From Fibrobacter sp. (lineage in GTDB: Bacteria; Fibrobacterota; Fibrobacteria; Fibrobacterales; Fibrobacteraceae), in NCBI RefSeq assembly GCF_017545445.1, contig NZ_JAFWOM010000067.1:1-64000 (forward strand): a stretch of 64,000 nt of DNA, in the 5' to 3' direction. A model generated the notes under the pieces. It did no database searches. It saw only the letters and a program-made list of their open reading frames with translations, and had not been told where the DNA came from. Below, in pieces: positions 1 to 64,000 of this stretch. The position numbers and the translations under genes were made by a program. Numbering within the stretch: the first letter of the stretch is position 1; every line of letters begins with the position of its first letter.

Positions 1-299
1 CTTCGAGGCTTGACTGCTGCGATTATCTAATACGAACGCAAGCGTTCGTGCTTGATAACCTTGCACGTCATTGCGCAAGCGCATGACTCAGCGGAAATCA
101 AATGCGAGTCCACAAGTGGCCTCTCGCTTGATTTCCTTGCACGTCATTCTGAGGCGAGGATCGCCGAAGAATCCAGTTAAATCTTGAAATTGCAATAAAG
201 AACCTTCACTGGATCCTTCGCATCTATCGCCACTCTGGATGACGAAAAGAACAATAGCAAACAACCATTGACCAACGACCATTGACTAATGACTACCGA
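1..299. repeat. Repeat-rich intergenic stretch at the left edge
   Basis: No gene is visible. An inverted repeat ACGAACGC/GCGTTCGT lies at 32-49. A longer one, GGAAATCAA (92-100) against TTGATTTCC (128-136), is extended inward by GCGAG/CTCTCGC. The word CCTTGCACGTCATT occurs twice (59-72, 135-148). A unit of the GGATCCTTCG...GGATGAC type follows at 205-243. From about 266 the DNA becomes a degenerate short repeat built on TGACTAATGACTACC, running up to the stop codon of the exonuclease gene. Confidence 0.6.
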
Positions 300-866
300 C
301 TACTGACTAACCGCCAGCTTCTTTGCAACGGACAAATTCACTACGTATTTCAATACGCCGGCCTCGCCCACTTTTTCAATCGCCAAGCGCAAAATTCCGG
401 CAGCGGCCATCGTATCGTCTAAGGCCCGGTGGTGATTAAAATCCGGCAGCCCCAACGATTCCGTGAGTTTATGCAAACTATAGCTCGGTTGCCCCGGAAA
501 CACGCGCCGCGAAAGTTTTACCGTACAAAGCCTCGGCGGATTGAACTTGATGCAACAACGTTTCAGTTCCGAAGTCATGAACTTGCAATCGAACTGCACA
601 TTGTGCGCCACGAAAATGCGGTCTTCCAAAAGATGAGCCACATGTTCAGCAATCGCCCCGAACTGCGGCTTTCCATTGACCATCTCGTCGGTAATCCCCG
701 TCAACTCCCGCACAAACGGCGTAATCGGCTGCCCCGGATCCACTAGCGAGTGATACGTTCCAACAACTTCGGGACCGTCCATCAGGACAATCCCTACTTC
801 CATAATTCGATTATCTTCTTTATGACCGCCGGTCGTTTCTAGATCGACTACCGCAAATTTTAACAA
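300..866 (-). CDS. DEDDh 3'-5' exonuclease (DNA polymerase III epsilon-like)
   Basis: A 188-residue protein with the RNase T/DnaQ exonuclease fold. Seen: ExoI motif DLETTG near residue 8, an ExoII-type FVAHNVQFD segment near 86 and an ExoIII-type HHRALDDT near 146, giving the D-E-D-D set with the catalytic His. Proteins of this size act as stand-alone proofreading or repair nucleases on single-stranded DNA ends. It could be the replicative epsilon subunit, but no polymerase-binding tail is obvious. The start is TTG: no ATG fits, and an AGG that overlaps the stop of the upstream gene gives a ribosome site 8 nt away. It follows the secreted-protein gene by only 6 nt, so the two are probably cotranscribed. 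Confidence 0.85.
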   Translation of the reverse strand: MLKFAVVDLETTGGHKEDNRIMEVGIVLMDGPEVVGTYHSLVDPGQPITPFVRELTGITDEMVNGKPQFGAIAEHVAHLLEDRIFVAHNVQFDCKFMTSELKRCCIKFNPPRLCTVKLSRRVFPGQPSYSLHKLTESLGLPDFNHHRALDDTMAAAGILRLAIEKVGEAGVLKYVVNLSVAKKLAVSQ

Positions 867-872
867 TGCACG

Positions 873-1460
873 TTACCTAACAGGAATGTCGATATCGAGC
901 GTTTCCAATCCGTCGCGAGCCTGCACACGGGCAAGCAAGACTTTGGATTTCGGGCGACCATAGACCGGTACGACGAGCAAATTGGAGACTCCGCTGAGTT
1001 CGCTGGGAACAGCCTCGGTATCATAAGCCGTTTTCGTAAAGATAGGATTTTTGCCGCCATCGTACAAGGAATACGTCAACTTGCGGGGCATTCCCTTCTT
1101 AATTTGAGAAGTCTTGACCTGGAAATAAATGTAGCCACCCTTCGGGACCTTTCTCAAGCTGTCCTTGATTTCTTCTTCGGTCGCAAATTCGGCTTCCATC
1201 GCAAGCCGCACATTATGGCGAATCCTCTCCGGATTTTCGTACTCGACCATCACGTTGAATTTGGCATCTTCGGGAATGGCGCTTTCGCGGATATCCCGAA
1301 TTTTAGAATTATTCTGGTAGTATTCCCAGCGACCATTATCGTGCAAAATGACAGTCGCCCCGTTCGAAGCGGTCGCCATGATATCGTCAGCGAAGGAATT
1401 CACTGTACAGAAAAAGACAAGAGCTGCCAAAGCCCTTATAATTTTGCTCATTCCACCCAT
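873..1460 (-). CDS. Secreted protein of unknown function
   Basis: A 195-residue protein with a clear Sec signal peptide (IIRALAALVFFCTVNSFA, cleavage near residue 21). The first mature segment, about ATASNGATVILHDNGRWEY, resembles small periplasmic proteins with a 'G..V.L..dG.W.y' strand pattern (DUF3157-like). The rest is mixed alpha/beta with no motif I can assign. The start was chosen because GGAG lies 5 nt upstream of the ATG at 1460; the ATG at 1451 is an alternative that also keeps the signal peptide. Role unknown; location most likely periplasm. Confidence 0.6.
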   Translation of the reverse strand: MGGMSKIIRALAALVFFCTVNSFADDIMATASNGATVILHDNGRWEYYQNNSKIRDIRESAIPEDAKFNVMVEYENPERIRHNVRLAMEAEFATEEEIKDSLRKVPKGGYIYFQVKTSQIKKGMPRKLTYSLYDGGKNPIFTKTAYDTEAVPSELSGVSNLLVVPVYGRPKSKVLLARVQARDGLETLDIDIPVR

Positions 1461-1588
1461 AAATACTCCATTTTTTTGAGAACATCCCGACATCGAACCA
1501 AATATACATTCAAAAAAGCCTTTTGTGTGAAAACGTAATTTTTAAAACATTTTTAAAATTTTACATTTGTGATGTCTTACACACCATT

Positions 1589-2599
1589 ATGTCTGGAATA
1601 ATTCGATTTGCACCAAGTCCCACAGGCTACCTCCACGAAGGCCACTTGCTTTCGGCTCTTTACGTATGGGCTGCTGCTAAGAAATGGGATTTAAAGGTCC
1701 ACTTGCGAATCGAAGACCACGACCAAAGCCGTGCACGCCCCGCCTACATTGCAGGCATCCGCGAAGATTTAGCGTGGCTCGGGTTCCGCTACGATTCCGA
1801 AAGCATCCAAAGCGCTCGAAACTCCATTTACGAGGCGGCCCTCCACAAGCTCGAAGCAAAATCGCTCGTCTATCCGTGCTATTGCAGCCGCAAACAGCTC
1901 CAAGAAGAAAACCCCAAGAGCGAAACCGGCGAAATCGTGTATCAGGGGAAGTGTTTTTATAGACGAGAGATGTGGTTCGACAAAAGGTCACTGTGGTTCG
2001 ACAGGCTCACCAACCTTATGCCGAAGTGCACCAACCTAGATAAAAGGCCAGAGATGAGGGAAAAAAATAAGGACACTGCCTGTGCTGAGCATTGTCGAAG
2101 CAAGCCTGCCGAAGTGAACCAAATGGAGCCGCACAACTTGCGATTCATCGTTCCTAACCGTTTTATCGACTGGCACGACTTGCGACTGGGCGATTTCCAC
2201 GAGAATCCGAAACTCCAGTGTGGCGACTTCCCGATTCGCGACCGCGAAAACCAATGGACGTATCAATTCGCCGTCTGCGTCGATGACATCGACGAAAACA
2301 TCACGCATATCGTCCGAGGCGAGGATATCCGCAATTCCACAGCCCGACAAATTGCGTTAATGCAAGCTCTTGGGCGCACAAAACTTCCAATTTACTTACA
2401 TCATCCTTTAATTTTTGACACAAACAATAAAAAACTTTCGAAACGCGAACTCGCCCACAGTTTAAGGCAAGACAAAGAGGCAGGCATCACCCCCGAAATG
2501 CTTTTCGGACGCGTCCTCCACAAGGCACTCCACACCGAAAAAAATGCCCCGATTTCACTTAATGATGCGATTTACATCACTATGCAAAGTCTCCCTTAA
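1589..2599 (+). CDS. gluQ: Glutamyl-Q tRNA(Asp) synthetase-like protein with a repeat-derived insertion
   Basis: A 336-residue class I aminoacyl-tRNA synthetase catalytic domain without an anticodon-binding domain, as in GluQ-RS, which glutamylates queuosine of tRNA(Asp). Seen: RFAPSPTGYLHEGHL with the HIGH-type motif HEGH (16-19), IEDHDQSR near 41, YPCYCSR near 95, THIVRGED, and the KMSKS-type KLSKR at 282-286. Between GEIVYQGKC and EPHNLRFIVPN there is an insertion of about 55-60 residues (roughly 124-180) whose DNA is intergenic-type palindromic repeat, kept open in frame. A truncated glutamyl-tRNA synthetase is a less likely reading. The start at 1589 immediately precedes the conserved N-terminus; no clear Shine-Dalgarno is seen. 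Confidence 0.82.
   Translation: MSGIIRFAPSPTGYLHEGHLLSALYVWAAAKKWDLKVHLRIEDHDQSRARPAYIAGIREDLAWLGFRYDSESIQSARNSIYEAALHKLEAKSLVYPCYCSRKQLQEENPKSETGEIVYQGKCFYRREMWFDKRSLWFDRLTNLMPKCTNLDKRPEMREKNKDTACAEHCRSKPAEVNQMEPHNLRFIVPNRFIDWHDLRLGDFHENPKLQCGDFPIRDRENQWTYQFAVCVDDIDENITHIVRGEDIRNSTARQIALMQALGRTKLPIYLHHPLIFDTNNKKLSKRELAHSLRQDKEAGITPEMLFGRVLHKALHTEKNAPISLNDAIYITMQSLP
1956..2130 (+). repeat. Palindromic repeat insertion inside the gluQ-like gene
   Basis: It begins with the low-complexity word AGACGAGAGA, also seen between genes near 57200. Bases 1972-2037 are identical, in inverted orientation, to intergenic 55740-55805. The unit carries the core TTCGACAGGCTCACCAACC with complementary GGTT/AACC arms. 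A second unit, TGCT-GAGCATTGTCGA-AGCA, is at 2086-2103. The insert length keeps the reading frame open. Confidence 0.85.
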
Positions 2600-2632
2600 C
2601 CAAGAAACCCCAAAAAATTTTATATTCGTGGC

Positions 2633-5600
2633 ATGGCATCAACTTCAATGTCTGCGACAATAGAAAAGATTCGCGAAGAAGCAACAGTGTTTGAGAGTAG
2701 GGACCTTCTGCTCTGTTTTTCGCAAAAGAACAAATTTCAATCTCCGTTACTTATTGATTACGGTGACCAGTTTTACGAGACTTGGCTAAAAGAAATTAAG
2801 CCGCGAACACTCGCGTCCTTTTTTCCCATTTCTTCAAAATACGACGAAGAACACCAAAAGGCCGATTTGGAAAATTTCCGCAAAATTCTCCAATCCAAAA
2901 GGGACGACTTCTGCACCCAAGATTTGTACATGGTGACAGGTTTCGTCAAATGGGGCGAAAAGACTCTCGCACCGGCGTTACTCATTCCATTAGATTACAA
3001 TTTCGAACATGATACCGTTGCGATATCTTCACGATTCCCCATCGAGAATATCGCCCTCCAGTCGCAAGACCAGAATACCAAATTTCCGGTCGCATCCGAC
3101 TTCATCAAAAATGACATTTTTGATATTAAAAAGTTTTTTGACACGCTCGAAAAAAAGATTGCCTCAAAGACTGATTGGAAATTCACGCGCAATGGTTGCT
3201 GCATCATGTTCTACAGCACCAACAAGCTGCTCCTCAAAAGGAACTTGTCCAACGAAAGCTGGGCAACCGCCAAAGTCGCGAACAACACATTTTTCAACGC
3301 CACCATCGGAAACGATGGATTCTTGCCACAGCCGTCTCTTTTTGAAGAAACGACTTACGACCACGTCTTTAATCCGGCGAACCACTACTTCCCTTATACA
3401 ACCGATTCGCAGACGAACAAGGCGGCCATAGACGCCCTCAACGAGCAAGCGACCGCCTACGCCATACAGACGCTCCCCGGTTCTGACAAATCGAAGCTCG
3501 CCGTAAACATCGTTGCTGACCTGGTCCAGCAAAAGAAGAAAGTCTGCGTCATAAGCCGCAGAGCCATTACAAAACTGAATTTCGAAACCGCTTGGAAACC
3601 ACCGTTCCGTTCGTTCCAAAGTCCTGAACGCGATACGCTCCAAAAGGTATTGAACGAAACTCGTGCAAATTTTGTCGCCTACAACGACTTGGTGAACTAT
3701 CCCATCAAGCCAAGCGGAGCAAAACTCACAGAACTGCTTGACGAAGTTTCCAAAATCAAACCGATAAAGACAAAGTTTTCTAGCGAAATTTTCAAGAACA
3801 TCGACAAGGTTCCTTATTCAAAATACAAGTCCATGCTTGCCAGTCTCAAGCAGATGACGCAGCTGTTCTTTGAACAAAACGGAATCGAAGTTTATGACTC
3901 GTTCTACGATATTAAAATGCCCGCGTTTTCGCAAGACCGCAAGAGTTCGGTCGGCGAAGACTTGGAGCATGCCAAGGAACTGATTGAAAAGATAAAGCCA
4001 TTCTTGGAATGTACCAAGAAATCAAACCTCTATCCCTGCGGATTGAAGCTTGCCGACCTTCCAGATTTAATCAATCTTTTCAAGAAAAGTTTCGAAAACG
4101 ATTTGCCTGGATTTGAAGACTGGAACCTCCATTCCAACGGCTGGGTTGCCTATCAAGACGACTTGATGGACTTGCCCAATGCGGGTGCTCGCTGGTCGAA
4201 CTACCGCCGCAGGGGTTCCGACGTCTATACGGATAACGCCATAGACGAAAATGTTTTCGACGCACGAAACGAATTTGTAGATAGCCTGAGTTCTACACTC
4301 CGAAGTCTCTCGGACCATTACCGCCGGCCCAAGCGATTCTTGCTCACCGTTTTCAAAAATCCCAAGAGCATAATCTCCGACGAAATGTTGGTCGAAAAAA
4401 TCGATGCGCTCATTGAACTGCAAGATTGCAAGCACAAGTACAAGGATTCCTCAGTCCTTGCCATGCGCCTGTTCGGTAAAGACTGGAAATTTGAAAAGAC
4501 GGATTGGAAAGAACTTTCAGAAAAAATCCATTCCTTCTACTCGTTCCGTGCAAGGAACAAGAATAGCGAGGACTTCGATCATCTGATCCACGTCCTTGAG
4601 CAATGGCACCTCTTCAGGCCATTCGTAGATGAACTGGACGACCTGCTGTCGAACATTGAATTTTTGCAAAAATGCTTACAAACAATAAGCAAGTCTCTGA
4701 ACTTGGAAGAATCCATCGACAACGATAACGTAGATATTTGGATTGAAAAAATCGAGTCTTGGTCAAGCCATTGGGACGAGCAAGACGTTTACTTGCAACT
4801 TTGCGAGCACATGGACAACATCTCTGATTCGCCGTGTGAAAATCTTGCAAATTTCGTAAGAGATTCCAAGAACGCAAACATGGATATAGCCATGGCTTTT
4901 GCCCGGACCTGGACCAGCAGCCAGATGCATGCAGTGGCCGCAAAATGCCCTGGGGTGTTCACGACAACATCTAAAAACAGAAAGCAGAAGAGTGCCCAAT
5001 ACAGAGCACTGCTAGACCAGTTCTCCAATGCCAATTTCCGTGAAGCTCATGCGCTCGTCGAAAAGCACCCGCAACTGCTTCAAAGCGTTACTTTGCCACA
5101 AACATTCGAACAAGATTTCGGTTCCTTTGACGTGGCTCTGTTCTTAGATGCTGACTGCACGACCATCGCCGAAGCCATGCCAGGAATCAACAATTCCAAA
5201 AAGGCCATTCTATTTGGCAACCCTTGTTCGCCATCGTTAGAAAAGCTCCCGATAGATGCCTGCGATACTGAATTATCCCAGCAGTCCATCTTCTTTAAGG
5301 ACAACATGCTTTCGGCATCGATCCGCAAAGGAATTCCGACTAGAGTTATCGGTTACACGTCGCAATACGCGGATCCGGTTCTTTTTGATTTTGCGAACAA
5401 GAACATTTACAACAACGAAATTGTGCAATTTTCAAATTCAACCTTACCCACAAGCAAGTTGCACACCATTAAAGTTGTTCGTAATACAATTTCTGCCATT
5501 GCAGAACACGCGCTGTTGCACGCAGCACGGAATTCTAGCCAGACGCTAGGCATCGTGACATTCAATCAAGCGCACTGTGAAGAAATTGAAGCGGAACTTC

Positions 5601-6733
5601 AAAAGGCTTTAGAAAAGTATCCAGCACAAGCAAAGTTCTTCACACAAGGTAATTTACAGAACAAGTTCTACATTAAGACAATTGAGCGTGCTGTTGATTT
5701 GTATCGCGACGTCATTTTCGTCTGCCCTGATATCGAGAGTGCCACAGCCACAACAGGAAGTCGCAAGCTTTCGATTTGCACCACCCTTGCAAAGCAAAAG
5801 CTCAGTTTGTTCATGACCAACGAAGATTCAGACAAACTCGCGAATTCCAAACCAGGCTTATTCCAGGAATGGGTGAATCAGCTCAATTCAAAATCGTTAC
5901 CAGAAGAAAAGTTCGATGAAAACATCATCGAATCGGCTCTTAGCGAACAAATTAAAGATGTATTTAAAGCAGAAGGTATTCCGTTCAAAGAGAGTATAGC
6001 GCAAGGCGGCATTCCAATTGGCCCAATCGTCAGTGATGCCTACAATTCCAAACGTTTCCTCGCTGTCATTGAAACCGATTCATGCAATGGACTTTATAAG
6101 GAATCCGTTGAAGACCGAGAATACCTGCGTCCGACCACACTTACAAAATTCGGGTGGAACATCTTCTACATTTGGCTTCCGCAATGGAATATATCCCATG
6201 CCGATGAAAAGGAAAACCTCATCACGACTATCGCGATTGAGCAAAGCGTTGCACCGCCACAGCAAGACAACGAAGAAAAAAGCGAAGATGCGGACGCACA
6301 AACTCAGTCTGCAAGTATCGAGCCTTATGTTGTAGAACATCCGCCTATCGAAGGGACTGCCGACGACTTGCCCATTTTGGAACTTTCGGCAAGTCAACTC
6401 ATCCAGCAGTTGAAGTTCTATGTCGATCACGAAAGCCCTATCCACTGCGAACTCTTGTTGCAAAGGATTCTGGACCTGCACCATATCGAACGTGTCGGTC
6501 CAAAGATGAATTCTGTCTTGACCGAGACCATCAAGCAAGCCTTGCACGAGAAGCAGTTTATCAAGACTGGGCAATTCTTCTACTCGCTTTCGAACAAGGA
6601 AGTAAAGATTCGCGACCGATCCAAGAGGCCCGACAACGAACGCAAGTTGGCTTACGTGTCCCCAGAAGAACGCGCACTGTACAAATCCTCATTCGACGAA
6701 AGCAGCATCAAGCAATCGTTGGGAGTGGTGTAG
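2633..6733 (+). CDS. DUF4011/DUF3320-family helicase-like protein with degenerate catalytic motifs
   Basis: A 1366-residue protein with the full architecture of large DUF4011 - SF1 helicase (AAA_11/AAA_12) - Vsr-like nuclease - DUF3320 proteins. Seen: DUF4011-like N-terminus (about 20-140, including LYMVTGFVKWGE); P-loop region near 283 reading LPGSDKSKL where the family has GPPGTGKSQT; motif II FDVALFLDADC near 834-842 for FDxxxFDEAS; YTSQYADP for HYRSRHE; ERAVDLYRD (1018-1026) for ENVQGDERD; TTLAK (1050-1054) for TRAR; a nuclease-like segment ending FGWNIFYIWLPQW; and a DUF3320-like C-terminus (SPIHCELLLQRIL). The fold is kept throughout while the ATPase, arginine and nuclease residues are changed, so I infer a pseudoenzyme. 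Start at 2633; a TATATT box lies 6 nt upstream. The C-terminal half has a Glu/Asp/Gln-rich linker near residue 1215-1240. Confidence 0.75.
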   Translation: MASTSMSATIEKIREEATVFESRDLLLCFSQKNKFQSPLLIDYGDQFYETWLKEIKPRTLASFFPISSKYDEEHQKADLENFRKILQSKRDDFCTQDLYMVTGFVKWGEKTLAPALLIPLDYNFEHDTVAISSRFPIENIALQSQDQNTKFPVASDFIKNDIFDIKKFFDTLEKKIASKTDWKFTRNGCCIMFYSTNKLLLKRNLSNESWATAKVANNTFFNATIGNDGFLPQPSLFEETTYDHVFNPANHYFPYTTDSQTNKAAIDALNEQATAYAIQTLPGSDKSKLAVNIVADLVQQKKKVCVISRRAITKLNFETAWKPPFRSFQSPERDTLQKVLNETRANFVAYNDLVNYPIKPSGAKLTELLDEVSKIKPIKTKFSSEIFKNIDKVPYSKYKSMLASLKQMTQLFFEQNGIEVYDSFYDIKMPAFSQDRKSSVGEDLEHAKELIEKIKPFLECTKKSNLYPCGLKLADLPDLINLFKKSFENDLPGFEDWNLHSNGWVAYQDDLMDLPNAGARWSNYRRRGSDVYTDNAIDENVFDARNEFVDSLSSTLRSLSDHYRRPKRFLLTVFKNPKSIISDEMLVEKIDALIELQDCKHKYKDSSVLAMRLFGKDWKFEKTDWKELSEKIHSFYSFRARNKNSEDFDHLIHVLEQWHLFRPFVDELDDLLSNIEFLQKCLQTISKSLNLEESIDNDNVDIWIEKIESWSSHWDEQDVYLQLCEHMDNISDSPCENLANFVRDSKNANMDIAMAFARTWTSSQMHAVAAKCPGVFTTTSKNRKQKSAQYRALLDQFSNANFREAHALVEKHPQLLQSVTLPQTFEQDFGSFDVALFLDADCTTIAEAMPGINNSKKAILFGNPCSPSLEKLPIDACDTELSQQSIFFKDNMLSASIRKGIPTRVIGYTSQYADPVLFDFANKNIYNNEIVQFSNSTLPTSKLHTIKVVRNTISAIAEHALLHAARNSSQTLGIVTFNQAHCEEIEAELQKALEKYPAQAKFFTQGNLQNKFYIKTIERAVDLYRDVIFVCPDIESATATTGSRKLSICTTLAKQKLSLFMTNEDSDKLANSKPGLFQEWVNQLNSKSLPEEKFDENIIESALSEQIKDVFKAEGIPFKESIAQGGIPIGPIVSDAYNSKRFLAVIETDSCNGLYKESVEDREYLRPTTLTKFGWNIFYIWLPQWNISHADEKENLITTIAIEQSVAPPQQDNEEKSEDADAQTQSASIEPYVVEHPPIEGTADDLPILELSASQLIQQLKFYVDHESPIHCELLLQRILDLHHIERVGPKMNSVLTETIKQALHEKQFIKTGQFFYSLSNKEVKIRDRSKRPDNERKLAYVSPEERALYKSSFDESSIKQSLGVV

Positions 6734-6913
6734 TCGTTAGACGATAGACTATAGACTATAGACGAAAGGTCAAAGCAAACTGTCATCCCGGCCTCTGTGC
6801 CGGGATCAGTTGTTTATGGAAAAACACAGGCCCCGGCCCTTCGGCATGGTTCGGCAGGCTCACCAACCGAGCTCAGGGACCTTAATCCGGGGTGACATCA
6901 CTTCAGAAAATTG
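6734..6913. repeat. Composite intergenic repeat, copy 1
   Basis: It starts with a short-period run (AGACGATAGACTATAGACTA) at 6739-6770. Then comes a palindrome TCCCGGCctctgtGCCGGGA and a block GGCCCCGGCCCTTCGGC...CCGGGGTGACATC. Bases 6774-6814 and 6829-6905 recur exactly at 7321-7361 and 7376-7452, both offset by 547 nt. The GGTTCGGCAGGCTCACCAACC core inside it is the same family as the unit in the gluQ-like gene. Confidence 0.9.
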
Positions 6914-7264
6914 TCATGCCAGACCCTGTTCCGGCATCGGCTGTTTAGCACATTCAATCATTTCTTTTGTAACACCAATCTGTGCGGACAAATCAATCCA
7001 TTCCGCATTTTTGCTATTCACAAGGTTAAACTTCCATAGACGTTTATAACGTTTGAGTTGTTTTTCTCTTTTAATTGCATCCTCAACATTCGTGAATGTT
7101 TCAAAATACACAAGCTTATTCACATTGTATTCGCTCGTAAAACCTTTCACATAGTGCGTTTTATGCTCTATCATTCGACGAATCAAATCATTTGTCACAC
7201 CGACATAAAACGTTAGGTTGTTGCTTGTCGTTAAAAGATATACGTAATAATTATGTTGCCTCAT
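6914..7264 (-). CDS. GIY-YIG nuclease (UvrC-like endonuclease superfamily)
   Basis: A 116-residue single-domain GIY-YIG protein of the YhbQ/URI type. Seen: YYVYLL and FYVGVT (the two motif halves), NDLIRRMIEHK with the conserved Arg and His, YFETFTNVEDAIKREKQLKRYKR with the metal-binding Glu. The start at 7264 (MRQHNYYVYLL) places the GIY motif at residue 6, as usual. The last nine residues, KQPMPEQGLA including the final Lys, are encoded by the flanking palindromic repeat (an ATGCCGGAACAGGGTCTGGC unit), so the native C-terminus may have been replaced. The gene sits between two exact copies of a composite repeat, which makes a role in repeat mobility conceivable but unproven. Confidence 0.85.
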   Translation of the reverse strand: MRQHNYYVYLLTTSNNLTFYVGVTNDLIRRMIEHKTHYVKGFTSEYNVNKLVYFETFTNVEDAIKREKQLKRYKRLWKFNLVNSKNAEWIDLSAQIGVTKEMIECAKQPMPEQGLA

Positions 7265-7461
7265 AAAAACAACGTACAAAAAAACAGGCCCCGGAACGGA
7301 GTCCGGGGTGACATCACTTCAGCAAACTGTCATCCCGGCCTCTGTGCCGGGATCAGTTGTTACCGATAGAAAGCTGGCCCCGGCCCTTCGGCATGGTTCG
7401 GCAGGCTCACCAACCGAGCTCAGGGACCTTAATCCGGGGTGACATCACTTCAAAATATACA
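7265..7461. repeat. Composite intergenic repeat, copy 2
   Basis: It contains a half unit GGCCCCGGAACGGAGTCCGG...GTGACATCACTTCAG (7284-7321) followed by the second copy of the composite element (7321-7361 and 7376-7452) that also lies on the other side of the GIY-YIG gene in the same orientation. Confidence 0.9.
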
Positions 7462-7492
7462 ACAAAGAGTAGGCGAATTGCCTACTCTTTGT
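7462..7492. terminator. Hairpin terminator downstream of the SPOR gene
   Basis: A perfect 13-bp stem ACAAAGAGTAGGC / GCCTACTCTTTGT with a 5-nt loop. T-rich sequence follows on both strands (GTTTTTA on plus, TGTATATTTT on minus), so it could act in both directions. The SPOR gene, which ends at 7510 on the minus strand, is the nearest user. Confidence 0.75.
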
Positions 7493-7509
7493 TTTTATGA
7501 TAAAAGCGA

Positions 7510-7911
7510 TTATCGAATTTTTACGACGAAAGCGTTGATGTTGTACGCAGAAAGTTCACGTGCTTTGTCTTCGGCAACTTTGCGCTTATTCCATCCACCG
7601 CCGCGAAGCTTATAGAACGGCGTATCGAAGACCACCTGAATGGTATAACCGGTACTCGCAGTAAGCTGCGCCTTACGTCTCTGGGCGGCATCAAAATCGC
7701 CGACAGCTTCGAACTGGAGCATGTAGAACCCATCAGACTTGTCATTCTTGCCCGAAACCTTAGCAGGAATAGCAGAATTGCTTGTCGTATCGCGGAGCGA
7801 TGCACTAAGCGAGGGCTTGTACTCATTACCGCGGAAAAGAGAATCTAAATCAGTTGGCGATCCGGCCCAAGCCAATGCGCACAACGAAGCTGCAATTAAA
7901 ATCTTACGCAT
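7510..7911 (-). CDS. Secreted SPOR-domain-like protein
   Basis: A 133-residue protein with a signal peptide (MRKILIAASLCALAWAG). Residues about 62-133 resemble a SPOR (sporulation-related, peptidoglycan-binding) repeat: GFYMLQFEAVGDFDAAQRRKA, a VVFDTPFYKLRGG strand and a final AYNINAFVVKIR. SPOR domains bind denuded glycan strands at division sites. The linker between signal peptide and domain is Ser/Thr-rich. It stands alone between hairpins; the fibro-slime gene downstream of its promoter side is also on the minus strand but is separated by its own terminator. Confidence 0.65.
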   Translation of the reverse strand: MRKILIAASLCALAWAGSPTDLDSLFRGNEYKPSLSASLRDTTSNSAIPAKVSGKNDKSDGFYMLQFEAVGDFDAAQRRKAQLTASTGYTIQVVFDTPFYKLRGGGWNKRKVAEDKARELSAYNINAFVVKIR

Positions 7912-8048
7912 GTAGCAAAATATAGAAAAACATAGAGAATAGAGCAGTACATTCCTGCATCCAAAACAGTCTCTAGCCGGAATGAAATCTGTGAGGGGAT
8001 CTTCACTGGATCCTTCGCAGGGCTCAGGATGACACGCTGTAATACAAA
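7912..8048. repeat. Intergenic repeat unit
   Basis: It holds a GGATCTTCACTGGATCCTTCGCAGGGCTCAGGATGACAC unit at about 7997-8035. This is the third repeat family of the window, also seen in variant form near 205, 16500, 54275 and 55820. Confidence 0.5.
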
Positions 8049-8070
8049 AAGCCTCCCCAAAGGGAGGCTT
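8049..8070 (-). terminator. Rho-independent terminator of the fibro-slime gene
   Basis: AAGCCTCCC / GGGAGGCTT stem with a CAAA loop, followed on the minus strand by TTTTT, 27 nt past the stop codon of the fibro-slime gene. Confidence 0.9.
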
Positions 8071-8096
8071 CTTGAAATTCTAAGAAAGATGACTAA

Positions 8097-11000
8097 TTAG
8101 TTGCTCTTTTCAACATTGAAGCTTCCAATCACACTTGTATTGTGGCGGACGCCCCACATTTCAGTCTTATCGTTCTTGTTCTTCTTGCCGATAGAACCAA
8201 GCTGTACATAAGACTTCAACTTGGAAACGAAAGCACCAGTACCCACAAGACGATCACTGTCACCCTTCATGTTCCACAAGATGAAGAAGTTCTTCGGCTT
8301 ATCAACACAGTTGGAACCACCGAAATAATGCCTACCGTACTCGTTATAGTTCTTATTGTCATCGCAATAAATACGTCTCTTATAAGTCAAGGCATGTGAT
8401 CCAAGATTGGTGAAGAGCTGAATTTCAAAGTTAAAGAAGACCTTTTCATACCCTTCTTGTGCAATCTTTTTCTGCGTTGTAGTGTCAGCCACAATCAAGG
8501 CACTCATGTCGCTCTTGACAAACCAGCCATGCGGCACATAACCGTACTTAGCAAGAGCTGTATCAACAGTAATATCCTTGTTGATTAAAGCCTTCTTGAA
8601 ATCGCCTTCATCCTTATAAGCATCGAAGGTAAGCACTTCAACAGACGGAAGATTTGCAGTCGCAACCGTAGGCGGAATTGCATCATAACCCGTCGGAACA
8701 AGTCTTACTGCGTAGGCGCTCACGTCACCCGTAATCAAAACCCACGGAGACGGAACACGAGCATTCGGATCAGAGTCATAAGGCGGAGCGATATTCCAAT
8801 TCACACCATCAGCCATACGGAGCGTATCAGCACCCAACGAATCAACCGACTTGTAATCAGACTGATCCATCACAACACCGATACCGTTAACACCTCTAAA
8901 GTGGATGTAATCGCCAGCCTGCGGGAACGCGGTCTTCTGGCTGTAAATAAAGGTGTGCATAACATCAAGCTTTTCAGGCAGAGAAACGCCATTGGCAAGC
9001 GAAATGCTATTTTCGAAATGGTGATCCTTACCGGCATTGATGTAGAATGAGAATACTGCATCACCCTGAGTAGAAGATACCTTAGCAATCTTTTCAGAGA
9101 ATTCTACCTTCAACTGAGCATTCATACCATTAGCGGTGTCGGTAATCGCTCTTGCAGAGACGATAATCGGAGCGATACGGTCATAGATAATGCTCGGATA
9201 ATCCTTCGTGACAGAAGATCCACGAGAGGTGAAGGTCGCCCAAGACTTAAGTTTACCCGTTCCAGATGTTTTCACATCCGACGAGAGCTTCTTGCCCCAG
9301 AGAGAAATTCTACCCAAGCAAAGCGTATCAGCCAACCCAGCCTTAGCACCGCAAGTAACACCCTTACTAATATCAGCAGCATCGAACTTTACCAAAGAGT
9401 CCTTAGAACCCTTCAAGTCGTCCCAGTAAACAAAGACTGAATCCGGGAGAGAGTCCTTATGGAAATAACGATGGTAGTAAATAACCAGAGAATCGCCAAT
9501 ACCGTCGAGATATTCCTGTTCCGGCACATAATACGGAGTCGGGACATTTATATCGCTAGCCATTTTTTCGCCATGCGTATCAAAGATATCTGCAAACAGC
9601 GGTGTCGGGACCGGCGGTTCAGAGAACTGAAGGTTGTTGTAAGTAGCCTGCATAAGGGCCGGATTCGGACCTGTGATATGAAGCGTTGCAGCACCACGGC
9701 AACTGGGCGCATTGCACTTTTCATAGACCAAGGAAGACTGAACCCAAACTGTTGCACGACCATTTTCAACATTGGTACCAGAAATGACATTCAAACCAGG
9801 AGAAGTCTTGGAACCCTTCGTAATCGGGAAATTGCAAAGTTCGCCGCACGGAGAATCGTCACCGTTGAGAGCGACTATGTAGAACGGATAAGCAGAACCT
9901 CTCAAACGAGTCTCTTTCGGAGGTTCCGGATCGCCGGAGACCAACTTGTAAGTAGAATCGGTTTCCACAAACACAAGACGCGGCACAAAGAACTTGATAT
10001 CAGCCTTGTTAGAACCACCCCTTACGCCGATAGTAGCCGTTTCAACAGCAGATTCCATATCATCAAACGGAATCGTGGCATAAATAGTGTCAAGACCAGA
10101 TTCTCCGATAGTAGTTCCTTCAGAAGGATTTAACGGAACCGGCGTGCCATTTTGCACCTTGTATAAAACAACCTTCGGATTGCTGACCGTCAAGGTATAA
10201 GACTGATTTGCAGAAGCCATCATTTCAAGAGGATCCGTGCAACCATTAGCATTACAAGGATCAGTAATAGAGGCTATATAAAGCGGAATCATCTGCTTGA
10301 TGTCCGGAGTACCGTCTTCGTTCGGAGAAGAAGCCATTGCCTGAGACTTGAATTGATGCAAGAATCCCTTATTACCATCAACATCTATAGGAATAGCATC
10401 GCGGTTTGCAACACCAAGTTTACCCTTGAGGTTTACTTCGATGGCCTTCATGTCGCCACCAATCTTAACAATGAGATAGAATTTACCACTTCCAAGCGAA
10501 GCGGCCAACAAGCTATCGTTGATAACCGGAGCGTATGGTTTAGTAACATCTATACCACCTCTAGCCTGAACTGGATCAGCTTCAAAGTCAGCTTCGGTAA
10601 TCTTGACTTTAGTAGGATCTTGTCCTGTCTTATCCTGGGTAAAGACGAAAGTAATCTTTTCTTTAATTTTATCATCACACGTGAGTTCTTCTCCAGCAGA
10701 ACCACCCAAAGCTGCAGCGCAAGAACCATTGCCGGACTTTTTGTAGCAAATCTTGAAGTGGTTGTTGCCATGAAGGATGTAATCTTGTGTATCTTGCTTA
10801 CCTTCGGCCATAATACCGGTCGTCTGTTCAATGAACATGTTCGTCTTGATACGGACGTTACTCATCGTCGTACGGCGGTCGCAGAAGTAGATATCGATAT
10901 CAAAAGACCTACCACCAATAGAATCAAGACCATAACCGTTTTTCTTCATGAAATAGTCCACATCCACATAGCCCGGAGCAGCAAGATGCGTACCGCCAAG

Positions 11001-12836
11001 ATCAACTGCGAGCTTTCTATCGATAAAGACCCAAATATCATCGTCACCGCGGAAGTTGAACTTGAGGCCCGGTTTGTAACGGAAACTTGCATGAGATTCG
11101 AAGCAGAAGTGCTGGTTACGGCCACCATTGACACTCTTTGAATCTTCAGTCGATTCCCAACGACCTGTTTCAGTTCCCTTCGATTCACTACCGTTCGAAT
11201 AGAACGGCCAGCCTTCTGGTGCACTACCCTTGTCGTTGCAGCTCCAGCCAAAGACACAAGCATCTTGACCCACCGTACCAATTTTCAAATCGCTATTTAT
11301 ACGCGAAGTCGTACCATCGCCATCGGCAAAGAGGCCTTCGCAATCAACGGTTACCCCCTTCTTTTCGGGCCAACCCGGTCCTTTACAATAAACGTCAATC
11401 TTTGGCAGCTGTTCCGTCGGATCATTGGCGCGGAGCAGCGGTCCATAGAACACCGGACCTTGAGCCCAACGCTTGGTACGAGCCTTCGGGGCTGGAGTCT
11501 GAGTAGAATCCGCTGCGAGAATATCAGCATTTGTTGTAGCTTCAACCGGATAGAAGCCACCTTGAACAGGTGTTTTGAGGCCTGGGCTAGTAAAGTAATC
11601 AGAGTCAAATTCCCACTTGCCGTCTTTTGCACGAGTGAAAGTCATGTCATAGCAAGACATTTCGTTCACACCCTTCGTCATGTTGAACATCTGGTCGAAA
11701 GTCGCTTGACTCAAGAAACACTTTTCACCATCAGCGGTAAGCTTCATTTTCTTCTTGCCATTTTCAATAGCAAGAGTCGATTGCACAAGCCCTTGACGAA
11801 CACCGATACAACTGTAAATAGCCTTTTGTGACTCCGATCTCGTCTGGCAACCATCACGGCCTTCGTCAGCATTTTCTTGATAGCAAGAGAACAACGGATG
11901 TAAATCAGCATCGGTATCGTAGATAACGGCAGCGAGATTATACGAGCAGTTACCAACGGCACCAGACGGCTGCGTCGCAGACCAACCATAAGTGTCACCA
12001 CCAAGAGCATCCGCTTGAATCTGGTCTGCCAAGAAATACACGGCACCATGGTAGCTCGGATCCTGCTGGAAAAGATCAAACAAGTCCGCCAACACAATCG
12101 GTTCGGCAGCTTGATCTTCATTCAAGGCCTTTTCGCCGCCCATACCGATGGCGCCATTCAATTCCTTATCATCGTCTCTGTGAATAATCACGCTCGACGG
12201 AAGAGCCTTGTCGATTTTTCCATCGAGAATATAGCGCCTATAATACCATCCGCAATGGTCGTTATCGACATACATTTCATGGTCAACGCCATCTTCCTTG
12301 ATCATCGGCGTAGAGCTTTTCCAAGTCGTATTATCCGGCAAGAATACATAGAAATCCTTGATGTCCGGTTTTGACGTGGTTATATAAACTTGACCTTCTT
12401 TCTTGATATCCGGATGTTCCTGGATCCAAATTTCACCATTGGACCCAATATCAGAACACTTAAAGCCCTCGACACGAGCGTTATTCGGTTTTACATTGAT
12501 GCCATTTCTCGTAACGCACACACCGTCGTTACAGTCGTTCTTTCTAACACCGTTAATGAAGAAATAGGCATCATCATTGGTCTTAGTGCTACCAAGATCT
12601 ATTACGGTCCAACCATTATCCGCTAACCTGGGATTTGGGAATGGTTCCGCATTTCCACCAATCATCAAATATGCGCTTGTCCAGCCGTCTGGGAGCTTAA
12701 AGTGGATTACAGGCGAACAAACGTCATTGCTCGATTCTGATTTTTTCAAGTCTGCCCAAGCTCCCGTAACTCCTCCAACAAGGAGCAGACCTAGCATCAT
12801 TGCAACACTATGCAAAGCGTTATAACGTGTTTTCAT
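8097..12836 (-). CDS. Giant secreted fibro-slime domain protein
   Basis: A 1579-residue secreted protein. Signal peptide at the N-terminus (MLGLLLVGGVTGAWA, cleavage near 31). The fibro-slime domain (TIGR02148, related to PA14/slime-mould surface domains) is at about 585-690: FRYKPGLKFNFRGDDDIWVF, then DLGGTHLAAPGYVDVDYF and a paired-Cys FDIDIYFCDRRTT. The remainder is beta-rich with many Asp/Gly/Asn and paired cysteines, typical of exported adhesins. Such proteins are reported in Fibrobacter outer-membrane and cellulose-binding fractions, so a role in adhesion to plant fibre is likely but inferred. The start at 12836 (MKTRYNALHSV) was chosen because it begins the signal peptide; an ATG 9 nt upstream (12845) is equally possible. 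Confidence 0.85.
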   Translation of the reverse strand: MKTRYNALHSVAMMLGLLLVGGVTGAWADLKKSESSNDVCSPVIHFKLPDGWTSAYLMIGGNAEPFPNPRLADNGWTVIDLGSTKTNDDAYFFINGVRKNDCNDGVCVTRNGINVKPNNARVEGFKCSDIGSNGEIWIQEHPDIKKEGQVYITTSKPDIKDFYVFLPDNTTWKSSTPMIKEDGVDHEMYVDNDHCGWYYRRYILDGKIDKALPSSVIIHRDDDKELNGAIGMGGEKALNEDQAAEPIVLADLFDLFQQDPSYHGAVYFLADQIQADALGGDTYGWSATQPSGAVGNCSYNLAAVIYDTDADLHPLFSCYQENADEGRDGCQTRSESQKAIYSCIGVRQGLVQSTLAIENGKKKMKLTADGEKCFLSQATFDQMFNMTKGVNEMSCYDMTFTRAKDGKWEFDSDYFTSPGLKTPVQGGFYPVEATTNADILAADSTQTPAPKARTKRWAQGPVFYGPLLRANDPTEQLPKIDVYCKGPGWPEKKGVTVDCEGLFADGDGTTSRINSDLKIGTVGQDACVFGWSCNDKGSAPEGWPFYSNGSESKGTETGRWESTEDSKSVNGGRNQHFCFESHASFRYKPGLKFNFRGDDDIWVFIDRKLAVDLGGTHLAAPGYVDVDYFMKKNGYGLDSIGGRSFDIDIYFCDRRTTMSNVRIKTNMFIEQTTGIMAEGKQDTQDYILHGNNHFKICYKKSGNGSCAAALGGSAGEELTCDDKIKEKITFVFTQDKTGQDPTKVKITEADFEADPVQARGGIDVTKPYAPVINDSLLAASLGSGKFYLIVKIGGDMKAIEVNLKGKLGVANRDAIPIDVDGNKGFLHQFKSQAMASSPNEDGTPDIKQMIPLYIASITDPCNANGCTDPLEMMASANQSYTLTVSNPKVVLYKVQNGTPVPLNPSEGTTIGESGLDTIYATIPFDDMESAVETATIGVRGGSNKADIKFFVPRLVFVETDSTYKLVSGDPEPPKETRLRGSAYPFYIVALNGDDSPCGELCNFPITKGSKTSPGLNVISGTNVENGRATVWVQSSLVYEKCNAPSCRGAATLHITGPNPALMQATYNNLQFSEPPVPTPLFADIFDTHGEKMASDINVPTPYYVPEQEYLDGIGDSLVIYYHRYFHKDSLPDSVFVYWDDLKGSKDSLVKFDAADISKGVTCGAKAGLADTLCLGRISLWGKKLSSDVKTSGTGKLKSWATFTSRGSSVTKDYPSIIYDRIAPIIVSARAITDTANGMNAQLKVEFSEKIAKVSSTQGDAVFSFYINAGKDHHFENSISLANGVSLPEKLDVMHTFIYSQKTAFPQAGDYIHFRGVNGIGVVMDQSDYKSVDSLGADTLRMADGVNWNIAPPYDSDPNARVPSPWVLITGDVSAYAVRLVPTGYDAIPPTVATANLPSVEVLTFDAYKDEGDFKKALINKDITVDTALAKYGYVPHGWFVKSDMSALIVADTTTQKKIAQEGYEKVFFNFEIQLFTNLGSHALTYKRRIYCDDNKNYNEYGRHYFGGSNCVDKPKNFFILWNMKGDSDRLVGTGAFVSKLKSYVQLGSIGKKNKNDKTEMWGVRHNTSVIGSFNVEKSN

Positions 12837-13310
12837 ATATTTCATCCATTTGGTTTTTAAAGCCAATGAGGCAAACAAAAAGACCGGCCTTCTTATAAGC
12901 CACACCGTAATGAAATCTAAATTTTTAATTTGGAAAAAGAAATTTTTTCTTGTAAAGAATTGTGAAAAAAAATTTATATAAGGAAATATACCGTTTAAAT
13001 CACAATTTCTTAACATGTTTTGTAAATTTTGAGTTACAAACAAGCTAAAGTAATTTTAAGTTTACATTCTCACCGTGATATAGACTGTATCATGGGTGTA
13101 TTGTATAGAAAAGAGGGTATGAGCACGGAATGGTTCGGCAAGCTCACCAACCTAAATCCGGGGTGACAGATGTGAGAAGTACCGTGTAAGCGAGAGTCGC
13201 AACCAACGACTAATGACCAACGACCAAGGACTATTGACTAACAACCAATGACCAATAACCAAAAAAGGACTTATATTTGCAGTGTGTCCGCGATCACGCG
13301 AGGGAGTTTT
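12837..13310. promoter_or_regulatory. Intergenic region between fibro-slime and FHA-GGDEF genes
   Basis: For the fibro-slime gene (minus strand) a sigma70-like promoter reads TTAAGA (13008-13013), 17-nt spacer, TATATT (12985-12990), leaving a leader of about 140 nt. An inverted repeat AATTGTGA (12958-12965) / TCACAATT (13000-13007) brackets the -10 box and could be an operator. From 13128 to 13258 lie a GGTTCGGCAAGCTCACCAACC repeat unit and a short-period run of CAACGACTAATGACC type. No other gene is visible. Confidence 0.5.
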
Positions 13311-14186
13311 ATGGAAGACGAAACCATCATGAGTAACGACAATACCATCCAGTTCGAACAGATGGTGGTCCATCCGCATTTAATAGTCCTGTATCCGCAA
13401 ACTCAGTTTGCTCAGATTCCGCTTGAAAGGGGGACCGTGGTTCTCGGTCGTGGTCAAGATGCAGATATCCGCTTCGAAGACGAACTGGTAAGCCGTAGGC
13501 ACTGCGCCTTATCATTCGATGGCGGGAGTGTCACCGTAGAAGACTTGAACAGCACAAACGGAACATTCGTTGACGGGAACTTCGTCCACAGGCAGATTCT
13601 CAATTCCGACAACAGGCTCCAGATTGGCCGCATGGTCTTGAAAGTCGCCTACAAAGATCCGAGTGAAGAAGCGTTCAGCCGCGAACTGTACGAAGCAGCG
13701 ACAAAGGACCCGCTCACAGGCATTTTGAACCGTCAAGCATTCATGGACCGTTCCGCAGGTGAGTTAGTCTTCGCTCGTCGCAACAACACGTTCGTCCACG
13801 TTGTAATGATCGATGTCGATAATTTCAAACATGTGAACGACACTTGGGGGCACCCTTGCGGCGACTTGGTTTTGAAAGAAGTCTCACGGCTTTTGAACGA
13901 CGAAAAGCGCGACTCCGACTTGCTCGCCCGCTACGGCGGAGAAGAATTTCTGTTACTCATGAACGGAATTACGCCCGAAGACGCAAAGAAACGGGCCGAA
14001 AAGCTACGCTCGACTGTCGAGCGGCATATCTTCGCATGGATGGATTCCGTAATTCCAGTGACGATTTCCCTTGGGCTAGCTTCGCGTCAAGGCGTGAATA
14101 TCGCCCAAATTAATGAACTCATTACTGAAAGCGACAAACTGTTATACGTTGCCAAGAATAACGGCAAAAATCAAGTAGCGGTTTAG
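13311..14186 (+). CDS. FHA-GGDEF diguanylate cyclase
   Basis: A 291-residue cytoplasmic signalling protein. The FHA domain (about 25-115) shows VVLGRGQDADI, SRRHC and LNSTNGTFVDG, the phosphothreonine-binding loops. The GGDEF domain (about 130-291) carries the active-site variant GGEEF at 209-213 and an RxxD inhibitory site (R200-D203) five residues before it, so it should make cyclic di-GMP under product feedback. The FHA domain suggests control by Ser/Thr phosphorylation. The start at 13311 has GGGAG 5 nt upstream; an upstream in-frame start lies in repeat DNA and is unlikely. Confidence 0.92.
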   Translation: MEDETIMSNDNTIQFEQMVVHPHLIVLYPQTQFAQIPLERGTVVLGRGQDADIRFEDELVSRRHCALSFDGGSVTVEDLNSTNGTFVDGNFVHRQILNSDNRLQIGRMVLKVAYKDPSEEAFSRELYEAATKDPLTGILNRQAFMDRSAGELVFARRNNTFVHVVMIDVDNFKHVNDTWGHPCGDLVLKEVSRLLNDEKRDSDLLARYGGEEFLLLMNGITPEDAKKRAEKLRSTVERHIFAWMDSVIPVTISLGLASRQGVNIAQINELITESDKLLYVAKNNGKNQVAV

Positions 14187-14383
14187 AAGGTTTCGTATCT
14201 GTAATTAGAACCGTGTAAGCCGGCCCCGGAACTGGTCCGGGGTGACATCGCAAAGTGGCCGGGGTGACAAGAGCACAATTCCGCCCCCCTATAATAAAAA
14301 CCTTAAACATAGCTCGCTAGAACTGCGACCGGATTCTTCCGCTTCGCGTCAGGACGTTCCTAAAATCTAATACTCCAAAGAAC
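14187..14383. repeat. Intergenic repeats upstream of the MATE gene
   Basis: It contains GGCCCCGGAACTGGTCCGG...GTGACATC (about 14221-14249), a second half-unit GGCCGGGGTGACA, and a GGATTCTTCCGCTTCGCGTC...GGACG unit at 14331-14355. Confidence 0.6.
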
Positions 14384-14412
14384 TTGCACTGGGGAGGTCA
14401 TTTTTCTATCTT
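14384..14412 (+). promoter_or_regulatory. Sigma70-like promoter placed for a leaderless mRNA (MATE gene)
   Basis: TTGCAC (14384-14389), 17-nt spacer, TATCTT (14407-14412), then only 8 nt to the ATG at 14421. The predicted transcription start falls within one or two bases of the start codon. Confidence 0.55.
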
Positions 14413-14420
14413 TGGCGCCG

Positions 14421-15806
14421 ATGAGTGAATTTTACTCCGAACGCCTTAATTCTTTTGGCACAGCAAGCATCCCGAAGCTTGTCTTGCAGTTTTCAGTTCC
14501 CGCCATCATCAGCATGTGCGTGAACGCACTATATAATATAGTCGATCGCTTTTTCGTAGGACAAGGCGTCGGGAGCCTCGGCATCGCAGGCATCACGCTC
14601 TGCTTCCCGATTTGTTTGTTCATTATGGCGTTGTCGATGATGGTCGGCGTCGGCGGAAACACGCTTTTCGCGATTCGTCTCGGACAAAAGAAGTACATCC
14701 AAGCTAGCATTATTCTGAACAACTCGTTTTCGCTATTGATTATCATGGCGATTCTCGCCTTTACGTTCGGTGAAATTTTCATGACGCCGCTCTTGAAATT
14801 ATTCGGAGCCAGCGAACAGACGCTTCCCGTTGCCGAAAGCTACATGCGCATTTTGCTGTGCGGTGCCGTTTTCCAGACGATCGCACCCGGCATGAACCAC
14901 TTTATCCGCTCGATGGGACACCCCAAAACCGCCATGTTCCGCGAAATTGCAGGCGCTGTCAGCAACATCGTTTTGGACTGGCTGTTCATCATGAAATTCC
15001 ACTGGGGAATCGAAGGGGCCGCATGGGCAACAGTTTGTTCGCAACTAATCGCAAGCAGCCTGATTACGCAGTTCTTTGTCAAAAAATCCTCGCCCATCAA
15101 GATTCGCTGGCGCCACATGAAGCTGCACATCGCCTATGTCCGCAAGATTTACATTCTTGGGTTGCCGCCATCCGTGATGCAGATTTGCAACAGTCTCATG
15201 AACGCGATTCTTGCGTGGAGCCTCACGACTTACGGTAACATAAGTGTCAAGCCCACCGGAGAACTTTCAGGCGGAGACTTGGCGATTTCGGCATTCGGCA
15301 TTATCAACAGCATCGTCTCGATTATCGTGCTTCCGCTTTTGGGATTTGTCCACGGAACGCAGCCCATCATCGGCTACAATTATGGAGCAAGGCTCAACAA
15401 CCGCGTCAAGGAAACGCTCAAGTTCTCGTTCATTTACGCCGGTGCGTTCATGTTCCTCTGCTGGGGAGCCGTGATGTGGCAAGCCGAAGCTTTCGTCGCC
15501 CCCTTTGCCCCCAAGGACCTCGAATTGCAGGAACTCACCGCTTGGACCATGAGAATCTTCACGGCGGCATTCTTCATGATTCCCTTCGGCATGCTGGCAG
15601 GCAATTTCTTCCAGGGAACTGGAAAAGCGCTCAGGGCGATGTTCCTCAACGCTTGCCGCCAAGTGATTCTATTGATTCCGTTCCTGCTGATTCTGCCGCA
15701 CTTCTTTGAGCTGAAGGGCGTGTTCATGGCACAGCCTATCGCCGACACGGGTGCCGCGATCATTGGCATGGCGATGCTGATGCACGAACTCAAGAAGCTG
15801 AAGTAA
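14421..15806 (+). CDS. MATE-family multidrug efflux transporter
   Basis: A 461-residue inner-membrane protein with about 12 hydrophobic segments in two homologous halves. Seen: N-terminal PKLVLQFSVPAIISMCVNALYNIVDRFFVGQ, the hallmark of the MATE family, and the second half repeating the pattern around GIINSIVSIIVLPLLGFVHG and QPIIGYNYGAR. Such proteins export cationic drugs or metabolites using a Na+ or H+ gradient. The start was set at the ATG at 14421. The gene looks monocistronic. Confidence 0.92.
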   Translation: MSEFYSERLNSFGTASIPKLVLQFSVPAIISMCVNALYNIVDRFFVGQGVGSLGIAGITLCFPICLFIMALSMMVGVGGNTLFAIRLGQKKYIQASIILNNSFSLLIIMAILAFTFGEIFMTPLLKLFGASEQTLPVAESYMRILLCGAVFQTIAPGMNHFIRSMGHPKTAMFREIAGAVSNIVLDWLFIMKFHWGIEGAAWATVCSQLIASSLITQFFVKKSSPIKIRWRHMKLHIAYVRKIYILGLPPSVMQICNSLMNAILAWSLTTYGNISVKPTGELSGGDLAISAFGIINSIVSIIVLPLLGFVHGTQPIIGYNYGARLNNRVKETLKFSFIYAGAFMFLCWGAVMWQAEAFVAPFAPKDLELQELTAWTMRIFTAAFFMIPFGMLAGNFFQGTGKALRAMFLNACRQVILLIPFLLILPHFFELKGVFMAQPIADTGAAIIGMAMLMHELKKLK

Positions 15807-15865
15807 ATCTATTTCGGAAGCAAAAAGTTCATTTTCGGAACGGCATAAACAAATTAAAACCCAGT

Positions 15866-16837
15866 CTAATGTCTTTTTTCTAAGATGTTCAGGGCCTTTT
15901 CGATGATGTCCGGCGATAGCTTGAAGATGTCGCTGAGGGTCTTTACGCGGTCGGCAGGGGCGATTTTGGTCATCTGCGAGCCGGTTGCGTTACGGACAAC
16001 GAGGTTTCCTTTTTGGTAATAATACTGAACGCCTTTTTCGCGGTCGAGGCGGTTGAGAACCGGGTACGTCATCATTTCGCGGTAGAAACTTTCGTTCCAG
16101 TGGTGTTTGAATTCCTCGACGGAGACGCCTTCGACGGGATATTCGAAGCGGAGTTTCATGGGAGCGCCAGCGCCGCCGGTCCAGAGTTCCATGGATTCGA
16201 GCGTCGGACGCACAAGGCGGACGCAGTTCGGGGAAAGCGGAAAGAAGGCTTCGCCCGTGCCGAACGGCTGCGGGAGTGGCATGGGAAGCGGTTCGAAAAT
16301 CAAGTAACCGGGATCGAGGAGATAGGAGGTATGGGCTATGAAGTCGCTCCCTTCGGTCGCTTTGGGGTATGGGGTGTCAGACGAAAGACGAGAGACTAGA
16401 GACGAGAGAGGTGAATGCTGCGAGGGGGTTTTGCAAGAATCCGGCCCCGGCACAGGGGCCGGGGTGACAGCGTTATAAAGAGGCGAACGCAGCGCAGTGT
16501 CATCCTGAGCGGAAAGCCGCAGGCTTGGAGTCGAAGGATCTGGGTCGGGCAGGATGAGGGCGCAATGGATGTTCCGTTCTTTGCGCTTGTGTCCCATGAC
16601 AAGACGCGGCTTGAAGCCCATATCGGTGAGGGCCTGATAGAGATGCCACGTCATGCTGAAGCATGTGCCGCCGCCCATCCAAGAATCAATGTCATTTTGG
16701 TCGCTGTCGTCGAGTTTGCGGGCGCCAGTGGCGCTACCCGTCTGTTCGAGGCGAATAATTTTCGTCAAATTCTCGTAGGTGATATTCGAAATCTGGTTGC
16801 AGAGATCAACCACCTTTTTCATGTTTTCGGGAGACAT
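15866..16837 (-). CDS. NAT/transglutaminase-like Cys-His-Asp protein with a repeat-derived insertion
   Basis: A 323-residue protein. The N-terminal half has GGGTCFSMTWHLYQALTDMG (Cys59), a HCALIL segment (His91) and YLLDPGYLIFEPLPMP (Asp175). This is the order and spacing style of the arylamine N-acetyltransferase / transglutaminase-like catalytic triad. Between His91 and Asp175 there is a stretch (about 98-165) rich in Ser, Pro, Thr and Asp that does not look like folded protein; its DNA is made of intergenic-type repeats. The C-terminal half (SMELWTGGAGAPMKLRFEYP onward) is not recognised. Substrate unknown. Start at 16837 (MSPENMKKVV). It lies downstream of the SAHH-like gene on the same strand, 48 nt away, separated by a short TTAGG-like run. 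Confidence 0.6.
   Translation of the reverse strand: MSPENMKKVVDLCNQISNITYENLTKIIRLEQTGSATGARKLDDSDQNDIDSWMGGGTCFSMTWHLYQALTDMGFKPRLVMGHKRKERNIHCALILPDPDPSTPSLRLSAQDDTALRSPLYNAVTPAPVPGPDSCKTPSQHSPLSSLVSRLSSDTPYPKATEGSDFIAHTSYLLDPGYLIFEPLPMPLPQPFGTGEAFFPLSPNCVRLVRPTLESMELWTGGAGAPMKLRFEYPVEGVSVEEFKHHWNESFYREMMTYPVLNRLDREKGVQYYYQKGNLVVRNATGSQMTKIAPADRVKTLSDIFKLSPDIIEKALNILEKRH
16345..16548. repeat. Composite repeat insertion inside the NAT-like gene
   Basis: In order on the plus strand: the short-period run AGACGAAAGACGAGAGACTA, the palindrome GGCCCCGGcacaggGGCCGG with GTGACA tail, and a GTGTCATCCTGAGCGGAAAG...GGAGTCGAAGGATC unit. All three types occur elsewhere in the window only between genes. 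The coding frame of the host gene stays open through about 68 codons. Confidence 0.8.
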
Positions 16838-16885
16838 TGTACAGGCTTTAGGTTTTAGGTATTAGGGGTTAGGAAGATGACCAAA

Positions 16886-18160
16886 TCAATCATAATCGGC
16901 AGGAATACCGCCGAGCATGTCGCAGATTTCAGGGCCGATGATTCCATCTTGGATTGCAATAGAAAGAATCCGCTGTTCAAGTTCCTCTGGCGGATAGCGA
17001 AGGCCAGAGCCACCCTCCCCCGCCTCTTGCACAAGGAGTTCGGCGAGTGCAGCATGCAAAGCAAGTGACGTATCGATGTACTTGAGGTGCGTCGGTTCTT
17101 CGAGGATAAAATTCAACGGTCCCTTGGCGTTGAGCACGCGTTCTGCCGGAATAGCTTCGCCATATTCATCTTCTACACCCATGTTCGCAAGAATCGCTGT
17201 AGTCGAAAGAAGCGGTTCTTGAAGTTCCGGGGCCGCAAGAGCATTTTTCACGCCAGTTGCCGTCACCACAAAATCGGAAGCGTAAATCAGCGAAGAAACG
17301 ACTTCATAGTCATGGCAATCGACAACTTCGACTCCATTCTGCAAAAGTATCGAGGAAAAGTCTCCCGCAGGCATTTTTTCTGACGCCTCGGAATCCGGCG
17401 TTGCAGAATCCACCGAAGCTGAAGCCACCGGAGTCTTATCCGTCAAAGAAGTAGCCGAATCCGCTGGATTTGCAGAATTTTGAGCATCCGAACGCGACAA
17501 ATCCGTCACGACGGTAACGTTACAGCCTCGACGCACGCCTAGAAGCGCAATTCCAGAACCGACTTTGCCGCTGCCAAAGACTAACAGACGCCGACCCTCG
17601 AAATTCTTCCCGGACTCATTCCCTGAGTCATCAAACACTGTTTTGGCAAAACCGAGCTTTTCAAGTGCACGAAAATAGCCATCCCCCGTCCCAAGCGAAG
17701 TTTCTATCCGCTTGACGATGCCGCTATCGGCTACATAAACAGGTTTTTCTGCATCTTTATAATACTGCACGCCTGAACGCGTGAGTTCAACAAAGCCAAT
17801 TTTAGGATGCAGCCCCGCAAAAGGGCCCGCACAGTCAAGCACCAAATCGACGAATTCTCCGCGAGATTCCGCTTCAAGCATTTCTGCAGGAGTCACGACC
17901 GGAACGTCGTTATCCTTCAAAAATTCGACAATTTCTCTATCGTTCATGCCGGAAAAACCGACCAAAAGTGTCGCCCCGCCCGCTAAAAGTGCACGATATT
18001 GCGTCATTGTATTGCGGTAAATCGGAGTCGCCACAAGCACGCGAAGGCCATCGAACGGGCGTTTAACCGCCCATTCAGCTTCAAGAGCGGCGAGAGCCGG
18101 GTATTCATTCGGCAAATAAGCTTCATCAAGAACGGAAGAGAAAATCGTCAATATATCCAT
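16886..18160 (-). CDS. S-adenosylhomocysteine hydrolase-like NAD-binding protein
   Basis: A 424-residue protein resembling the NAD-binding half of adenosylhomocysteinase-like proteins. Seen: a degenerate N-terminal domain with VADSGIVKRIETSLGTGDGY near 143-162, the Rossmann loop LLVFGSGKVGSG (about 192-203) and VVSSLIYASDFVVTATG near 310. A low-complexity Ser/Ala/Asp/Pro stretch (about 222-268) is inserted after the second Rossmann strand, where relatives are compact. True adenosylhomocysteinase is longer and has substrate motifs not seen here, so the substrate is unknown. Start ATG at 18160. Confidence 0.6.
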   Translation of the reverse strand: MDILTIFSSVLDEAYLPNEYPALAALEAEWAVKRPFDGLRVLVATPIYRNTMTQYRALLAGGATLLVGFSGMNDREIVEFLKDNDVPVVTPAEMLEAESRGEFVDLVLDCAGPFAGLHPKIGFVELTRSGVQYYKDAEKPVYVADSGIVKRIETSLGTGDGYFRALEKLGFAKTVFDDSGNESGKNFEGRRLLVFGSGKVGSGIALLGVRRGCNVTVVTDLSRSDAQNSANPADSATSLTDKTPVASASVDSATPDSEASEKMPAGDFSSILLQNGVEVVDCHDYEVVSSLIYASDFVVTATGVKNALAAPELQEPLLSTTAILANMGVEDEYGEAIPAERVLNAKGPLNFILEEPTHLKYIDTSLALHAALAELLVQEAGEGGSGLRYPPEELEQRILSIAIQDGIIGPEICDMLGGIPADYD

Positions 18161-18831
18161 GTTAAGAAATATAAGAATTTAGTGAGTAAATGTTGACTTG
18201 TAAATGTTTGTTGGTAAAAGTTAACTGGAAGATGGCGGCTAAGGGACGGCGGCGGTAGATGGCAGCTGAGTAATGGCGAATGCTTGACGTCGGCTGGGGG
18301 ATGACTGGGCAAATGTGAGATGCACTGTTGCTTTTTTTCCGTGTTTTTTTCATTGTTTTACATACTAAACTCTCCGAAACAGTCTTTTAGTATGCAAAAT
18401 GGAAATTGTTAATTTATTCGATTACATACTAAAAGAGAAAATTGACGTTTTAGTATGTAAAAAAGAGAGTCAAAGCATTCCAAAAAGCACATTAAATGGC
18501 ATTTTTGCTTTTCTAAAGCCTCGAAAAGCCCTCAAAACATCTTTTTAGATGCCGAAATTACATACTAAGACCCCCAAAAAATCCGTTTAGTATGTAAGGG
18601 ATAAAATACGATTACCCCAATTACATACTAAATGCGACCAAATGCATTTTTAGTATGTAATCGAGCCACCTTTTTTCGCTTTAAAAGGAATGACGATGCT
18701 AGAATGACGTTACGAATCTCCCCTGTTGCATATTTATACAACAAAAAGAAATTTAACATAGCACGTTTCCTTTTATATGGGGATAGATTATATTGTGCAT
18801 AATATGGATTAATTTCTAAAAGGTGTGGATA
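18161..18831. promoter_or_regulatory. Divergent intergenic region carrying a hairpin array
   Basis: A 671-nt gap without a visible gene between the divergent SAHH-like and CE4 genes. It holds the TTACATACTAAA inverted-repeat array (18358-18660). There is also a hairpin AAAAGCA/TGCTTTT near 18483-18512 and an AT-rich stretch with TTATATT (18789-18795) before the CE4 gene that may include its promoter. AAGGTG at about 18820 is the likely ribosome-binding site of the CE4 gene. Confidence 0.5.
18358..18660. repeat. Array of four 39-40 nt inverted-repeat elements (stem TTACATACTAAA)
   Basis: Elements at 18358-18397, 18422-18460, 18558-18597 and 18621-18660. Each has a left arm TTACATACTAA(A) and right arm TTTAGTATGTAA, with 15-17 nt of unrelated sequence in the loop. 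The first has one arm mismatch (GCAA for GTAA). Start-to-start distances are 64, 136 and 63 nt. Confidence 0.95.
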
Positions 18832-20193
18832 ATGAACTACAAGAAAATTTCTATCGCTGCAGTCACTGCAGGCATGTTTGCGGCTGGTTCCGCATTCGCC
18901 CAGACTGCCGAAATCGGCACTTGGTCAGGTTTCCGCAAGGGAGCGGCTTCGTTCACGTTTGACGACGGTGCACCGAGCCACGTGACTGACGCTGGTCCGA
19001 CGTTCAAGAAGTATGGCTACAAAGCCACCTTCAACCTGGTGGTGAACTGGAACCCCAACTGGAGCGGATTCCAGGGTTTGGCCGACGAAGGGCACGAAAT
19101 CGCAAGCCACAGCAACACCCACGGCCAAAACATGAGCGGCGAAGAAGCTTCTTCAAAAAAAGCCATCGAAGGCAAAATCAAGCAGAAATACGGCATCATC
19201 ACGGTCGCCTACCCAAACTGCAACGTGCCTAACGAAAGTGCGGTCAAGCAGAACTACATCGTAGGCCGAATCTGCAACGGCAGCTGGAAAGGCATGGGCG
19301 ACGAAATGGGCAAGGACGGTCCCTCCAACTGGGCTCAAGTTCCTGCCACCATGACCGGTGCCGAAGGCCAGCTCAAGAGCACGAACGACTTTACCGGCAG
19401 AATGCAGAAAGTCATCCAGAGCAACGGCTGGGCTGCATTCCTCACTCACGGTTTCCAGGGCAAGCAAAACGGCAACGCCAACTACTCCCCGACCGACCTC
19501 AACGCTATCGATGGAGCACTCAAGTGGGCCCAGCAGAACGACAAGGACATTTGGGTAGCCCCGATGGGCCATGTCGCCATGTACCTCAAGGAACGCAAGG
19601 CATCCAAGGTCGAAGCTAGCAGCAGCGGCGGAAACATCACCGTCAAGCTCACCCACAACATCGCTGACAACATTTCCAAGTACGACTATCCGCTTTCCAT
19701 CCGCGTGAAGTTCGACGGTTCCAAGGCCGAAGTGAAGCAGGGCGACGCCAAGCTCGAATCGAAGATTGACGGCGGATACATCTACTTTGACGCAGTCCCG
19801 AACGCAGGCGACATCGTGATTTCTGGCGGCGAAGCTCCGAAGCCGGAATCCAGCTCCAGCGTAGAAGCAACCTCTTCCAGCGCAACGGAAGCATCGAGTT
19901 CCAGCAGAAGCCATCATCATTCATCTTCTAGCACCGAACCGGGCTTATCCAGCGCGACAGAAGCTCTCCCGATGCAAGCAATTGACGGTCGCCACCTCGT
20001 AGCATACGTTGACGCAAGCGGCTACATCACCGTGCAGAACGCCCAGGGATTGAACATCACCGTGTTCAACAGCCTCGGTAACGTCGTCCGCACCACCAAG
20101 GGTATCGGCATGTTGCAGAAAGTCTATACCGGTGCCAAGGGCATGTATGTCGTAAAAATCGGCAACAGAGCTTGGACAATGAACATCAAGTAA
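18832..20193 (+). CDS. Secreted CE4 polysaccharide deacetylase / acetyl esterase with sorting tail
   Basis: A 453-residue exported enzyme. Signal peptide MNYKKISIAAVTAGMFAAGS...AFAQ (cleavage near 24). The NodB/CE4 domain (about 30-260) has motif 1 TFDDG (Asp44, Asp45) and motif 2 SHSNTH (His93, His97), the divalent-metal site; a late FLTHGF gives a motif-5-like His. CE4 enzymes remove acetyl groups from xylan, chitin or peptidoglycan; beside a GH5 cellulase and in this lineage, acetyl-xylan esterase is my preferred guess. A Ser-rich linker (about 340-380, with HHHSSSS) leads to a C-terminal beta domain (about 385-453: LNITVFNSLGNVVRTTKG...GMYVVKIG) like type IX-secretion sorting domains. The start at 18832 has AAGGTG upstream. 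Confidence 0.85.
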   Translation: MNYKKISIAAVTAGMFAAGSAFAQTAEIGTWSGFRKGAASFTFDDGAPSHVTDAGPTFKKYGYKATFNLVVNWNPNWSGFQGLADEGHEIASHSNTHGQNMSGEEASSKKAIEGKIKQKYGIITVAYPNCNVPNESAVKQNYIVGRICNGSWKGMGDEMGKDGPSNWAQVPATMTGAEGQLKSTNDFTGRMQKVIQSNGWAAFLTHGFQGKQNGNANYSPTDLNAIDGALKWAQQNDKDIWVAPMGHVAMYLKERKASKVEASSSGGNITVKLTHNIADNISKYDYPLSIRVKFDGSKAEVKQGDAKLESKIDGGYIYFDAVPNAGDIVISGGEAPKPESSSSVEATSSSATEASSSSRSHHHSSSSTEPGLSSATEALPMQAIDGRHLVAYVDASGYITVQNAQGLNITVFNSLGNVVRTTKGIGMLQKVYTGAKGMYVVKIGNRAWTMNIK

Positions 20194-20215
20194 TTCAAAA
20201 ATTCGTGGTTTAGGG

Positions 20216-20245
20216 AAAGCCCGCTCCGATTGGAGCGGGCTTTTT
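20216..20245 (+). terminator. Rho-independent terminator of the CE4 gene
   Basis: AAAGCCCGCTCC / GGAGCGGGCTTT stem with a GATT-type loop and a TTTTTG tail, 22 nt past the stop codon. Confidence 0.93.
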
Positions 20246-20273
20246 GTTTGAGTTGATAGGGTAAATATGAATA

Positions 20274-20303
20274 ACTCCCGTTCAATAATCAATGAACGGG
20301 AGT
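20274..20303. terminator. Hairpin between converging CE4 and lipoprotein genes
   Basis: Perfect 11-bp stem ACTCCCGTTCA / TGAACGGGAGT with an 8-nt loop. The better T-run (ACTTTTTA) is on the plus side; on the minus strand it would end the lipoprotein transcript. Confidence 0.65.
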
Positions 20304-20328
20304 ACTTTTTATTTAAGGTGTAATTGGA

Positions 20329-21306
20329 TTAGTCTTGATGTTCTTCATTCCGGTCATTTGAATCTTGATCTTGTCTAAACATTTGTTCATGTACGGATCG
20401 CATCGTATCTAGAAGTTCATCCATACTATATTCTGAACAGGATTCAGAAATACATGGTACATTAGGATAGTTTTCCCCATATTCTGAATCTGATCTGCAA
20501 TTATCTACAACATGGGCGGCATACTTTTTCCAATAAGGGTTTTTAAAGTGGTTATCGTCCTCTTCCCATGTTCTAGAAATAACACATTTATAAGTCCATA
20601 CTCCATTCGCCCCCGATTTATGGACGAAACCATTTTCTGCTATGCAATCTTGCATAAACTGCACCGTCATAACAGAATCCTTCGTTTTTAGATCCATACC
20701 AACAGATTTCGAATCAGCAGAAATCTTAAAATAATCGTTTACTCCTTCACTTAAACAATAGATACTTTTCAAGAAATCCCGCCTTGAAAAAGCAGTTTCA
20801 TCTACTGAAATTTCACCATACAGAACTCCATTTTCATCTTGCATTGTATATACGTCACCAAACTTATGATAAAAATTACCGCAAGTTCCATCTTCGGTCT
20901 TTGAGCATATCCAACCATTGCCATTTTGGTACGAAGTATCAATAACATCATTATTGATCAGAGCTTGCATCGCATCATCATAAGTCTGGCGGGCATTAAC
21001 CGTGTCAAAAGCTAAAACATACTGTTCGCCTTGAACCCCAGCAAAAGCGCTTGTCAGAAAAACAGCAGTCGCCTTATTGGGCCTAGACACTTCGTTCATC
21101 TTAGCCATAAGGGCAGCGCTCTTTTCTGCAGAAGTCGCATCTAACGGCAGTGTCACCGCCACGGTACTAGGCTGTTCATCAGCCCCCACCACCTTGTTAT
21201 CGGAACAAGCGATAAAGGCGCCCATCACGCTCATAGAAGCGAGCGAAAGCGGAATGATTTTTTTGAAGTGCATAGGAATCTTCCTTTGAATTTTTTTGAT
21301 ATTCAT
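20329..21306 (-). CDS. Lipoprotein of regulator-lipoprotein module 1
   Basis: A 325-residue predicted lipoprotein (lipobox AFIAC, Cys34). After the Cys it reads CSDNKVVGADEQP, matching a signature shared with three other lipoproteins in the window. Unlike the others it lacks a poly-Ser linker. The mature part has six or more cysteines (ICSKTEDGTCG, YCLSEG, DNCRSDS, CISESCS) and an acidic tail (DQDSNDRNEEHQD). The function is not recognised. It follows the TIGR02147 gene by 12 nt. A full AAGGAGG directly after that gene's stop sits 7 nt before the ATG at 21306, which decides the start; an internal ATG at 21273 would give a more ordinary signal peptide. Confidence 0.7.
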   Translation of the reverse strand: MNIKKIQRKIPMHFKKIIPLSLASMSVMGAFIACSDNKVVGADEQPSTVAVTLPLDATSAEKSAALMAKMNEVSRPNKATAVFLTSAFAGVQGEQYVLAFDTVNARQTYDDAMQALINNDVIDTSYQNGNGWICSKTEDGTCGNFYHKFGDVYTMQDENGVLYGEISVDETAFSRRDFLKSIYCLSEGVNDYFKISADSKSVGMDLKTKDSVMTVQFMQDCIAENGFVHKSGANGVWTYKCVISRTWEEDDNHFKNPYWKKYAAHVVDNCRSDSEYGENYPNVPCISESCSEYSMDELLDTMRSVHEQMFRQDQDSNDRNEEHQD

Positions 21307-21318
21307 AATTTTTCCTCC

Positions 21319-22134
21319 TTACACTTTTTCCGTCAGCGGGAAAAGCTGTAGATTTAAACGATAAACTTGGTTGATTTTCTTGGATTCGCCGGCGATGGCG
21401 ATGACATGTTTGCGAAAACGGTCCACCTCTTCGGAGATGCGATTCACAGCGGTTTCATCAACGCCAATCGTCACGCCCGAAATGTTGCGTTCACCAGGAG
21501 CGATTTTTTCGATGGCTTCGCGAGCAAGGTCAATCATCTGGCCGTTCATGGAGCGGAGCGCAAGCTTAAGTGCTTCGCCAGACCCTGTAATGACTTTGTC
21601 CGTTAGCTCATAGACATTTTCGCCAAGAGCCTTGAGGATGTCGAGCTTGACCAAGAGCTTTAGCGAATCACGGACTTGTTGCGCCGTGAAGGTGTGCTTG
21701 ATTTTCTTGGCAAGTTCACCCGGAAGCGCCCCCGGCATCAAAGGAGCAAGTTCACGAACAACAGAATTCACCGCCGATTCGTAATAGTCAAATGCATCAG
21801 CATTCAACACACGTGCACGCTGTTCGCTTGCAAATTCTTTCATTTTGCGGAACGTTTCTTTTCTCTTTTCGTCGTCTTTGGCATTCGTGAATTCGACCAT
21901 GAGCTTGAAATACTCTTGTTCAAATTCATTCATGCCCATCGCAGCAGCCACCAGAGGGACACCCACACGGCTCAGCGAACTTTTACCATCACAAACAAGT
22001 TTCAAGTATGACGGCGATGAGAATCCGGCAATCTTGGAAAATTCACGCCACGAGAACGCAGAGCTTCGTTTTCGCCAGTCAAAATAGTCAAGCATGTACT
22101 TTCGATAGTCTTGATATTCTGTTATCGACTTCAT
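21319..22134 (-). CDS. TIGR02147/DUF4423-family regulator-like protein, module 1
   Basis: A 271-residue protein of the TIGR02147 family. The N-terminus SITEYQDYRKYMLDYFDWRK is followed by FSWREFSKIAGFSSPSYLKL (about 25-45), a helix-turn-helix-like segment; the middle has the conserved VVRELAPLMPGALPGELAKK and the end the family signature INQVYRLNLQLFPL. By the HTH-like segment and gene order I infer a transcription regulator of the adjoining lipoprotein gene. The start at 22134 has AAGGAG 7 nt upstream. Unlike the other three copies it has no promoter against its ATG; it lies 90 nt downstream of a truncated paralogue that does, so it may be read from that promoter. Confidence 0.8.
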   Translation of the reverse strand: MKSITEYQDYRKYMLDYFDWRKRSSAFSWREFSKIAGFSSPSYLKLVCDGKSSLSRVGVPLVAAAMGMNEFEQEYFKLMVEFTNAKDDEKRKETFRKMKEFASEQRARVLNADAFDYYESAVNSVVRELAPLMPGALPGELAKKIKHTFTAQQVRDSLKLLVKLDILKALGENVYELTDKVITGSGEALKLALRSMNGQMIDLAREAIEKIAPGERNISGVTIGVDETAVNRISEEVDRFRKHVIAIAGESKKINQVYRLNLQLFPLTEKV

Positions 22135-22224
22135 GTTCATTCTCCTTACGGAAACAAATTCACTCTCATTCACTTTTTAGGAACTCAGGATTTTCCAAAT
22201 CAGATAATTTGCGACAAAAGTACT

Positions 22225-22563
22225 CTACCATAAAACAAGTCCACAACGAAACGGCTCACGCAATGCTTCCATTTTGCATAAGGCATCTTTTTTCTTGCCG
22301 TCATCCGTTATATTTGTGAAATCTACCATGTATTTGAAGTACTCGCACTCGTATTCACAAAGATCCATAGCTTTTGCCACTTGCGGGACTCCCACACGAC
22401 TCAGACAACCTTTGCCATCACAGACAAGTTTCAAGTACGATGGTGACGCAAACCCGGCTTGCTTGGAGAATTTACGCCACGAGAACGCAGAACTCCGTTT
22501 TCGCCAGTCGAAGTAATCTAGTATGTACTTTCGGTAATCCAAATATTCGGTTATCGGTTTCAA
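22225..22563 (-). pseudogene. Truncated TIGR02147 paralogue
   Basis: About 95 N-terminal residues closely match the gene downstream (DYRKYILDYFDWRKRSSAFS, AGFASPSYLKLVCDGKG). The match stops after KKDALCKMEAL, and a short unrelated tail ends in a stop. The usual ATG-AAC-ATG-AAG start reads TTG-AAC-TTG-AAA here, so both candidate ATGs are lost, though GGGAGG remains 6 nt before the second TTG. The promoter is intact. After the stop, another frame continues open (VEYFCRKLSDLENPEFLKSE), probably a remnant. Most likely a recombination-truncated copy; a short DNA-binding fragment initiated at TTG cannot be excluded. Confidence 0.75.
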
Positions 22564-22585
22564 GTTCAACCTCCCTACAAAATCA

Positions 22586-22614
22586 AATATACCTCATTTA
22601 GATTATGTTTGCAA
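22586..22614 (-). promoter_or_regulatory. Promoter of the truncated TIGR02147 copy
   Basis: TTGCAA (22609-22614), 17-nt spacer, TATATT (22586-22591). The word AAATGATAC (22621-22629; minus strand GTATCATTT) lies just upstream, as it does before the regulator promoter at 44516. Confidence 0.55.
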
Positions 22615-22882
22615 CACATAAAATGATACAAAGATTGCATTTTTTAGTAAAATTACGTAAATTTTACAAATTTCAAAAATTTTATAAATTAAATGAATCA
22701 CTCATGATTGCAGATGAATCAGAGGAGGGTTGCAATAGTTTCTGGTTATTGGCAATTAGTCATATGTTCTTGATAAAATCTTGAGGTAGTACGAGAAGGC
22801 ATGCACTTAAAACCGACCCCGGCACTGTGGCCGGGGTGACAAAGGTGGCGGGCATGACAAGCAACGGACTCGTGGCGTTTTC
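22615..22882. repeat. Intergenic region between the truncated regulator and the flavodiiron gene
   Basis: The AT-rich first part (to about 22700) aligns with the DNA upstream of the regulator at 44508 (shared AAATGATACAAA, TTTTAG.AAAAT.ACGT). Then comes a short-period run (GGTTATTGGCAATTAGTCAT) and a palindrome GGCACTGTGGCCGGGGTGAC at about 22821-22840. No gene is seen. Confidence 0.55.
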
Positions 22883-24040
22883 TTAAACCATCTCGGCCAC
22901 AAGTTTGTCCATAGCGGTTTCGGACTCGGCGTTGAGCGTTGACTTTACCGTCACTACCGTTTCGGCAAGAGTCACGTTCTTGAGCGTGGAAAGGATTTCC
23001 GTCATCTTCTTCGCTGCCATCGGGGCCCACGTGCCGTTCTCGATAACGCCCACCTTGCGGTTAGAATAATTCTTTGCCTTCAAGTGATTCAAGAAGTCTT
23101 CCATCACCGGGAAGAGGCCCGCATCGTATGTGGGGGCGGCCACCACCATGCGGTCGTAGCGGAAAGCGTCTTCGATGACTTCGGCCATGTCGCTGCGGGC
23201 AAGGTCAGAAACCACCACCTTCTCGACACCGGCAACCTTGAGCTTCTCGCCGAGCAATTCCGCGGCTTTCTTGGTTCCGCCGTAAATCGAGGCGAATGCC
23301 ACGAGCACGCCCTTGTCTTCGGGAGCGTAGCTGCTCCAAGTGTTGTACTTGTCGATGTAGTAGCCCAGATTTTCGGTGAGCACCGGGCCGTGCAGCGGGC
23401 AAATCGTCTTGATGTCGAGCGCGGCAGCCTTCTTGAGAACCGCCTGCACCTGGTTGCCGTACTTGCCCACGATATTGAAGTAGTAGCGGCGAGCTTCGCA
23501 TGCCCAGTCGTCCGGGTCGGCATCATAAACACCGAACTTGCCGAATGCGTCGGCGGAGAACAGCACCTTTTCGTTTTGTTCGTAGCTGAACAAAACTTCG
23601 GGCCAGTGCACCATCGGAGCACCGATAAACTGCAAAGCGTGAGCACCGAGCGCAAGCGTATCACCTTCCTTCACGGTCTGCGTCTTGATCGTTGCCGGGA
23701 GCGTCATGAACTGCGGCAACAGCGCGAACGCCTTCGCAGACGCCACGAGGGTTGCCTCCGGGTACTTTGCGACAAAGTCCGCAATGCCACCGGCGTGATC
23801 CGGTTCCAAGTGGTGAATCACCAAGTAATCCGGTTTGCGGCCAGCGAGAGCAGCTTCCAAGTTGGCAAGCCACTCGCTTACCTTGTGAGCATCGACCGTA
23901 TCCATCACGGCAATCTTTTCATCAACAATTACATACGAATTGTACGCCATGCCCTCGGGCACCACGTACTGGCCTTCGAACAAATCCAAATCGCGGTCAT
24001 CCACACCGATGTACTTGATGTTTTCGCTAAAGTTCTTCAT
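22883..24040 (-). CDS. FprA-type flavodiiron protein (O2/NO reductase)
   Basis: A 385-residue flavodiiron protein. The N-terminal metallo-beta-lactamase-like diiron domain has HHLEPDHAGG (HxExDH at 77-82), APMVHWPE and CPLHGP with the remaining ligands. The C-terminal flavodoxin domain (about 245-385) has FASIYGGTKKAAELLG binding FMN phosphate and AAPTYDAGLFPVMEDFL. Such enzymes reduce oxygen to water or NO to N2O and protect strict anaerobes, fitting a rumen bacterium. No rubredoxin gene is next to it. It has a normal family length and appears monocistronic. The start at 24040 lies after AGGAAT. Confidence 0.93.
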   Translation of the reverse strand: MKNFSENIKYIGVDDRDLDLFEGQYVVPEGMAYNSYVIVDEKIAVMDTVDAHKVSEWLANLEAALAGRKPDYLVIHHLEPDHAGGIADFVAKYPEATLVASAKAFALLPQFMTLPATIKTQTVKEGDTLALGAHALQFIGAPMVHWPEVLFSYEQNEKVLFSADAFGKFGVYDADPDDWACEARRYYFNIVGKYGNQVQAVLKKAAALDIKTICPLHGPVLTENLGYYIDKYNTWSSYAPEDKGVLVAFASIYGGTKKAAELLGEKLKVAGVEKVVVSDLARSDMAEVIEDAFRYDRMVVAAPTYDAGLFPVMEDFLNHLKAKNYSNRKVGVIENGTWAPMAAKKMTEILSTLKNVTLAETVVTVKSTLNAESETAMDKLVAEMV

Positions 24041-24328
24041 GACAATTCCTTTTTTGTGGGGAAATATAAAAAAGCCTACTTACGCCTTATGAAATTGACA
24101 GGGAATTATGCGATTTTCCTCAATCTGAACCTGTCGGAATTTCTTCAGCGGTCAATTTATCAACAGTTTTCCCGACACGCCTTGCGTATTTTCCCAACTC
24201 CAGCAAGTTCAGTTTACCTTTAATGGATAGGGATGCAAAGTGCCTAAATAGGTCGCCCTAGAACTTCAATATAGTGATTTAAGAGCGTTTTGTTAAAGGC
24301 AAAAACCATGTACCGTTCCTTCGTACCC
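24041..24328. other. Intergenic region without a recognised feature
   Basis: 288 nt between the flavodiiron gene and the decayed ATPase. A 44-codon open frame on the plus strand (24089-24223) has no ribosome site or recognisable content. No hairpin array or repeat family member is seen. Confidence 0.4.
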
Positions 24329-25094
24329 CTATTGCATGGATTTTTCAACTGTTATAGCAAAAAGGGTCTTGCGGCGGGCTGTATTTTGGCATAATGCTAA
24401 ACCGTTCGTGGCACTTGTCAATAACAGGCGCTTGTCTTCCGTTTCGTATTGGGTAAAATCAAGCTTGTACTGATTCAATATGTCGCGATGGATTCGCATG
24501 ACATCGTTCAGGTTGCTGTTGTCCGCAAAGTTGCTCACGGCCTCCGGCATGCCGCCCACGATAAGGTAGCGAGTGAACAGGTCCAGCATTTTTGGTTTAC
24601 CGCATCCATGACAGGAGTCCGGTTTTCGAAAGACGAACGCAAACTAGAAACGATGTTGTCGTCGATATTCGTGATTTGCAGGAATTCCTCAAAATCAAGC
24701 GGGAACATTTCTACCGTGGTCATGTAGCCCACCGGCGCAGAATCAAGATTCGTCAGTTCCACTCCAAGGAGCGATCCGCTCAAGACATATCGGAAACACC
24801 CTTCTTCCTCAAAGAACTTGATTTTGGTAATCATCTCCTTGTATTTCTGGACTTCGTCAATGAAGATGATTGTCTTGCCTCTTTCCAGTTTCTATATGCT
24901 AAGAGCCGAAAAAACCAGAACAAGGTCATCGACTGTTTTCGCAGCGGCAAGAATATCTACCGCGGCAGGGGTCTCTATGAGGTTTATCTCAAAGAAATCC
25001 GCGTGTTCTGCCGTTAGTACGCGTCGAATGGCGTGGTTTTTTCCCACCTGGCGAGCCCCTTTTACAAGCAACGCCTTGTTTGGCTAGTATTCAT
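24329..25094 (-). pseudogene. Decayed DUF4143-family AAA ATPase
   Basis: Reading the minus strand across frames gives PNKALLVKGARQVGKN (Walker A, with the final T/S replaced by Asn), IIFIDEVQKYKEMI (Walker B), EEGCFRYVLSGSLLGVEL, PLDFEEFL and RYLIVGGMPEAV, the order of DUF4143 ATPases, which are common accessory genes. At least three lesions are visible: the ATG at 25094 is out of frame with the P-loop, a TAG interrupts the frame at 24892-24894, and a one-base frameshift occurs at an A-run near 24590. The C-terminal domain stops early at 24329. It is a relic beside the restriction-modification operon. Its leader hairpin resembles one upstream of 30792. Confidence 0.85.
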
Positions 25095-25135
25095 CTTTCC
25101 TCCCTCCGCCTACATGCATAAAAAGGCGGGGCTTT
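25095..25135 (-). promoter_or_regulatory. Leader hairpin of the decayed ATPase (GCCCCGC type, copy 2)
   Basis: On the minus strand AAAGCCCCGCC, then TTTTTATGCATGTA, then GGCGGAGGGAGG, with the ATG a few bases on. The stem CCGCC/GGCGG closes a loop containing ATGCATGT; GGGAGG is the ribosome site. It aligns with the leader at 30746-30791. Confidence 0.6.
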
Positions 25136-25228
25136 GATTGTTTTGCTTCGTGCGCGGAAAACAATTTCTACACACTTGTGCACTAAATGTAAATTACTAG
25201 ATGGCGGTTGTCAAGAGGTTTTGACAAA

Positions 25229-28036
25229 TTATTTCAAAAGTCCTTTCTTGAACGTATCGTAGAATACAAACATTTTTTCTGTTTTACCGAATTTGACATG
25301 GATATACTTATAATCTTTGGATATCCTATCAACAACGCCTTTGCCTAGTTGCTTGTGCGTAACAATAGAACCAGCCTTGATGCGTGAATATAAAGCCCGC
25401 CTTTCAGCAGCCATCGCAACTTCAGGTGAAACATTCTCGTTTCTAGTATAATCTTCACCATGCTCTACAGCCATCATTGAACGCTGTTGTCCATAGAACA
25501 ATTCCTCGTACTCTTTGCGGCGAAGTACCGTATCGAAGCCGCCGACATCGTCTCCGGCATGGAGGTCAAGGCCGGTATAGCTCAGGCTAGAATCTTCGTA
25601 GCGCTTGAAGCTGAAGATTGCTTCGTTCATCAAGCTGGCGTTGAATACATTGAGTGAGCACAGCAATTCAAAATCCTTAACTTCAAGACCCGTAACTTTC
25701 TTAAAAAGTCCCGGTTCCAGTTGCGTAATTACATCTTTTAGGCATCGTTCGCGATAGTCCGTCAGATACATGAACACGGGAACACGCGTCGCAAACTTGA
25801 TAAGTTTTTCCTGAATTTGTTTGCGTTTCGCCTTGAATTCTTTTTCTTCTTCGGTAAGTTCTCGTTTCTGCTTTGGCGTCAACGGACCATCTTTAGTTTT
25901 TGCTTTCTTGACTTTCTCCGATTTATTGATAATCGTTTCAATATCCGAATTAAGACTACGGAAGCCTTCAATACGCATCAAGGCGTCCATCGCCTCGGGG
26001 TTGTCCATCAAACGTTTAAGAGTATCGTTATCAACATTTACGAGCAAAGCGGATTCCCAACGGCGAGCCAAAAGCGTTGCAGAAGTTCCCGACATAGCGA
26101 TATCAAGAATGGCTTCTGCATTTAGTTGCATCATGGCGGAACCATCATAAGCAAGCACCGGCAGGAACTTCGTAAATTCGGCGACACGTTTTTCGGGGTC
26201 CGATTCGTTGATATCAAGCCTTGAACTATAACTTGAAATCTGCTTCAGCGCACGATCTAGTGCAAAGTCAAACACATAGCAGTTTTCCTTGATAATCTGC
26301 GGATTACCCTTATCGTCCTTGATTTCCCAAGGAGATTGCACACGGAAAGCCGTCTGGAAATATGTTTCAGGACTCTTCAGATTCCGGAGCATGAACACGC
26401 CCGTCCAGGGGCGAACCGTCACACCTGTCGTGAGCTTACCGCATGAAAGCGTAATAGTTTTCGAATTGAGAGGATTCGCCATTGCAGCTTGCACTGGTTT
26501 GAGAGCCTCCAGGCCAATGCCCGCCTTTGTCCCGGCACATACGATAACTTTATAATCGTGATAGAAAGTATTTTGCCTTTGATCTATCAGATTCTTCATT
26601 GCATCGCATGCGGCAACATCGGGCAAGAACCACAAAGTGTGCGTCAAGATATTCAGCAAGCGCGTATCGGAATACGGCATAGGCGGTCGCTTGTCTTGTC
26701 CGAGTTTCAAGTCATCAACACTGGATGGCAAATAAGAACCACGAATCAAATCGAGCCATTTCTGCACTTCATTTTCGTGCTTAAATTTGGAGTCTTCACC
26801 TTTACCTTCCGCCTTAAAGAACTCGTTCAAATCGAATTCATCAAATTCACCCTGACTAGCAACTTCGCGAATGCTTTCGGGAATCTTGTAAGTCATCAGC
26901 ACCATACGCGGGAGAGCCTTGTATGGATTATTCTTTCCGACCCAGGTTTCTTTTGCACGCTGTTCATCGGAATATGTCCAGTTAAATATCTGTTCTTCGA
27001 TGAATTCACCGGAATTGAGTGCACGGAACGGCGTTCCCGAAAGATAGAGATAATACTTTGTCGTTATTGGCAAGAAAGATTCATCCATCGCATTCGCGGC
27101 TTCCTTGCGTTGGAATTCTTCTTGGTCAAAATTAACTTCCGCTTCTTCGTCCTGCTTTTCGAAGAGATTCTTCGCATTTTCTCGCCATGCGCCAAAATGG
27201 TATTCGTCAAAAATGACTAAATCCCATTTTTCAGAGTGGATAAATTCATTTTTCGCCTTGATACCACCAGCATCATTACGCCCTAGCAGATCTTGAAACG
27301 AACCGAATACTACAATCGGTTTATTCTTGTCCGCTTCTTCAAATTCTTCATCTATAGAAAAATTGATATCCCTAGCGTCTTTATTCGAGATGAATTGCCA
27401 TCCCTTAAAATCTACATGATGATACAGGTCATCAGCCCAGGCACTTTCCACCGCAGGCTTGAAAGTCAGAACCAAGATTCGCTTCAACTTCATTGACTGT
27501 GCCAGCTTATAGGCGGCAAAAGTCTTGCCAAAACGCATCTTTGCATTCCAAAGGAATTTTGGCGAACTCTCGGGTTTTTCCTTCAAAGTCGCCTTAAAGT
27601 AGGCGCTCGTTATTTCAACGGCACGTTCCTGCTCCGGGCGCATTTCAAATGTTTCGTTGCGATCTTCATCAATACGCTTACCTGTACGGAGCTCCTTGAT
27701 GGCGGCAAGAACATCTTCTTCTTTACAGAAAAACCATTCGTTTCGGTCTTTGCCTTGGTTCAGCCGAGTAAAACCTTTGCGTTCAAGAATCTTGTGAACT
27801 TGTTTATCGGTAAAGCATGAACCATCGGCGCACATTGCCGATTCCTTGAAGAGTATTTTTCCTTCAAGGCCTGCCGTATGCAGCTGTTCCTTGATTCGAG
27901 CTTCGACATTACGGTCTGTAAAGCCGACCTTGATATAGCCCCTAAGTTTTTCAACCTCGGGGATTGTATAGGCATAGATGGTTGGGTTGACTTCAGGACG
28001 CTCTCTGAGAAATTCGTCTAACTGAACGGAAGGCAT
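25229..28036 (-). CDS. GIY-YIG-helicase restriction subunit (DEAD/DEAH family)
   Basis: A 935-residue protein. N-terminal GIY-YIG domain of the T5orf172 type (about 18-115: AYTIPEVEKLRGYIKVGFTD, R45-like helix, NEWFFC). SF2 helicase core: Walker A MRFGKTFAAYKLA, motif II FDEYHFG, motif III LSGTPFRAL, and a motif V-VI region SCGKLTTGVTVRPW...FQTAFRVQSPW. The C-terminal 300 residues are unassigned and include a charged segment (KRELTEEEKEFKAKRKQIQ) and a final SH3-like fold (GSIVTHKQLGKGVV). Combined with the upstream methylase genes this is the restriction subunit; a GIY-YIG nuclease fused to a translocase would cut DNA. The start ATG shares its A with the stop of the methylase gene (TAATG), implying translational coupling. 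Confidence 0.85.
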   Translation of the reverse strand: MPSVQLDEFLRERPEVNPTIYAYTIPEVEKLRGYIKVGFTDRNVEARIKEQLHTAGLEGKILFKESAMCADGSCFTDKQVHKILERKGFTRLNQGKDRNEWFFCKEEDVLAAIKELRTGKRIDEDRNETFEMRPEQERAVEITSAYFKATLKEKPESSPKFLWNAKMRFGKTFAAYKLAQSMKLKRILVLTFKPAVESAWADDLYHHVDFKGWQFISNKDARDINFSIDEEFEEADKNKPIVVFGSFQDLLGRNDAGGIKAKNEFIHSEKWDLVIFDEYHFGAWRENAKNLFEKQDEEAEVNFDQEEFQRKEAANAMDESFLPITTKYYLYLSGTPFRALNSGEFIEEQIFNWTYSDEQRAKETWVGKNNPYKALPRMVLMTYKIPESIREVASQGEFDEFDLNEFFKAEGKGEDSKFKHENEVQKWLDLIRGSYLPSSVDDLKLGQDKRPPMPYSDTRLLNILTHTLWFLPDVAACDAMKNLIDQRQNTFYHDYKVIVCAGTKAGIGLEALKPVQAAMANPLNSKTITLSCGKLTTGVTVRPWTGVFMLRNLKSPETYFQTAFRVQSPWEIKDDKGNPQIIKENCYVFDFALDRALKQISSYSSRLDINESDPEKRVAEFTKFLPVLAYDGSAMMQLNAEAILDIAMSGTSATLLARRWESALLVNVDNDTLKRLMDNPEAMDALMRIEGFRSLNSDIETIINKSEKVKKAKTKDGPLTPKQKRELTEEEKEFKAKRKQIQEKLIKFATRVPVFMYLTDYRERCLKDVITQLEPGLFKKVTGLEVKDFELLCSLNVFNASLMNEAIFSFKRYEDSSLSYTGLDLHAGDDVGGFDTVLRRKEYEELFYGQQRSMMAVEHGEDYTRNENVSPEVAMAAERRALYSRIKAGSIVTHKQLGKGVVDRISKDYKYIHVKFGKTEKMFVFYDTFKKGLLK

Positions 28037-29649
28037 TAGGCGTCCTCCGTGTTTTCAAAAAGCTGTTCTATGAATTTAATTTCATTTTTCGTTAGTTTAT
28101 ATCTGCTATATAATTCCTCATCCGTCCAAGGTTTTGAAAAATCTAGCATAGGGATTAATCCAAATACAGCCTTATTGACGTGCATCGTTCCCTTCCCATG
28201 ATACAAGAGGAATTTGAAAAACTTCGTATGAATATATGAATAGCAGTTCTGCTGTTCTTTTTTGGTTCTAAATGGTCCAATCAACAAAAAAGTTTCAGTA
28301 CAAACATCACCAGGATTACCGACAATTACATCCGGAGGGTTAACTGCATTTGTTGAATAACTTGTTGTAAAGAAAAGCTTGTATTTATCTATAGCTTCTT
28401 CATTATTGCTAACAAGATCTCTTTTTATATATCCTTCAGTTCTTCTTGCACCTCCCTTTATACCCTTTACACCATATATATGAACAGAATCCTTATAAGG
28501 TTTGTCCTTCAAATTTGCAGTAGGGTATCTATCAGGCTCATTAAACAGATAACCCCTTATGCCAAACGGTTTAACGTTTGAAACATATTCATTAAACTTG
28601 CCATCTTGGGATGTTTTTTCCAAAATAGATTGAATACGGTTGTCCCTAATAACATAATCAAATACGTCGTTTTTCAAGAAACGTTTATTTTCAGAAATGG
28701 ATCCGTCATTAGAAATAAAGGAATAATTGCATTTCCCTTTATAATCATTTTTCCACAAGAAATAGCATACGCCACCATCAATATGAATTCCAGGAAAACA
28801 CGCAGACGCGTCCTCATAATCAACAATTCTTTGCAATCTTAAATCGTCTTGCATTTCCTTTCTAAACGAATCAAGGCCTCGACCTCCAACCATCCATTTA
28901 GAAGGGACAATCATTATTAAATTCTTTGGATTCAATTTTTTTGACTGAGAAATAAATTTTTGATAAATAGGCATTGCACTGTCTGTACTTCCACCACTTC
29001 CATCGCTCAATTGGTACGGTGGGTTGCTGATAATCACGTCAAACTTCATGTTGAAAATTCCTTCGGGGTTTTCAGTGTGAATCCATTCATAAGCATGCGT
29101 TTCAAGAGTATCTCCACGGCTATACTGTTCTTCACTTGCTCCGCAATACTTGCACTTGCCATTTACCCAAGTGTGGTTTATCCGTTTGAACCGGATATTT
29201 CCTTCGGGATTATCGAACTTTGATACAGAGTATTCGCCATTAGGCCACTTGGAACAATAGACGCTTCGGCGAGACACTAGACTCGTCATTTCGGTAATGG
29301 CTATTCCGAACAACTGGTTGTGGAATATATGGTCTATGGAATGTTGCAACTGGTTCATAAACCATTTTTCATCAGGCGAAAGTTTTTGACCGTTCGCTTT
29401 CTTGGCGTTTATTTCTTCTACGGCTTGCTCGTATCCCGGCATTTGATTCGCCAACAAACGCTTTGCAATTTCTCGCAAAAACACACCCGTTTTGCAACAG
29501 GGGTCAAGGAACGTTGTCTCGGTACTTTCAAACAGTTCCTGCGGGAGCATATCAAGCATGCGGTTCACCACCTCGGGCGGCGTAAACACTTCATCGTTGC
29601 TCAAGTTTGCAAGGCAACTCAAGACATCGGGATTATGCTTGTTTATCAT
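28036..29649 (-). CDS. Eco57I-like adenine-specific DNA methyltransferase
   Basis: A 537-residue N6-adenine methylase. Motif I region DPCCKTGVFLREIAKRL (about 48-65) binds S-adenosylmethionine and motif IV SNPPYQLSDGS (about 210) is catalytic. A zinc-ribbon-like CKYCGASEEQ sits between them. The C-terminal part (about 380-537, FLLIGPFRTKKEQQN and PMLDFSKPWTDEELY) is the target-recognition region typical of Eco57I-type enzymes. It protects host DNA from the downstream helicase-nuclease. It overlaps the preceding gene by 17 nt and the following one by 1 nt, so the three form one operon. Confidence 0.9.
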   Translation of the reverse strand: MINKHNPDVLSCLANLSNDEVFTPPEVVNRMLDMLPQELFESTETTFLDPCCKTGVFLREIAKRLLANQMPGYEQAVEEINAKKANGQKLSPDEKWFMNQLQHSIDHIFHNQLFGIAITEMTSLVSRRSVYCSKWPNGEYSVSKFDNPEGNIRFKRINHTWVNGKCKYCGASEEQYSRGDTLETHAYEWIHTENPEGIFNMKFDVIISNPPYQLSDGSGGSTDSAMPIYQKFISQSKKLNPKNLIMIVPSKWMVGGRGLDSFRKEMQDDLRLQRIVDYEDASACFPGIHIDGGVCYFLWKNDYKGKCNYSFISNDGSISENKRFLKNDVFDYVIRDNRIQSILEKTSQDGKFNEYVSNVKPFGIRGYLFNEPDRYPTANLKDKPYKDSVHIYGVKGIKGGARRTEGYIKRDLVSNNEEAIDKYKLFFTTSYSTNAVNPPDVIVGNPGDVCTETFLLIGPFRTKKEQQNCYSYIHTKFFKFLLYHGKGTMHVNKAVFGLIPMLDFSKPWTDEELYSRYKLTKNEIKFIEQLFENTEDA

Positions 29650-30358
29650 CTTGCCATAGTCTCCTGTAATCAGAGGTGTACTGCGTCAAAAAATTTCCTT
29701 CGTCACTTGGCATAGCAAGTTCAGAGCCTTCACCAATGCGCATCAAATCCGCAAAGGTGTAGTCTTTGCGTTGCATAGTGTTGCCCCGCACAAAAGCCCA
29801 TTCCGAAAACACAATCGGACTATCCGTATCGTTTCCGTTTTCATCGACCTTCATCAAAGACAGAGCATTTCCGCAAACGATATTACGTTCCAAAATGAAC
29901 TGTGCCGACTTTTGCGTATCTTCGTTCAGGTCGCTTTTACAAACAGACTTGTAAGCCTTGTTCCAAATCTTGAAGAGACGGCCGCGGCAGGTTTCCGCAT
30001 TGTCCGCGAGAATATCAACACCATAGATGCTGGATAGAGCCAAGACAGAATTCCGTTCGAAGTCCAACGGGCTACGGCGGTATTTTTTCTTGGCCACGTC
30101 AAGTTTGCGTTCTAGAATTTTTACGAGAAAGTTGCCCGTTCCACAGGCGGGTTCCAAGAATCGAGAATCAATGCGCTCGGTCTCCTGCTTTACCAAGTCA
30201 AGCATTGCGTTCACTTCGCGGTCAGCAGTAAATACCTCGCCATGGGCGGCGACGCGTTCCTTGGACTTAATCTGCGCCGGATTCTTTTCCGGCTTTGTCT
30301 TTTGAACCTTCACAGGACCTCGGGGTTGCTTGCCCCGATTCCCGTACATCCAATCCAC
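29633..30358 (-). CDS. Short methyltransferase-like protein of the restriction-modification operon
   Basis: A 241-residue protein. RFLEPACGTGNFLVKILERK (about 75-95) is a textbook S-adenosylmethionine motif I, and YGVDILADNAETCRGRLF gives motif II. No (D/N)PPY follows; where it would be expected the sequence reads DSPIVFSEWAFVRGN. The protein therefore keeps a cofactor fold without the known catalytic motif and may be a partner or recognition subunit of the next methylase. The start is uncertain: GTG at 30358 or ATG at 30349. The frame stays open a further 19 codons or so upstream (LGHARASAVATLALRLF), but no start or ribosome site is clear there. Confidence 0.7.
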   Translation of the reverse strand: MDWMYGNRGKQPRGPVKVQKTKPEKNPAQIKSKERVAAHGEVFTADREVNAMLDLVKQETERIDSRFLEPACGTGNFLVKILERKLDVAKKKYRRSPLDFERNSVLALSSIYGVDILADNAETCRGRLFKIWNKAYKSVCKSDLNEDTQKSAQFILERNIVCGNALSLMKVDENGNDTDSPIVFSEWAFVRGNTMQRKDYTFADLMRIGEGSELAMPSDEGNFLTQYTSDYRRLWQDDKQA

Positions 30359-30482
30359 AAAAAGGCGTAAGGCGAGAGTCGCGACCGCGCTTGCACGGGC
30401 ATGACCGAGCCGAAGTCCTTTTCAACAAAAAAGGCGTGGAGTCGAATGCACCCACCGCCTCAGGCAACGACCAAGAAGCCTT

Positions 30483-30546
30483 GTATCAGATAAGCACAAA
30501 CGACCCACGCACAGGGTGCGTGAGTGCTTGCCTTACTCTCTGATAC
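30483..30546. repeat. 64-nt nested imperfect palindrome
   Basis: Three nested arm pairs: GTATCAGA (30483-30490)/TCTGATAC (30539-30546); AAGCAC (30492-30497)/GTGCTT (30524-30529); CACGCAC (30506-30512)/GTGCGTG (30516-30522) with a 3-nt tip AGG. Internal loops are asymmetric. Confidence 0.8.
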
Positions 30547-30745
30547 TTGAAATTTTGGTCGTTTTCGAGGCGAGAATAAGAGCAATAACTCAAATTTCTA
30601 TGCGCCCCAAACCATGAGGAATGGGGCTATGTCAACAGCAATATAGATTATTGGAATAGGGAAAAATGAATTTTTTCTGAAAACCTCTTGACATCCGCCC
30701 CTGGAAAGTTTATATTTATAGTGTTCAAAAGAGCAAATTTAATAA

Positions 30746-30791
30746 AAAGCCCCGCTGTTTTTACGCATGTCCGCGGGGAAAGGAGTAAACG
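30746..30791 (+). promoter_or_regulatory. Leader hairpin of the GNAT-like gene (GCCCCGC type, copy 1)
   Basis: AAAGCCCCGC, then TGTTTTTACGCATGTCC, then GCGGGGAAAGGAG, with ATG at 30792. The six-pair stem CCCCGC (30750-30755)/GCGGGG (30773-30778) ends just before AAAGGAG, so folding could affect access to the ribosome site. A TTGACA-N17-TATATT promoter (30688-30716) predicts a transcript starting about 30723. Confidence 0.6.
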
Positions 30792-31349
30792 ATGTACAGC
30801 GATGCAAAAATCGGCGGTGTCGGAATCTGGCTTGACGAAATCGTCCCCTGCCTCAAGGATACCGACACCGGAGAAATCAAGGAAACCGTGGTGTTCAGGA
30901 TTGAGAGCCGCTCGTTTCTGAAAAAGTTTAACGAAAAGAACGGATGGGGAATTGACTGGATCGAGGTTCCCAATAGTGTTGAAGTTTTCGCACTTGCCTT
31001 GAAGGACAACAACGAAATTCAAGGGCTTGTGGGAGTAAAAAACGACATTTCAGTGAAAGCTGCGTACCTGCATTGGGGTTGCACCGCTCCGCATAACAAC
31101 AAACATCGATTTGGAGTGCAGAAATATAGTGGTGTTGGCGGACATCTTTTTGCAATTGCTGCGGACCGGTCATTTTTGTGGGGACATGAAGGATTTGTTC
31201 ATGGTTTTGCCCTTAACAAAGAGCTGTTAAATCACTATATTGATGTGTTAGGAGCATCCTATTTAGGGGCGCAACATCCTTATCAGTTTATGATTGACAA
31301 GGCAGCAGCCAAAAATCTTTTGGAGGTCTACACCTATGAGTGGAACTAG
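30792..31349 (+). CDS. GNAT-like protein of unknown function
   Basis: A 185-residue protein. The C-terminal half has the look of a GNAT acetyltransferase: GVGGHLFAIAADRSFLWGHE (cofactor-loop-like G-x-G-G) and a final YIDVLGASYL...PYQFMIDKAAAKNLLEVY. The N-terminal half (GVGIWLDEIVPCLKDTDTGE; RIESRSFLKKF) is not recognised. With the overlapping small gene behind it and its position next to a restriction-modification operon, it may be the toxin of a GNAT-type toxin-antitoxin pair. That is inference; a stand-alone acetyltransferase is equally possible. AAAGGAG lies 6 nt upstream of the ATG. Confidence 0.6.
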   Translation: MYSDAKIGGVGIWLDEIVPCLKDTDTGEIKETVVFRIESRSFLKKFNEKNGWGIDWIEVPNSVEVFALALKDNNEIQGLVGVKNDISVKAAYLHWGCTAPHNNKHRFGVQKYSGVGGHLFAIAADRSFLWGHEGFVHGFALNKELLNHYIDVLGASYLGAQHPYQFMIDKAAAKNLLEVYTYEWN

Positions 31350-31524
31350 AAAGCCAGCCGTCATTGTGGCAGATTCCATGGAAGAATACATGGCTACGCC
31401 TGATCCATACAAGGAACCGCCCAAAAGCAAGCTGAATATCTATGAATTGGGAAAGTATGCCGAGCGTGTCGGGAAAAAAATCGACATGCTGTCTGCCGAA
31501 GAAATCTTGCAATTCAAGGTGTAG
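31336..31524 (+). CDS. Small protein paired with the GNAT-like gene
   Basis: A 62-residue charged protein (MSGTRKPAVIVADSMEEYMA...). The start was picked at the ATG at 31336, which has GGAGG 9 nt upstream and overlaps the previous gene by 14 nt, so translation is coupled. The C-terminal half (LNIYELGKYAERVGKKIDML, then SAEEILQFKV) is predicted helical, as in antitoxin or adaptor tails. No family is recognised. Confidence 0.6.
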   Translation: MSGTRKPAVIVADSMEEYMATPDPYKEPPKSKLNIYELGKYAERVGKKIDMLSAEEILQFKV

Positions 31525-31537
31525 AGCGTCCGGCAAA

Positions 31538-31864
31538 ATGATTTCTTTCAAATCCGTTGAAAATTTCTTTGAAGAATGCACAACAGGCATCGAATTCAAA
31601 TACGAGGAGAAATGGCATCTAATCGAATTTGATGATCCTTTTACAGGTATAGGCAAAGTAAGAATTCATCTGCAAGACGAGAATTCCGATAGTTATTTCG
31701 ATGATTTACGATGTGAAGAGTTTAACGACCTCGAAGCACTCGTACACTCTTACAAAATTGGAAATAGGACCCTTGCAGAAATCATCTGCGATGAAAATAA
31801 TATTCCTAGAAGCGTTTTGCCTATAAAACGTAAAATAGAGAAATGGCAGTCTAACTTAAAGTAA
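31538..31864 (+). CDS. Hypothetical acidic protein
   Basis: A 108-residue protein beginning MISFKSVENFFEECTTGIEF. It is acidic in the middle (DENSDSYFDDLRCEEFNDLE) and basic at the end (KRKIEKWQSNLK). No motif is recognised. It starts 13 nt after the small protein gene and may be the third gene of that operon; the ribosome site is weak (GCGTCCGGCAAA before the ATG). Confidence 0.5.
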   Translation: MISFKSVENFFEECTTGIEFKYEEKWHLIEFDDPFTGIGKVRIHLQDENSDSYFDDLRCEEFNDLEALVHSYKIGNRTLAEIICDENNIPRSVLPIKRKIEKWQSNLK

Positions 31865-32012
31865 GCCGGGGCGTTGCGGGCCGGCGACTGAGGGCCCGTT
31901 AGAAGGGGTAGCGGATGATACGACTAAATGGCGGGGCGAGGCCCGCCATGACGGCGTAGCAGGAGCGAGGGGAAGGCTTTCCCCTCCTATTTCTATCACA
32001 GCTAAACACAAG
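31865..32012. other. GC-rich hairpin-forming intergenic stretch
   Basis: Much richer in G and C than its surroundings. Visible inverted repeats: TGGCGGG/CCCGCCA (about 31929-31948) and GAGGGGAA/TTTCCCCTC (about 31968-31987), the latter followed by a TATTTCTATC tail and a possible terminator for the plus-strand operon. GGGCCGGCGACTGAGGGCCC at 31877-31896 is also self-complementary at its ends. Confidence 0.45.
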
Positions 32013-32099
32013 ATTTAGACACAAAAAACATTATTTCTTGTCTAAATGTGCTTATTTTTGTGAGATTTAGACAAAGAATCCAACATTTTTAGTCTAAAA
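32013..32099. repeat. Pair of 35-nt inverted-repeat elements (stem ATTTAGACA)
   Basis: Elements at 32013-32047 (ATTTAGACA ... TGTCTAAAT) and 32065-32099 (TTTAGAC ... GTCTAAA with the outermost pair mismatched). They are spaced 52 nt start to start, with a 17-nt gap. Confidence 0.85.
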
Positions 32100-32142
32100 G
32101 TGGCGCGCAGGCGAAATCAAGGGCGACGACTTGTTCTAAAAA

Positions 32143-33813
32143 TTATTCGGAGTCTTTCACACAACGGACAGATAAAGCGTGGTTCTTGTAGAAGGAGTTC
32201 AGATATGTATCGTCGCCGATGGAGCACAATATCATGTTGTACGCGTAGTAACTATTGCGCGAATTAGAGCTCCAAAATAGCGCGTGGTGGCCCTGGTTGC
32301 CATAAAAACCAGTGTTGTACCTGTAGCCAATAGGGAGTGCAGAGAAGGCATAGGCATCCGTACCATTGTTACTATTGTACCAACCAGATGTAGACTTGAG
32401 TTCCTTGCCACCAGTCGTTTTTCCGCCGACCACCGCAAACAGTCTTTCCCACTCCGTCGAATCAGGCAAGTGCCAGCCCTCGGGGCAAACGCCTCGCACA
32501 GGGTATGTCGGCGAACATGAGTTGTCATAGCCGCACGCCTTGCCGTTCATACTCCACGTACCAACACTATCCATAGCCGCAGCCCAAGTGTACAAGCGAC
32601 CATACTTGGTGCAGTTGGCAGAGTCGTTGTCGTAGCACCAACTAATGGAATCAGAGGTACAGTCATCAACTTTATAGGGTACACCAGTGTATGCGTAGTT
32701 GAGGTTCTCCGCCATCCACGTCTGGGTCCCGATGGTAATCGTCTTGTAAGTCTGGCCGTCTCGTTCATCAGTCATAGTCCCAGTAACAACCGTCGATGGA
32801 TCTACATATCCTTCTGGGGTACTGCTGCTCGATGCAACACTCGACGACGATTGTTGTACAGAGGATTCATCCTTGAGGCAACGGACTGAAAAATGGGCAT
32901 GCTTATCTACGAAACTGTGAGTGAGGTAAGCTTGATTCTCACCCAAAATCCAATGGTAGGCGATACTGCCATTGTACTCTGTCGCACTCCAAAAGTAAGC
33001 ATTACCTAAATGGATAATGTCTCCTCCGTAGTAGCTACCCACAGGGAATGTGGAAAAGCCAAATTCATCGGTCGACTCAGGCCATTCTTCACGAGTCAAA
33101 TCAGACCAATCTCCAAAGCCCTTCGCCTGCAATGCGTGGGGTCTTTCGCCAACCACTTTATACAAGGTTTCCCATTCTGTTCCCGTGGGAATATGCCAGC
33201 CTTCAGGACATATACCACGTGCAGGATTTTTGATAGAACATTTATGACCAAAGCCGCAACCGGCCGAATTCTGAGAGAACACGGCTGCACTATCCATGGC
33301 TTCAGCCCAGGTATAGTAGCGGCCAGATATTTCGCAATTATCCGTACTGCACATCCCGTATGAAACAGTGTCCCCTTCGTCTCGCTTCACCTTGTATTCG
33401 AAGTTCAAGTTTTCGGCCATCCAGGTCTGATCCCCAATTTGAACAGTCCTATAAATTTTGCCATCGCGAAAGTCCGTCACAGTCCCGTAATTAACATCCG
33501 GATTAAAATATTTTTCTTTAGGTCCTTTCCAAGGGATCCCCCTAACAGAACTGCTACTCTTCTGTTTGCTAGAGGACGAAGACTTCGCACTGGAAGAACT
33601 CGACGATTTTGCAGAGCTACTGCTAGATTTAGCACTGCTACTGAACTTGGCACCGGAAGAAGACGACTTCACCGAGCTACTGGACGCATCATCACAGTCT
33701 TCACAGACGCTGGAAGACGAATCGTCCGAAGGACGTGTCGCAAAATCGCTGTCGTCGTCACCACAGGCGGCAACCATCAAAGCTAATATCAAGGCAAAAG
33801 AAAAACGTTTCAT
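32143..33813 (-). CDS. Lipoprotein with two Fib_succ_major (TIGR02145) domains
   Basis: A 556-residue predicted lipoprotein (lipobox MVAAC, Cys17). A long Ser/Lys-rich linker (about 30-95) is followed by two copies of the TIGR02145 domain (about 110-325 and 345-556), each with the signature RDG..Y.TV.IG.QTWMAENLN, a YGRLYTWAAAMDS-like segment, CPEGWHLPDSTEWE and a closing AFSALPIGYR...SVRC. These domains resemble formylglycine-generating-enzyme/C-type-lectin-like surface modules and have no proven catalytic role. It is probably exposed on the outer membrane. Start at 33813 (MKRFSFALIL); an in-frame TTG upstream is unlikely. Confidence 0.88.
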   Translation of the reverse strand: MKRFSFALILALMVAACGDDDSDFATRPSDDSSSSVCEDCDDASSSSVKSSSSGAKFSSSAKSSSSSAKSSSSSSAKSSSSSKQKSSSSVRGIPWKGPKEKYFNPDVNYGTVTDFRDGKIYRTVQIGDQTWMAENLNFEYKVKRDEGDTVSYGMCSTDNCEISGRYYTWAEAMDSAAVFSQNSAGCGFGHKCSIKNPARGICPEGWHIPTGTEWETLYKVVGERPHALQAKGFGDWSDLTREEWPESTDEFGFSTFPVGSYYGGDIIHLGNAYFWSATEYNGSIAYHWILGENQAYLTHSFVDKHAHFSVRCLKDESSVQQSSSSVASSSSTPEGYVDPSTVVTGTMTDERDGQTYKTITIGTQTWMAENLNYAYTGVPYKVDDCTSDSISWCYDNDSANCTKYGRLYTWAAAMDSVGTWSMNGKACGYDNSCSPTYPVRGVCPEGWHLPDSTEWERLFAVVGGKTTGGKELKSTSGWYNSNNGTDAYAFSALPIGYRYNTGFYGNQGHHALFWSSNSRNSYYAYNMILCSIGDDTYLNSFYKNHALSVRCVKDSE

Positions 33814-34243
33814 ACTGTTATCCAACTTTTTAGTAAAAATACAAAAATGAAAAAAAAACGACGCATCTTAAATTTTGACGTTTGTTCGTGAGCAAATTTT
33901 TGACGGGAAAGCGATCTTGGCGGTGAAATCCGAGTTTTTTCGCTGTTTTCACCGCCACTTTTATAGTTTGTCCAAAAGATTTTGCGTAAAAAGGAGGCAT
34001 TTTGGCATTAGGCGGCGGTGATTTTCATCATTTTTCGTTCATTTCACCGCCAGCGAGGAACCTTAAGGGTCGATTTCGGGCTATTTTAAGACAGACAAGT
34101 TAATTTTTGGCGGTGAAATTGAGATTTTTTTGTTCATTTCACCGCCACTTTTGCAATTTCGGCGTTTTTAGCCGGCCAGTTCTTTCGTCTCTCGTCTGTA
34201 GGGCGAAGCCCGTTCTCTCGTCTAAATTACTACATTCCTTTGC
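33814..34243. promoter_or_regulatory. Divergent region between TIGR02145 lipoprotein and polA
   Basis: A 430-nt gap without a gene. It carries the GGCGGTGAAAT array (33919-34146), then a TCTCGTCT short-period run with an embedded palindrome GGGCGAAGCCCG (34175-34225). TACATT (34231-34236) sits 7 nt from the polA ATG but has no convincing -35 partner. Confidence 0.5.
33919..34146. repeat. Array of three 38-nt inverted-repeat elements at exact 95-nt spacing (stem GGCGGTGAAAT)
   Basis: Elements at 33919-33956, 34014-34051 and 34109-34146, each exactly 38 nt long and separated by exactly 57 nt. Arms are GGCGGTGA(AAT) and (ATT)TCACCGCC with stems of 10, 8 and 11 bp. Loops share a T-run but differ; the two 57-nt spacers are unrelated. 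Confidence 0.95.
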
Positions 34244-37243
34244 ATGGCAGAAAAGACTTTACTCCTTCTTGATTCATTCGCACTCGCGTTCCGCATGTTC
34301 TACGCTTACAGCCAGAACCCACTCGTCAACAGCAAGGGCGAAGAAGTTTCCATGATGCACGGCTACTGGGGCGCAGTCCTCCGCATTTTGGCTAAGCACA
34401 AGCCCACGCATTTCGCGATCGCACGCGATGTCGCGCACACCAAGACTTTCCGCCACGAACTTTACCCGGACTACAAGGCCAATCGCGGCCCGATGCCCGA
34501 TGAAATGGCGGCACAAATGCCGCTCCTTTGCGAATCCTTAGAAGCAAGCAGCATTCCGCTTTTGTCAGAACCGGGTTACGAAGCCGACGACGTGATGGCG
34601 AGTGCCGCCGAAGCTGCCGTCAAAGCCGGTTTTGACCATGTCGTGATTATCAGCAAAGACAAGGACATGTCGCAAATCGTAACCGACAAGATCCACCTTT
34701 TCCACTTGGAAAAAGGCGCCGACGGCATCGATTTCGGACCGCAGCAAGTCCTCGAAAAATACGGCATTCCGCCTGAAAAAATCCGCGACTACCTCGCCCT
34801 CATGGGCGACTCCAGCGATAACGTCCCAGGCGTCCCGAAAGTCGGTCCGAAAACCGCCATCCAGCTGTTGACCGAATACGGCGACATGGACAACATTTAC
34901 GCAAACCTCGACAACATCAAAAAGAAAGGTTTGCACGACAACCTAGCGAACAACAAGGAACAGGCATTCCTCAGCCGCGAACTTGTGACGCTACAAACAA
35001 AGCGAGCCTACAACGGCAACCTCGACGCGCTTGAATTTTGCGGCATCCACAGCGACACGCTCGAAGGAATTTTTAAAGAACACGAAATCAACAGTCTCGT
35101 TCGTTTGCTAGAAAACGTTCCGAGCAAAACTGGCTTTGTACGCAACTCCGACAGCGACTCCGGCGATTCTTGCGGTTGCAACAGCCCTTCGGCAAGCACT
35201 TCGGCAAGCTCAGTGTACCACTCAGGGAGCACAAACAACAAGGTTGGTGCCTGTACTGAGCCGAGTCGAAGTAAGCCAGCCGAACCACCCGCCGACCTCC
35301 CGCCCACCTACATCTGCGTCGATAACGAAGAAACCTTCGAACAGATGAAATCGGAATTTGACGCCGCAACAGAAATCGGCATTGACACGGAAACAAACGG
35401 ACTCGACCCGATGCAATGCAGCATTGTCGGACTTTGCCTCGCCGCCGCAGCAAAAGACGGCAGCGTCCCTAAAGGCTATTACATCCCGCTCGGCCATACC
35501 GACGATATCGGGTTCCCGTACCCCGCCGGCAAGGGCGGCAACTTCGACTTCAACGCCACAAAGAAGTGGTTTGTTGAATTCTGGAACGATTCTTGCACAC
35601 TCCCCGATGGTGAATCCAAGCAGCAGCCCGACGACGGTTCAAAAAGCGCGGACGCTTGCAATAGCGGCGCAACTTTCGAAGCATGCAAGCGCTCCCTCGT
35701 TTTCCACAACGCCAAATTCGACTTGCACGTTCTCGCCCGCACGTTCGGTCTCACACAAAAGCAAATCGATTCTGCAAACATTGTCGATACGCTCATTGCC
35801 GCTTGGATGCTCTCGCCCGGCCAAACCGGGCTCGGCCTCGACAATCAGGTGATGCAACTTTTGCAGCACGAGATGATTCCGATTGAAAACCTTATCGGAC
35901 GCGGCAAGAACCAAATTACGTTCAACCGCACGCCCATCAAGGACGCGACCGAATACGGCGCCGAAGACGCTGTCTATACGCTCCGCTTGTGGAAACCGCT
36001 CCGCGCCAAGCTCCAGAAGTACGACTACGAAAAGTACTTCTTCAGCCAAGAAATGCCGCTGCTCAAGGTGCTTTACCAGATGGAAGGCGTCGGTGCATTC
36101 GTCGATACCAAGATTCTAAAGGACCTGCAAGCCGATTTGCAGCACCGCATCGAAAAGCTCGAAAAAGAAATCTGCGACATGGCGGGTTGCGAATTCAACA
36201 TCGGCTCACCCAAACAACTCGGCGAAGTGCTCTTTGACACACTCGGACTCCCCGAAATCAAGAAACGCAGCACGGATGCCGCCGTTCTTGAAGAACTCAG
36301 CTTCCGTGCCGCCCACCCCATCGTCTTTGCCGTCATCGAGTATCGCGAACTCAAGAAGATGCAGAGCACCTATGTTTCCGTGCTCCCGACGCTCGTGAAT
36401 CCAGACACCAAGCGTATCCACACGAGCTTTATCCAGTGGGGCACCGCAACAGGCCGTCTTTCGAGCCGCGACCCGAACTTGCAAAACATCCCCGTCCGTA
36501 GCGATCTCGGCAAACAAATCCGCGCCGCATTCGTACCACAGAACCCGAACAACGTGATTCTCGCCGTCGATTACTCGCAAATTGAACTCCGCATGCTTGC
36601 GCACCTGAGCGGGGACATTGCCCTCATCGAAAGCTACAAGGAAGGCATCGACATCCACGCCCGCACGGCCGCCGCCATCAACCGCGTGCCACTGGACAGC
36701 GTGACCGCCGACATGCGACGCGACGCGAAGGTCGTGAACTTCGGCGTGCTCTACGGCATGACCGCCTTCCGCCTCTCCCGCGACCTGAAAATTCCGATGG
36801 CACAGGCCAAAAGCTTCATCGACGGCTACTTCGAAATGTACCAGGGGGTGCAAAAGTTCATTGACGATACCAAGGCAGCCGCCCACCGCGACGGCTATGT
36901 CGAAACGCTTTCGGGCCGCCGCCGCTACATCGCAGGCATCGACAGTTCCGACCGCATGGAATCGCAAATGGCCGAACGCATGGCCGTGAACACCCCCGTG
37001 CAAGGCAGCGCCGCCGACCTCATCAAGATTGCCATGATCCGCATCCAAAAGCGCATCAACGACGAAAACCTCCCGCTCCGCATGATGCTCCAGGTGCATG
37101 ACGAACTCGTTTTCGAGTGCCCGCGTGAACAGGTGGAAACGCTCTCGCAAATGGTCAAGTCCGAGATGGAAGGCGCCATGGAACTCAAAGTTCCGCTCGT
37201 AGCCAGCGTCGGATTCGGCAAGAACTGGCTCGAAGCGCATTAA
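34244..37243 (+). CDS. polA: DNA polymerase I with repeat-derived interdomain insertion
   Basis: A 999-residue three-domain polymerase. 5' nuclease domain (1-295) with YEADDVMAS and GDSSDNVPGV. 3'-5' proofreading domain (about 360-590) with IGIDTETNGLDP and FHNAKFDLHVL, so the exonuclease looks active. Polymerase domain (about 610-999) with motif A DYSQIELR (D776), the O-helix RRDAKVVNFGVLYG (about 825) and motif C QVHDELVF (V951). It is longer than the usual 920-930 residues because of extra sequence at about 305-353, encoded partly by palindromic repeat DNA, and a second Ser/Asp/Gly-rich loop near 455-480 (DGESKQQPDDGSKSAD). It acts in Okazaki-fragment maturation and repair. Confidence 0.97.
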   Translation: MAEKTLLLLDSFALAFRMFYAYSQNPLVNSKGEEVSMMHGYWGAVLRILAKHKPTHFAIARDVAHTKTFRHELYPDYKANRGPMPDEMAAQMPLLCESLEASSIPLLSEPGYEADDVMASAAEAAVKAGFDHVVIISKDKDMSQIVTDKIHLFHLEKGADGIDFGPQQVLEKYGIPPEKIRDYLALMGDSSDNVPGVPKVGPKTAIQLLTEYGDMDNIYANLDNIKKKGLHDNLANNKEQAFLSRELVTLQTKRAYNGNLDALEFCGIHSDTLEGIFKEHEINSLVRLLENVPSKTGFVRNSDSDSGDSCGCNSPSASTSASSVYHSGSTNNKVGACTEPSRSKPAEPPADLPPTYICVDNEETFEQMKSEFDAATEIGIDTETNGLDPMQCSIVGLCLAAAAKDGSVPKGYYIPLGHTDDIGFPYPAGKGGNFDFNATKKWFVEFWNDSCTLPDGESKQQPDDGSKSADACNSGATFEACKRSLVFHNAKFDLHVLARTFGLTQKQIDSANIVDTLIAAWMLSPGQTGLGLDNQVMQLLQHEMIPIENLIGRGKNQITFNRTPIKDATEYGAEDAVYTLRLWKPLRAKLQKYDYEKYFFSQEMPLLKVLYQMEGVGAFVDTKILKDLQADLQHRIEKLEKEICDMAGCEFNIGSPKQLGEVLFDTLGLPEIKKRSTDAAVLEELSFRAAHPIVFAVIEYRELKKMQSTYVSVLPTLVNPDTKRIHTSFIQWGTATGRLSSRDPNLQNIPVRSDLGKQIRAAFVPQNPNNVILAVDYSQIELRMLAHLSGDIALIESYKEGIDIHARTAAAINRVPLDSVTADMRRDAKVVNFGVLYGMTAFRLSRDLKIPMAQAKSFIDGYFEMYQGVQKFIDDTKAAAHRDGYVETLSGRRRYIAGIDSSDRMESQMAERMAVNTPVQGSAADLIKIAMIRIQKRINDENLPLRMMLQVHDELVFECPREQVETLSQMVKSEMEGAMELKVPLVASVGFGKNWLEAH
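35185..35300 (+). repeat. Palindromic repeat insertion inside polA
   Basis: It contains CCCTTCGGCAAGC and CTTCGGCAAGCTCAG cores, a distal CTCAGGG arm, and ACT-GAGCCGAGTCGA-AGT followed by AAGCCAGCCGAACC. The encoded peptide includes RSKPAE, which also appears in the insertion of the gluQ-like protein. Confidence 0.8.
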
Positions 37244-37633
37244 AGACCGCTCGGCTCTTCCGCAACACCAAGACGCCTTCTTCGCCTCACTATCGTCAGC
37301 ACGACCCGTCAACACGGGTCGCTTTTGACTCACGGGAAAAACCGCCCGGCTCTTTCGCATCCCTCCATGTTCTCAAAAAAAGTTCTCAAATTTTAGTCAG
37401 TTTTTACAATATTTCTTATTACAAAGTTGATATTTTTCGTAAAATATCAATTTTCCTATTGCGTTTTTAATTACAATCGTATATATTATAGGCATATACG
37501 GGTGTATTATTTAACGAGTATGAGAATAAGGGATGTTTGGGATATCGTGGGGGATGTTCTCAAAAATTTCTAAAAATCATTAAGAAAATCACGAACAAGA
37601 CACCCACAACAAGTCACAATAGGAGTCTTCGAC
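37244..37633. promoter_or_regulatory. Promoter region of the GH5 cellulase gene
   Basis: A perfect inverted repeat TTGATATTTT (37427-37436)/AAAATATCAA (37441-37450), 4-nt loop, lies directly upstream of a sigma70-like promoter TTGCGT (37459-37464), 17-nt spacer, TATATT (37482-37487). The predicted leader is about 140 nt. A hairpin CCCGTC(aaca)CGGGTC-like at 37306-37321 may end the polA transcript. No gene is seen. Confidence 0.55.
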
Positions 37634-39727
37634 ATGAGATTCAACACCTTCGGCATCGCCGCCAGCTCGATCCTCTTGGCAGCAGCATCGGCATTCGCGC
37701 TCCCAAAGGCAACCGAAATTTTCCCAAAGATGGGTCTCGGCTACAACATCGGCAACACAATGGAAGTTCCGGGGAATCCGACCGCTTGGGGCAACCCGTT
37801 CCCGGACGCAGCCTACGTGAAAGCTATCAAAGATGCCGGCTTTACCACCGTGCGTATTCCATGCGCCTGGAACAGCCATTCCTCTAACGGCACAATCAAT
37901 GCCGGTTGGCTCGATTCCGTCAAGACAGTTGTCGATCTCGTCATCAATAACGGCATGTACGCGATTTTGAACAGCCACTGGGACGAAGGCTGGCTCGAAG
38001 ACCATGTCTTTGACGGCGAAGGTTACGACAAGACAGGTCTTGTGAACAGCTCCGCAGCAGCAGTTGCCGCCAAGCAGGAATCTTACTGGAAGCAGATTGC
38101 CACCAAGTTCGCCGAATATGACGAGCACCTGATTTTCGCCTCCGCTAACGAACCGGGCGTGAACGACCCGTGGAACGGCGGTGCCGACAACGGCCAATGG
38201 GCATTCGACTCCAAGCGCATGGCCGTCCTCAAGCAATTCCACGAAGCATGCATCAAGGCCGTGCGTTCTACCGGCGGCAACAACGCCACACGTATCGTGG
38301 TCGTGCAGTCCCCGCGTACCGAAATCGACAAGGCACCACTCCTTTCCGAACAGTACCCGACCGACCCGGCTGGCGACGGCTACACCATGGCCGAAGTCCA
38401 CTTCTACCCCTACCAGTTCTCGCTCATGACAAGCGGAGACGAAGACTGGGGCAAGATGTTCTACTACTGGGAAGACAAGACTCCGGGTAACGATGCCGCG
38501 CACACCTGCTCCGGCTCCGCACTCGGCTCCAAGACTTCCATCGACAATTTGTTCAGCGGCCTCAAGACCCGCTTTTTCGACAAGGGCATCCCGGTCGTGA
38601 TTGGTGAAATGGGTGCCGTCAAACGCCTTGACGCTCTCTCAGGCGACAATCTCAAGAAGCATCTCGAAGCTCGCGCCGCTTGGTACGGCTACACGGTCGC
38701 CGCCGCCAAGAAGAACGGCCTCGTTCCTTGCGTTTGGGATACCGGCGACGAAGGCAACGGCAACTTCACGATTATCCGCCGTCAAGTGAACAAGTTCGGC
38801 GGCAAGGTCGGCGACATCACCGACGTCGAAACGCTCAACGCCATGCGTGAAGCTTACGGCCAGGCAGCACTTCCAGGCAACACCATTGACTCCACCGTCA
38901 AGGAAAACACGACTATCCTCGATGGCGATATGGCCCTTCACGTTAGCTACAAGACCGTCCAATCCGACACCGTAGAAGTAGGCACGATACGCATCAACAC
39001 TAGTGCCGACTGGAGCAAATACGTCGCCGTTTCCTTCGACATGCGAGTTGCGGGCGAATCCGCAGGCCCATGCAACGACACTTCTCGCGACGGTTGCAAC
39101 GAATACGGCTGGGCAAACGTAGTCGTGATGAACATGAGCAGCAGCTGGACATGGAACGAAGTCACGCTCGGTGACGTCTCCGATTTCGGAACGCTCAAGA
39201 ACCACAAGATCGAATTCGGCGACGGCGCAGGGCAGCTAGCTTTCAAAGACGCCTCCAAGATGAACGCCTTCGGCATCATCGTCCGCGGAACTCAATTCAC
39301 CGGTGACATGTACCTCGACAATCTTCTCCTCTGGAAGGCCGACGGCACAGCAGACACGCTGCAAAACTTCAACACCAAGAAGCCCGACATTGAGGGCATC
39401 GCCAAGGGCAAACTCATCAAGGCCAACGACAAGGGCGACTGGGGTGAAGACACGAAGAGCGGTATTTGCATGCCGAGAGTTATCGTAACCACCAAGATGC
39501 AAGTAAGCGTCCAGCCGGGTATCGTGAACGCCATGTTTACCGCAAACAAGGCTAGCCGTGCAACGGCCACGCTCTTGAACACCATGGGTCAGGTCATCGC
39601 CCAGCAAAGCTTCACTGCGAACGCTGGCATGAACAAAGTCCAGTTAAGCACAAACTTCCGCGGTCCGGCAGTCCTCATCGTTAAGCAGGGCAGCCAAAAG
39701 AACGTGCAACAAATCAAGCTCCGCTAA
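37634..39727 (+). CDS. Secreted GH5 endoglucanase with carbohydrate-binding-like and sorting domains
   Basis: A 697-residue exported cellulase. Signal peptide MRFNTFGIAA...SAFA (cleavage near 22). GH5 catalytic barrel (about 30-385): GLGYNIGNTME, TVRIPCAWNSH, the acid/base in SANEPG (E173) and the nucleophile in VVIGEMG (E325), plus HFYPYQ and CVWDTGD. A second beta-rich domain (about 410-580) resembles CBM11/CBM30-like modules (NTSADWSKYVAVSFDMRV; MNAFGIIVRGTQFTGDMYLD). The last 75 residues (ATATLLNTMGQVIAQQSF to the C-terminus) look like a type IX-secretion sorting domain. Endo-beta-1,4-glucanase activity is the likely role. The ATG at 37634 follows AGGAG 11 nt upstream. Confidence 0.93.
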   Translation: MRFNTFGIAASSILLAAASAFALPKATEIFPKMGLGYNIGNTMEVPGNPTAWGNPFPDAAYVKAIKDAGFTTVRIPCAWNSHSSNGTINAGWLDSVKTVVDLVINNGMYAILNSHWDEGWLEDHVFDGEGYDKTGLVNSSAAAVAAKQESYWKQIATKFAEYDEHLIFASANEPGVNDPWNGGADNGQWAFDSKRMAVLKQFHEACIKAVRSTGGNNATRIVVVQSPRTEIDKAPLLSEQYPTDPAGDGYTMAEVHFYPYQFSLMTSGDEDWGKMFYYWEDKTPGNDAAHTCSGSALGSKTSIDNLFSGLKTRFFDKGIPVVIGEMGAVKRLDALSGDNLKKHLEARAAWYGYTVAAAKKNGLVPCVWDTGDEGNGNFTIIRRQVNKFGGKVGDITDVETLNAMREAYGQAALPGNTIDSTVKENTTILDGDMALHVSYKTVQSDTVEVGTIRINTSADWSKYVAVSFDMRVAGESAGPCNDTSRDGCNEYGWANVVVMNMSSSWTWNEVTLGDVSDFGTLKNHKIEFGDGAGQLAFKDASKMNAFGIIVRGTQFTGDMYLDNLLLWKADGTADTLQNFNTKKPDIEGIAKGKLIKANDKGDWGEDTKSGICMPRVIVTTKMQVSVQPGIVNAMFTANKASRATATLLNTMGQVIAQQSFTANAGMNKVQLSTNFRGPAVLIVKQGSQKNVQQIKLR

Positions 39728-39848
39728 TCAGCCGGAACGCCATCCCGGATGCATTCCGGGATCGACATAAGCGTCTCCCGCAAGGGACAAAACAGAATTA
39801 TTCTCTTTGTTATTTGGAAAAGGGCCCGGCATCCGCCGGGTCTTTTTT
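39728..39848 (+). terminator. Hairpins ending the GH5 transcript
   Basis: First a palindrome ATCCCGG(atgcatt)CCGGGAT at 39742-39763 without a T-run. Then the stronger CCCGGC (39825-39830), ATCC, GCCGGG (39835-39840), TCTTTTTT, a standard rho-independent terminator. Confidence 0.85.
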
Positions 39849-39900
39849 GCAATTTTCTCCAAACAAGATTCAAAAAAAATCACGACCTACAATTCACGAC

Positions 39901-40992
39901 CTATTCAAGATTCGTCCCTATAGCCATAATGTTGAAATCATATTCACCAGGTTGAGCTTGTATTTTGAACCTTACAGCGACAAGCTGTTTGGCCGCCATT
40001 TCTCCGGCGTTTTCCAGCCAGCCTAATTCCTCAAGCCTGTCCAAATCCACAAATTTACCAATACTTTTCACCCACGACGGCAACTTAAATTCGCTCCATT
40101 CAAAACACTTTGACGAAGCCAAAGAAGTTTTTGACAAGGAAACGCTAGGCAATGCGTAACCCATAAGAGCGCTTACAGAATCTTCCAAGCCCAATTCCAA
40201 AGAAAGAGATACATCCGATTGGTAAAACACACAAATCCCATTCCAGTTCGAAACATCAACAGGAATCCGCTTTCCAGCACTGTCTTTTGCCAGAGTAAAA
40301 CCAACCAACACAAACGGGTTATACGTCAAAGAACCTTTTTCCAAAACAGCCGTTCCGCAAAGGCCATTATTGCAGCGTTCAATAACAGGCGTAAACGAAT
40401 TAGGATTACTATCATTCCCCAATTTCACCGGCCAACGAATATCCGACTTGCCAGCATCAGCGCTATCTAATACAACAAACCATTCGCCGCTAGCCATGCT
40501 TTTCCACGACGAATCCGCATAAAGCCCAACGTCAATATACTCTGTCCCTTCATACGCAGCTTTATAGCCGCTCCACAAATCACCTTCACCATCAACACCA
40601 GCACATCCGCCATTGGCATAACCAGTCTTGCACAAAACGGGATTACGCGATGAACTGCTAAGCGGCCAAGACCCGCTGCTCGAAGATGAAGCCTGCGCAC
40701 TGCTATAAGGCTCCATACGACTCGACGAAAGCTTGAACAGCGAACTCGAAGATTCCGGCAAAACAGATGACGAGCTAGACATTTTCGGCAAGACCGCCGA
40801 ACTCGAAAGTCCAAAATCAGAACTGCTCGATTTTTCAGTTACAGAACTCGACAAACTCTCAGCCTCGGAGCTTGAAAAATCATGCGCAAACGTATTCGGC
40901 TCTGTCGAAGTTCCAACGATTCCATTGTCTTCTGAACACGCTGCAAAAGCAAGAGCCATCGCCCCACAAGCCAAATAAATATTGTTTTTCAT
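39901..40992 (-). CDS. Lipoprotein of module 2, poly-Ser linker and one copy of a shared domain
   Basis: A 363-residue predicted lipoprotein (lipobox AFAAC, Cys19) starting CSEDNGIVGTSTEPN, the shared signature. A Ser-rich linker (about 40-115) precedes a domain of about 240 residues: LYADSSWKSMASGEWFVVLD, CNNGLCGTAVLEKG, FVLVGFTLAKDSAGKRIPVD, WNGICVFYQSD and the closing KQLVAVRFKIQ...EYDFNIMAIGTN. The same domain occurs twice in the lipoprotein at 42069-43673. It looks like a beta-sandwich, possibly carbohydrate-binding, but is not assigned. The start at 40992 has AGGAGG 6 nt upstream, inside the end of the regulator gene, whose stop is 1 nt away. Confidence 0.75.
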   Translation of the reverse strand: MKNNIYLACGAMALAFAACSEDNGIVGTSTEPNTFAHDFSSSEAESLSSSVTEKSSSSDFGLSSSAVLPKMSSSSSVLPESSSSLFKLSSSRMEPYSSAQASSSSSGSWPLSSSSRNPVLCKTGYANGGCAGVDGEGDLWSGYKAAYEGTEYIDVGLYADSSWKSMASGEWFVVLDSADAGKSDIRWPVKLGNDSNPNSFTPVIERCNNGLCGTAVLEKGSLTYNPFVLVGFTLAKDSAGKRIPVDVSNWNGICVFYQSDVSLSLELGLEDSVSALMGYALPSVSLSKTSLASSKCFEWSEFKLPSWVKSIGKFVDLDRLEELGWLENAGEMAAKQLVAVRFKIQAQPGEYDFNIMAIGTNLE

Positions 40993-40993
40993 T

Positions 40994-41827
40994 TCAAGCC
41001 TCCTCATTCCATACAACTTCTTTAGAAAGTGGAAATAGTTGTAAATTCAACCTGTAAACTTGTTTGATATTTTTGCACGCTTCGGCCATCGCGGTAATCC
41101 TTTTGCGGCATTCGTCCAGTTCGTGAACAATGCGTTCGTAGGTTTCATGGTCGATACCCATCGTGACACCCGCAATATTGCGTTCGTTTGCCGTAAAACG
41201 GTCAAGCGAATCGACCGCTAAGTTTCCCATTTCGCGATGCATCGAACGAATCGCAAGCGGCAAGCCCTCCTTGGAGCCTTCTACGGATTTTTCCGTTTGT
41301 TCGTAAACATTTTCACGGACTTGTTTGAGGAACCCCGCCCGCTCCAAAAACGCTAGCGACTTGCGTACTTCTAGCGCAGAAACTTCTTGCGTGCACGCCT
41401 TCGCGATTTCGCCCGGCATGGCGCCCGGCATCAGCGGAGCAAGTTCACGCACCACCGGATTTTTCCAACTGTCGTAATATTCGAACGCGTCTTTATCCAC
41501 AATGCGAACTTTATGGTCAAATGCAATCGAATGCATTTGTTCTAAAAATTTCTTTTTTACATCGTCTGCCTTGGCATTGCCAAACTGGACCATTGCCTCG
41601 AAGTAAGCCACCTCGTGCCCTACAAGCCCAATAGCGGCGGCCACTCGCCCCATGGTCACCTTGCTGAGGTTCGTTTTTCCACTACAAACATCTTTGAGGT
41701 AAGAAGGCGAAACGAACCCTGCAATTTTTGCAAACTCGCGCCACGAAAACGCAGAAGTCCTCTTGCGTTCTTCGTAGTAGTCGCTCAAAAAAGCGTGATA
41801 ATCTTGATATTCAACTATCGGTTTCAT
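40994..41827 (-). CDS. TIGR02147/DUF4423-family regulator-like protein, module 2
   Basis: A 277-residue paralogue of the other TIGR02147 copies. HTH-like FSWREFAKIAGFVSPSYLKD at about 25-44; VVRELAPLMPGAMPGEIAKA near 125; C-terminal NIKQVYRLNLQLFPLSKEVV. It is most similar by eye to the copy at 43675. There is no Shine-Dalgarno before the ATG at 41827, and a promoter lies 7 nt upstream, so a leaderless mRNA is likely. The lipoprotein gene follows without a gap. Its extreme C-terminus (VVWNEEA) is encoded by the DNA that also serves as the ribosome site of the next gene. Confidence 0.82.
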   Translation of the reverse strand: MKPIVEYQDYHAFLSDYYEERKRTSAFSWREFAKIAGFVSPSYLKDVCSGKTNLSKVTMGRVAAAIGLVGHEVAYFEAMVQFGNAKADDVKKKFLEQMHSIAFDHKVRIVDKDAFEYYDSWKNPVVRELAPLMPGAMPGEIAKACTQEVSALEVRKSLAFLERAGFLKQVRENVYEQTEKSVEGSKEGLPLAIRSMHREMGNLAVDSLDRFTANERNIAGVTMGIDHETYERIVHELDECRKRITAMAEACKNIKQVYRLNLQLFPLSKEVVWNEEA

Positions 41828-41834
41828 ATTCACA

Positions 41835-41862
41835 AATATACACTTTCAAAAATAAAAGTCAA
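41835..41862 (-). promoter_or_regulatory. Promoter of the module 2 regulator (leaderless)
   Basis: TTGACT (41857-41862), 16-nt spacer, TATATT (41835-41840), 7 nt to the ATG at 41827. Upstream, GTAC-centred inverted repeats (ACAGTAC near 41870 and TGTACTGT near 41951) may be operator sites. Confidence 0.6.
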
Positions 41863-42017
41863 TATTTTACAGTACAATTTTTACATTTTTTCAAAGAAAA
41901 AGGCATTTTAATTAAAGATAAAAACATATTTTCAACGTATATAGTACACACTGTACTGTATATGGCACAGCCATCATGGGCTAAGCTTGACAAGTCCATC
42001 AAATCATCTACGTCGTA

Positions 42018-42050
42018 CAAAAAAGGCCCGGCTTTCGCCGGGTCCTTTTT
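42018..42050. terminator. Bidirectional terminator behind the module 3 lipoprotein
   Basis: CCCGGC (42027-42032), TTTC, GCCGGG (42037-42042), with an A-run on the left and T-run on the right, so either strand gives hairpin plus U-run. On the minus strand it follows the lipoprotein stop at 42069. Confidence 0.85.
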
Positions 42051-42068
42051 CCTCCCCACTATAATTTT

Positions 42069-43673
42069 CTAATCGCGATTCGTTCCAAGAGCCTTTACAT
42101 CGAAAGCTCCCACGTCGCCCTTTTCGCCTTCGATAATGAACCTGACCGCTACAGCCCTTTTGGCAACATTTTCGCCCGATATTCTGTACTTTTCGGGATT
42201 CGGCAACTTATCCAAATCAGGCTGGGTGAATTCATTCCATTTATAGCACTTAACGATTTCTAAAGAAGACGTTTTGGGTAAAACAACAGAAGGCCATTTA
42301 TAAATATCCAAGTCTGCATCTTCGATAGCGCTTCCCGAAGTCAAGGTATCCGTGCTCATTTCCAACGACACCGGATCCAAATCCATCCTTATAGGATAAT
42401 CCGACTTATAGGTAACACAGATTCCGCCCCAATTAGAGATATCGACCGGCACGCCCTGGTTAGAATCATTTTGAGCAAGCTGGAACCCAAACAACGCATA
42501 CGGCTTTCTAGAAAGTTCGCCCTGGTCCAATATGACATTAAAGCAGCATAGGCTACCGCACGCATCGACAATCACATCAAAAGGCGCAACGTGTCCATCG
42601 TACTGATCGCTCCAATACCAGTCAAAAATCGAACTCCCGCCTTCATTTCGATCCGTGTACTCGAACCATTGACCATTTCGCAAATGGCTCCACGAAGAAT
42701 CCGCATAAAGAGTCGTTTTGACATTAGTCTCGCGAGCCTGACCATCCCACAAATCACGGGGATAATCGTCACCCGCATACACGTTTCCAAACGGATCGGT
42801 TCCCGAAGAAGAACTTGACAACGGTTCGGAATAAGTCCCTAACGACATGATATTGAACTTATATTCTCCAGGTTTCCCCGCAAATTCGATTCTAAACGCA
42901 ACTAGCTGTTTCGCCGCTTTTGCACCCACATCGGTTTTCCAGTATTCCGGTTCATCTTGCATCCACGTAGGTATCTGGAAGTCGCTCCATTTACGGCATA
43001 TCGTCTTAGGTTCACCGTCCTTTGTTCTAGGCAAAGCAACAGCCGGATAGGCGAAAGTGGGCCAAAGCCTTTCATCAAGTAAATCCAACGAGTCGCGGAC
43101 AGCCAATTGCAAGCCAAACGCTTGATCCGATGTAAGAGTTACGCAAATACCACCCCAATCAGAAACATCGACTGGAACAGGATTGCCACTACTATCCTTC
43201 GCAAGCGTAAAGCCGATATGTACAAAAGAATCTTCATTCAAAGAAGAACGTTCTTTCAAAACGACAGTCCCACAAATGCCATTGCACGCTTCAACAATAG
43301 CCCTTTCGTCTTGAGAACTAACATAATCCATCGGCCAAACAACAGACGACGAGCCCCCATTTTCGGCATCCGTTGTCAAAACCCAGTGACCATCGGTTTT
43401 TGCACTCGCCGGCAACGATGCCGCATAGCGAGCTACATTAACGGTAAAATCACCCGCGCTCGGATTCCACAAATCGCCTAAATCAAACTCATAACTCCCC
43501 GACGATGATTCCGCCACCGAGCTCGACGAAGCCCCGGGAACAGAACTCGACGAAGAATTATACGCCAACAGCACATTGGGATCTTCTGATGAGCCCGATA
43601 CGTCAACGTCCGAACAACCAAGAGCAGCAAGCGAAAGCGCTCCGGCGCATATCATATGTAGTTTTTTATTCAT
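42069..43673 (-). CDS. Lipoprotein of module 3 with two copies of the shared domain
   Basis: A 534-residue predicted lipoprotein (lipobox AALGC, Cys20) with signature CSDVDVSGSSEDPN. After a short Ser linker come two tandem copies of the domain of about 235 residues seen in the module 2 lipoprotein (about 65-285 and 305-534). Recurring blocks: YADSSW..L.NGQWFEY, CGTVVL.E / CCFNVILDQGE, VHIGFTLAKDSSGNPVPVD / FGFQLAQNDSNQGVPVD, WGGICVT and AFRIEFAGKPGEYKFNIMSL. One linker carries SSSSSG. The ATG at 43673 follows GAGGAATAGT, where TAG is the regulator stop, so the ribosome site overlaps the upstream gene. Confidence 0.78.
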   Translation of the reverse strand: MNKKLHMICAGALSLAALGCSDVDVSGSSEDPNVLLAYNSSSSSVPGASSSSVAESSSGSYEFDLGDLWNPSAGDFTVNVARYAASLPASAKTDGHWVLTTDAENGGSSSVVWPMDYVSSQDERAIVEACNGICGTVVLKERSSLNEDSFVHIGFTLAKDSSGNPVPVDVSDWGGICVTLTSDQAFGLQLAVRDSLDLLDERLWPTFAYPAVALPRTKDGEPKTICRKWSDFQIPTWMQDEPEYWKTDVGAKAAKQLVAFRIEFAGKPGEYKFNIMSLGTYSEPLSSSSSGTDPFGNVYAGDDYPRDLWDGQARETNVKTTLYADSSWSHLRNGQWFEYTDRNEGGSSIFDWYWSDQYDGHVAPFDVIVDACGSLCCFNVILDQGELSRKPYALFGFQLAQNDSNQGVPVDISNWGGICVTYKSDYPIRMDLDPVSLEMSTDTLTSGSAIEDADLDIYKWPSVVLPKTSSLEIVKCYKWNEFTQPDLDKLPNPEKYRISGENVAKRAVAVRFIIEGEKGDVGAFDVKALGTNRD

Positions 43674-43674
43674 A

Positions 43675-44508
43675 CTATTCCTCCGTTACACAAACGACTT
43701 TTTGAGTTAAAGGGAAAAAATGTAAATTCAATCTGTAAACCTGATCCAGCTCACCGCACTTCGCCGCTATCGAAATTATCTTCTTACGGCATGCATCGAG
43801 CTCCTTCACGATTTCTTCGTAGCCTTCACGGTTTACGCCTAAAGTAACGCCAGTGACGTTACGGTTTTCGGGACCAAACTGGTCAATAGATTCTATGCCA
43901 AGGCGCCCCATTTCGCGATGCATCATGCGGATCGCAAGTGTGAGGCCTTCCTTGGAACCCACAACAGCTTTATCAGTCTGCTCATAAACATTCTCGCCAG
44001 TCTTCTTTAAGAATCCCGCCTTTTCCAAAAAAGCAAGAGACTTGCGGACTTCAAGCGCAGAGATTTCCTGGCAGCACATCTTCGCCATGTCGCCCGGCAT
44101 AGCACCAGGCATCATCGGAGCGAGTTCGCGCACGACCTGATTTTTCCAGCTGTCGTAATATTCAAACGCATCCTTGTCAACGACGCGCACTTGGTTCGCT
44201 GCAGAAATTGCCATCATCTTATCGAAGTAAACTTTCTTGACATCGTCTTTCTGAGCATTGACAAAGTTCACCATCGCTTCGAAATATTCAATTTCATAGC
44301 CGACAAGACCCATCGCAACCGCCACACGATTCATCGTCACACGGCTCAAGCTGCTCTTGCCATCACAAACAAGTTTCAAGTACGAAGGCGATGTGAACCC
44401 AGCAATCTTTGCAAACTCGCGCCAAGTAAACGCCGAAGTTCTCTTACGTTCTTCGTAATAGTCCGCCATATAGGCTCGGTAATCTTTATATTCTACAATC
44501 GGTTTCAT
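43675..44508 (-). CDS. TIGR02147/DUF4423-family regulator-like protein, module 3
   Basis: A 277-residue family member: HTH-like FTWREFAKIAGFTSPSYLKL, conserved VVRELAPMMPGAMPGDMAKM and C-terminal LDQVYRLNLHFFPLTQKVV. The start at 44508 (MKPIVEYKDYRAYM) matches the paralogues; longer in-frame starts would cross the promoter. The best promoter of the set lies immediately upstream. An AAATGATAC half-site next to the -35 box and a perfect AAATGATAC/GTATCATTT palindrome further out suggest autoregulation, if this protein binds DNA. Confidence 0.83.
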   Translation of the reverse strand: MKPIVEYKDYRAYMADYYEERKRTSAFTWREFAKIAGFTSPSYLKLVCDGKSSLSRVTMNRVAVAMGLVGYEIEYFEAMVNFVNAQKDDVKKVYFDKMMAISAANQVRVVDKDAFEYYDSWKNQVVRELAPMMPGAMPGDMAKMCCQEISALEVRKSLAFLEKAGFLKKTGENVYEQTDKAVVGSKEGLTLAIRMMHREMGRLGIESIDQFGPENRNVTGVTLGVNREGYEEIVKELDACRKKIISIAAKCGELDQVYRLNLHFFPLTQKVVCVTEE

Positions 44509-44515
44509 ATTGATA

Positions 44516-44544
44516 AATATACATCCATCAAAATCAATTGTCAA
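44516..44544 (-). promoter_or_regulatory. Consensus promoter of the module 3 regulator (leaderless)
   Basis: TTGACA (44539-44544), 17-nt spacer, TATATT (44516-44521), 7 nt to the ATG at 44508. GTATCATTT (minus strand; 44549-44557) abuts the -35 box. Confidence 0.75.
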
Positions 44545-44621
44545 TAGAAAATGATACAAAAATTAATAATTTTAGCAAAATACGTTAATTTTTATCAAGT
44601 TTAAAACGTTTCAAACACCGT

Positions 44622-44643
44622 AAATGATACAAATGTATCATTT
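44622..44643. promoter_or_regulatory. Perfect palindrome AAATGATAC-N4-GTATCATTT
   Basis: Nine-base arms around AAAT, about 80 nt upstream of the module 3 regulator promoter. The same half-site occurs at 44549-44557 and 22621-22629, both just upstream of TIGR02147-family promoters. Candidate operator. Confidence 0.55.
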
Positions 44644-44644
44644 A

Positions 44645-44677
44645 TAAAAAAATCGCCGCAGAATTTATCTGCGACGA
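44645..44677 (-). terminator. Rho-independent terminator of maeB
   Basis: On the minus strand TCGTCGCAGA, TAAAT, TCTGCGGCGA, TTTTTTT, about 57 nt past the maeB stop. Confidence 0.88.
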
Positions 44678-44733
44678 CTTTTTAAACGACTGATTCCGAC
44701 GGTTCAAACCATCGACAGCGCTTAATGCGCGAC

Positions 44734-47058
44734 TTACCAAATTTTGTCGTACTTTTTACGGCTCTTTTCTTCGTCCTTCTTTTCTTGCACAATCGCGTCG
44801 ATGACGGCAGCAACGGTCAAGTTGAAGATATCGTGCACAGAAGCGTCGGAGTCGGTAAAGTGAACCGGCTTGTTCAGGCCCATCTGCACAGGACCAATCG
44901 ATTCGCCCACGCCCATTTCCAAAAGCATCTTGCAAGTGGTATTCGCAGAAGAGAGGCACGGGAAGATAAGCGTGTTGACCGTCTGGCCCTTGAGCTTGTT
45001 GAACGGATACTTTGAATCACGAAGTTCCTTGTCCAAAGCCACGTTCACCTGCATTTCGCCGTCAATCACGTAATCCGGATACTGTTCGTGAATCATCTTC
45101 ACGGCTTCGCGAGCCGTGTTGGACGTTCCGCGCGGAGCACCCTTGTCAGAACCGAAGTTTGCGTAGCTGAGCATGGCCATCACCGGTTCGTGAGCGAAGA
45201 AACGCACGGCGTCGTGAGTGAGCTTTACGATATCGACAAGCGTTTCTGCATCGGGGTCGCGGTTCACGAGCGTATCGGCCAAGAAGAACGTCCCCTTCTT
45301 GGTGGAGAGAATGTGCAAAGCGCCGAAGTGCTTGTACTCTTCGCGGATACCGATGATTTCCTTGGCGAGTTCAATCGTTTCGCTGTACTTGGAATAGCCA
45401 CCGGAAATAAGGGCGTCAGCGTCGCCGACCTTCACCATCATCATGCCGAAGTGGTTCGGTTCGAACATGTCGTCGCGGGCCTCTTCGAAGGTTACGCCGT
45501 TGCGGCCATTTTCTTCGGCATAAATTTCAGCGTACTTGCGGCGGCGTTCGAATTCTTCCGGCGAACGCGGGTTCACAATCTGGATGCCCGTGAGGTCGAG
45601 CTGTTCACGCTGGGCGATAATTTGTATGCGCTCGGGGTTGCCAAGCAAAATCGGGTGAGCGACACCTTCGGTCTTCGCTTGCACGGCGGCCTTGAGCATG
45701 TTGAGGTTTCCGCCTTCGGCAAACACGACGCGCTTCGGGTTGCTGCGAGCCGTATCGCTGAACTGACGGATGAGCTTGTTGTCATAGCCCATCATGTCGC
45801 GGAGCTTGTCGTAGTAAGCGTCCCAGTCGGTAATCGGCTTGCGGGCCACGCCACTTTCAATAGCAGCCTTTGCCACGGCGATAGAAACTTCCGTGAGGAG
45901 ACGCGGGTCCAAGGGCTTCGGGATCAAGTATTCCTTGCCGAACGTAAAGCGTTGCGCGTTGTATGCAATGTTCACCACATCCGGCACCGGCTTGTGGGCA
46001 AGCGTCGCAATCGCACGGACGGCGGCGTGCTTCATGTGCTCGTTGATGCAAGTTGCGCGCACGTCGAGAGCGCCACGGAAAATGTACGGGAAACCGATAA
46101 CGTTGTTCACCTGGTTCGGATAGTCGCTGCGGCCCGTCGCAAAGATGAGGTCGCCACGGCTCGCCATCGCTTCTTCGTAGCTGATTTCCGGAGTCGGGTT
46201 TGCAAGCGCAAAGACAATCGGCTGGTCGGCCATGCTGCGGACCATTTCGCGAGTGAGGATGTTGCCTTTGGAAAGGCCGACGAACACGTCCGCGCCCTTC
46301 ATGGCATCTTCAAGCGTTTCGATGTCGGTACGGTCGGTTGCAAAGAAAGCCTTTGCTTCGGTGAGGCCCTTACGGTCCTTGCGAATCACGCCCTTGCTAT
46401 CGCACATCACAAGATTTTCTTTCTTGAGGCCTAGAGACAAATAAAGTCTCGTGCAGGCGCAAGCGGCAGCACCGGCACCGTTCACCACCATCTTCACATC
46501 GCGAATGCTCTTGCCAGCGACTTCGATTGCGTTCAAGAGGCCTGCAGACGAAATAATTGCAGTACCGTGCTGGTCATCGTGCATCACAGGAATATCGAGT
46601 TCCGCCTTAAGCGTGTCTTCGATTTCAAAGCATTCCGGAGCCTTGATATCTTCGAGGTTGATGCCACCGAACGTCGGGGCGATTCCCTTCACGATTTCAA
46701 TAAACTTTTTCGGGTCCTTTTCGTTGATTTCGATATCAAAAACGTCAATACCTGCATAAATTTTGAAAAGCAAGGCCTTGCCTTCCATCACCGGCTTACC
46801 GGCCAAAGCGCCAATATCGCCGAGTCCAAGGACTGCCGTGCCGTTACTGATGACCGCCACCAAGTTGCCCTTGCCGGTGTATTCGTAAGCGAGGTTCTGG
46901 TCCTTTTCAATTTCAAGACACGGAACAGCAACGCCCGGCGTGTAAGCGAGTCCCAAGTCGGTCTGCGTGCTGTGCGGCTTGGTCGGCACGATTTCAATCT
47001 TGCCCGGTTTGCCCATGGCATGGTATTCGAGAGCCTTTTCCTTTAAATCTTTGCCCAT
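44734..47058 (-). CDS. maeB: NADP-dependent malic enzyme (malic-PTA fusion)
   Basis: A 774-residue MaeB-type enzyme converting malate to pyruvate and CO2. The malic domain (1-about 160) has [13 protein letters not shown] and [27 protein letters not shown] with the metal ligands is near 150; the NAD(P) domain has [18 protein letters not shown]; and a phosphotransacetylase-like C-terminus (about 425-774) includes [16 protein letters not shown] and [20 protein letters not shown]. The PTA part is usually regulatory (acetyl-CoA) and not catalytic. It supports pyruvate/NADPH supply in a succinate producer. The start at 47058 has AGGAG 6 nt upstream; the upstream ATG at 47091 lacks a ribosome site. 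Confidence 0.96.
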
Positions 47059-47227
47059 ATTGACTCCTTTGAGCTTAATTTTTCGCGGCATAATTTAGAA
47101 AAATTTACACAATAATGAAAGGGTGCTCAAAACGTGTTTTTTTATGACAATTTTACCCAATATTTTCTATCGTTGTTAGCCGCGAACGCAACTTTCAGCT
47201 CTTTTCCGACGCGTCGATTTACAAAAA

Positions 47228-48499
47228 ATGAAACAGACTATAAAAAAGACCGTTCTTGAAAACGGAATCACCATTTTAACCGATTACATGCCGCATGCCT
47301 ATTCAGCAGCCGTCGGCGTTTGGGTCCCGCGCGGGAGCCGCCACGAAGCCAAAGATGAATTCGGGCTCAGCCACTTTTACGAGCACCTCGTTTTCAAAGG
47401 CACCGAGAACCGCACCGCATTAGAAATCGCGCACGCCATCGAAGACCGCGGCGGAAATCTCGAAGCCTATACGACCCGCCAAGAGACGGGCTTTTACGCG
47501 CAAGTCGAAAGCAGCGACATGCCGCTTGCCATCGACGTCATTTCGGACATGCTCATGCATCCACGCTTCGACAAAAAAGAAATGGAAAAGGAGCGCCACG
47601 TCATCATCGAGGAAGTCCATAGCTACGACGACATCCCCGAGGAACTTGTGGGTGACATCTTCAACGCAATTCATTTCAAAGGTTGCGGCATTGCACATTC
47701 CATCACCGGGAATGTCAAGCAAGTCCAGGCCCTCACGCGTAAACAAATGCTCAAGTACGGGCGTCAAGTCACCGATGAAATTCCACTCTACGTTTGCGCC
47801 TCGGGCAAAGTCAACCACGAACAGCTTGTAGAACTTTGTGCAGAAAAATTTGAACAAAAAAAGATTAACGGAACAATTCCGCAAGACATTTATACACCCA
47901 ACCAGAGCGTAAAAGTCGTACAGAAAAGCGACATCACGCAATCAAATCTTTTCTGGGGACTCAGCTTTGACCGCTCGCTGATGAGCGACCGCGACCGTAG
48001 CGCGTTCTCGCTTTTCAACGTGGCAATGGGTGCAGGCATGGCATCGCGCCTGTTCCAGAAAATTCGCGAAGACAAGGGACTCGCCTACTCGGTATATTCT
48101 ACCGCTGACCTTTACAAGGACTGTGTCGATTGGGGCATTTCGCTTGCGACAGAACCGCACCAGCTCAAGACTGCACTTGCACTTTCCATCGACGAAGTCA
48201 AGAAGTTCCTGCGTCACGGATTCATCAAGGATGAACTCGAACGCACCAAGACGAACATCCTCGGCGGACTGCATCTTGGCGCAGACAGTCCCGAAAAGCG
48301 AGTAATCCGCATGGCGGAACAGACGCTCCACCTCGGCGAGTTCCATACAATGGAATACGCCGAAAAGCAAATACGTTCCATTACCGAAGACGAAGTCCTT
48401 GCGACCGTCAACCGCCTGCTCAGCACGGCAAAATATTCCATCGCCGTCGTTGAACCCAAGAGCAAAAAGAAAACCGTCCTCGACGTGGATTTATTCTAA
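47228..48499 (+). CDS. M16-family zinc peptidase (processing-peptidase-like)
   Basis: A 423-residue M16B peptidase. Inverted zinc motif HFYEH at 49-53 with the third ligand region EVHSYDDIPEE near 133; the C-terminal half has the second, inactive M16 lobe, including the R/Y loop GMASRLFQKIREDKGLAYSV. Bacterial members degrade or process short peptides; some are cell-envelope proteins, but no signal peptide is seen here, so it is probably cytoplasmic. It is divergent from maeB. The start at 47228 follows an A-run without a clear ribosome site. Confidence 0.92.
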   Translation: MKQTIKKTVLENGITILTDYMPHAYSAAVGVWVPRGSRHEAKDEFGLSHFYEHLVFKGTENRTALEIAHAIEDRGGNLEAYTTRQETGFYAQVESSDMPLAIDVISDMLMHPRFDKKEMEKERHVIIEEVHSYDDIPEELVGDIFNAIHFKGCGIAHSITGNVKQVQALTRKQMLKYGRQVTDEIPLYVCASGKVNHEQLVELCAEKFEQKKINGTIPQDIYTPNQSVKVVQKSDITQSNLFWGLSFDRSLMSDRDRSAFSLFNVAMGAGMASRLFQKIREDKGLAYSVYSTADLYKDCVDWGISLATEPHQLKTALALSIDEVKKFLRHGFIKDELERTKTNILGGLHLGADSPEKRVIRMAEQTLHLGEFHTMEYAEKQIRSITEDEVLATVNRLLSTAKYSIAVVEPKSKKKTVLDVDLF

Positions 48500-48500
48500 A

Positions 48501-48530
48501 AGAAAACGCCCCGCCTTTTCGGGCGGAGCG
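48501..48530 (-). terminator. Terminator of the infC-rpmI-rplT operon
   Basis: On the minus strand CGCTCCGCCC, GAAAA, GGCGGGGCG, then TTTTCTTTT. It lies between the converging M16 and rplT genes and has its U-run on the ribosomal-protein side. Confidence 0.85.
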
Positions 48531-48560
48531 CAATTTCTCGCGTTTTCGCTAAGTCAGAAC

Positions 48561-48911
48561 TTAAGCAGCCTTCACAATTTCCACGACCTTGGCAAATGCT
48601 GCCGGATCGGCGACGGCCAAGTCAGCGAGAACCTTGCGGTTCATGTTGATGTTAGCCTTGGAAAGCTTGTAAATGAACTGGCTATAGCTGATGCCGAATT
48701 CACGAACAGCAGCGTTCAAGCGAGTGATCCACAGAGAGCGGAAATCACCCTTCTTGTCGCGGCGGTGTGCATAGGCATACTGACCAGCGTGGGCAACGGC
48801 TTCGATAGCAAGACGAAGGTTCGACTTGCGGCGGCCATAGAAACCCTTGGCGGCCTTGAGGATTTTTTTGCGGCGTTCGCGGGAAGGAACTCTAGTTTTT
48901 GCGCGTGGCAT
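48561..48911 (-). CDS. rplT: 50S ribosomal protein L20
   Basis: A 116-residue L20: N-terminal MPRAKTRVPSRERRKKILKA, GFYGRRKSNLRLAIEAVAHA, and the C-terminal globular part with INAAVREFGISYSQFIY-like sequence (LNAAVREFGISYSQFIYKL). It assembles early on 23S rRNA and in other bacteria represses its own operon by binding the mRNA. Last gene of infC-rpmI-rplT, 11 nt behind rpmI. Confidence 0.98.
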   Translation of the reverse strand: MPRAKTRVPSRERRKKILKAAKGFYGRRKSNLRLAIEAVAHAGQYAYAHRRDKKGDFRSLWITRLNAAVREFGISYSQFIYKLSKANINMNRKVLADLAVADPAAFAKVVEIVKAA

Positions 48912-48922
48912 TCTTACTCTCC

Positions 48923-49120
48923 TTATGCTACTACAAGCAGACGCTTGACGTGATAGGTATCGACCTTCTTAACAAGTGCACCCTTGCGGAGGTTGCGCTT
49001 ACGCTTAGTGGTCATCTTGGCTTGAATGTGGCGCATACCAGCGCGCTTGAACTTGACATGGCCGGAACCAGTCACGCGGAAGCGCTTCTTAGCACCGCTG
49101 TGAGTTTTCATTTTAGGCAT
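48923..49120 (-). CDS. rpmI: 50S ribosomal protein L35
   Basis: A 65-residue L35: [20 protein letters not shown] and the basic centre [13 protein letters not shown]. The usual length and order between infC and rplT. Confidence 0.98.
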
Positions 49121-49141
49121 TTTTACCTCGTAGGTTAATAG

Positions 49142-49753
49142 TTAAGCCTCACCTGCTGCCTTTGGCTCGGTTACGGGCTTCGGTGCCTGGTCTTGTTTCT
49201 TACCGGCACCACGTTTCGGACCGTAGATAGAAAGCATTGTGTTGCCTTCCACCCGCGAATCCATTTCCAAATCGCCAAACGGGGCCAAGTCTTCCTTGGC
49301 GCGTTCCATCAGGCGCTTGCCGTAGTCCATGTGCGCCATTTCGCGTCCACGGAACTGCATGATAAGCTTCACCTTCATACCGTCCTGCAAGAACTCGCCA
49401 GCCTGCTTGATGCGGTACTGGTAGTCGTTCTCGGCAGTCTTCGGGTGCATCTTGATTTCCTTGAGCTTCACCACGTGCTGCTTGGCCTTAGCAGCCTTCG
49501 CTTTCTTCAGTTGTTCAAACTTGTACTTGCCGTAGTTGATGATGCGGCAGACAGGTGGCTTAGCATTCGGGGAGACTTCCACAAGGTCCAGTCCGGCGTC
49601 TTTCGCCATCTGCAATGCCTTGCTCGTCTCGATAATGATAGCTTCGCCATCTTCTTTCACGAGACGAATCGGAGAGATATGGATATCTTCGTTGGTACGA
49701 GTCCCATCGCTGGGACGGTTGGGCATGCGACGATCGCGCGGATTAGGGAACAA
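49142..49753 (-). CDS. infC: Translation initiation factor IF-3
   Basis: A 203-residue IF-3. N-domain with RTNEDIHISPIRLVKEDGEA and CRIINYGKYKFEQLKKAKAA; C-domain with VKLKEIKMHPKTAENDYQYR and KLIMQFRGREMAHMDYG. The protein has a basic/Ala-rich tail. The start appears to be TTG at 49753, with GAGG 8 nt upstream; no in-frame ATG precedes the conserved part except one at 49726 without a ribosome site. Unusual infC start codons are a known autoregulatory device (AUU in enterobacteria), so the TTG may be functional. Confidence 0.97.
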   Translation of the reverse strand: MFPNPRDRRMPNRPSDGTRTNEDIHISPIRLVKEDGEAIIIETSKALQMAKDAGLDLVEVSPNAKPPVCRIINYGKYKFEQLKKAKAAKAKQHVVKLKEIKMHPKTAENDYQYRIKQAGEFLQDGMKVKLIMQFRGREMAHMDYGKRLMERAKEDLAPFGDLEMDSRVEGNTMLSIYGPKRGAGKKQDQAPKPVTEPKAAGEA

Positions 49754-49864
49754 GTATGCTACCTCGGTATGATTGTTTTGTTATTGTGAGCGTAAATTTA
49801 TAAAATTTTTCATATTTTTCCAACAACTTTTTTATTTACCCCTTTAAAAACTGCAATATTTTTG

Positions 49865-49870
49865 TATAAT
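49865..49870 (+). promoter_or_regulatory. -10 box of the tRNA-Gly promoter
   Basis: A perfect TATAAT, 11 nt before the tRNA. No good -35 box is recognised at the right distance. Confidence 0.55.
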
Positions 49871-49881
49871 TGTTGTCGCTC

Positions 49882-49953
49882 GCGGCGGTAGCTCAATGGT
49901 AGAGCCTTAGCCTTCCAAGCTAATGGTTGCCGGTTCGATCCCGGTCCGCCGCT
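49882..49953 (+). tRNA. tRNA-Gly (anticodon TCC)
   Basis: Acceptor GCGGCGG/CCGCCGC; D-arm AGCTCAATGGTAGAGC; anticodon stem TTAGC/GCTAA around CTTCCAA (anticodon TCC, reading GGA/GGG); T-arm CCGGTTCGATCCCGG; discriminator T. CCA is not encoded. 72 nt. Confidence 0.97.
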
Positions 49954-49956
49954 CTT

Positions 49957-49982
49957 GGACCTCCCTTTGGGAGGTCTTTTTT
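49957..49982 (+). terminator. Terminator of tRNA-Gly
   Basis: GACCTCCC, TTT, GGGAGGTC, TTTTTT starting 4 nt after the tRNA. Confidence 0.95.
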
Positions 49983-50128
49983 GTTCCAACCCTCCGCAAT
50001 TTTCACCTCAAACAAGGTCGTTGAGCTGGTATGCTGAGCTTGCCGAAGCACCACCGAAGCGCCGGGATCGCCAAAAAGCCCCAGCTCTACAAGCCAGATT
50101 TTTTCAATTCTACAGCATTTTTAGCAAG
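49983..50128. repeat. Intergenic repeat unit
   Basis: It holds GGTATGCTGAGCTTGCCGAA followed by GCACC at about 50028-50052 (GAGCTTGCCGAA core with GGT..GCT/AGC..ACC arms) and a CGCCGGGATCGCC fragment. Confidence 0.6.
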
Positions 50129-50932
50129 TCACTTGTTTTGAGGCTTTCCTACACCTTTCAAAATCTCAAGCACCCCTCTTGAATATGGTGTTGCAGGAGT
50201 CCCTTCCAGCGCCGCCCCAAGAACGCAGGAACATCTCTTATGCTTTTTTAGTTCGTCTTGAGACGGCATTCTCACACCCACGGCATCGTACATATCCTTG
50301 GACAGTTTCGCCCAATCGCCATAGCTAGAATCAGCGTCATCCAACAATCCAAACGTCAAAAACGAGAATCCAATATTCTTAGCCGCTTGCACCAACGGCT
50401 TATAAGAACGAAGCCACTGGAGGAATTCTTCACGATTACCATTTGGTTCCAACATAAAAAGAATATCATTCGTATCAGGACGGTCTTCGGCGTTCTTGCG
50501 ATATTCAACCAAATTCCAGACAACTTCATCAAGCGCAGACAACGGAGCCTCAACAACATTCTTGTCATGGTGTTTCAACTTTTTCTTCAATGGAGGCGGC
50601 ATTATTCCACCTTCACCAAGCCCAACCGCCTTATACATTCTGTGTTTTTTATCGACGATTACACTATCGAGCAAGCCATCCTTTTCGGAATACAGCGCCC
50701 ACACAATGCGGCCAGGATCGTCTGCGCTTTCGCGATGAAGCGTCACATAACGCGTCCCATATCGGTCGGACAATGTTGTATAGAATATATTAGGAGAAAA
50801 GCCACCCCTGGCGCCAATGACCATAAAATCTTTAACAATCACTACAGAAAGATCAAGGGTATGGCAGTCCGCCCAGCAGAAAGCCGAACAGACTAAGGCC
50901 AACATTAGGACTTTTAACGTTTTTCGCACCAC
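50129..50932 (-). CDS. Secreted protein of unknown function
   Basis: A 267-residue protein with a signal peptide (LKVLMLALVCSAFCWA). It has VVIVKDFMVIGARGGFSPNI, a Pro/Lys-rich PPPLKKKLKHHDK and late cysteines in KRCSCVLGAALEG. No family recognised. The start is GTG (two adjacent GTGs; AGGA upstream). It follows the TIGR02145 lipoprotein gene by 9 nt on the same strand, so the two are probably cotranscribed and may act together at the cell surface. Confidence 0.6.
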   Translation of the reverse strand: MVRKTLKVLMLALVCSAFCWADCHTLDLSVVIVKDFMVIGARGGFSPNIFYTTLSDRYGTRYVTLHRESADDPGRIVWALYSEKDGLLDSVIVDKKHRMYKAVGLGEGGIMPPPLKKKLKHHDKNVVEAPLSALDEVVWNLVEYRKNAEDRPDTNDILFMLEPNGNREEFLQWLRSYKPLVQAAKNIGFSFLTFGLLDDADSSYGDWAKLSKDMYDAVGVRMPSQDELKKHKRCSCVLGAALEGTPATPYSRGVLEILKGVGKPQNK

Positions 50933-50941
50933 AAGTCCTAA

Positions 50942-52810
50942 TTATTCCTTGTCCTTGATGCAACGGACGGAGTAGGCGTCATCTTTACCAATGTACTCCA
51001 ATTTCGCTTCGTCACTGTCATAGTTCAAACGGATGTAGTACGCAAAGTAGATATTGAGTTCTGTAGAAGTCCAAAAGAACCCTCCATGGGCACTATAGTT
51101 GAAAACTTCATCAATAACCCTGGTGTAACCAGCAGGCAGCGCAGAAAATCCGAAGTCATCCGTGCCGGATCCGTTATTATACCAACCCGTTTGCGTTTTG
51201 AGAATTTTAGCAGCAGTAGCCCGTCCACCCACCGCCGTGAACAAAGCATTCCATTCCGTTGTATCAGGCAGATGCCAGCCACTAGGGCAGATTCCCTGAA
51301 CTGCACCAGTAAATCCGCATTCCTTAACGAAACCGCAATCCAACGGATTCTTGGCATCAGTTGCCAACTTCACGGAGTCAATGGTCGCCGTCCAGGTGTA
51401 AAGGCGGCCCGCCACCTCGCAATTTTTCTTCTCATAATGGAAACACCAGGACCAATTGTATTTATTCTCGCCCGAACCTCCCTGACCAACGTCAAAGTCC
51501 AAGTTTTCCGCCATCCAGGTTTTGGAATAGTCCGTTCCCTCCGGAGCAATGGTTATCGTCCTGTAGACTTTGCCATCGCGGGTATCGATTATACTATCAT
51601 ATTTGATTTCTGGATTAAAGTAAGTTTCCTTCGGTGATGTCAAATGAAAGTCTACATAAGTAAGAGATCTAGAGGAACTGCTGCTGGACACATTTGTTTT
51701 GCTAGAACTCGACTTAGGTCTGACACTGGAAGATGACCCTTGTAATAAGGAATCATTCATCACACAACGAACAGAAAGCCCATAATCTTTCGACTCGTTT
51801 ATAACAGTAATCACTGATTCATTACGAATATCTATGTAAGATGATTCCAAACTGTATCGGCCATGTTCAGATGAATTCCAAAAATACGCTTTGGATCCCT
51901 TAGATGAATAGCAGCTGCCACTACATGTTGTGATTCCAGCAGGAAGCGCACCAAACCCATATGCATCAGTTTTAATAGAATCACTCCTCCATTCTGCAGA
52001 CACAAGAACATTACCCGCAGTCCCACTTCCACCAACGATATTAAACAACGTATACCAATCTCCATACGAAGGGACATACCATCCAGCAGGGCAAATCCCT
52101 TGTGCACGAAAATGTCCTTCACATTCCACGCCATAACCACATCCCGCGCTTTTTTCGCTAAAAATAGCAGCACTATCCATTACGGCGCTCCATAAATACA
52201 ATCTTCCATACTTTTCACAATTCGATGCTTCGCCATCATAACAAAAGCTCGAAGAATCTAAACTTTCCGTCGGTTGCAGGTAAGCATAGTTGAAATTTTC
52301 AGCCATCCACCACATTTTTCCAATTTTCACCGTCTTATATGATTGACCATCGCGTTCATCAAACAAAAGTCCATATTCACAATTGTCCGTACTGTCGTTT
52401 TTACAGGGAGGTTCATAAAGGGTAGAGACAGCCAGCACACTCGAGCTGCTATACACAACACTACTACTAGACGACGAGGAAGACTTACCAGAGGAAGACG
52501 AACTTTTGCCGTTGCTCGAGGAACTTTTATCTTTACTAGACGATGAACTTTTCCCCTTCGCGCTCGATTTCGGCTGGTCATAAGATTCAAACCATTCGTC
52601 GCCATCGCATTCGTAGTTTTTGCCCAAGCTTTCAACGTAAATTAGCACGCCCATAGCTGAAAAATTACATTCATACGTGTTCAATTCCGTTTTATCCGCA
52701 ACTTCTTCTGGGAATGAGTTTGAATTTATCGAGGTGCTATCGTCACCACACGCAACAAACAGCAATGCCGAAACAACGGCAAATGGGATAAACGACATGG
52801 CAAATTTCAT
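50942..52810 (-). CDS. Lipoprotein with two Fib_succ_major (TIGR02145) domains, second copy
   Basis: A 622-residue predicted lipoprotein (lipobox LFVAC, Cys21). A Ser/Lys-rich linker (about 82-130) leads to a first TIGR02145 domain (about 150-355; WWMAENFNYAY, YGRLYLWSAVMDS, CPAGWYVPSYGDW), a second Ser linker (SSSSVRPKSSSSK), and a second domain (about 400-622; TWMAENLDFDV, AGRLYTWTATIDS, CPSGWHLPDTTEWN). It has the same plan as the protein at 32143 but low similarity in the linkers. The ATG at 52810 has AAGGA 9 nt upstream. Confidence 0.88.
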   Translation of the reverse strand: MKFAMSFIPFAVVSALLFVACGDDSTSINSNSFPEEVADKTELNTYECNFSAMGVLIYVESLGKNYECDGDEWFESYDQPKSSAKGKSSSSSKDKSSSSNGKSSSSSGKSSSSSSSSVVYSSSSVLAVSTLYEPPCKNDSTDNCEYGLLFDERDGQSYKTVKIGKMWWMAENFNYAYLQPTESLDSSSFCYDGEASNCEKYGRLYLWSAVMDSAAIFSEKSAGCGYGVECEGHFRAQGICPAGWYVPSYGDWYTLFNIVGGSGTAGNVLVSAEWRSDSIKTDAYGFGALPAGITTCSGSCYSSKGSKAYFWNSSEHGRYSLESSYIDIRNESVITVINESKDYGLSVRCVMNDSLLQGSSSSVRPKSSSSKTNVSSSSSSRSLTYVDFHLTSPKETYFNPEIKYDSIIDTRDGKVYRTITIAPEGTDYSKTWMAENLDFDVGQGGSGENKYNWSWCFHYEKKNCEVAGRLYTWTATIDSVKLATDAKNPLDCGFVKECGFTGAVQGICPSGWHLPDTTEWNALFTAVGGRATAAKILKTQTGWYNNGSGTDDFGFSALPAGYTRVIDEVFNYSAHGGFFWTSTELNIYFAYYIRLNYDSDEAKLEYIGKDDAYSVRCIKDKE

Positions 52811-52971
52811 AAGAAATCCTTTTCTTTAAATCATCCCACTACACTTGTTTATAAATGTACAAAATAACGAAGAACTAAAAAAGCATTATTAAAAAATCCC
52901 TCAAAGCAAATAGCCGCAAGGGATAAAAACGATTTCAAGTTTCTAAATGACGTTTAAACCGTGTTCAAATT

Positions 52972-53325
52972 TTATTGACCGTCTTCGCAAGTCGCCTTGG
53001 CCGCACGGTAAGCCAATTCAAGCCCGACTTCGGATTCCATGTTGTACATGGAATAAGTCTTGGTATTGTTTGAGCCGTGCGAATCCTTGATGGTCACGAT
53101 TAAGTCGCGGCCTTCGGCCTTGTAGATGTATTCAGCATCATCGCCAAACGCATCCTTGCGGATAAAGTGCCATGTATTTACGTCTTCCTTGACCATCTCG
53201 TCGCAATTTTTCACATTTGTGCGGTCGATACCCGCATTTGGCGATGACGAACTGTCGTCGCAGGCGGTAAACATCAACGAAGATGCGGCTAAAAGTGCAA
53301 AAGCACCGGCATAAGATTTAAACAT
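52972..53325 (-). CDS. Small lipoprotein of unknown function
   Basis: A 117-residue predicted lipoprotein (lipobox LMFTAC near residue 22, followed by DDSSSSPNAG). The mature part has one Cys early and one near the end (KATCEDGQ) that could pair. Beta-rich segment WHFIRKDAFGDDAEYIYKAE. Start at 53325 (MFKSYAGAF), since AAGGA is 6 nt upstream; the ATG two codons earlier is too close to it. Confidence 0.65.
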   Translation of the reverse strand: MFKSYAGAFALLAASSLMFTACDDSSSSPNAGIDRTNVKNCDEMVKEDVNTWHFIRKDAFGDDAEYIYKAEGRDLIVTIKDSHGSNNTKTYSMYNMESEVGLELAYRAAKATCEDGQ

Positions 53326-53409
53326 AACCATTCCTTTTTTTGTTTAAAACTACAAAATATCCCAAAATGAGGCCATGATTGAGCAGGCGAATTTGGATTA
53401 AAAATCCCT

Positions 53410-54105
53410 TTACTCAGAAAACGTGAACGGCACCGTAACGGTAGTCTTGCCGCTGTACCCGTCTTGAAATTTCCATTGCTTTATATCTTCTAAAATAGCC
53501 TTTTCAAACTCGGGATACTCCGTCGTCGCTTCGACGATTTCGGCATTTTCCACATCGCCACTAGGGGGTATGGACCACTTTACTCTAACTTTGCCGTCAA
53601 AAGAACGCTTCTTTGAATAACTGTTATAAATAGATCTCAACCGCGGCGCTTCCTTACGGACTACTTTCATAATTTGACTTGCCGAGCGAGGCTGAGTCTG
53701 GGTAACAGCTACCCCTTCAGCAGAGAATTCGATATTCGCTTTTGGCTTGAGTGACCTGTAATCTATTAGAGGACATTTTAGCTGGCCAAGTTTTTCCTGA
53801 ACCTCTTTTTCTAGCTCTGGATAATTGACCGTCGAAGTATCAATGCTAACACTATCTACACCGCCATCCTGACGCACCGTCATCGTCACGCTGATTTTAC
53901 CGGTAAGGCCCGGACGTTCCAAAACGTACATGTCATAAATCGGGAGCACAAGTTCTTTTATGCTATCCAAAAATGCGCTGCTTGGATGTTTCGTAGAAGA
54001 AATAGCTTCATCGAACTTTTCTGTAGATACGTGACGCGTCTTAGGCGCGCAAGCCACAAACATTGCGGCAACGATAAAAAATCCAATCCATTTCATAAAT
54101 TTCAT
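53410..54105 (-). CDS. Lipoprotein with two AgmX/TonB-like C-terminal domains
   Basis: A 231-residue predicted lipoprotein (lipobox AMFVAC, Cys19). Two tandem repeats of a TonB/AgmX-PglI-like fold: KISVTMTVRQDGGVDSVSID ... YPELEKEVQEKLGQLKCP and KVRVKWSIPPSGDVENAEIV ... YPEFEKAILEDIKQWKF. In myxobacterial and other proteins this domain ends gliding or TonB-type energy-transducing proteins; a lipid-anchored form without a membrane helix more likely plays a structural role. The start could be the ATG at 54105 or the one three codons on (54096). Confidence 0.7.
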   Translation of the reverse strand: MKFMKWIGFFIVAAMFVACAPKTRHVSTEKFDEAISSTKHPSSAFLDSIKELVLPIYDMYVLERPGLTGKISVTMTVRQDGGVDSVSIDTSTVNYPELEKEVQEKLGQLKCPLIDYRSLKPKANIEFSAEGVAVTQTQPRSASQIMKVVRKEAPRLRSIYNSYSKKRSFDGKVRVKWSIPPSGDVENAEIVEATTEYPEFEKAILEDIKQWKFQDGYSGKTTVTVPFTFSE

Positions 54106-54481
54106 GCCTTTATACGAAATATAATAAATGCTTATTATTGCAAGCCAAGCCATACATCTTGTAAATGCTGTTAAAACTGTATGGTTTCGTTCCGAGATGA
54201 TCTTATTACATTATGCCCATACCCCATAGTTCAAAGGGAGCTGCAGGCGACCGAACTTATAGCCCATACCTTTACTGGATTCTATCGGCTCTTCGAGCCT
54301 CCAGAATGACGGAGAAACGTGTAGTCACTTCCTACTATTTACTAACCACCAACCACTGCTTACTAACCACTGCTTACTAACCACTGTTTACTAACCACTA
54401 ATCACTCCCACATAGCATAAAAATAGACTTTAAACTTTCCGGGAACTTTTTAAATTTGGAATTGTATAAAAAAGGATTAAT
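54106..54481. repeat. Intergenic repeats with a 14-nt tandem run
   Basis: A TACTGGATTCTATCGGCTCT...CCAGAATGACGG unit lies at about 54273-54312. From 54332 to 54410 the DNA is a short tandem run; 54360-54373, 54374-54387 and 54388-54401 are copies of TTACTAACCACTGC with changes in the last two bases. GTATAAA (54464-54470) may be part of the promoter of the methyltransferase gene. No gene is seen. Confidence 0.65.
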
Positions 54482-55642
54482 ATGTTTTTTGAACAAGCCA
54501 TCGCCAACAATCTCCCGAATTACACCAAGGAATCCGATTCCGCTTACGGCGAGACTCTTGCCCCGCTCGAATACAAGGAAGAGCTCAAGGTCAAGAACGC
54601 CGCTATCCGTGAATTTTGGGATGTCAACCGCCTTGCTCGTGGCCCGCAACCGATTATCGCAAGTCCGATGCCGCGCAATTACCGCACCACGTCCAAGCGC
54701 CAAGTCGAAATGAAGCCGGGCGATTTGCGTTTTAACGAATACGATAGTATCTTGGAACCCGAAGAGCACAATGCGATTTACCGTTTGCTGTTCGACAAGC
54801 TCATTACGCCGGCGTACAAGCCGCTCGCCTACGCGCTCAACTGGATTATCATCCGCGGCACGTACAAGTACCGCGTCGTGATTTTCAACGTGAAAAAACT
54901 GGACGCAAGCATTGTCCGCAAGTTGAAACAAATTGCAGAAGTTTTGCAGCAGTGCCCGTACCACGTGACGGCGGCGCACACTTACGTCGATACTACGGAA
55001 TCGAACTACTATCTCGAAGCGAAGCGCCCGACAGACACGCTCAACTTCAAACAGCTTTACGGCCCGCGTGAACTTTCGCTGGACCTCGGCCATTTCAGGC
55101 TCAAATACCCGGTGACGGGTTTCAGCCAAATTAACGAAAGCCAGATTCACAACCTCATCAAGTCCGCAAGCCGCTTGCTTGGCCTTGAAAAGGGCGACCA
55201 CTTCTTGGACCTTTACTGCGGTTACGGCCTCTTCAGTTTTGCACTCGGCGAAGCCGCCAAGTCTGTACTCGGCGTGGAATGGGAAGGCCCGTCCATCGAT
55301 TGCGCGAAGGCTTCCGCCAGATTCTTGAAGAAAAATTACAAGTTCATCGCAGGCAAGATTGACGAGACGTTCGTGCAGATGCGACTCCCGCGGCCGATCC
55401 CTGGCGAACCAGAACGCATTTTGCTGGACCCGCCACGCAAGGGAACCGAACCCGGCGTGATTCGCGCGCTTGCTTTGCGCAAGCCCGTCCGCGTGCTGCA
55501 CATTTTCTGCGGCACGGACGAAATCCCGGATGCCCTCGCCGAATGGGAACGTTTTGGCTACCGCGTCAAGGAAGTGCTGCCGCTCGACTTGTTCCCGGGC
55601 ACGCCGCACCTCGAAACGCTCGTCGCGCTGGAAAGAAAGTAA
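54482..55642 (+). CDS. RNA m5U methyltransferase (TrmA/RlmC/RlmD family)
   Basis: A 386-residue SAM-dependent RNA (uracil-5) methyltransferase. Motifs: PVTGFSQINESQ (about 216), DLYCGYGLFSFALG (motif I, about 240), LLDPPRKGTEPGVI (about 318) and the end DLFPGTPHLETLVALER. The nucleophile Cys is in VLHIFCGTDEIPDAL; relatives usually read SCNP there, so two neighbouring residues differ. No N-terminal TRAM domain or 4Fe-4S cysteine set is seen. The target (tRNA U54 or 23S rRNA) cannot be told. The ATG at 54482 has AAGGA 6 nt upstream. Confidence 0.87.
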   Translation: MFFEQAIANNLPNYTKESDSAYGETLAPLEYKEELKVKNAAIREFWDVNRLARGPQPIIASPMPRNYRTTSKRQVEMKPGDLRFNEYDSILEPEEHNAIYRLLFDKLITPAYKPLAYALNWIIIRGTYKYRVVIFNVKKLDASIVRKLKQIAEVLQQCPYHVTAAHTYVDTTESNYYLEAKRPTDTLNFKQLYGPRELSLDLGHFRLKYPVTGFSQINESQIHNLIKSASRLLGLEKGDHFLDLYCGYGLFSFALGEAAKSVLGVEWEGPSIDCAKASARFLKKNYKFIAGKIDETFVQMRLPRPIPGEPERILLDPPRKGTEPGVIRALALRKPVRVLHIFCGTDEIPDALAEWERFGYRVKEVLPLDLFPGTPHLETLVALERK

Positions 55643-55924
55643 ATAGGAGTTAGGTTTTAGGGGATAGGGATTAGGAAATATAGTAATTGGAGCCGTTAAT
55701 AGAACTGCGAAGCCTATGATAGCCTTTAGCCCCGAATTAAGGTTGGTGCACTTCGGCATAAGGTTGGTGAGCCTGTCGAACCACAGTGACCTTTTGTCGA
55801 ACCACCGAGCCGGGGGATAGAATCCAGTCTAGTTCCTATCGGCCTTTGGCCTCCAGAATGACAAGGACGAGTTCGTCCAAAGCATTGATTCCTTTTTTCT
55901 ATCTTTGTGCTGGGGTATTTGATT
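55643..55924. repeat. Intergenic repeats including the twin of the gluQ insertion
   Basis: A GTTAGGTTTTAGGGGATAGG short-period run at 55650-55676. Bases 55740-55805 are identical, inverted, to 1972-2037. An AGAATCCAGT...CCAGAATGACAAGG unit follows at 55820-55866. Confidence 0.9.
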
Positions 55925-57151
55925 ATGGTTACATCTAACGAAAATACAACAGCTATCGGGAGCGGAAACACTGGAGGCAACGCAAAGCCTCCTCTTTGGA
56001 CGCGTAACTTTGTAACGTGCTCTGCCGCGAACTTTCTTTTGTTCTTCAGTTTTTACCAGTTGTTGCCGATTCTTCCGTTGTACATTATTGACAAATTCGC
56101 AACCGACAACGCGACTGCCGGCATCATCATTTCGCTTTACACGATTGGAGCACTCGCATGCCGCCCCTTCGCAGGGTTTCTCGTCGATACGCTCAGCAGA
56201 AAACCGCTGTACTTTTGGACGTTCTTCGCATTCACTCTTTGCTTTATCGGTTACAAGACGGTTGGGCTTTTGCCGATTCTTGCTGTTGTGCGATTTGCAC
56301 ATGGGCTTTTCTTTGGAATTTCGACAACGGCAAGCAATACCGTCGCTATTGACGCACTGCCTGCAAGCCGCCGCGGCGAGGGCATCGGCTATTTTGGCAT
56401 CAGCGTGAACCTCGCTTTTGCAACCGGCCCCATGACAGGGATGTTCCTTTACGAAGCTTTCGGCGATTCCATCGTCTTTGCGATTTCGATTATTTTGTGC
56501 GTTATAGGGCTTATTCTTGTGCAAACGTTACGCGTTCCCCGCAAAGAGAAAAAAGCACACGCCCCGCTTTCGCTGGACCGGTTCTTTTTAACGCGAGCCG
56601 TGCCGCAGTTTGCAAACTTCATCTTCGTCGGTTTCGCTTACGGGCCGGTTACGAACTACATTGCGCTATACGCCAAGGAGCTTGGCATTGGCGGCTCGGG
56701 ATGGTTTTACGCCCTCATTGCGGCGGGCCTCATTCTGAACCGCATCATGACGGGTCGCCTCATCGACAAGGGATACCTTGTTCATCTCGTCGGCACCGGG
56801 ATGACGCTGAACGTTGTTGCATATTTCATCTTGGCATTCTGCCATGGCCCCGTCATGTTTTTCCTTGCATCGTTCCTCATCGGCACAAGCCTTGGTCTCA
56901 TTTTCCCCGGCTACCAGACGATGTGCGTGAACCTAGCCCGCCATGACCAACGCGGCACCGCAAACAGCACCTACCTCAGCGGCTGGGACATCGGCATCGG
57001 CATTGGAATTCTCGTCGGCGGCGCAATGGCGAACCGTTTCGGCATGCACCAGCCGGTGTTTTTCGCCTGCGCTATTGCTCTTGTGCTTGCGGATATCATG
57101 TACCTCGCTTACACCGCAAAACATTATTTGAAAAACAAACTGGAAGGGTAA
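55925..57151 (+). CDS. Major facilitator superfamily transporter
   Basis: A 408-residue inner-membrane protein with 12 predicted helices and the cytoplasmic loop 2-3 motif as GALACRPFAGFLVDTLSRKP. The central loop has RVPRKEKKAHAP. It is related by eye to the YhhS/YfcJ (arabinose-efflux-like) group. Substrate unknown. Start ATG at 55925; no strong ribosome site (TGGGGTATTTGATT upstream). Confidence 0.9.
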   Translation: MVTSNENTTAIGSGNTGGNAKPPLWTRNFVTCSAANFLLFFSFYQLLPILPLYIIDKFATDNATAGIIISLYTIGALACRPFAGFLVDTLSRKPLYFWTFFAFTLCFIGYKTVGLLPILAVVRFAHGLFFGISTTASNTVAIDALPASRRGEGIGYFGISVNLAFATGPMTGMFLYEAFGDSIVFAISIILCVIGLILVQTLRVPRKEKKAHAPLSLDRFFLTRAVPQFANFIFVGFAYGPVTNYIALYAKELGIGGSGWFYALIAAGLILNRIMTGRLIDKGYLVHLVGTGMTLNVVAYFILAFCHGPVMFFLASFLIGTSLGLIFPGYQTMCVNLARHDQRGTANSTYLSGWDIGIGIGILVGGAMANRFGMHQPVFFACAIALVLADIMYLAYTAKHYLKNKLEG

Positions 57152-57317
57152 TACTAGACGAAAGAACGCCGCTTAGGTTGGTGAGCTTGCCGAACCACGC
57201 GGCTATAGACGAAAGACGAGAGAAAGTAAACAGTGGTTAGTGGTTAGGATTGTATATAATAACGTTCCCATTGCATTCCTGTTTACTAATCACTGTTTAC
57301 TAACCACTTTTAAAAAC
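57152..57317. repeat. Intergenic repeats
   Basis: AGGTTGGTGAGCTTGCCGAA followed by CCAC at 57174-57197, then AGACGAAAGACGAGAGAAAG and two runs of TTTACTAA.CACT type around 57225-57310. Confidence 0.65.
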
Positions 57318-58448
57318 CTAATCTCTTTTATCTTCGTACATTTTCTTATCAGCGTTGATCATGCTCTCTTTAAAGCTTTCCGGGTGGCCGTCCCAACGAG
57401 CAAAGCCAACGCTCGCTTCGATAGTGTAGGACAGCGAACGCTTTTGATTTGCAATTTCTTCTTGCAGGCATTCCTTAATCTTGTTCACTACATCATCCGG
57501 AACATCGGTTTGCGCAATCATCAAAAATTCGTCTCCGCCATAACGGCACAGGAACATCGAATAGCTCAAGCTTTCACAAGCTTTCTTGAGCGCTTGAGAA
57601 ACAAGGACTAAAGCCTTGTCGCCCTCGGCATGGCCATATGTGTCGTTAATTTGCTTAAAATGATCTACATCGACCATGATTACAAAGGAGTCTTTCTCGT
57701 CGCGTTGCTGGTGCAAAAAATGATGCAGACGGTTGCGGTTGTTGAGCATCGTCAAAGAATCTGTCGATATCAAATGATTTTGCAGATGCAAATAAACAAA
57801 TAAAATAATAAAAGTACACCAAAAGCAAAAAATCGGTGTCGTCAACGAGAAAATCACCTGCGCTCCGCCAGCAATCAAAACTCCGGGCGTGTAACTTGCC
57901 ACGATCAAGTACGTTCGAAAATTCGGGCGATTCTGGATGTTTCTTGCACGGAGCAGTGCGCGAACAGTCGCCGCAACCCAATAACACATGGGCGTAAAGG
58001 ACAAAATAAAATAATAAAAGTCAATCGGCTCCAATCGCTCGTCCAGCCAAAAATCGGGAGACCAGCAAAATGAAACAAGCAGCACAATTGCCTGCAAGAC
58101 AATCGGTATGAGCAGTTCTAACTGGAGACGTTCAATTTGCTTGCGCGTCATGTCCGTTCGAGTGCCGATTTCAGCAAAAATAAAGCAACTGTAAGCGACA
58201 AAGGGTATGATGACAACATTGAGATAATTCACGACGAGGACGCTGAATACATTTTTCGGGAGAACGCTGTCGTTTACAAGCGCCCAGACCGAGTCGCTTA
58301 TAAAATAAATAATATGCCAAAGGATCAAGTTCTGGAAAAGAGTGTATTTCAACTGCGGAGTCGGAAGTCTCTTGATACTGTACAACAGGAGCGCCAGAAT
58401 ACAAACGCACCCAAGATTGACTTCTACATAAAAACCAAAAACGCTCAT
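57318..58448 (-). CDS. Membrane-bound GGDEF diguanylate cyclase
   Basis: A 376-residue protein with about seven N-terminal membrane helices (residues 8-225) and a cytoplasmic GGDEF domain (about 228-376). Active-site RYGGDEF at 302-308; metal-binding VDVDHFKQINDTYGH at about 259. No RxxD inhibitory site precedes the motif, unlike the FHA-GGDEF protein in this window, so product inhibition is not expected. The membrane part has no recognised ligand-binding signature. The ATG at 58448 lacks a clear Shine-Dalgarno. Confidence 0.92.
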   Translation of the reverse strand: MSVFGFYVEVNLGCVCILALLLYSIKRLPTPQLKYTLFQNLILWHIIYFISDSVWALVNDSVLPKNVFSVLVVNYLNVVIIPFVAYSCFIFAEIGTRTDMTRKQIERLQLELLIPIVLQAIVLLVSFCWSPDFWLDERLEPIDFYYFILSFTPMCYWVAATVRALLRARNIQNRPNFRTYLIVASYTPGVLIAGGAQVIFSLTTPIFCFWCTFIILFVYLHLQNHLISTDSLTMLNNRNRLHHFLHQQRDEKDSFVIMVDVDHFKQINDTYGHAEGDKALVLVSQALKKACESLSYSMFLCRYGGDEFLMIAQTDVPDDVVNKIKECLQEEIANQKRSLSYTIEASVGFARWDGHPESFKESMINADKKMYEDKRD

Positions 58449-58862
58449 GCTACAAAAAATATATTATTTTTATAAAAAGTGTTTATTTCAGTATTTGAAT
58501 TATTTATAGTCGCTTTTTAGTCGTTCGCTTTGATTTTCACTATCGAAAATGTGCCACAGAGGGAACAAACCGCTATAGGGGGAGCGTTTTAAATCTAATT
58601 CCTTTTTTCGTCTTCGTTCAAGCCAACCACAAAGCAAAGCCCCCAGACAACGGACAACGACCGCACACGCATACAGATAGACCAAAGCGGGATAACGCAC
58701 ACTTGGAAAAGCCGCTTTAAAGCCGCTTAAATTCTTTTTCCTCAAATGGAAATTCCAGCAAACGGACAAAGCCCAAAAGGAGCAAGCACAACAAAACGCC
58801 AACGAAAAAGCCCCCGTAAACGAACGGGAGCAAGTTAAAACGACATTGAAAACACAAACCAG
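58449..58862. other. Intergenic region with terminator of the toxin-antitoxin pair
   Basis: It contains the terminator at 58804-58831 and a 100-codon open frame on the minus strand (58500-58802, hydrophobic and Cys-rich, TTG start) that lies beyond the terminator and has no ribosome site; I do not call it a gene. ATATATTATTTTTATA at about 58459-58474 may be promoter DNA of the cyclase gene. Confidence 0.4.
58804..58831 (-). terminator. Terminator of the toxin-antitoxin operon
   Basis: On the minus strand GCTCCCGT, TCGTTT, ACGGGGGC, TTTTT, about 32 nt past the antitoxin stop. Confidence 0.85.
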
Positions 58863-59156
58863 TTACACGGGGGCGGCTTCAAGCATTTCTTTCATGAGCG
58901 TTTGATAGCCTATTCCCACCGAAGCGGCCTTTTTCTTGTAACGCTCGATAACTCGGACGGGAACACGTATAGTTATCGTTTTAGAAGCGTCCAAAGCCCT
59001 TTTTGCCTTGATGGCCTTAACCGCATTATCCCACCCATCAGCGACAACCACGGAGCCGTTTTTCCTGGCTTCTTTCAAGTCCTTGGAATAGTTCCGCTTT
59101 TCGAGAGCTTCAAGCTCCTCTTTGGACATCGTATCATCAACTATTTTGAAGTCCAT
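58863..59156 (-). CDS. Antitoxin-like protein with ribbon-helix-helix C-terminus
   Basis: A 97-residue protein. The C-terminal half TITIRVPVRVIERYKKKAAS...GYQTLMKEML is a ribbon-helix-helix (CopG/BrnA-type) DNA-binding domain; the N-terminal half is an acidic/basic helix (MSKEELEALEKRNYSKDLKE). It overlaps the preceding toxin gene by 16 nt. Such antitoxins neutralise the partner and repress the operon. Confidence 0.85.
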   Translation of the reverse strand: MDFKIVDDTMSKEELEALEKRNYSKDLKEARKNGSVVVADGWDNAVKAIKAKRALDASKTITIRVPVRVIERYKKKAASVGIGYQTLMKEMLEAAPV

Positions 59157-59377
59157 AAATCAACCTCCTCTTTGTGAGAACGCCTTACAGTAACGACCGT
59201 GTACAAGTCCGAAGCCATTACAACAGTCCACATTTCGCCATCAGCCAAACCAACGACAAGGAACTTTTCATCACGTGTAGGAACAACGGCTATTTTGCCG
59301 TCCATGAGCGAAGCGAGCATTTCTGGGGTCATTCCACGTTCGTTCATGCGTTCAAAGGCGTGCTTGGTTATGTTCAC
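59141..59377 (-). CDS. DUF4258-family toxin-like protein
   Basis: A 78-residue protein: HAFERMNERGMTPEMLASLM, DEKFLVVGLADGEMWTVVM, YTVVTVRRS. This is the pattern of DUF4258 proteins, RelE/BrnT-like small RNase folds found with RHH antitoxins. First gene of the pair, with toxin before antitoxin as in BrnT/BrnA operons. RNA cleavage is inferred from the family context. Confidence 0.8.
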   Translation of the reverse strand: MNITKHAFERMNERGMTPEMLASLMDGKIAVVPTRDEKFLVVGLADGEMWTVVMASDLYTVVTVRRSHKEEVDLWTSK

Positions 59378-59929
59378 GTTTTAAATATATATTTGTATTT
59401 ACATTTTGTCAATACTTAATTAAATGATTTGAATTTTGTATTTCCATTGATCCAACCAATAGGGGGGGGGGAGCACTACACTCGTTACCCTCAAAAAGAA
59501 CTTTTCGAAAAGATCGAAAACCACACAGAGGGAAAAGACTATTTCACGTAAACCACGAACCGAAACGACCCTTTTTCTATCGAAAACCGTCCGTAAACGT
59601 TCCGTAAAACCCCGTTATTTACGGACTGAAACGGGGCTTTTTCCAAACATTCTCAAGTTCTGTTTCTTCGGTAAAAATACTAGCATTAAAAGCCGTATCA
59701 GTTCCAAAAATTTCTTCTATATACATCCCCATATCAATATATTATTTCCTTAAAATCGTTCTTTTTTTCTACACATTGTGAAAAAAAGTGATTTTTGAGA
59801 CACTAGCGTTTCATATAGAACATTTTTTACTGAACGACGATAAAAATATTCTATTTATATATATATTTACGGTTTTTTGTTGCATGAAAAAGTTGCTTTT
59901 TCGCCTATTTCAATCTATATTTATCATTG
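59378..59929. other. Intergenic region with poly-G tract, terminator-like hairpin and promoter
   Basis: A run of ten G at 59462-59471. CCCCGTT (59612-59618) / AACGGGG (59630-59636) with TTTTT forms a plus-strand terminator-like hairpin although no plus-strand gene precedes it; GTCCGTAAA/TTTACGGAC arms (59590-59626) overlap it and could form an alternative fold. AT-rich DNA then leads to the regulator promoter at 59893. No gene is seen. Confidence 0.5.
59893..59921 (+). promoter_or_regulatory. Promoter of the module 4 regulator (leaderless)
   Basis: TTGCTT (59893-59898), 17-nt spacer, TATATT (59916-59921), 8 nt to the ATG at 59930. Confidence 0.6.
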
Positions 59930-60760
59930 ATGAAACCGATTATCGAATACTCCGACTTTCGCAAGTACATGCGAGACTTTTACGAAGAACGCAAACTTCG
60001 CCATGTTTTTTCGTGGCGTGAATTTTCGAAAAGTGCCGGTTTCACGTCGTCATCATACATGAAAGTCGTCTGTGACGGCAAAAGCAACCTCAGCCGTATC
60101 GGCGTAGAACGTACGGGGCAGGCGATGGGACTCGTCGGATTCGAAATGGATTACTTCAGGGCGATGGTCAAGTTCGGGCAGGAGACCGACGATTCGAAAA
60201 AGAAAGCCGCCTACGAAGAGATGCTCGCCATCGCAAAGGAGCACAAGGTCAGGGTCATCGAAAGCGACCTGTTCGATTTTTACGAGTCCTGGAAGAATCC
60301 TGTCTTGAGGGAACTTGCCCCGATGATGCCGGGAGCAACCCCGGGCGAACTCGCCAAGAAATGCTATACGAACGTTTCCGCCTACGATGTCAAGCAATCT
60401 CTTGATTTTCTGGTAAAGGCCGGATTTTTAAAAAAGACCGCCGAAAATACTTACATCCAAAGCGAAACGTCCATCAAAGGTTCTCCCGAAGCGACTCGAC
60501 TCGCCATCCGCGAAATGCACCGCGAAATGGCCAAAATCGCAGCAAATTCGCTGGATCTCGCACGAGCAGAACGCAATTTCAGCGGTGTCACGATGGGGAT
60601 TTCGAAAGATTCTTACGAACAAATTGTAAAAGAACTCGACGAATGCCGTCGAAAAATCGTAAGCATCGCCGCCGGAGACAAGAACATTAATCAGGTATAT
60701 AGATTAAATTTACAGCTATTCCCGCTTACTCGTAACGCCAAGGAGGACGGCAATGATTAA
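59930..60760 (+). CDS. TIGR02147/DUF4423-family regulator-like protein, module 4
   Basis: A 276-residue family member, the only one on the plus strand: HTH-like FSWREFSKSAGFTSSSYMKV, VLRELAPMMPGATPGELAKK, and C-terminal INQVYRLNLQLFPLTRNA. The start at 59930 (MKPIIEYSDFRKYM) matches the paralogues. The end overlaps the lipoprotein gene by 8 nt, with AAGGAGG inside the last codons acting as the ribosome site for that gene. Confidence 0.83.
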   Translation: MKPIIEYSDFRKYMRDFYEERKLRHVFSWREFSKSAGFTSSSYMKVVCDGKSNLSRIGVERTGQAMGLVGFEMDYFRAMVKFGQETDDSKKKAAYEEMLAIAKEHKVRVIESDLFDFYESWKNPVLRELAPMMPGATPGELAKKCYTNVSAYDVKQSLDFLVKAGFLKKTAENTYIQSETSIKGSPEATRLAIREMHREMAKIAANSLDLARAERNFSGVTMGISKDSYEQIVKELDECRRKIVSIAAGDKNINQVYRLNLQLFPLTRNAKEDGND

Positions 60761-61715
60761 GCTGTTAAAAACATGTTTAGCAACCTGCACTGCGACTCTT
60801 GTCGCGTTTTGCGTATTTGCCTGCTCATCAGACAACCTCGCCGGAACAGCAGAGGAACCCAACCAATCTGCAAACAAAGGATCTTCAAGCTCTTCTGAAT
60901 TGTGCTATTTGGACAGAAGCTCTTCATCGCAAGATTCATATTCTGCACCTCATGAGAACGTCAGTTCCTCGTCTCAAGACACCGAGCCCTCTCCGCACAA
61001 CAATCCCATATCGAGCAGCGCTAGGACTGACGCTCCGTCACCGCGGTACTCATCGGCAGATGACAATATGGGTTATTCTCCTATCCCGGCATCGTCTTCG
61101 AACAGAGCTGCTGCTGCATCTTCATCTTCAACAAGAGACGGAGGTGGCGGCGGTCATTTCAACATCGATACAACTTTGACGAGTTCGCTTGACGACTATC
61201 TCAAAATCTACAATGCAAACAAAACCAACAACGGAAACAGCGAATCAAAATTATCCTTTGACCGTAATGTTCTTGCGTATAATGTAATATACGAATCTTG
61301 TGACATTACAAAAGACACTTGCTCCAAGCCCAACGAGGCTCCTATTTTCCTGACAGGTGGTCTGCACAAAATAACTTCGAAAGAACTTGATGCCGCAAAT
61401 GACATTTACCCTATAACAGCGAAACGTTTAGGAGGAACTCTCAAGAGTTCTGAAGGGTGCTCGCTTTACATGCTGATTTTGGATGAAACGTCACCCACAG
61501 TGCATGTCATTACTCAAATAACGAAAGACTCTATTTCTCTGACGAACGTTTACGACAACTGTGACTATGAGCGCATGCCATTTGACAGATACGTGGGATT
61601 CCTTTTCGAGTTCTGCGAAGAACTTTCCGAAAGTACGAAAATCGTCACGACCGACATTCGCGACAGCACCATGAAATGTGGCGGTGCTCCTTACAAGGAA
61701 TACGTGAGAAAGTAG
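60753..61715 (+). CDS. Lipoprotein of module 4
   Basis: A 320-residue predicted lipoprotein (lipobox VFAC, Cys24) with the signature CSSDNLAGTAEEPN. A long Ser/Pro-rich linker (about 42-135) ends in a Gly run (DGGGGGHFN). The mature domain (about 140-320) has paired cysteines (SCDITKDTCSK, NCDYER, FCEELSE, KCGG) and is unlike the domains of modules 1-3. Not assigned. The start at 60753 has AAGGAGG 7 nt upstream. It ends just before a TTAGTTATTAGTCAATAGTT short-period run. Confidence 0.75.
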   Translation: MIKLLKTCLATCTATLVAFCVFACSSDNLAGTAEEPNQSANKGSSSSSELCYLDRSSSSQDSYSAPHENVSSSSQDTEPSPHNNPISSSARTDAPSPRYSSADDNMGYSPIPASSSNRAAAASSSSTRDGGGGGHFNIDTTLTSSLDDYLKIYNANKTNNGNSESKLSFDRNVLAYNVIYESCDITKDTCSKPNEAPIFLTGGLHKITSKELDAANDIYPITAKRLGGTLKSSEGCSLYMLILDETSPTVHVITQITKDSISLTNVYDNCDYERMPFDRYVGFLFEFCEELSESTKIVTTDIRDSTMKCGGAPYKEYVRK

Positions 61716-61803
61716 TCATTAGTTGTTAGTTATTAGTCAATAGTTATTGATCATTAGTTGGTGGTCAATGGCTATTGGCAATGCGTAATGGGGCTGTAAT
61801 AGA
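61716..61803. repeat. Short-period intergenic run
   Basis: Degenerate repeats of TTAGTTATTAGTCAATAGTT type between converging genes (about 61716-61775). Confidence 0.6.
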
Positions 61804-63573
61804 CTATTTTTTCCGGATGACGGACAGCAATTGTTTCGCTCGCGTTGCGCCTACGAGCAGACAACGTTTCCAATTTTCGCGTTTGCTGAGTTCCGCAGGC
61901 TCTTCGACATCGACCAAAATAACGGCCAATGCGTCCAAGCCTTTAATGCGGTAAGTGCTTACGATATTCACTTTGTCCCGTATCAACTTCTTGCCGCCCA
62001 CTTTATTCCAGACAAAACGTTCATCTTTGATGTTGCGGATTCCCGACGTGCGTTCACTGCACATGGAAACGACAAGGATGTCCGAATAAGAGAGTTTGTA
62101 ATGGCTCACTAAATTTTCATAGCATTCGACAAGCAGTTTTTCTTGTTCGGCAGGATTCGTATAGCGGAATTCCTTGACCGGTTTCCCTTGCGGAGTATTG
62201 TTGTAGCATTGCACTCGGATTCCCGTATTTTTATACACCCACTCTAGAATTTTGCAAGTATTGCGGAAGCCTCGATTGAGAACCATCACCGGCATATTGT
62301 TAACAAACTCACAATCAATGCCGTTACGCGTGCCGAACAAACGCTGTGCCGGGTCGTAGAAGAAACGTATAATTCCACGTTGTGAGTCGCGTAACAGTTC
62401 CGTCAGCGAGTCAATCCATTCGCAAGCAAAATCTTGCCCTTCGTCAATGATGACGGCATCGAAGAAAAACTTTTCTCGCATTTTCTTGTCTTTACGCATC
62501 ATCTTTGTCGCTTGCTTTAAGGCCTGCGGCAAATCCTTGTCGTAATACTGGGCGGCATCCTTTCCCATCTTGGGTAGAATTTTCACTGCTTTCGCATACT
62601 TTTTGCACCATTCCGAATAAGCGTGAACCTCCACAGGGGCGAAACTCACACCGCCGTCTTTGCCGTACTTGGCGACAACCGCAGCACGGTCGCGTTCCAG
62701 CACTTCGTTCATATCACCTTGAAGCTCATCGGCGAGCAAATCGTTATAACAAACAATCGCAACACTTTTCCCGATGCGAGAAAGGCGTAACGCTTCCCAC
62801 ACGACCATCCGCGATTTTCCAGAACCGGCCACACCTTCAATACGCATGCGAGGGTTTCTAGAAATAGATTCCATCATCATCTGCTGCATTTCGGTAGCTT
62901 GTTCGCTATAGAAACTGTCTTCCCGCAGCAAATCACTTTCTTCTACACGCTCGCCATTACCATCTAAGAAATTTTGCAGCGCAAAGAAAGCTTCTTCATC
63001 CAAAAAATCATTGGCAAATGCACGACCGTTACGGGCTTCCGCGGGAATTTCCAGAATTTCAATTAAACGTTTTTCGAAATGCTTGACATCGAGCAGGTCG
63101 GGCCGCAATAGTGCTCGTTTCCTCGGAATTTCCGCAAGGGGAATTTGCTCTAGATTGTCCATGTCGCTAAAGCACACCGCCCACTGGACGCGTACTCTGT
63201 AAAAGTCTTTGCCTTCAGGACTCCGCAGCAAATGCTTCATGTATTCATGCAAGGGTGCAATCAAGCCTTCGACTTGATCTCGCGGCTTTTTGTCCATCGG
63301 TTTACCGCTCTGGAGCCATACAATTTCGCCATCGTGGGAGTTGCGACTAGTCGCAATTTTTCCCGATTTGCATTCGACGACAAGCAATCCATGCTTGCGA
63401 TGGTAAAAGACGCAATCCACCTCGCGATCCATAGAACCGGTTTCAGGAATGTCAAAATTCAGATGCCGGTTCATCCACACAAACCAATCGTCGCTTAACA
63501 AAGAGGCGATGCGGGCAAGTTCAATTTCGGCACGGGAGGGGTTGTTGGGTTTTACATTAGCACGGATTGTCAT
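61804..63573 (-). CDS. NERD-domain UvrD-like SF1 helicase
   Basis: A 589-residue protein. The N-terminal NERD domain (about 12-120) has MDREVDCVFYHRKHGLLVVE followed by CKSG, the nuclease-like E-D...ExK core. The helicase part has Walker A EGVAGSGKSRMVV, motif II IIDEGQDF, motif III-like FFYDPAQRLFG, LNRGFRNT, and motif V/VI with VSTYRIKGLDA and LLVGATRAKQLL, all apparently intact, in contrast to the degenerate helicase-like protein at 2633. It probably acts in DNA repair or mobile-DNA defence. The start at 63573 has GGAG 7 nt upstream. Confidence 0.88.
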   Translation of the reverse strand: MTIRANVKPNNPSRAEIELARIASLLSDDWFVWMNRHLNFDIPETGSMDREVDCVFYHRKHGLLVVECKSGKIATSRNSHDGEIVWLQSGKPMDKKPRDQVEGLIAPLHEYMKHLLRSPEGKDFYRVRVQWAVCFSDMDNLEQIPLAEIPRKRALLRPDLLDVKHFEKRLIEILEIPAEARNGRAFANDFLDEEAFFALQNFLDGNGERVEESDLLREDSFYSEQATEMQQMMMESISRNPRMRIEGVAGSGKSRMVVWEALRLSRIGKSVAIVCYNDLLADELQGDMNEVLERDRAAVVAKYGKDGGVSFAPVEVHAYSEWCKKYAKAVKILPKMGKDAAQYYDKDLPQALKQATKMMRKDKKMREKFFFDAVIIDEGQDFACEWIDSLTELLRDSQRGIIRFFYDPAQRLFGTRNGIDCEFVNNMPVMVLNRGFRNTCKILEWVYKNTGIRVQCYNNTPQGKPVKEFRYTNPAEQEKLLVECYENLVSHYKLSYSDILVVSMCSERTSGIRNIKDERFVWNKVGGKKLIRDKVNIVSTYRIKGLDALAVILVDVEEPAELSKRENWKRCLLVGATRAKQLLSVIRKK

Positions 63574-63639
63574 ACGCAAGCTCCTTTTATTGCAATAATA
63601 GAATTAATGGGCTTGTTTTTGAATTAAAGTGCGGCGAAT

Positions 63640-64000
63640 TTACTTAGCATTTTCCATTTCAAGCAAATCGGCTTGCAAGGTAGCATCGGTTGGATAATAG
63701 GTCAACGCTAGCTTCAACAAACGTACGGCTTCGTCGGTGCGTTTTTGGGCGTGGGCATCGTAGGCCATGTTTTTGAAGCCGAAAACTGCTTCGGCGTTTC
63801 CGTTTTTGGCAGCGAGTTCGTAAGCGGATTCTGCACGGTCATAGAATTTAGAATCGTAGGCGAGGTTTCCGAGGAATATTGCGGCATCCGAAAAATCTGG
63901 CTTAATTTGCAAAATGTTGTTTAATATTTCCATCGCGACATACGGTTTCTTGTCTTCGGCGAGGACATCGGCGAGCTTGTACATAATTTGCGTATCGTCG
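63640..64000 (-). CDS. TPR-repeat protein, 5' end outside the window
   Basis: At least 119 residues; the frame is open to the right edge (DDTQIMYKLADVL...), so the true start lies beyond it. Tetratricopeptide-like helices: VAMEILNNILQIKPDFSDAA, YDRAESAYELAAKNGNAEAV, TDEAVRLLKLALTYYPTDA. A scaffold or assembly protein; nothing more can be said from this part. The visible ATG at 63984 is probably internal. Confidence 0.75.
   Translation of the reverse strand, partial: DDTQIMYKLADVLAEDKKPYVAMEILNNILQIKPDFSDAAIFLGNLAYDSKFYDRAESAYELAAKNGNAEAVFGFKNMAYDAHAQKRTDEAVRLLKLALTYYPTDATLQADLLEMENAK

Follow-up and report, generated by a model that had tools for sequence, protein, structure and literature searches.

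Dispersed repeats lie in frame within a predicted disordered loop of a Fibrobacter glutamyl-queuosine tRNA(Asp) synthetase

How does a conserved tRNA-modifying enzyme come to carry a dispersed DNA repeat within its reading frame? The question is raised by a gluQ-like gene in a 64,000-nucleotide stretch of Fibrobacter sp. DNA (the window). A preliminary description of this stretch had named the gene a glutamyl-Q-tRNA(Asp) synthetase-like gene and had placed a mobile palindromic repeat inside it, in frame, between a conserved block ending in QGKC and another starting with EPHNLRF. The assignment is borne out by a match to the NCBIfam model TIGR03838 (E 6e-70), which falls under the curated cut-off, the match being in two parts, and by a Foldseek match of the encoded protein to E. 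coli GluQRS (4a91, TMt 0.76), with 1nzj as a further fold match. The protein has the class I catalytic core and the zinc cysteine set of GluQRS and carries no anticodon-binding domain, and the catalytic and zinc-site residues (H16, G18, H19, K282-R286, C97, C99, Y118 and C122) are invariant in 18 GluQRS orthologues. By analogy with E. coli GluQRS, Cys122 of the YQGKC block would be the last zinc ligand. The position of the insert and the preservation of the frame are likewise upheld, as evident by a complete and intact ORF of 336 amino acids that runs through the repeat-filled loop.

AlphaFold2 modeling with 18 sequences (the window protein and relatives) yields a confident GluQRS fold in which most of the protein outside the loop has a pLDDT above 80. 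Residues 131-177, which make up most of the loop, have a pLDDT below 50, and therefore the insert, whose placement had earlier been proposed as a subject for modeling, is predicted to be disordered. A second indel region of ~12 columns occurs in the C-terminal part, about 90-105 columns past the loop, and is far less variable. Directly downstream of the gene is an ORF of 1366 amino acids (window positions 2633-6733).

The loop after the zinc knuckle is built from several repeat-derived parts (Table 1). A heptamer array remnant, common to many relatives at the same loop, is followed by a 66-bp unit with one complete core and partial core repeats, and then by a diverged core on the other strand. 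The 66-bp unit and its twin, reported earlier as the same sequence in opposite orientation, are indeed identical over all 66 bp, and this identity ends abruptly, with the flanks of the two copies dissimilar at once on both sides. Also as first described, the twin is intergenic, lying between genes that end at 55642 and start near 55907; the sole ORF there, an antisense frame over the end of the twin, we take as spurious. A BLAST comparison of positions 1956-2130 with the whole genome returned the twin as the only other match to the full 66-mer (E 6e-28), together with 38 shorter matches. The two copies could owe their identity to gene conversion or to a recent move. The size of the insertion requires some revision. 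What had been given as about 175 bp is a variable loop of 174 bp, and the gain is not 55-60 residues but about 47-50, because the basal loop of relatives already has 8-11 amino acids.

Table 1. Features of the gluQ locus and copies of the repeat core in the window
Feature	Positions	Strand	Basis or remarks
gluQ-like gene (GluQRS, glutamyl-queuosine tRNA(Asp) synthetase)	1589..2599	+	TIGR03838, fold match, signature residues
Hypervariable loop, 58 aa, from YQGKC (zinc knuckle) to EPHNLRF	1955..2128	+	8-58 aa in 77 species; low pLDDT
Remnant of tandem heptamer array, AGACGAGAG, unit ACGAGAG	1960..1970	+	loop alignments
66-bp unit, exact inverted copy of 55740-55805	1972..2037	+	direct comparison, BLAST
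Complete palindromic core TGGTTCGACAGGCTCACCAACC, read as WFDRLTN	1994..2015	+	genome-wide copy search
Second core, diverged, GCTTCGACAATGCTCAGC with matching GC arms	2084..2101	-	direct sequence reading
Intergenic core copy	6847..6868	+	window search
Intergenic core copy	7394..7415	+	window search
Intergenic core copy	13131..13152	+	window search
Intergenic twin of the 66-bp unit (core 55762-55783)	55740..55805	-	direct comparison
Intergenic core copy	57176..57197	-	window search

The preliminary description presented the repeat as having a single twin, which is accurate for the exact 66-bp pair but not for the core within it. The 66-mer holds one complete copy of a family core, TGGTTCG(A/G)CA(A/G)GCTCACCAACC, and the genome-wide count that had been suggested, made with the 20-nt core as query, gave 105 copies at up to three mismatches, compared with two for the reversed pattern used as a control. 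Among 93 distinct copies inspected with their flanks, 45 lie in no ORF of at least 90 amino acids, and many others lie in named genes. Six copies are present in the window, five of them intergenic. At one mismatch, 53 of the 80 Fibrobacter species have the core in their genome, with the highest count (59) in this one. When the arms are freed, a phylum-wide sample of 151 genomes contains the relaxed pattern SSTTCGRCARGCTCASS in 99, with up to 175 matches per genome, whereas its control gave a handful of matches over all 151 genomes. Counts are high in this genome and in G075, G092 and G140, and G050 and G045 have no copy. The present assembly (4.88 Mb) is larger than those of its genus relatives (1.9-4.3 Mb) and is marked as 7% contaminated; its copy numbers may include a small amount of foreign or duplicate sequence.

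The core has a conserved, asymmetric 13-nt centre with covarying 3-bp arms on either side. Of 128 copies, 122, 114 and 120 have arm bases that can pair at offsets 1-3 from this centre, as against 70-77 expected from base composition, and the pairs occur in G-C, C-G and A-T forms, as is characteristic of compensatory change. Such covariation is the signature of an imperfect palindrome that is kept as such. The term ‘palindromic’ is therefore apt for the arms, but it does not extend to a strong RNA hairpin in the 66-mer, a candidate that was rejected because the predicted fold is not stronger than those of shuffled sequences (z -0.46). An inverted core partner lies within 120 bp of 16 of the 93 copies, mostly 32-57 bp away, although the control for this figure is inflated; inverted core pairs are also present in two other genomes (G140 and G120). 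Paired arms and a high, dispersed copy number are both features of REP-like palindromes, and the 66-bp unit is best explained as a composite derived from a REP-like family that became widespread in Fibrobacter genomes.

GluQRS is one of many proteins in this genome whose genes carry the core. About 20 further conserved genes contain the core in frame, including those for RecG, UvrB, TrpC-TrpF, TilS, ParB, SecA, TopB, HrpA, YidC, RluA, TolC, a nitrilase and a NUDIX hydrolase, and some genes hold more than one copy (two in GyrA, three in HrpB, and two sites in a DEAD helicase). The RecG insert provides 47 amino acids in place of 11 in the Thermotoga structure, and that of UvrB provides 92 in place of a 20-amino-acid linker before the UVR domain. 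ParB, SecA and TolC carry the core outside their conserved domain. The NUDIX hydrolase gene (L033:1181-1987) has a heptamer array, a core and another heptamer array directly after the Nudix box, and it may be disrupted, as the family match ends at this composite.

Five of the six frames of the core are open, and the choice among them is uneven. The core is read as GSTGSPT at 15 of 24 sites, as WFDRLTN at 4 (GluQRS included), as VRQAHQP and VGEPVEP at 2 each, and as LVSLSN at 1 (chi-square p 1e-5; GSTGSPT against an expectation of 1/5, binomial p 7e-6). These sites were assigned manually, and each lies in a gene that a family match supports to one or both sides of the core, with weaker support for L029, L032, L163 and L008. 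The count omits the Ser-rich L182 and ORFs without a name, together with L142 (BioF), because its core may precede the true start, and L178, which is arginase-like by eye and has no NCBIfam or PDB match. The resemblance of GSTGSPT to a flexible linker suggests filtering at the protein level, and part of the bias could stem from a target-site preference instead of selection.

A comparison with orthologues, also proposed earlier, was made with GluQRS from 77 Fibrobacter species. The loop is 8-14 amino acids long in 37 species and 15-58 in 40, and its length has a standard deviation of 12.8 amino acids, as opposed to 0.5 for the N-terminal part and 4.9 for the C-terminal part, which includes the further indel region. 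The insert is not conserved as part of the protein. The long loops contain at least eight unrelated repeat types rather than variants of one insert. These include tandem heptamers of four kinds (ACGAGAG, GGCTCGA, AGTCGGA and AATTCAA), the present core (in the window genome, G000, and in G078, G037 and G038), a unit read as VILSEA/HPERSEG (G022, G063, G018 and G025), a GGSLPL unit in six species, in some of which a VIPAQAGIS unit is nested within it, a unit read as SSWRATTRHLDSG (G026 and G070), and a single case (G060). Where this was tested, the insert proved to be a repeat of the host's own genome. The G072 loop has 45-56 matches in each of five related genomes, and the G022 loop has 44 in G022 and 44 in G063. 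The loops of these last two species differ by a single step, being identical over 52 and 30 bp with a net difference of 72 bp between these segments.

On a maximum likelihood tree of the protein sequence flanking the loop, 16 changes between short and long loops are required, 12 of which are forced by well-supported branches, and 26 changes when all insert classes are taken together. Three other species have the core at this position as well, a distribution that entails at least 3 changes on the gene tree and makes a single inherited insertion unlikely. Plain common descent of the core is thus disfavoured, although one gain followed by losses is conceivable, and its occurrence in GluQRS seems to reflect recurrence more than simple inheritance. 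The exact insertion event is unseen, as no really close strain was found in which the site in this GluQRS is empty. The coding frame is open in all 40 long loops, whereas 12 and 10 of these loops are open in the remaining two forward frames, and the length is divisible by three in every case. Given at least 12 independent events and a chance of roughly 28% for an alternative frame, the probability that all would be open is about 2e-7, an estimate that is rough because some of the 12 changes may be losses.

We consider it likely that selfish or passively copied repeats build up in disordered, permissive loops, the filter being what the protein tolerates. Copies would land, or be copied in by recombination, across the whole chromosome, and those surviving within genes would be the ones that keep the frame, introduce no stop codon and occupy exposed loops or linkers where sequence is unimportant. 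The GluQRS loop after the zinc knuckle would be such a site, tolerating 0-50 extra disordered residues, and would represent the extreme case because it appears to accept almost any sequence. It may have been filled, emptied and refilled with whichever repeats are abundant in each lineage, whether heptamer arrays, REP-like cores or 100-bp units, and copies once arrived could mutate, be deleted in frame or be overwritten. The insert peptide is presumably translated and tolerated with no dedicated function. We infer both the mobility of the core, which is probable given its dispersed distribution, and the mode of its movement, because no transposase could be tied to the family and no mobilising enzyme was found. 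A RAYT was rejected as mobiliser in this genome, which yields no match to the Y1 transposase family PF01797. This family is present in 27 of 80 genus genomes, and no core was found near the Y1 transposase loci at the three that were inspected.

The filling of the loop could instead be driven at the DNA level, with an old ACGAGAG array acting as a target or recombination partner so that homology, rather than permissiveness of the protein, makes the site a hotspot. Such arrays are present in 56 of 80 genus genomes (reversed control, 0), and many species of several clades start the loop with TTTTATAGACGAGAG or close variants. Furthermore, a heptamer array lies within 60 bp of 12 of the 93 cores, compared with 39 of 4000 random positions, and the array-core-array composite recurs in the NUDIX gene. 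However, the inserts of several clades (the GGSLPL, VILSEA and SSWRATT groups) carry no heptamer trace, and most intragenic cores, such as those in RecG, UvrB and GyrA, lie outside clean arrays. We therefore regard a hotspot as possible, though somewhat unlikely, and it can act together with protein tolerance. More doubtful is the proposal that the loop is a genus-wide repeat trap, in which a specific process, either recombination via heptamer arrays already in place or a putative mobiliser acting on the TTCGACARGCTCA family, would strongly favour this site over other permissive loops, such that one locus samples and replaces the repeats of each lineage.

Another explanation, which we consider improbable, is that the insert has been recruited and that selection maintains it for an effect on how GluQRS binds tRNA, on its stability or on its regulation. 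Long loops are found in 40 of 77 species, and the loop adjoins the zinc-binding part of the enzyme, both of which would fit such a role. However, the inserts share no peptide, being by turns charged, hydrophobic, Ser-rich or Cys-containing, the loop type can differ even between nearly identical enzymes (G088 and G025; G058 and G034), and the insert is predicted to be disordered. It is less probable still that gluQ is decaying in this strain and that a dying gene simply puts up with its insert. This insert ranks with the longest of the genus, but the ORF is intact and every signature residue is retained. The flanks share 85-88% amino acid identity with relatives, and their pairwise dN/dS of about 0.05, a rough figure because synonymous sites are near saturation, indicates purifying selection and strong constraint. 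Long inserts are also found in housekeeping genes such as uvrB and recG. The preliminary description had allowed that the gene might be dead in most strains, and this possibility is countered by the same dN/dS value and by the 77 species, in all of which the ORF is open. Finally, removal of the insert by intron-like splicing, or its omission by ribosomal bypassing, would fit precise in-frame, high-copy repeats within conserved proteins but is scarcely credible, since neither process requires the open frame and the length divisible by three found in all 40 long loops, and since the frame bias elsewhere favours a flexible linker peptide.

In-frame RPEs and intragenic REPs are established phenomena (PMC2229807, PMC3733652). 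RPEs of Rickettsia have been described in 19 reading frames, and an RPE-bearing guanylate kinase is active (Ogata et al., 2000, 2002, reviewed in PMC2229807). The parallel with RPEs drawn in the preliminary description holds for the way of working, as in both of these unrelated lineages dispersed palindromes lie in frame in conserved protein genes (here GluQRS and about 20 others) and are tolerated as extra peptide. It does not extend to membership, given the lack of a GTAG/CGTC tag and of a RAYT. Judged from the published descriptions, the repeats also differ in core and length. RPE-1, described from Rickettsia, measures 105-146 bp (PMC2229807), whereas the Fibrobacter core is about 22 bp and belongs to another phylum. 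Unlike RPEs, the core is often part of composites with heptamer arrays, and a single loop has been colonised by many unrelated repeats.

GTAG and CGTC REPs are palindromes of 20-40 bp with high copy number that form dimers and are in some cases intragenic, and CGTC REPs have no known transposase (PMC3733652). Intragenic REPs are known in uvrB, helicases, tRNA synthetases and pseudouridine synthases (PMC2229807, PMC3733652). The Fibrobacter core is similarly a high-copy palindrome that seems to lean, as these REPs do, to DNA repair and RNA-modifying genes, and, like CGTC REPs, it has no identified transposase. However, it differs from both groups in lacking a terminal tag and in having a stem of mostly 3 covarying bp. 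GTAG was not found at the core end, where the flanks are mostly (A/G)TGG and CCAA. The terminal CGTC/TGTC/CCTC tag with an 8-9 bp stem, typical of CGTC REPs (RPE-4 and RPE-6 included), is also absent, and TGTC occurs inside the centre only, on the reverse strand. Because it fails these tags and the link to RAYTs, we file the family as neither GTAG nor CGTC REP. Intragenic MITEs (ERIC/RU-1, YPAL/RU-2, RU-3 and the Neisseria 107-bp element) are small, non-autonomous elements with open frames that become fused in frame (PMC2759123, PMC2229807). They are about 100-170 bp long, and most have terminal inverted repeats, none of which were recognised in the Fibrobacter repeat. In cyanobacteria, the elements called STRRs are heptanucleotide tandem repeats. 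The ACGAGAG, GGCTCGA, AGTCGGA and AATTCAA arrays of Fibrobacter are likewise made of tandem 7-bp units, and they form part of a housekeeping enzyme's reading frame even though a 7-bp unit shifts the frame. Bacterial heptanucleotide tandem repeats have also been noted in PMC4692102.

In recB of two Xanthomonas, different REPs occupy about the same site, a single reported case (PMC3733652). Recurrent colonisation of one loop by unrelated repeats at the scale observed here looks new, and as far as the papers show, so do the phylum, the repeat family and the frame preference. Fibrobacter is absent from PMC3733652, literature searches with the core sequence returned chance oligonucleotides alone, and no paper on such repeats in Fibrobacter was found in the literature searched. 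Until now, in-frame repeats have been described mainly as one family in one lineage, as for RPEs in Rickettsia. The approximately 80 sequenced Fibrobacter species offer a replicated natural experiment in which one loop has gained and lost many repeat families, always in frame, and this natural record of proteins absorbing repetitive DNA is accompanied by genome-wide in-frame insertions with a measurable frame preference. Whether repeats seed new protein segments, and which filters act on them, can thus be tested directly by comparing species. A practical warning also follows, as loops annotated in the housekeeping proteins of Fibrobacter may derive from repeats.

Additional observations were made on individual core-bearing genes. 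In the RecG of 30 relatives, length varies at the insertion site, where Ser/Gly/Thr-rich segments often resemble GSTGSPT, and several species carry GSASSPT or ASASSAT peptides with the appearance of degraded copies of this core. Intragenic cores seem to be over-represented in DNA- and RNA-processing enzymes (ParB, RecG, UvrB, TopB, HrpA, HrpB, the DEAD helicase and GyrA), a tendency also described for REPs of other phyla. In HrpB (L171:377-3280), two of the three cores lie in a tandem duplication, DERRGSTNSTGSSTGSPTLTR.
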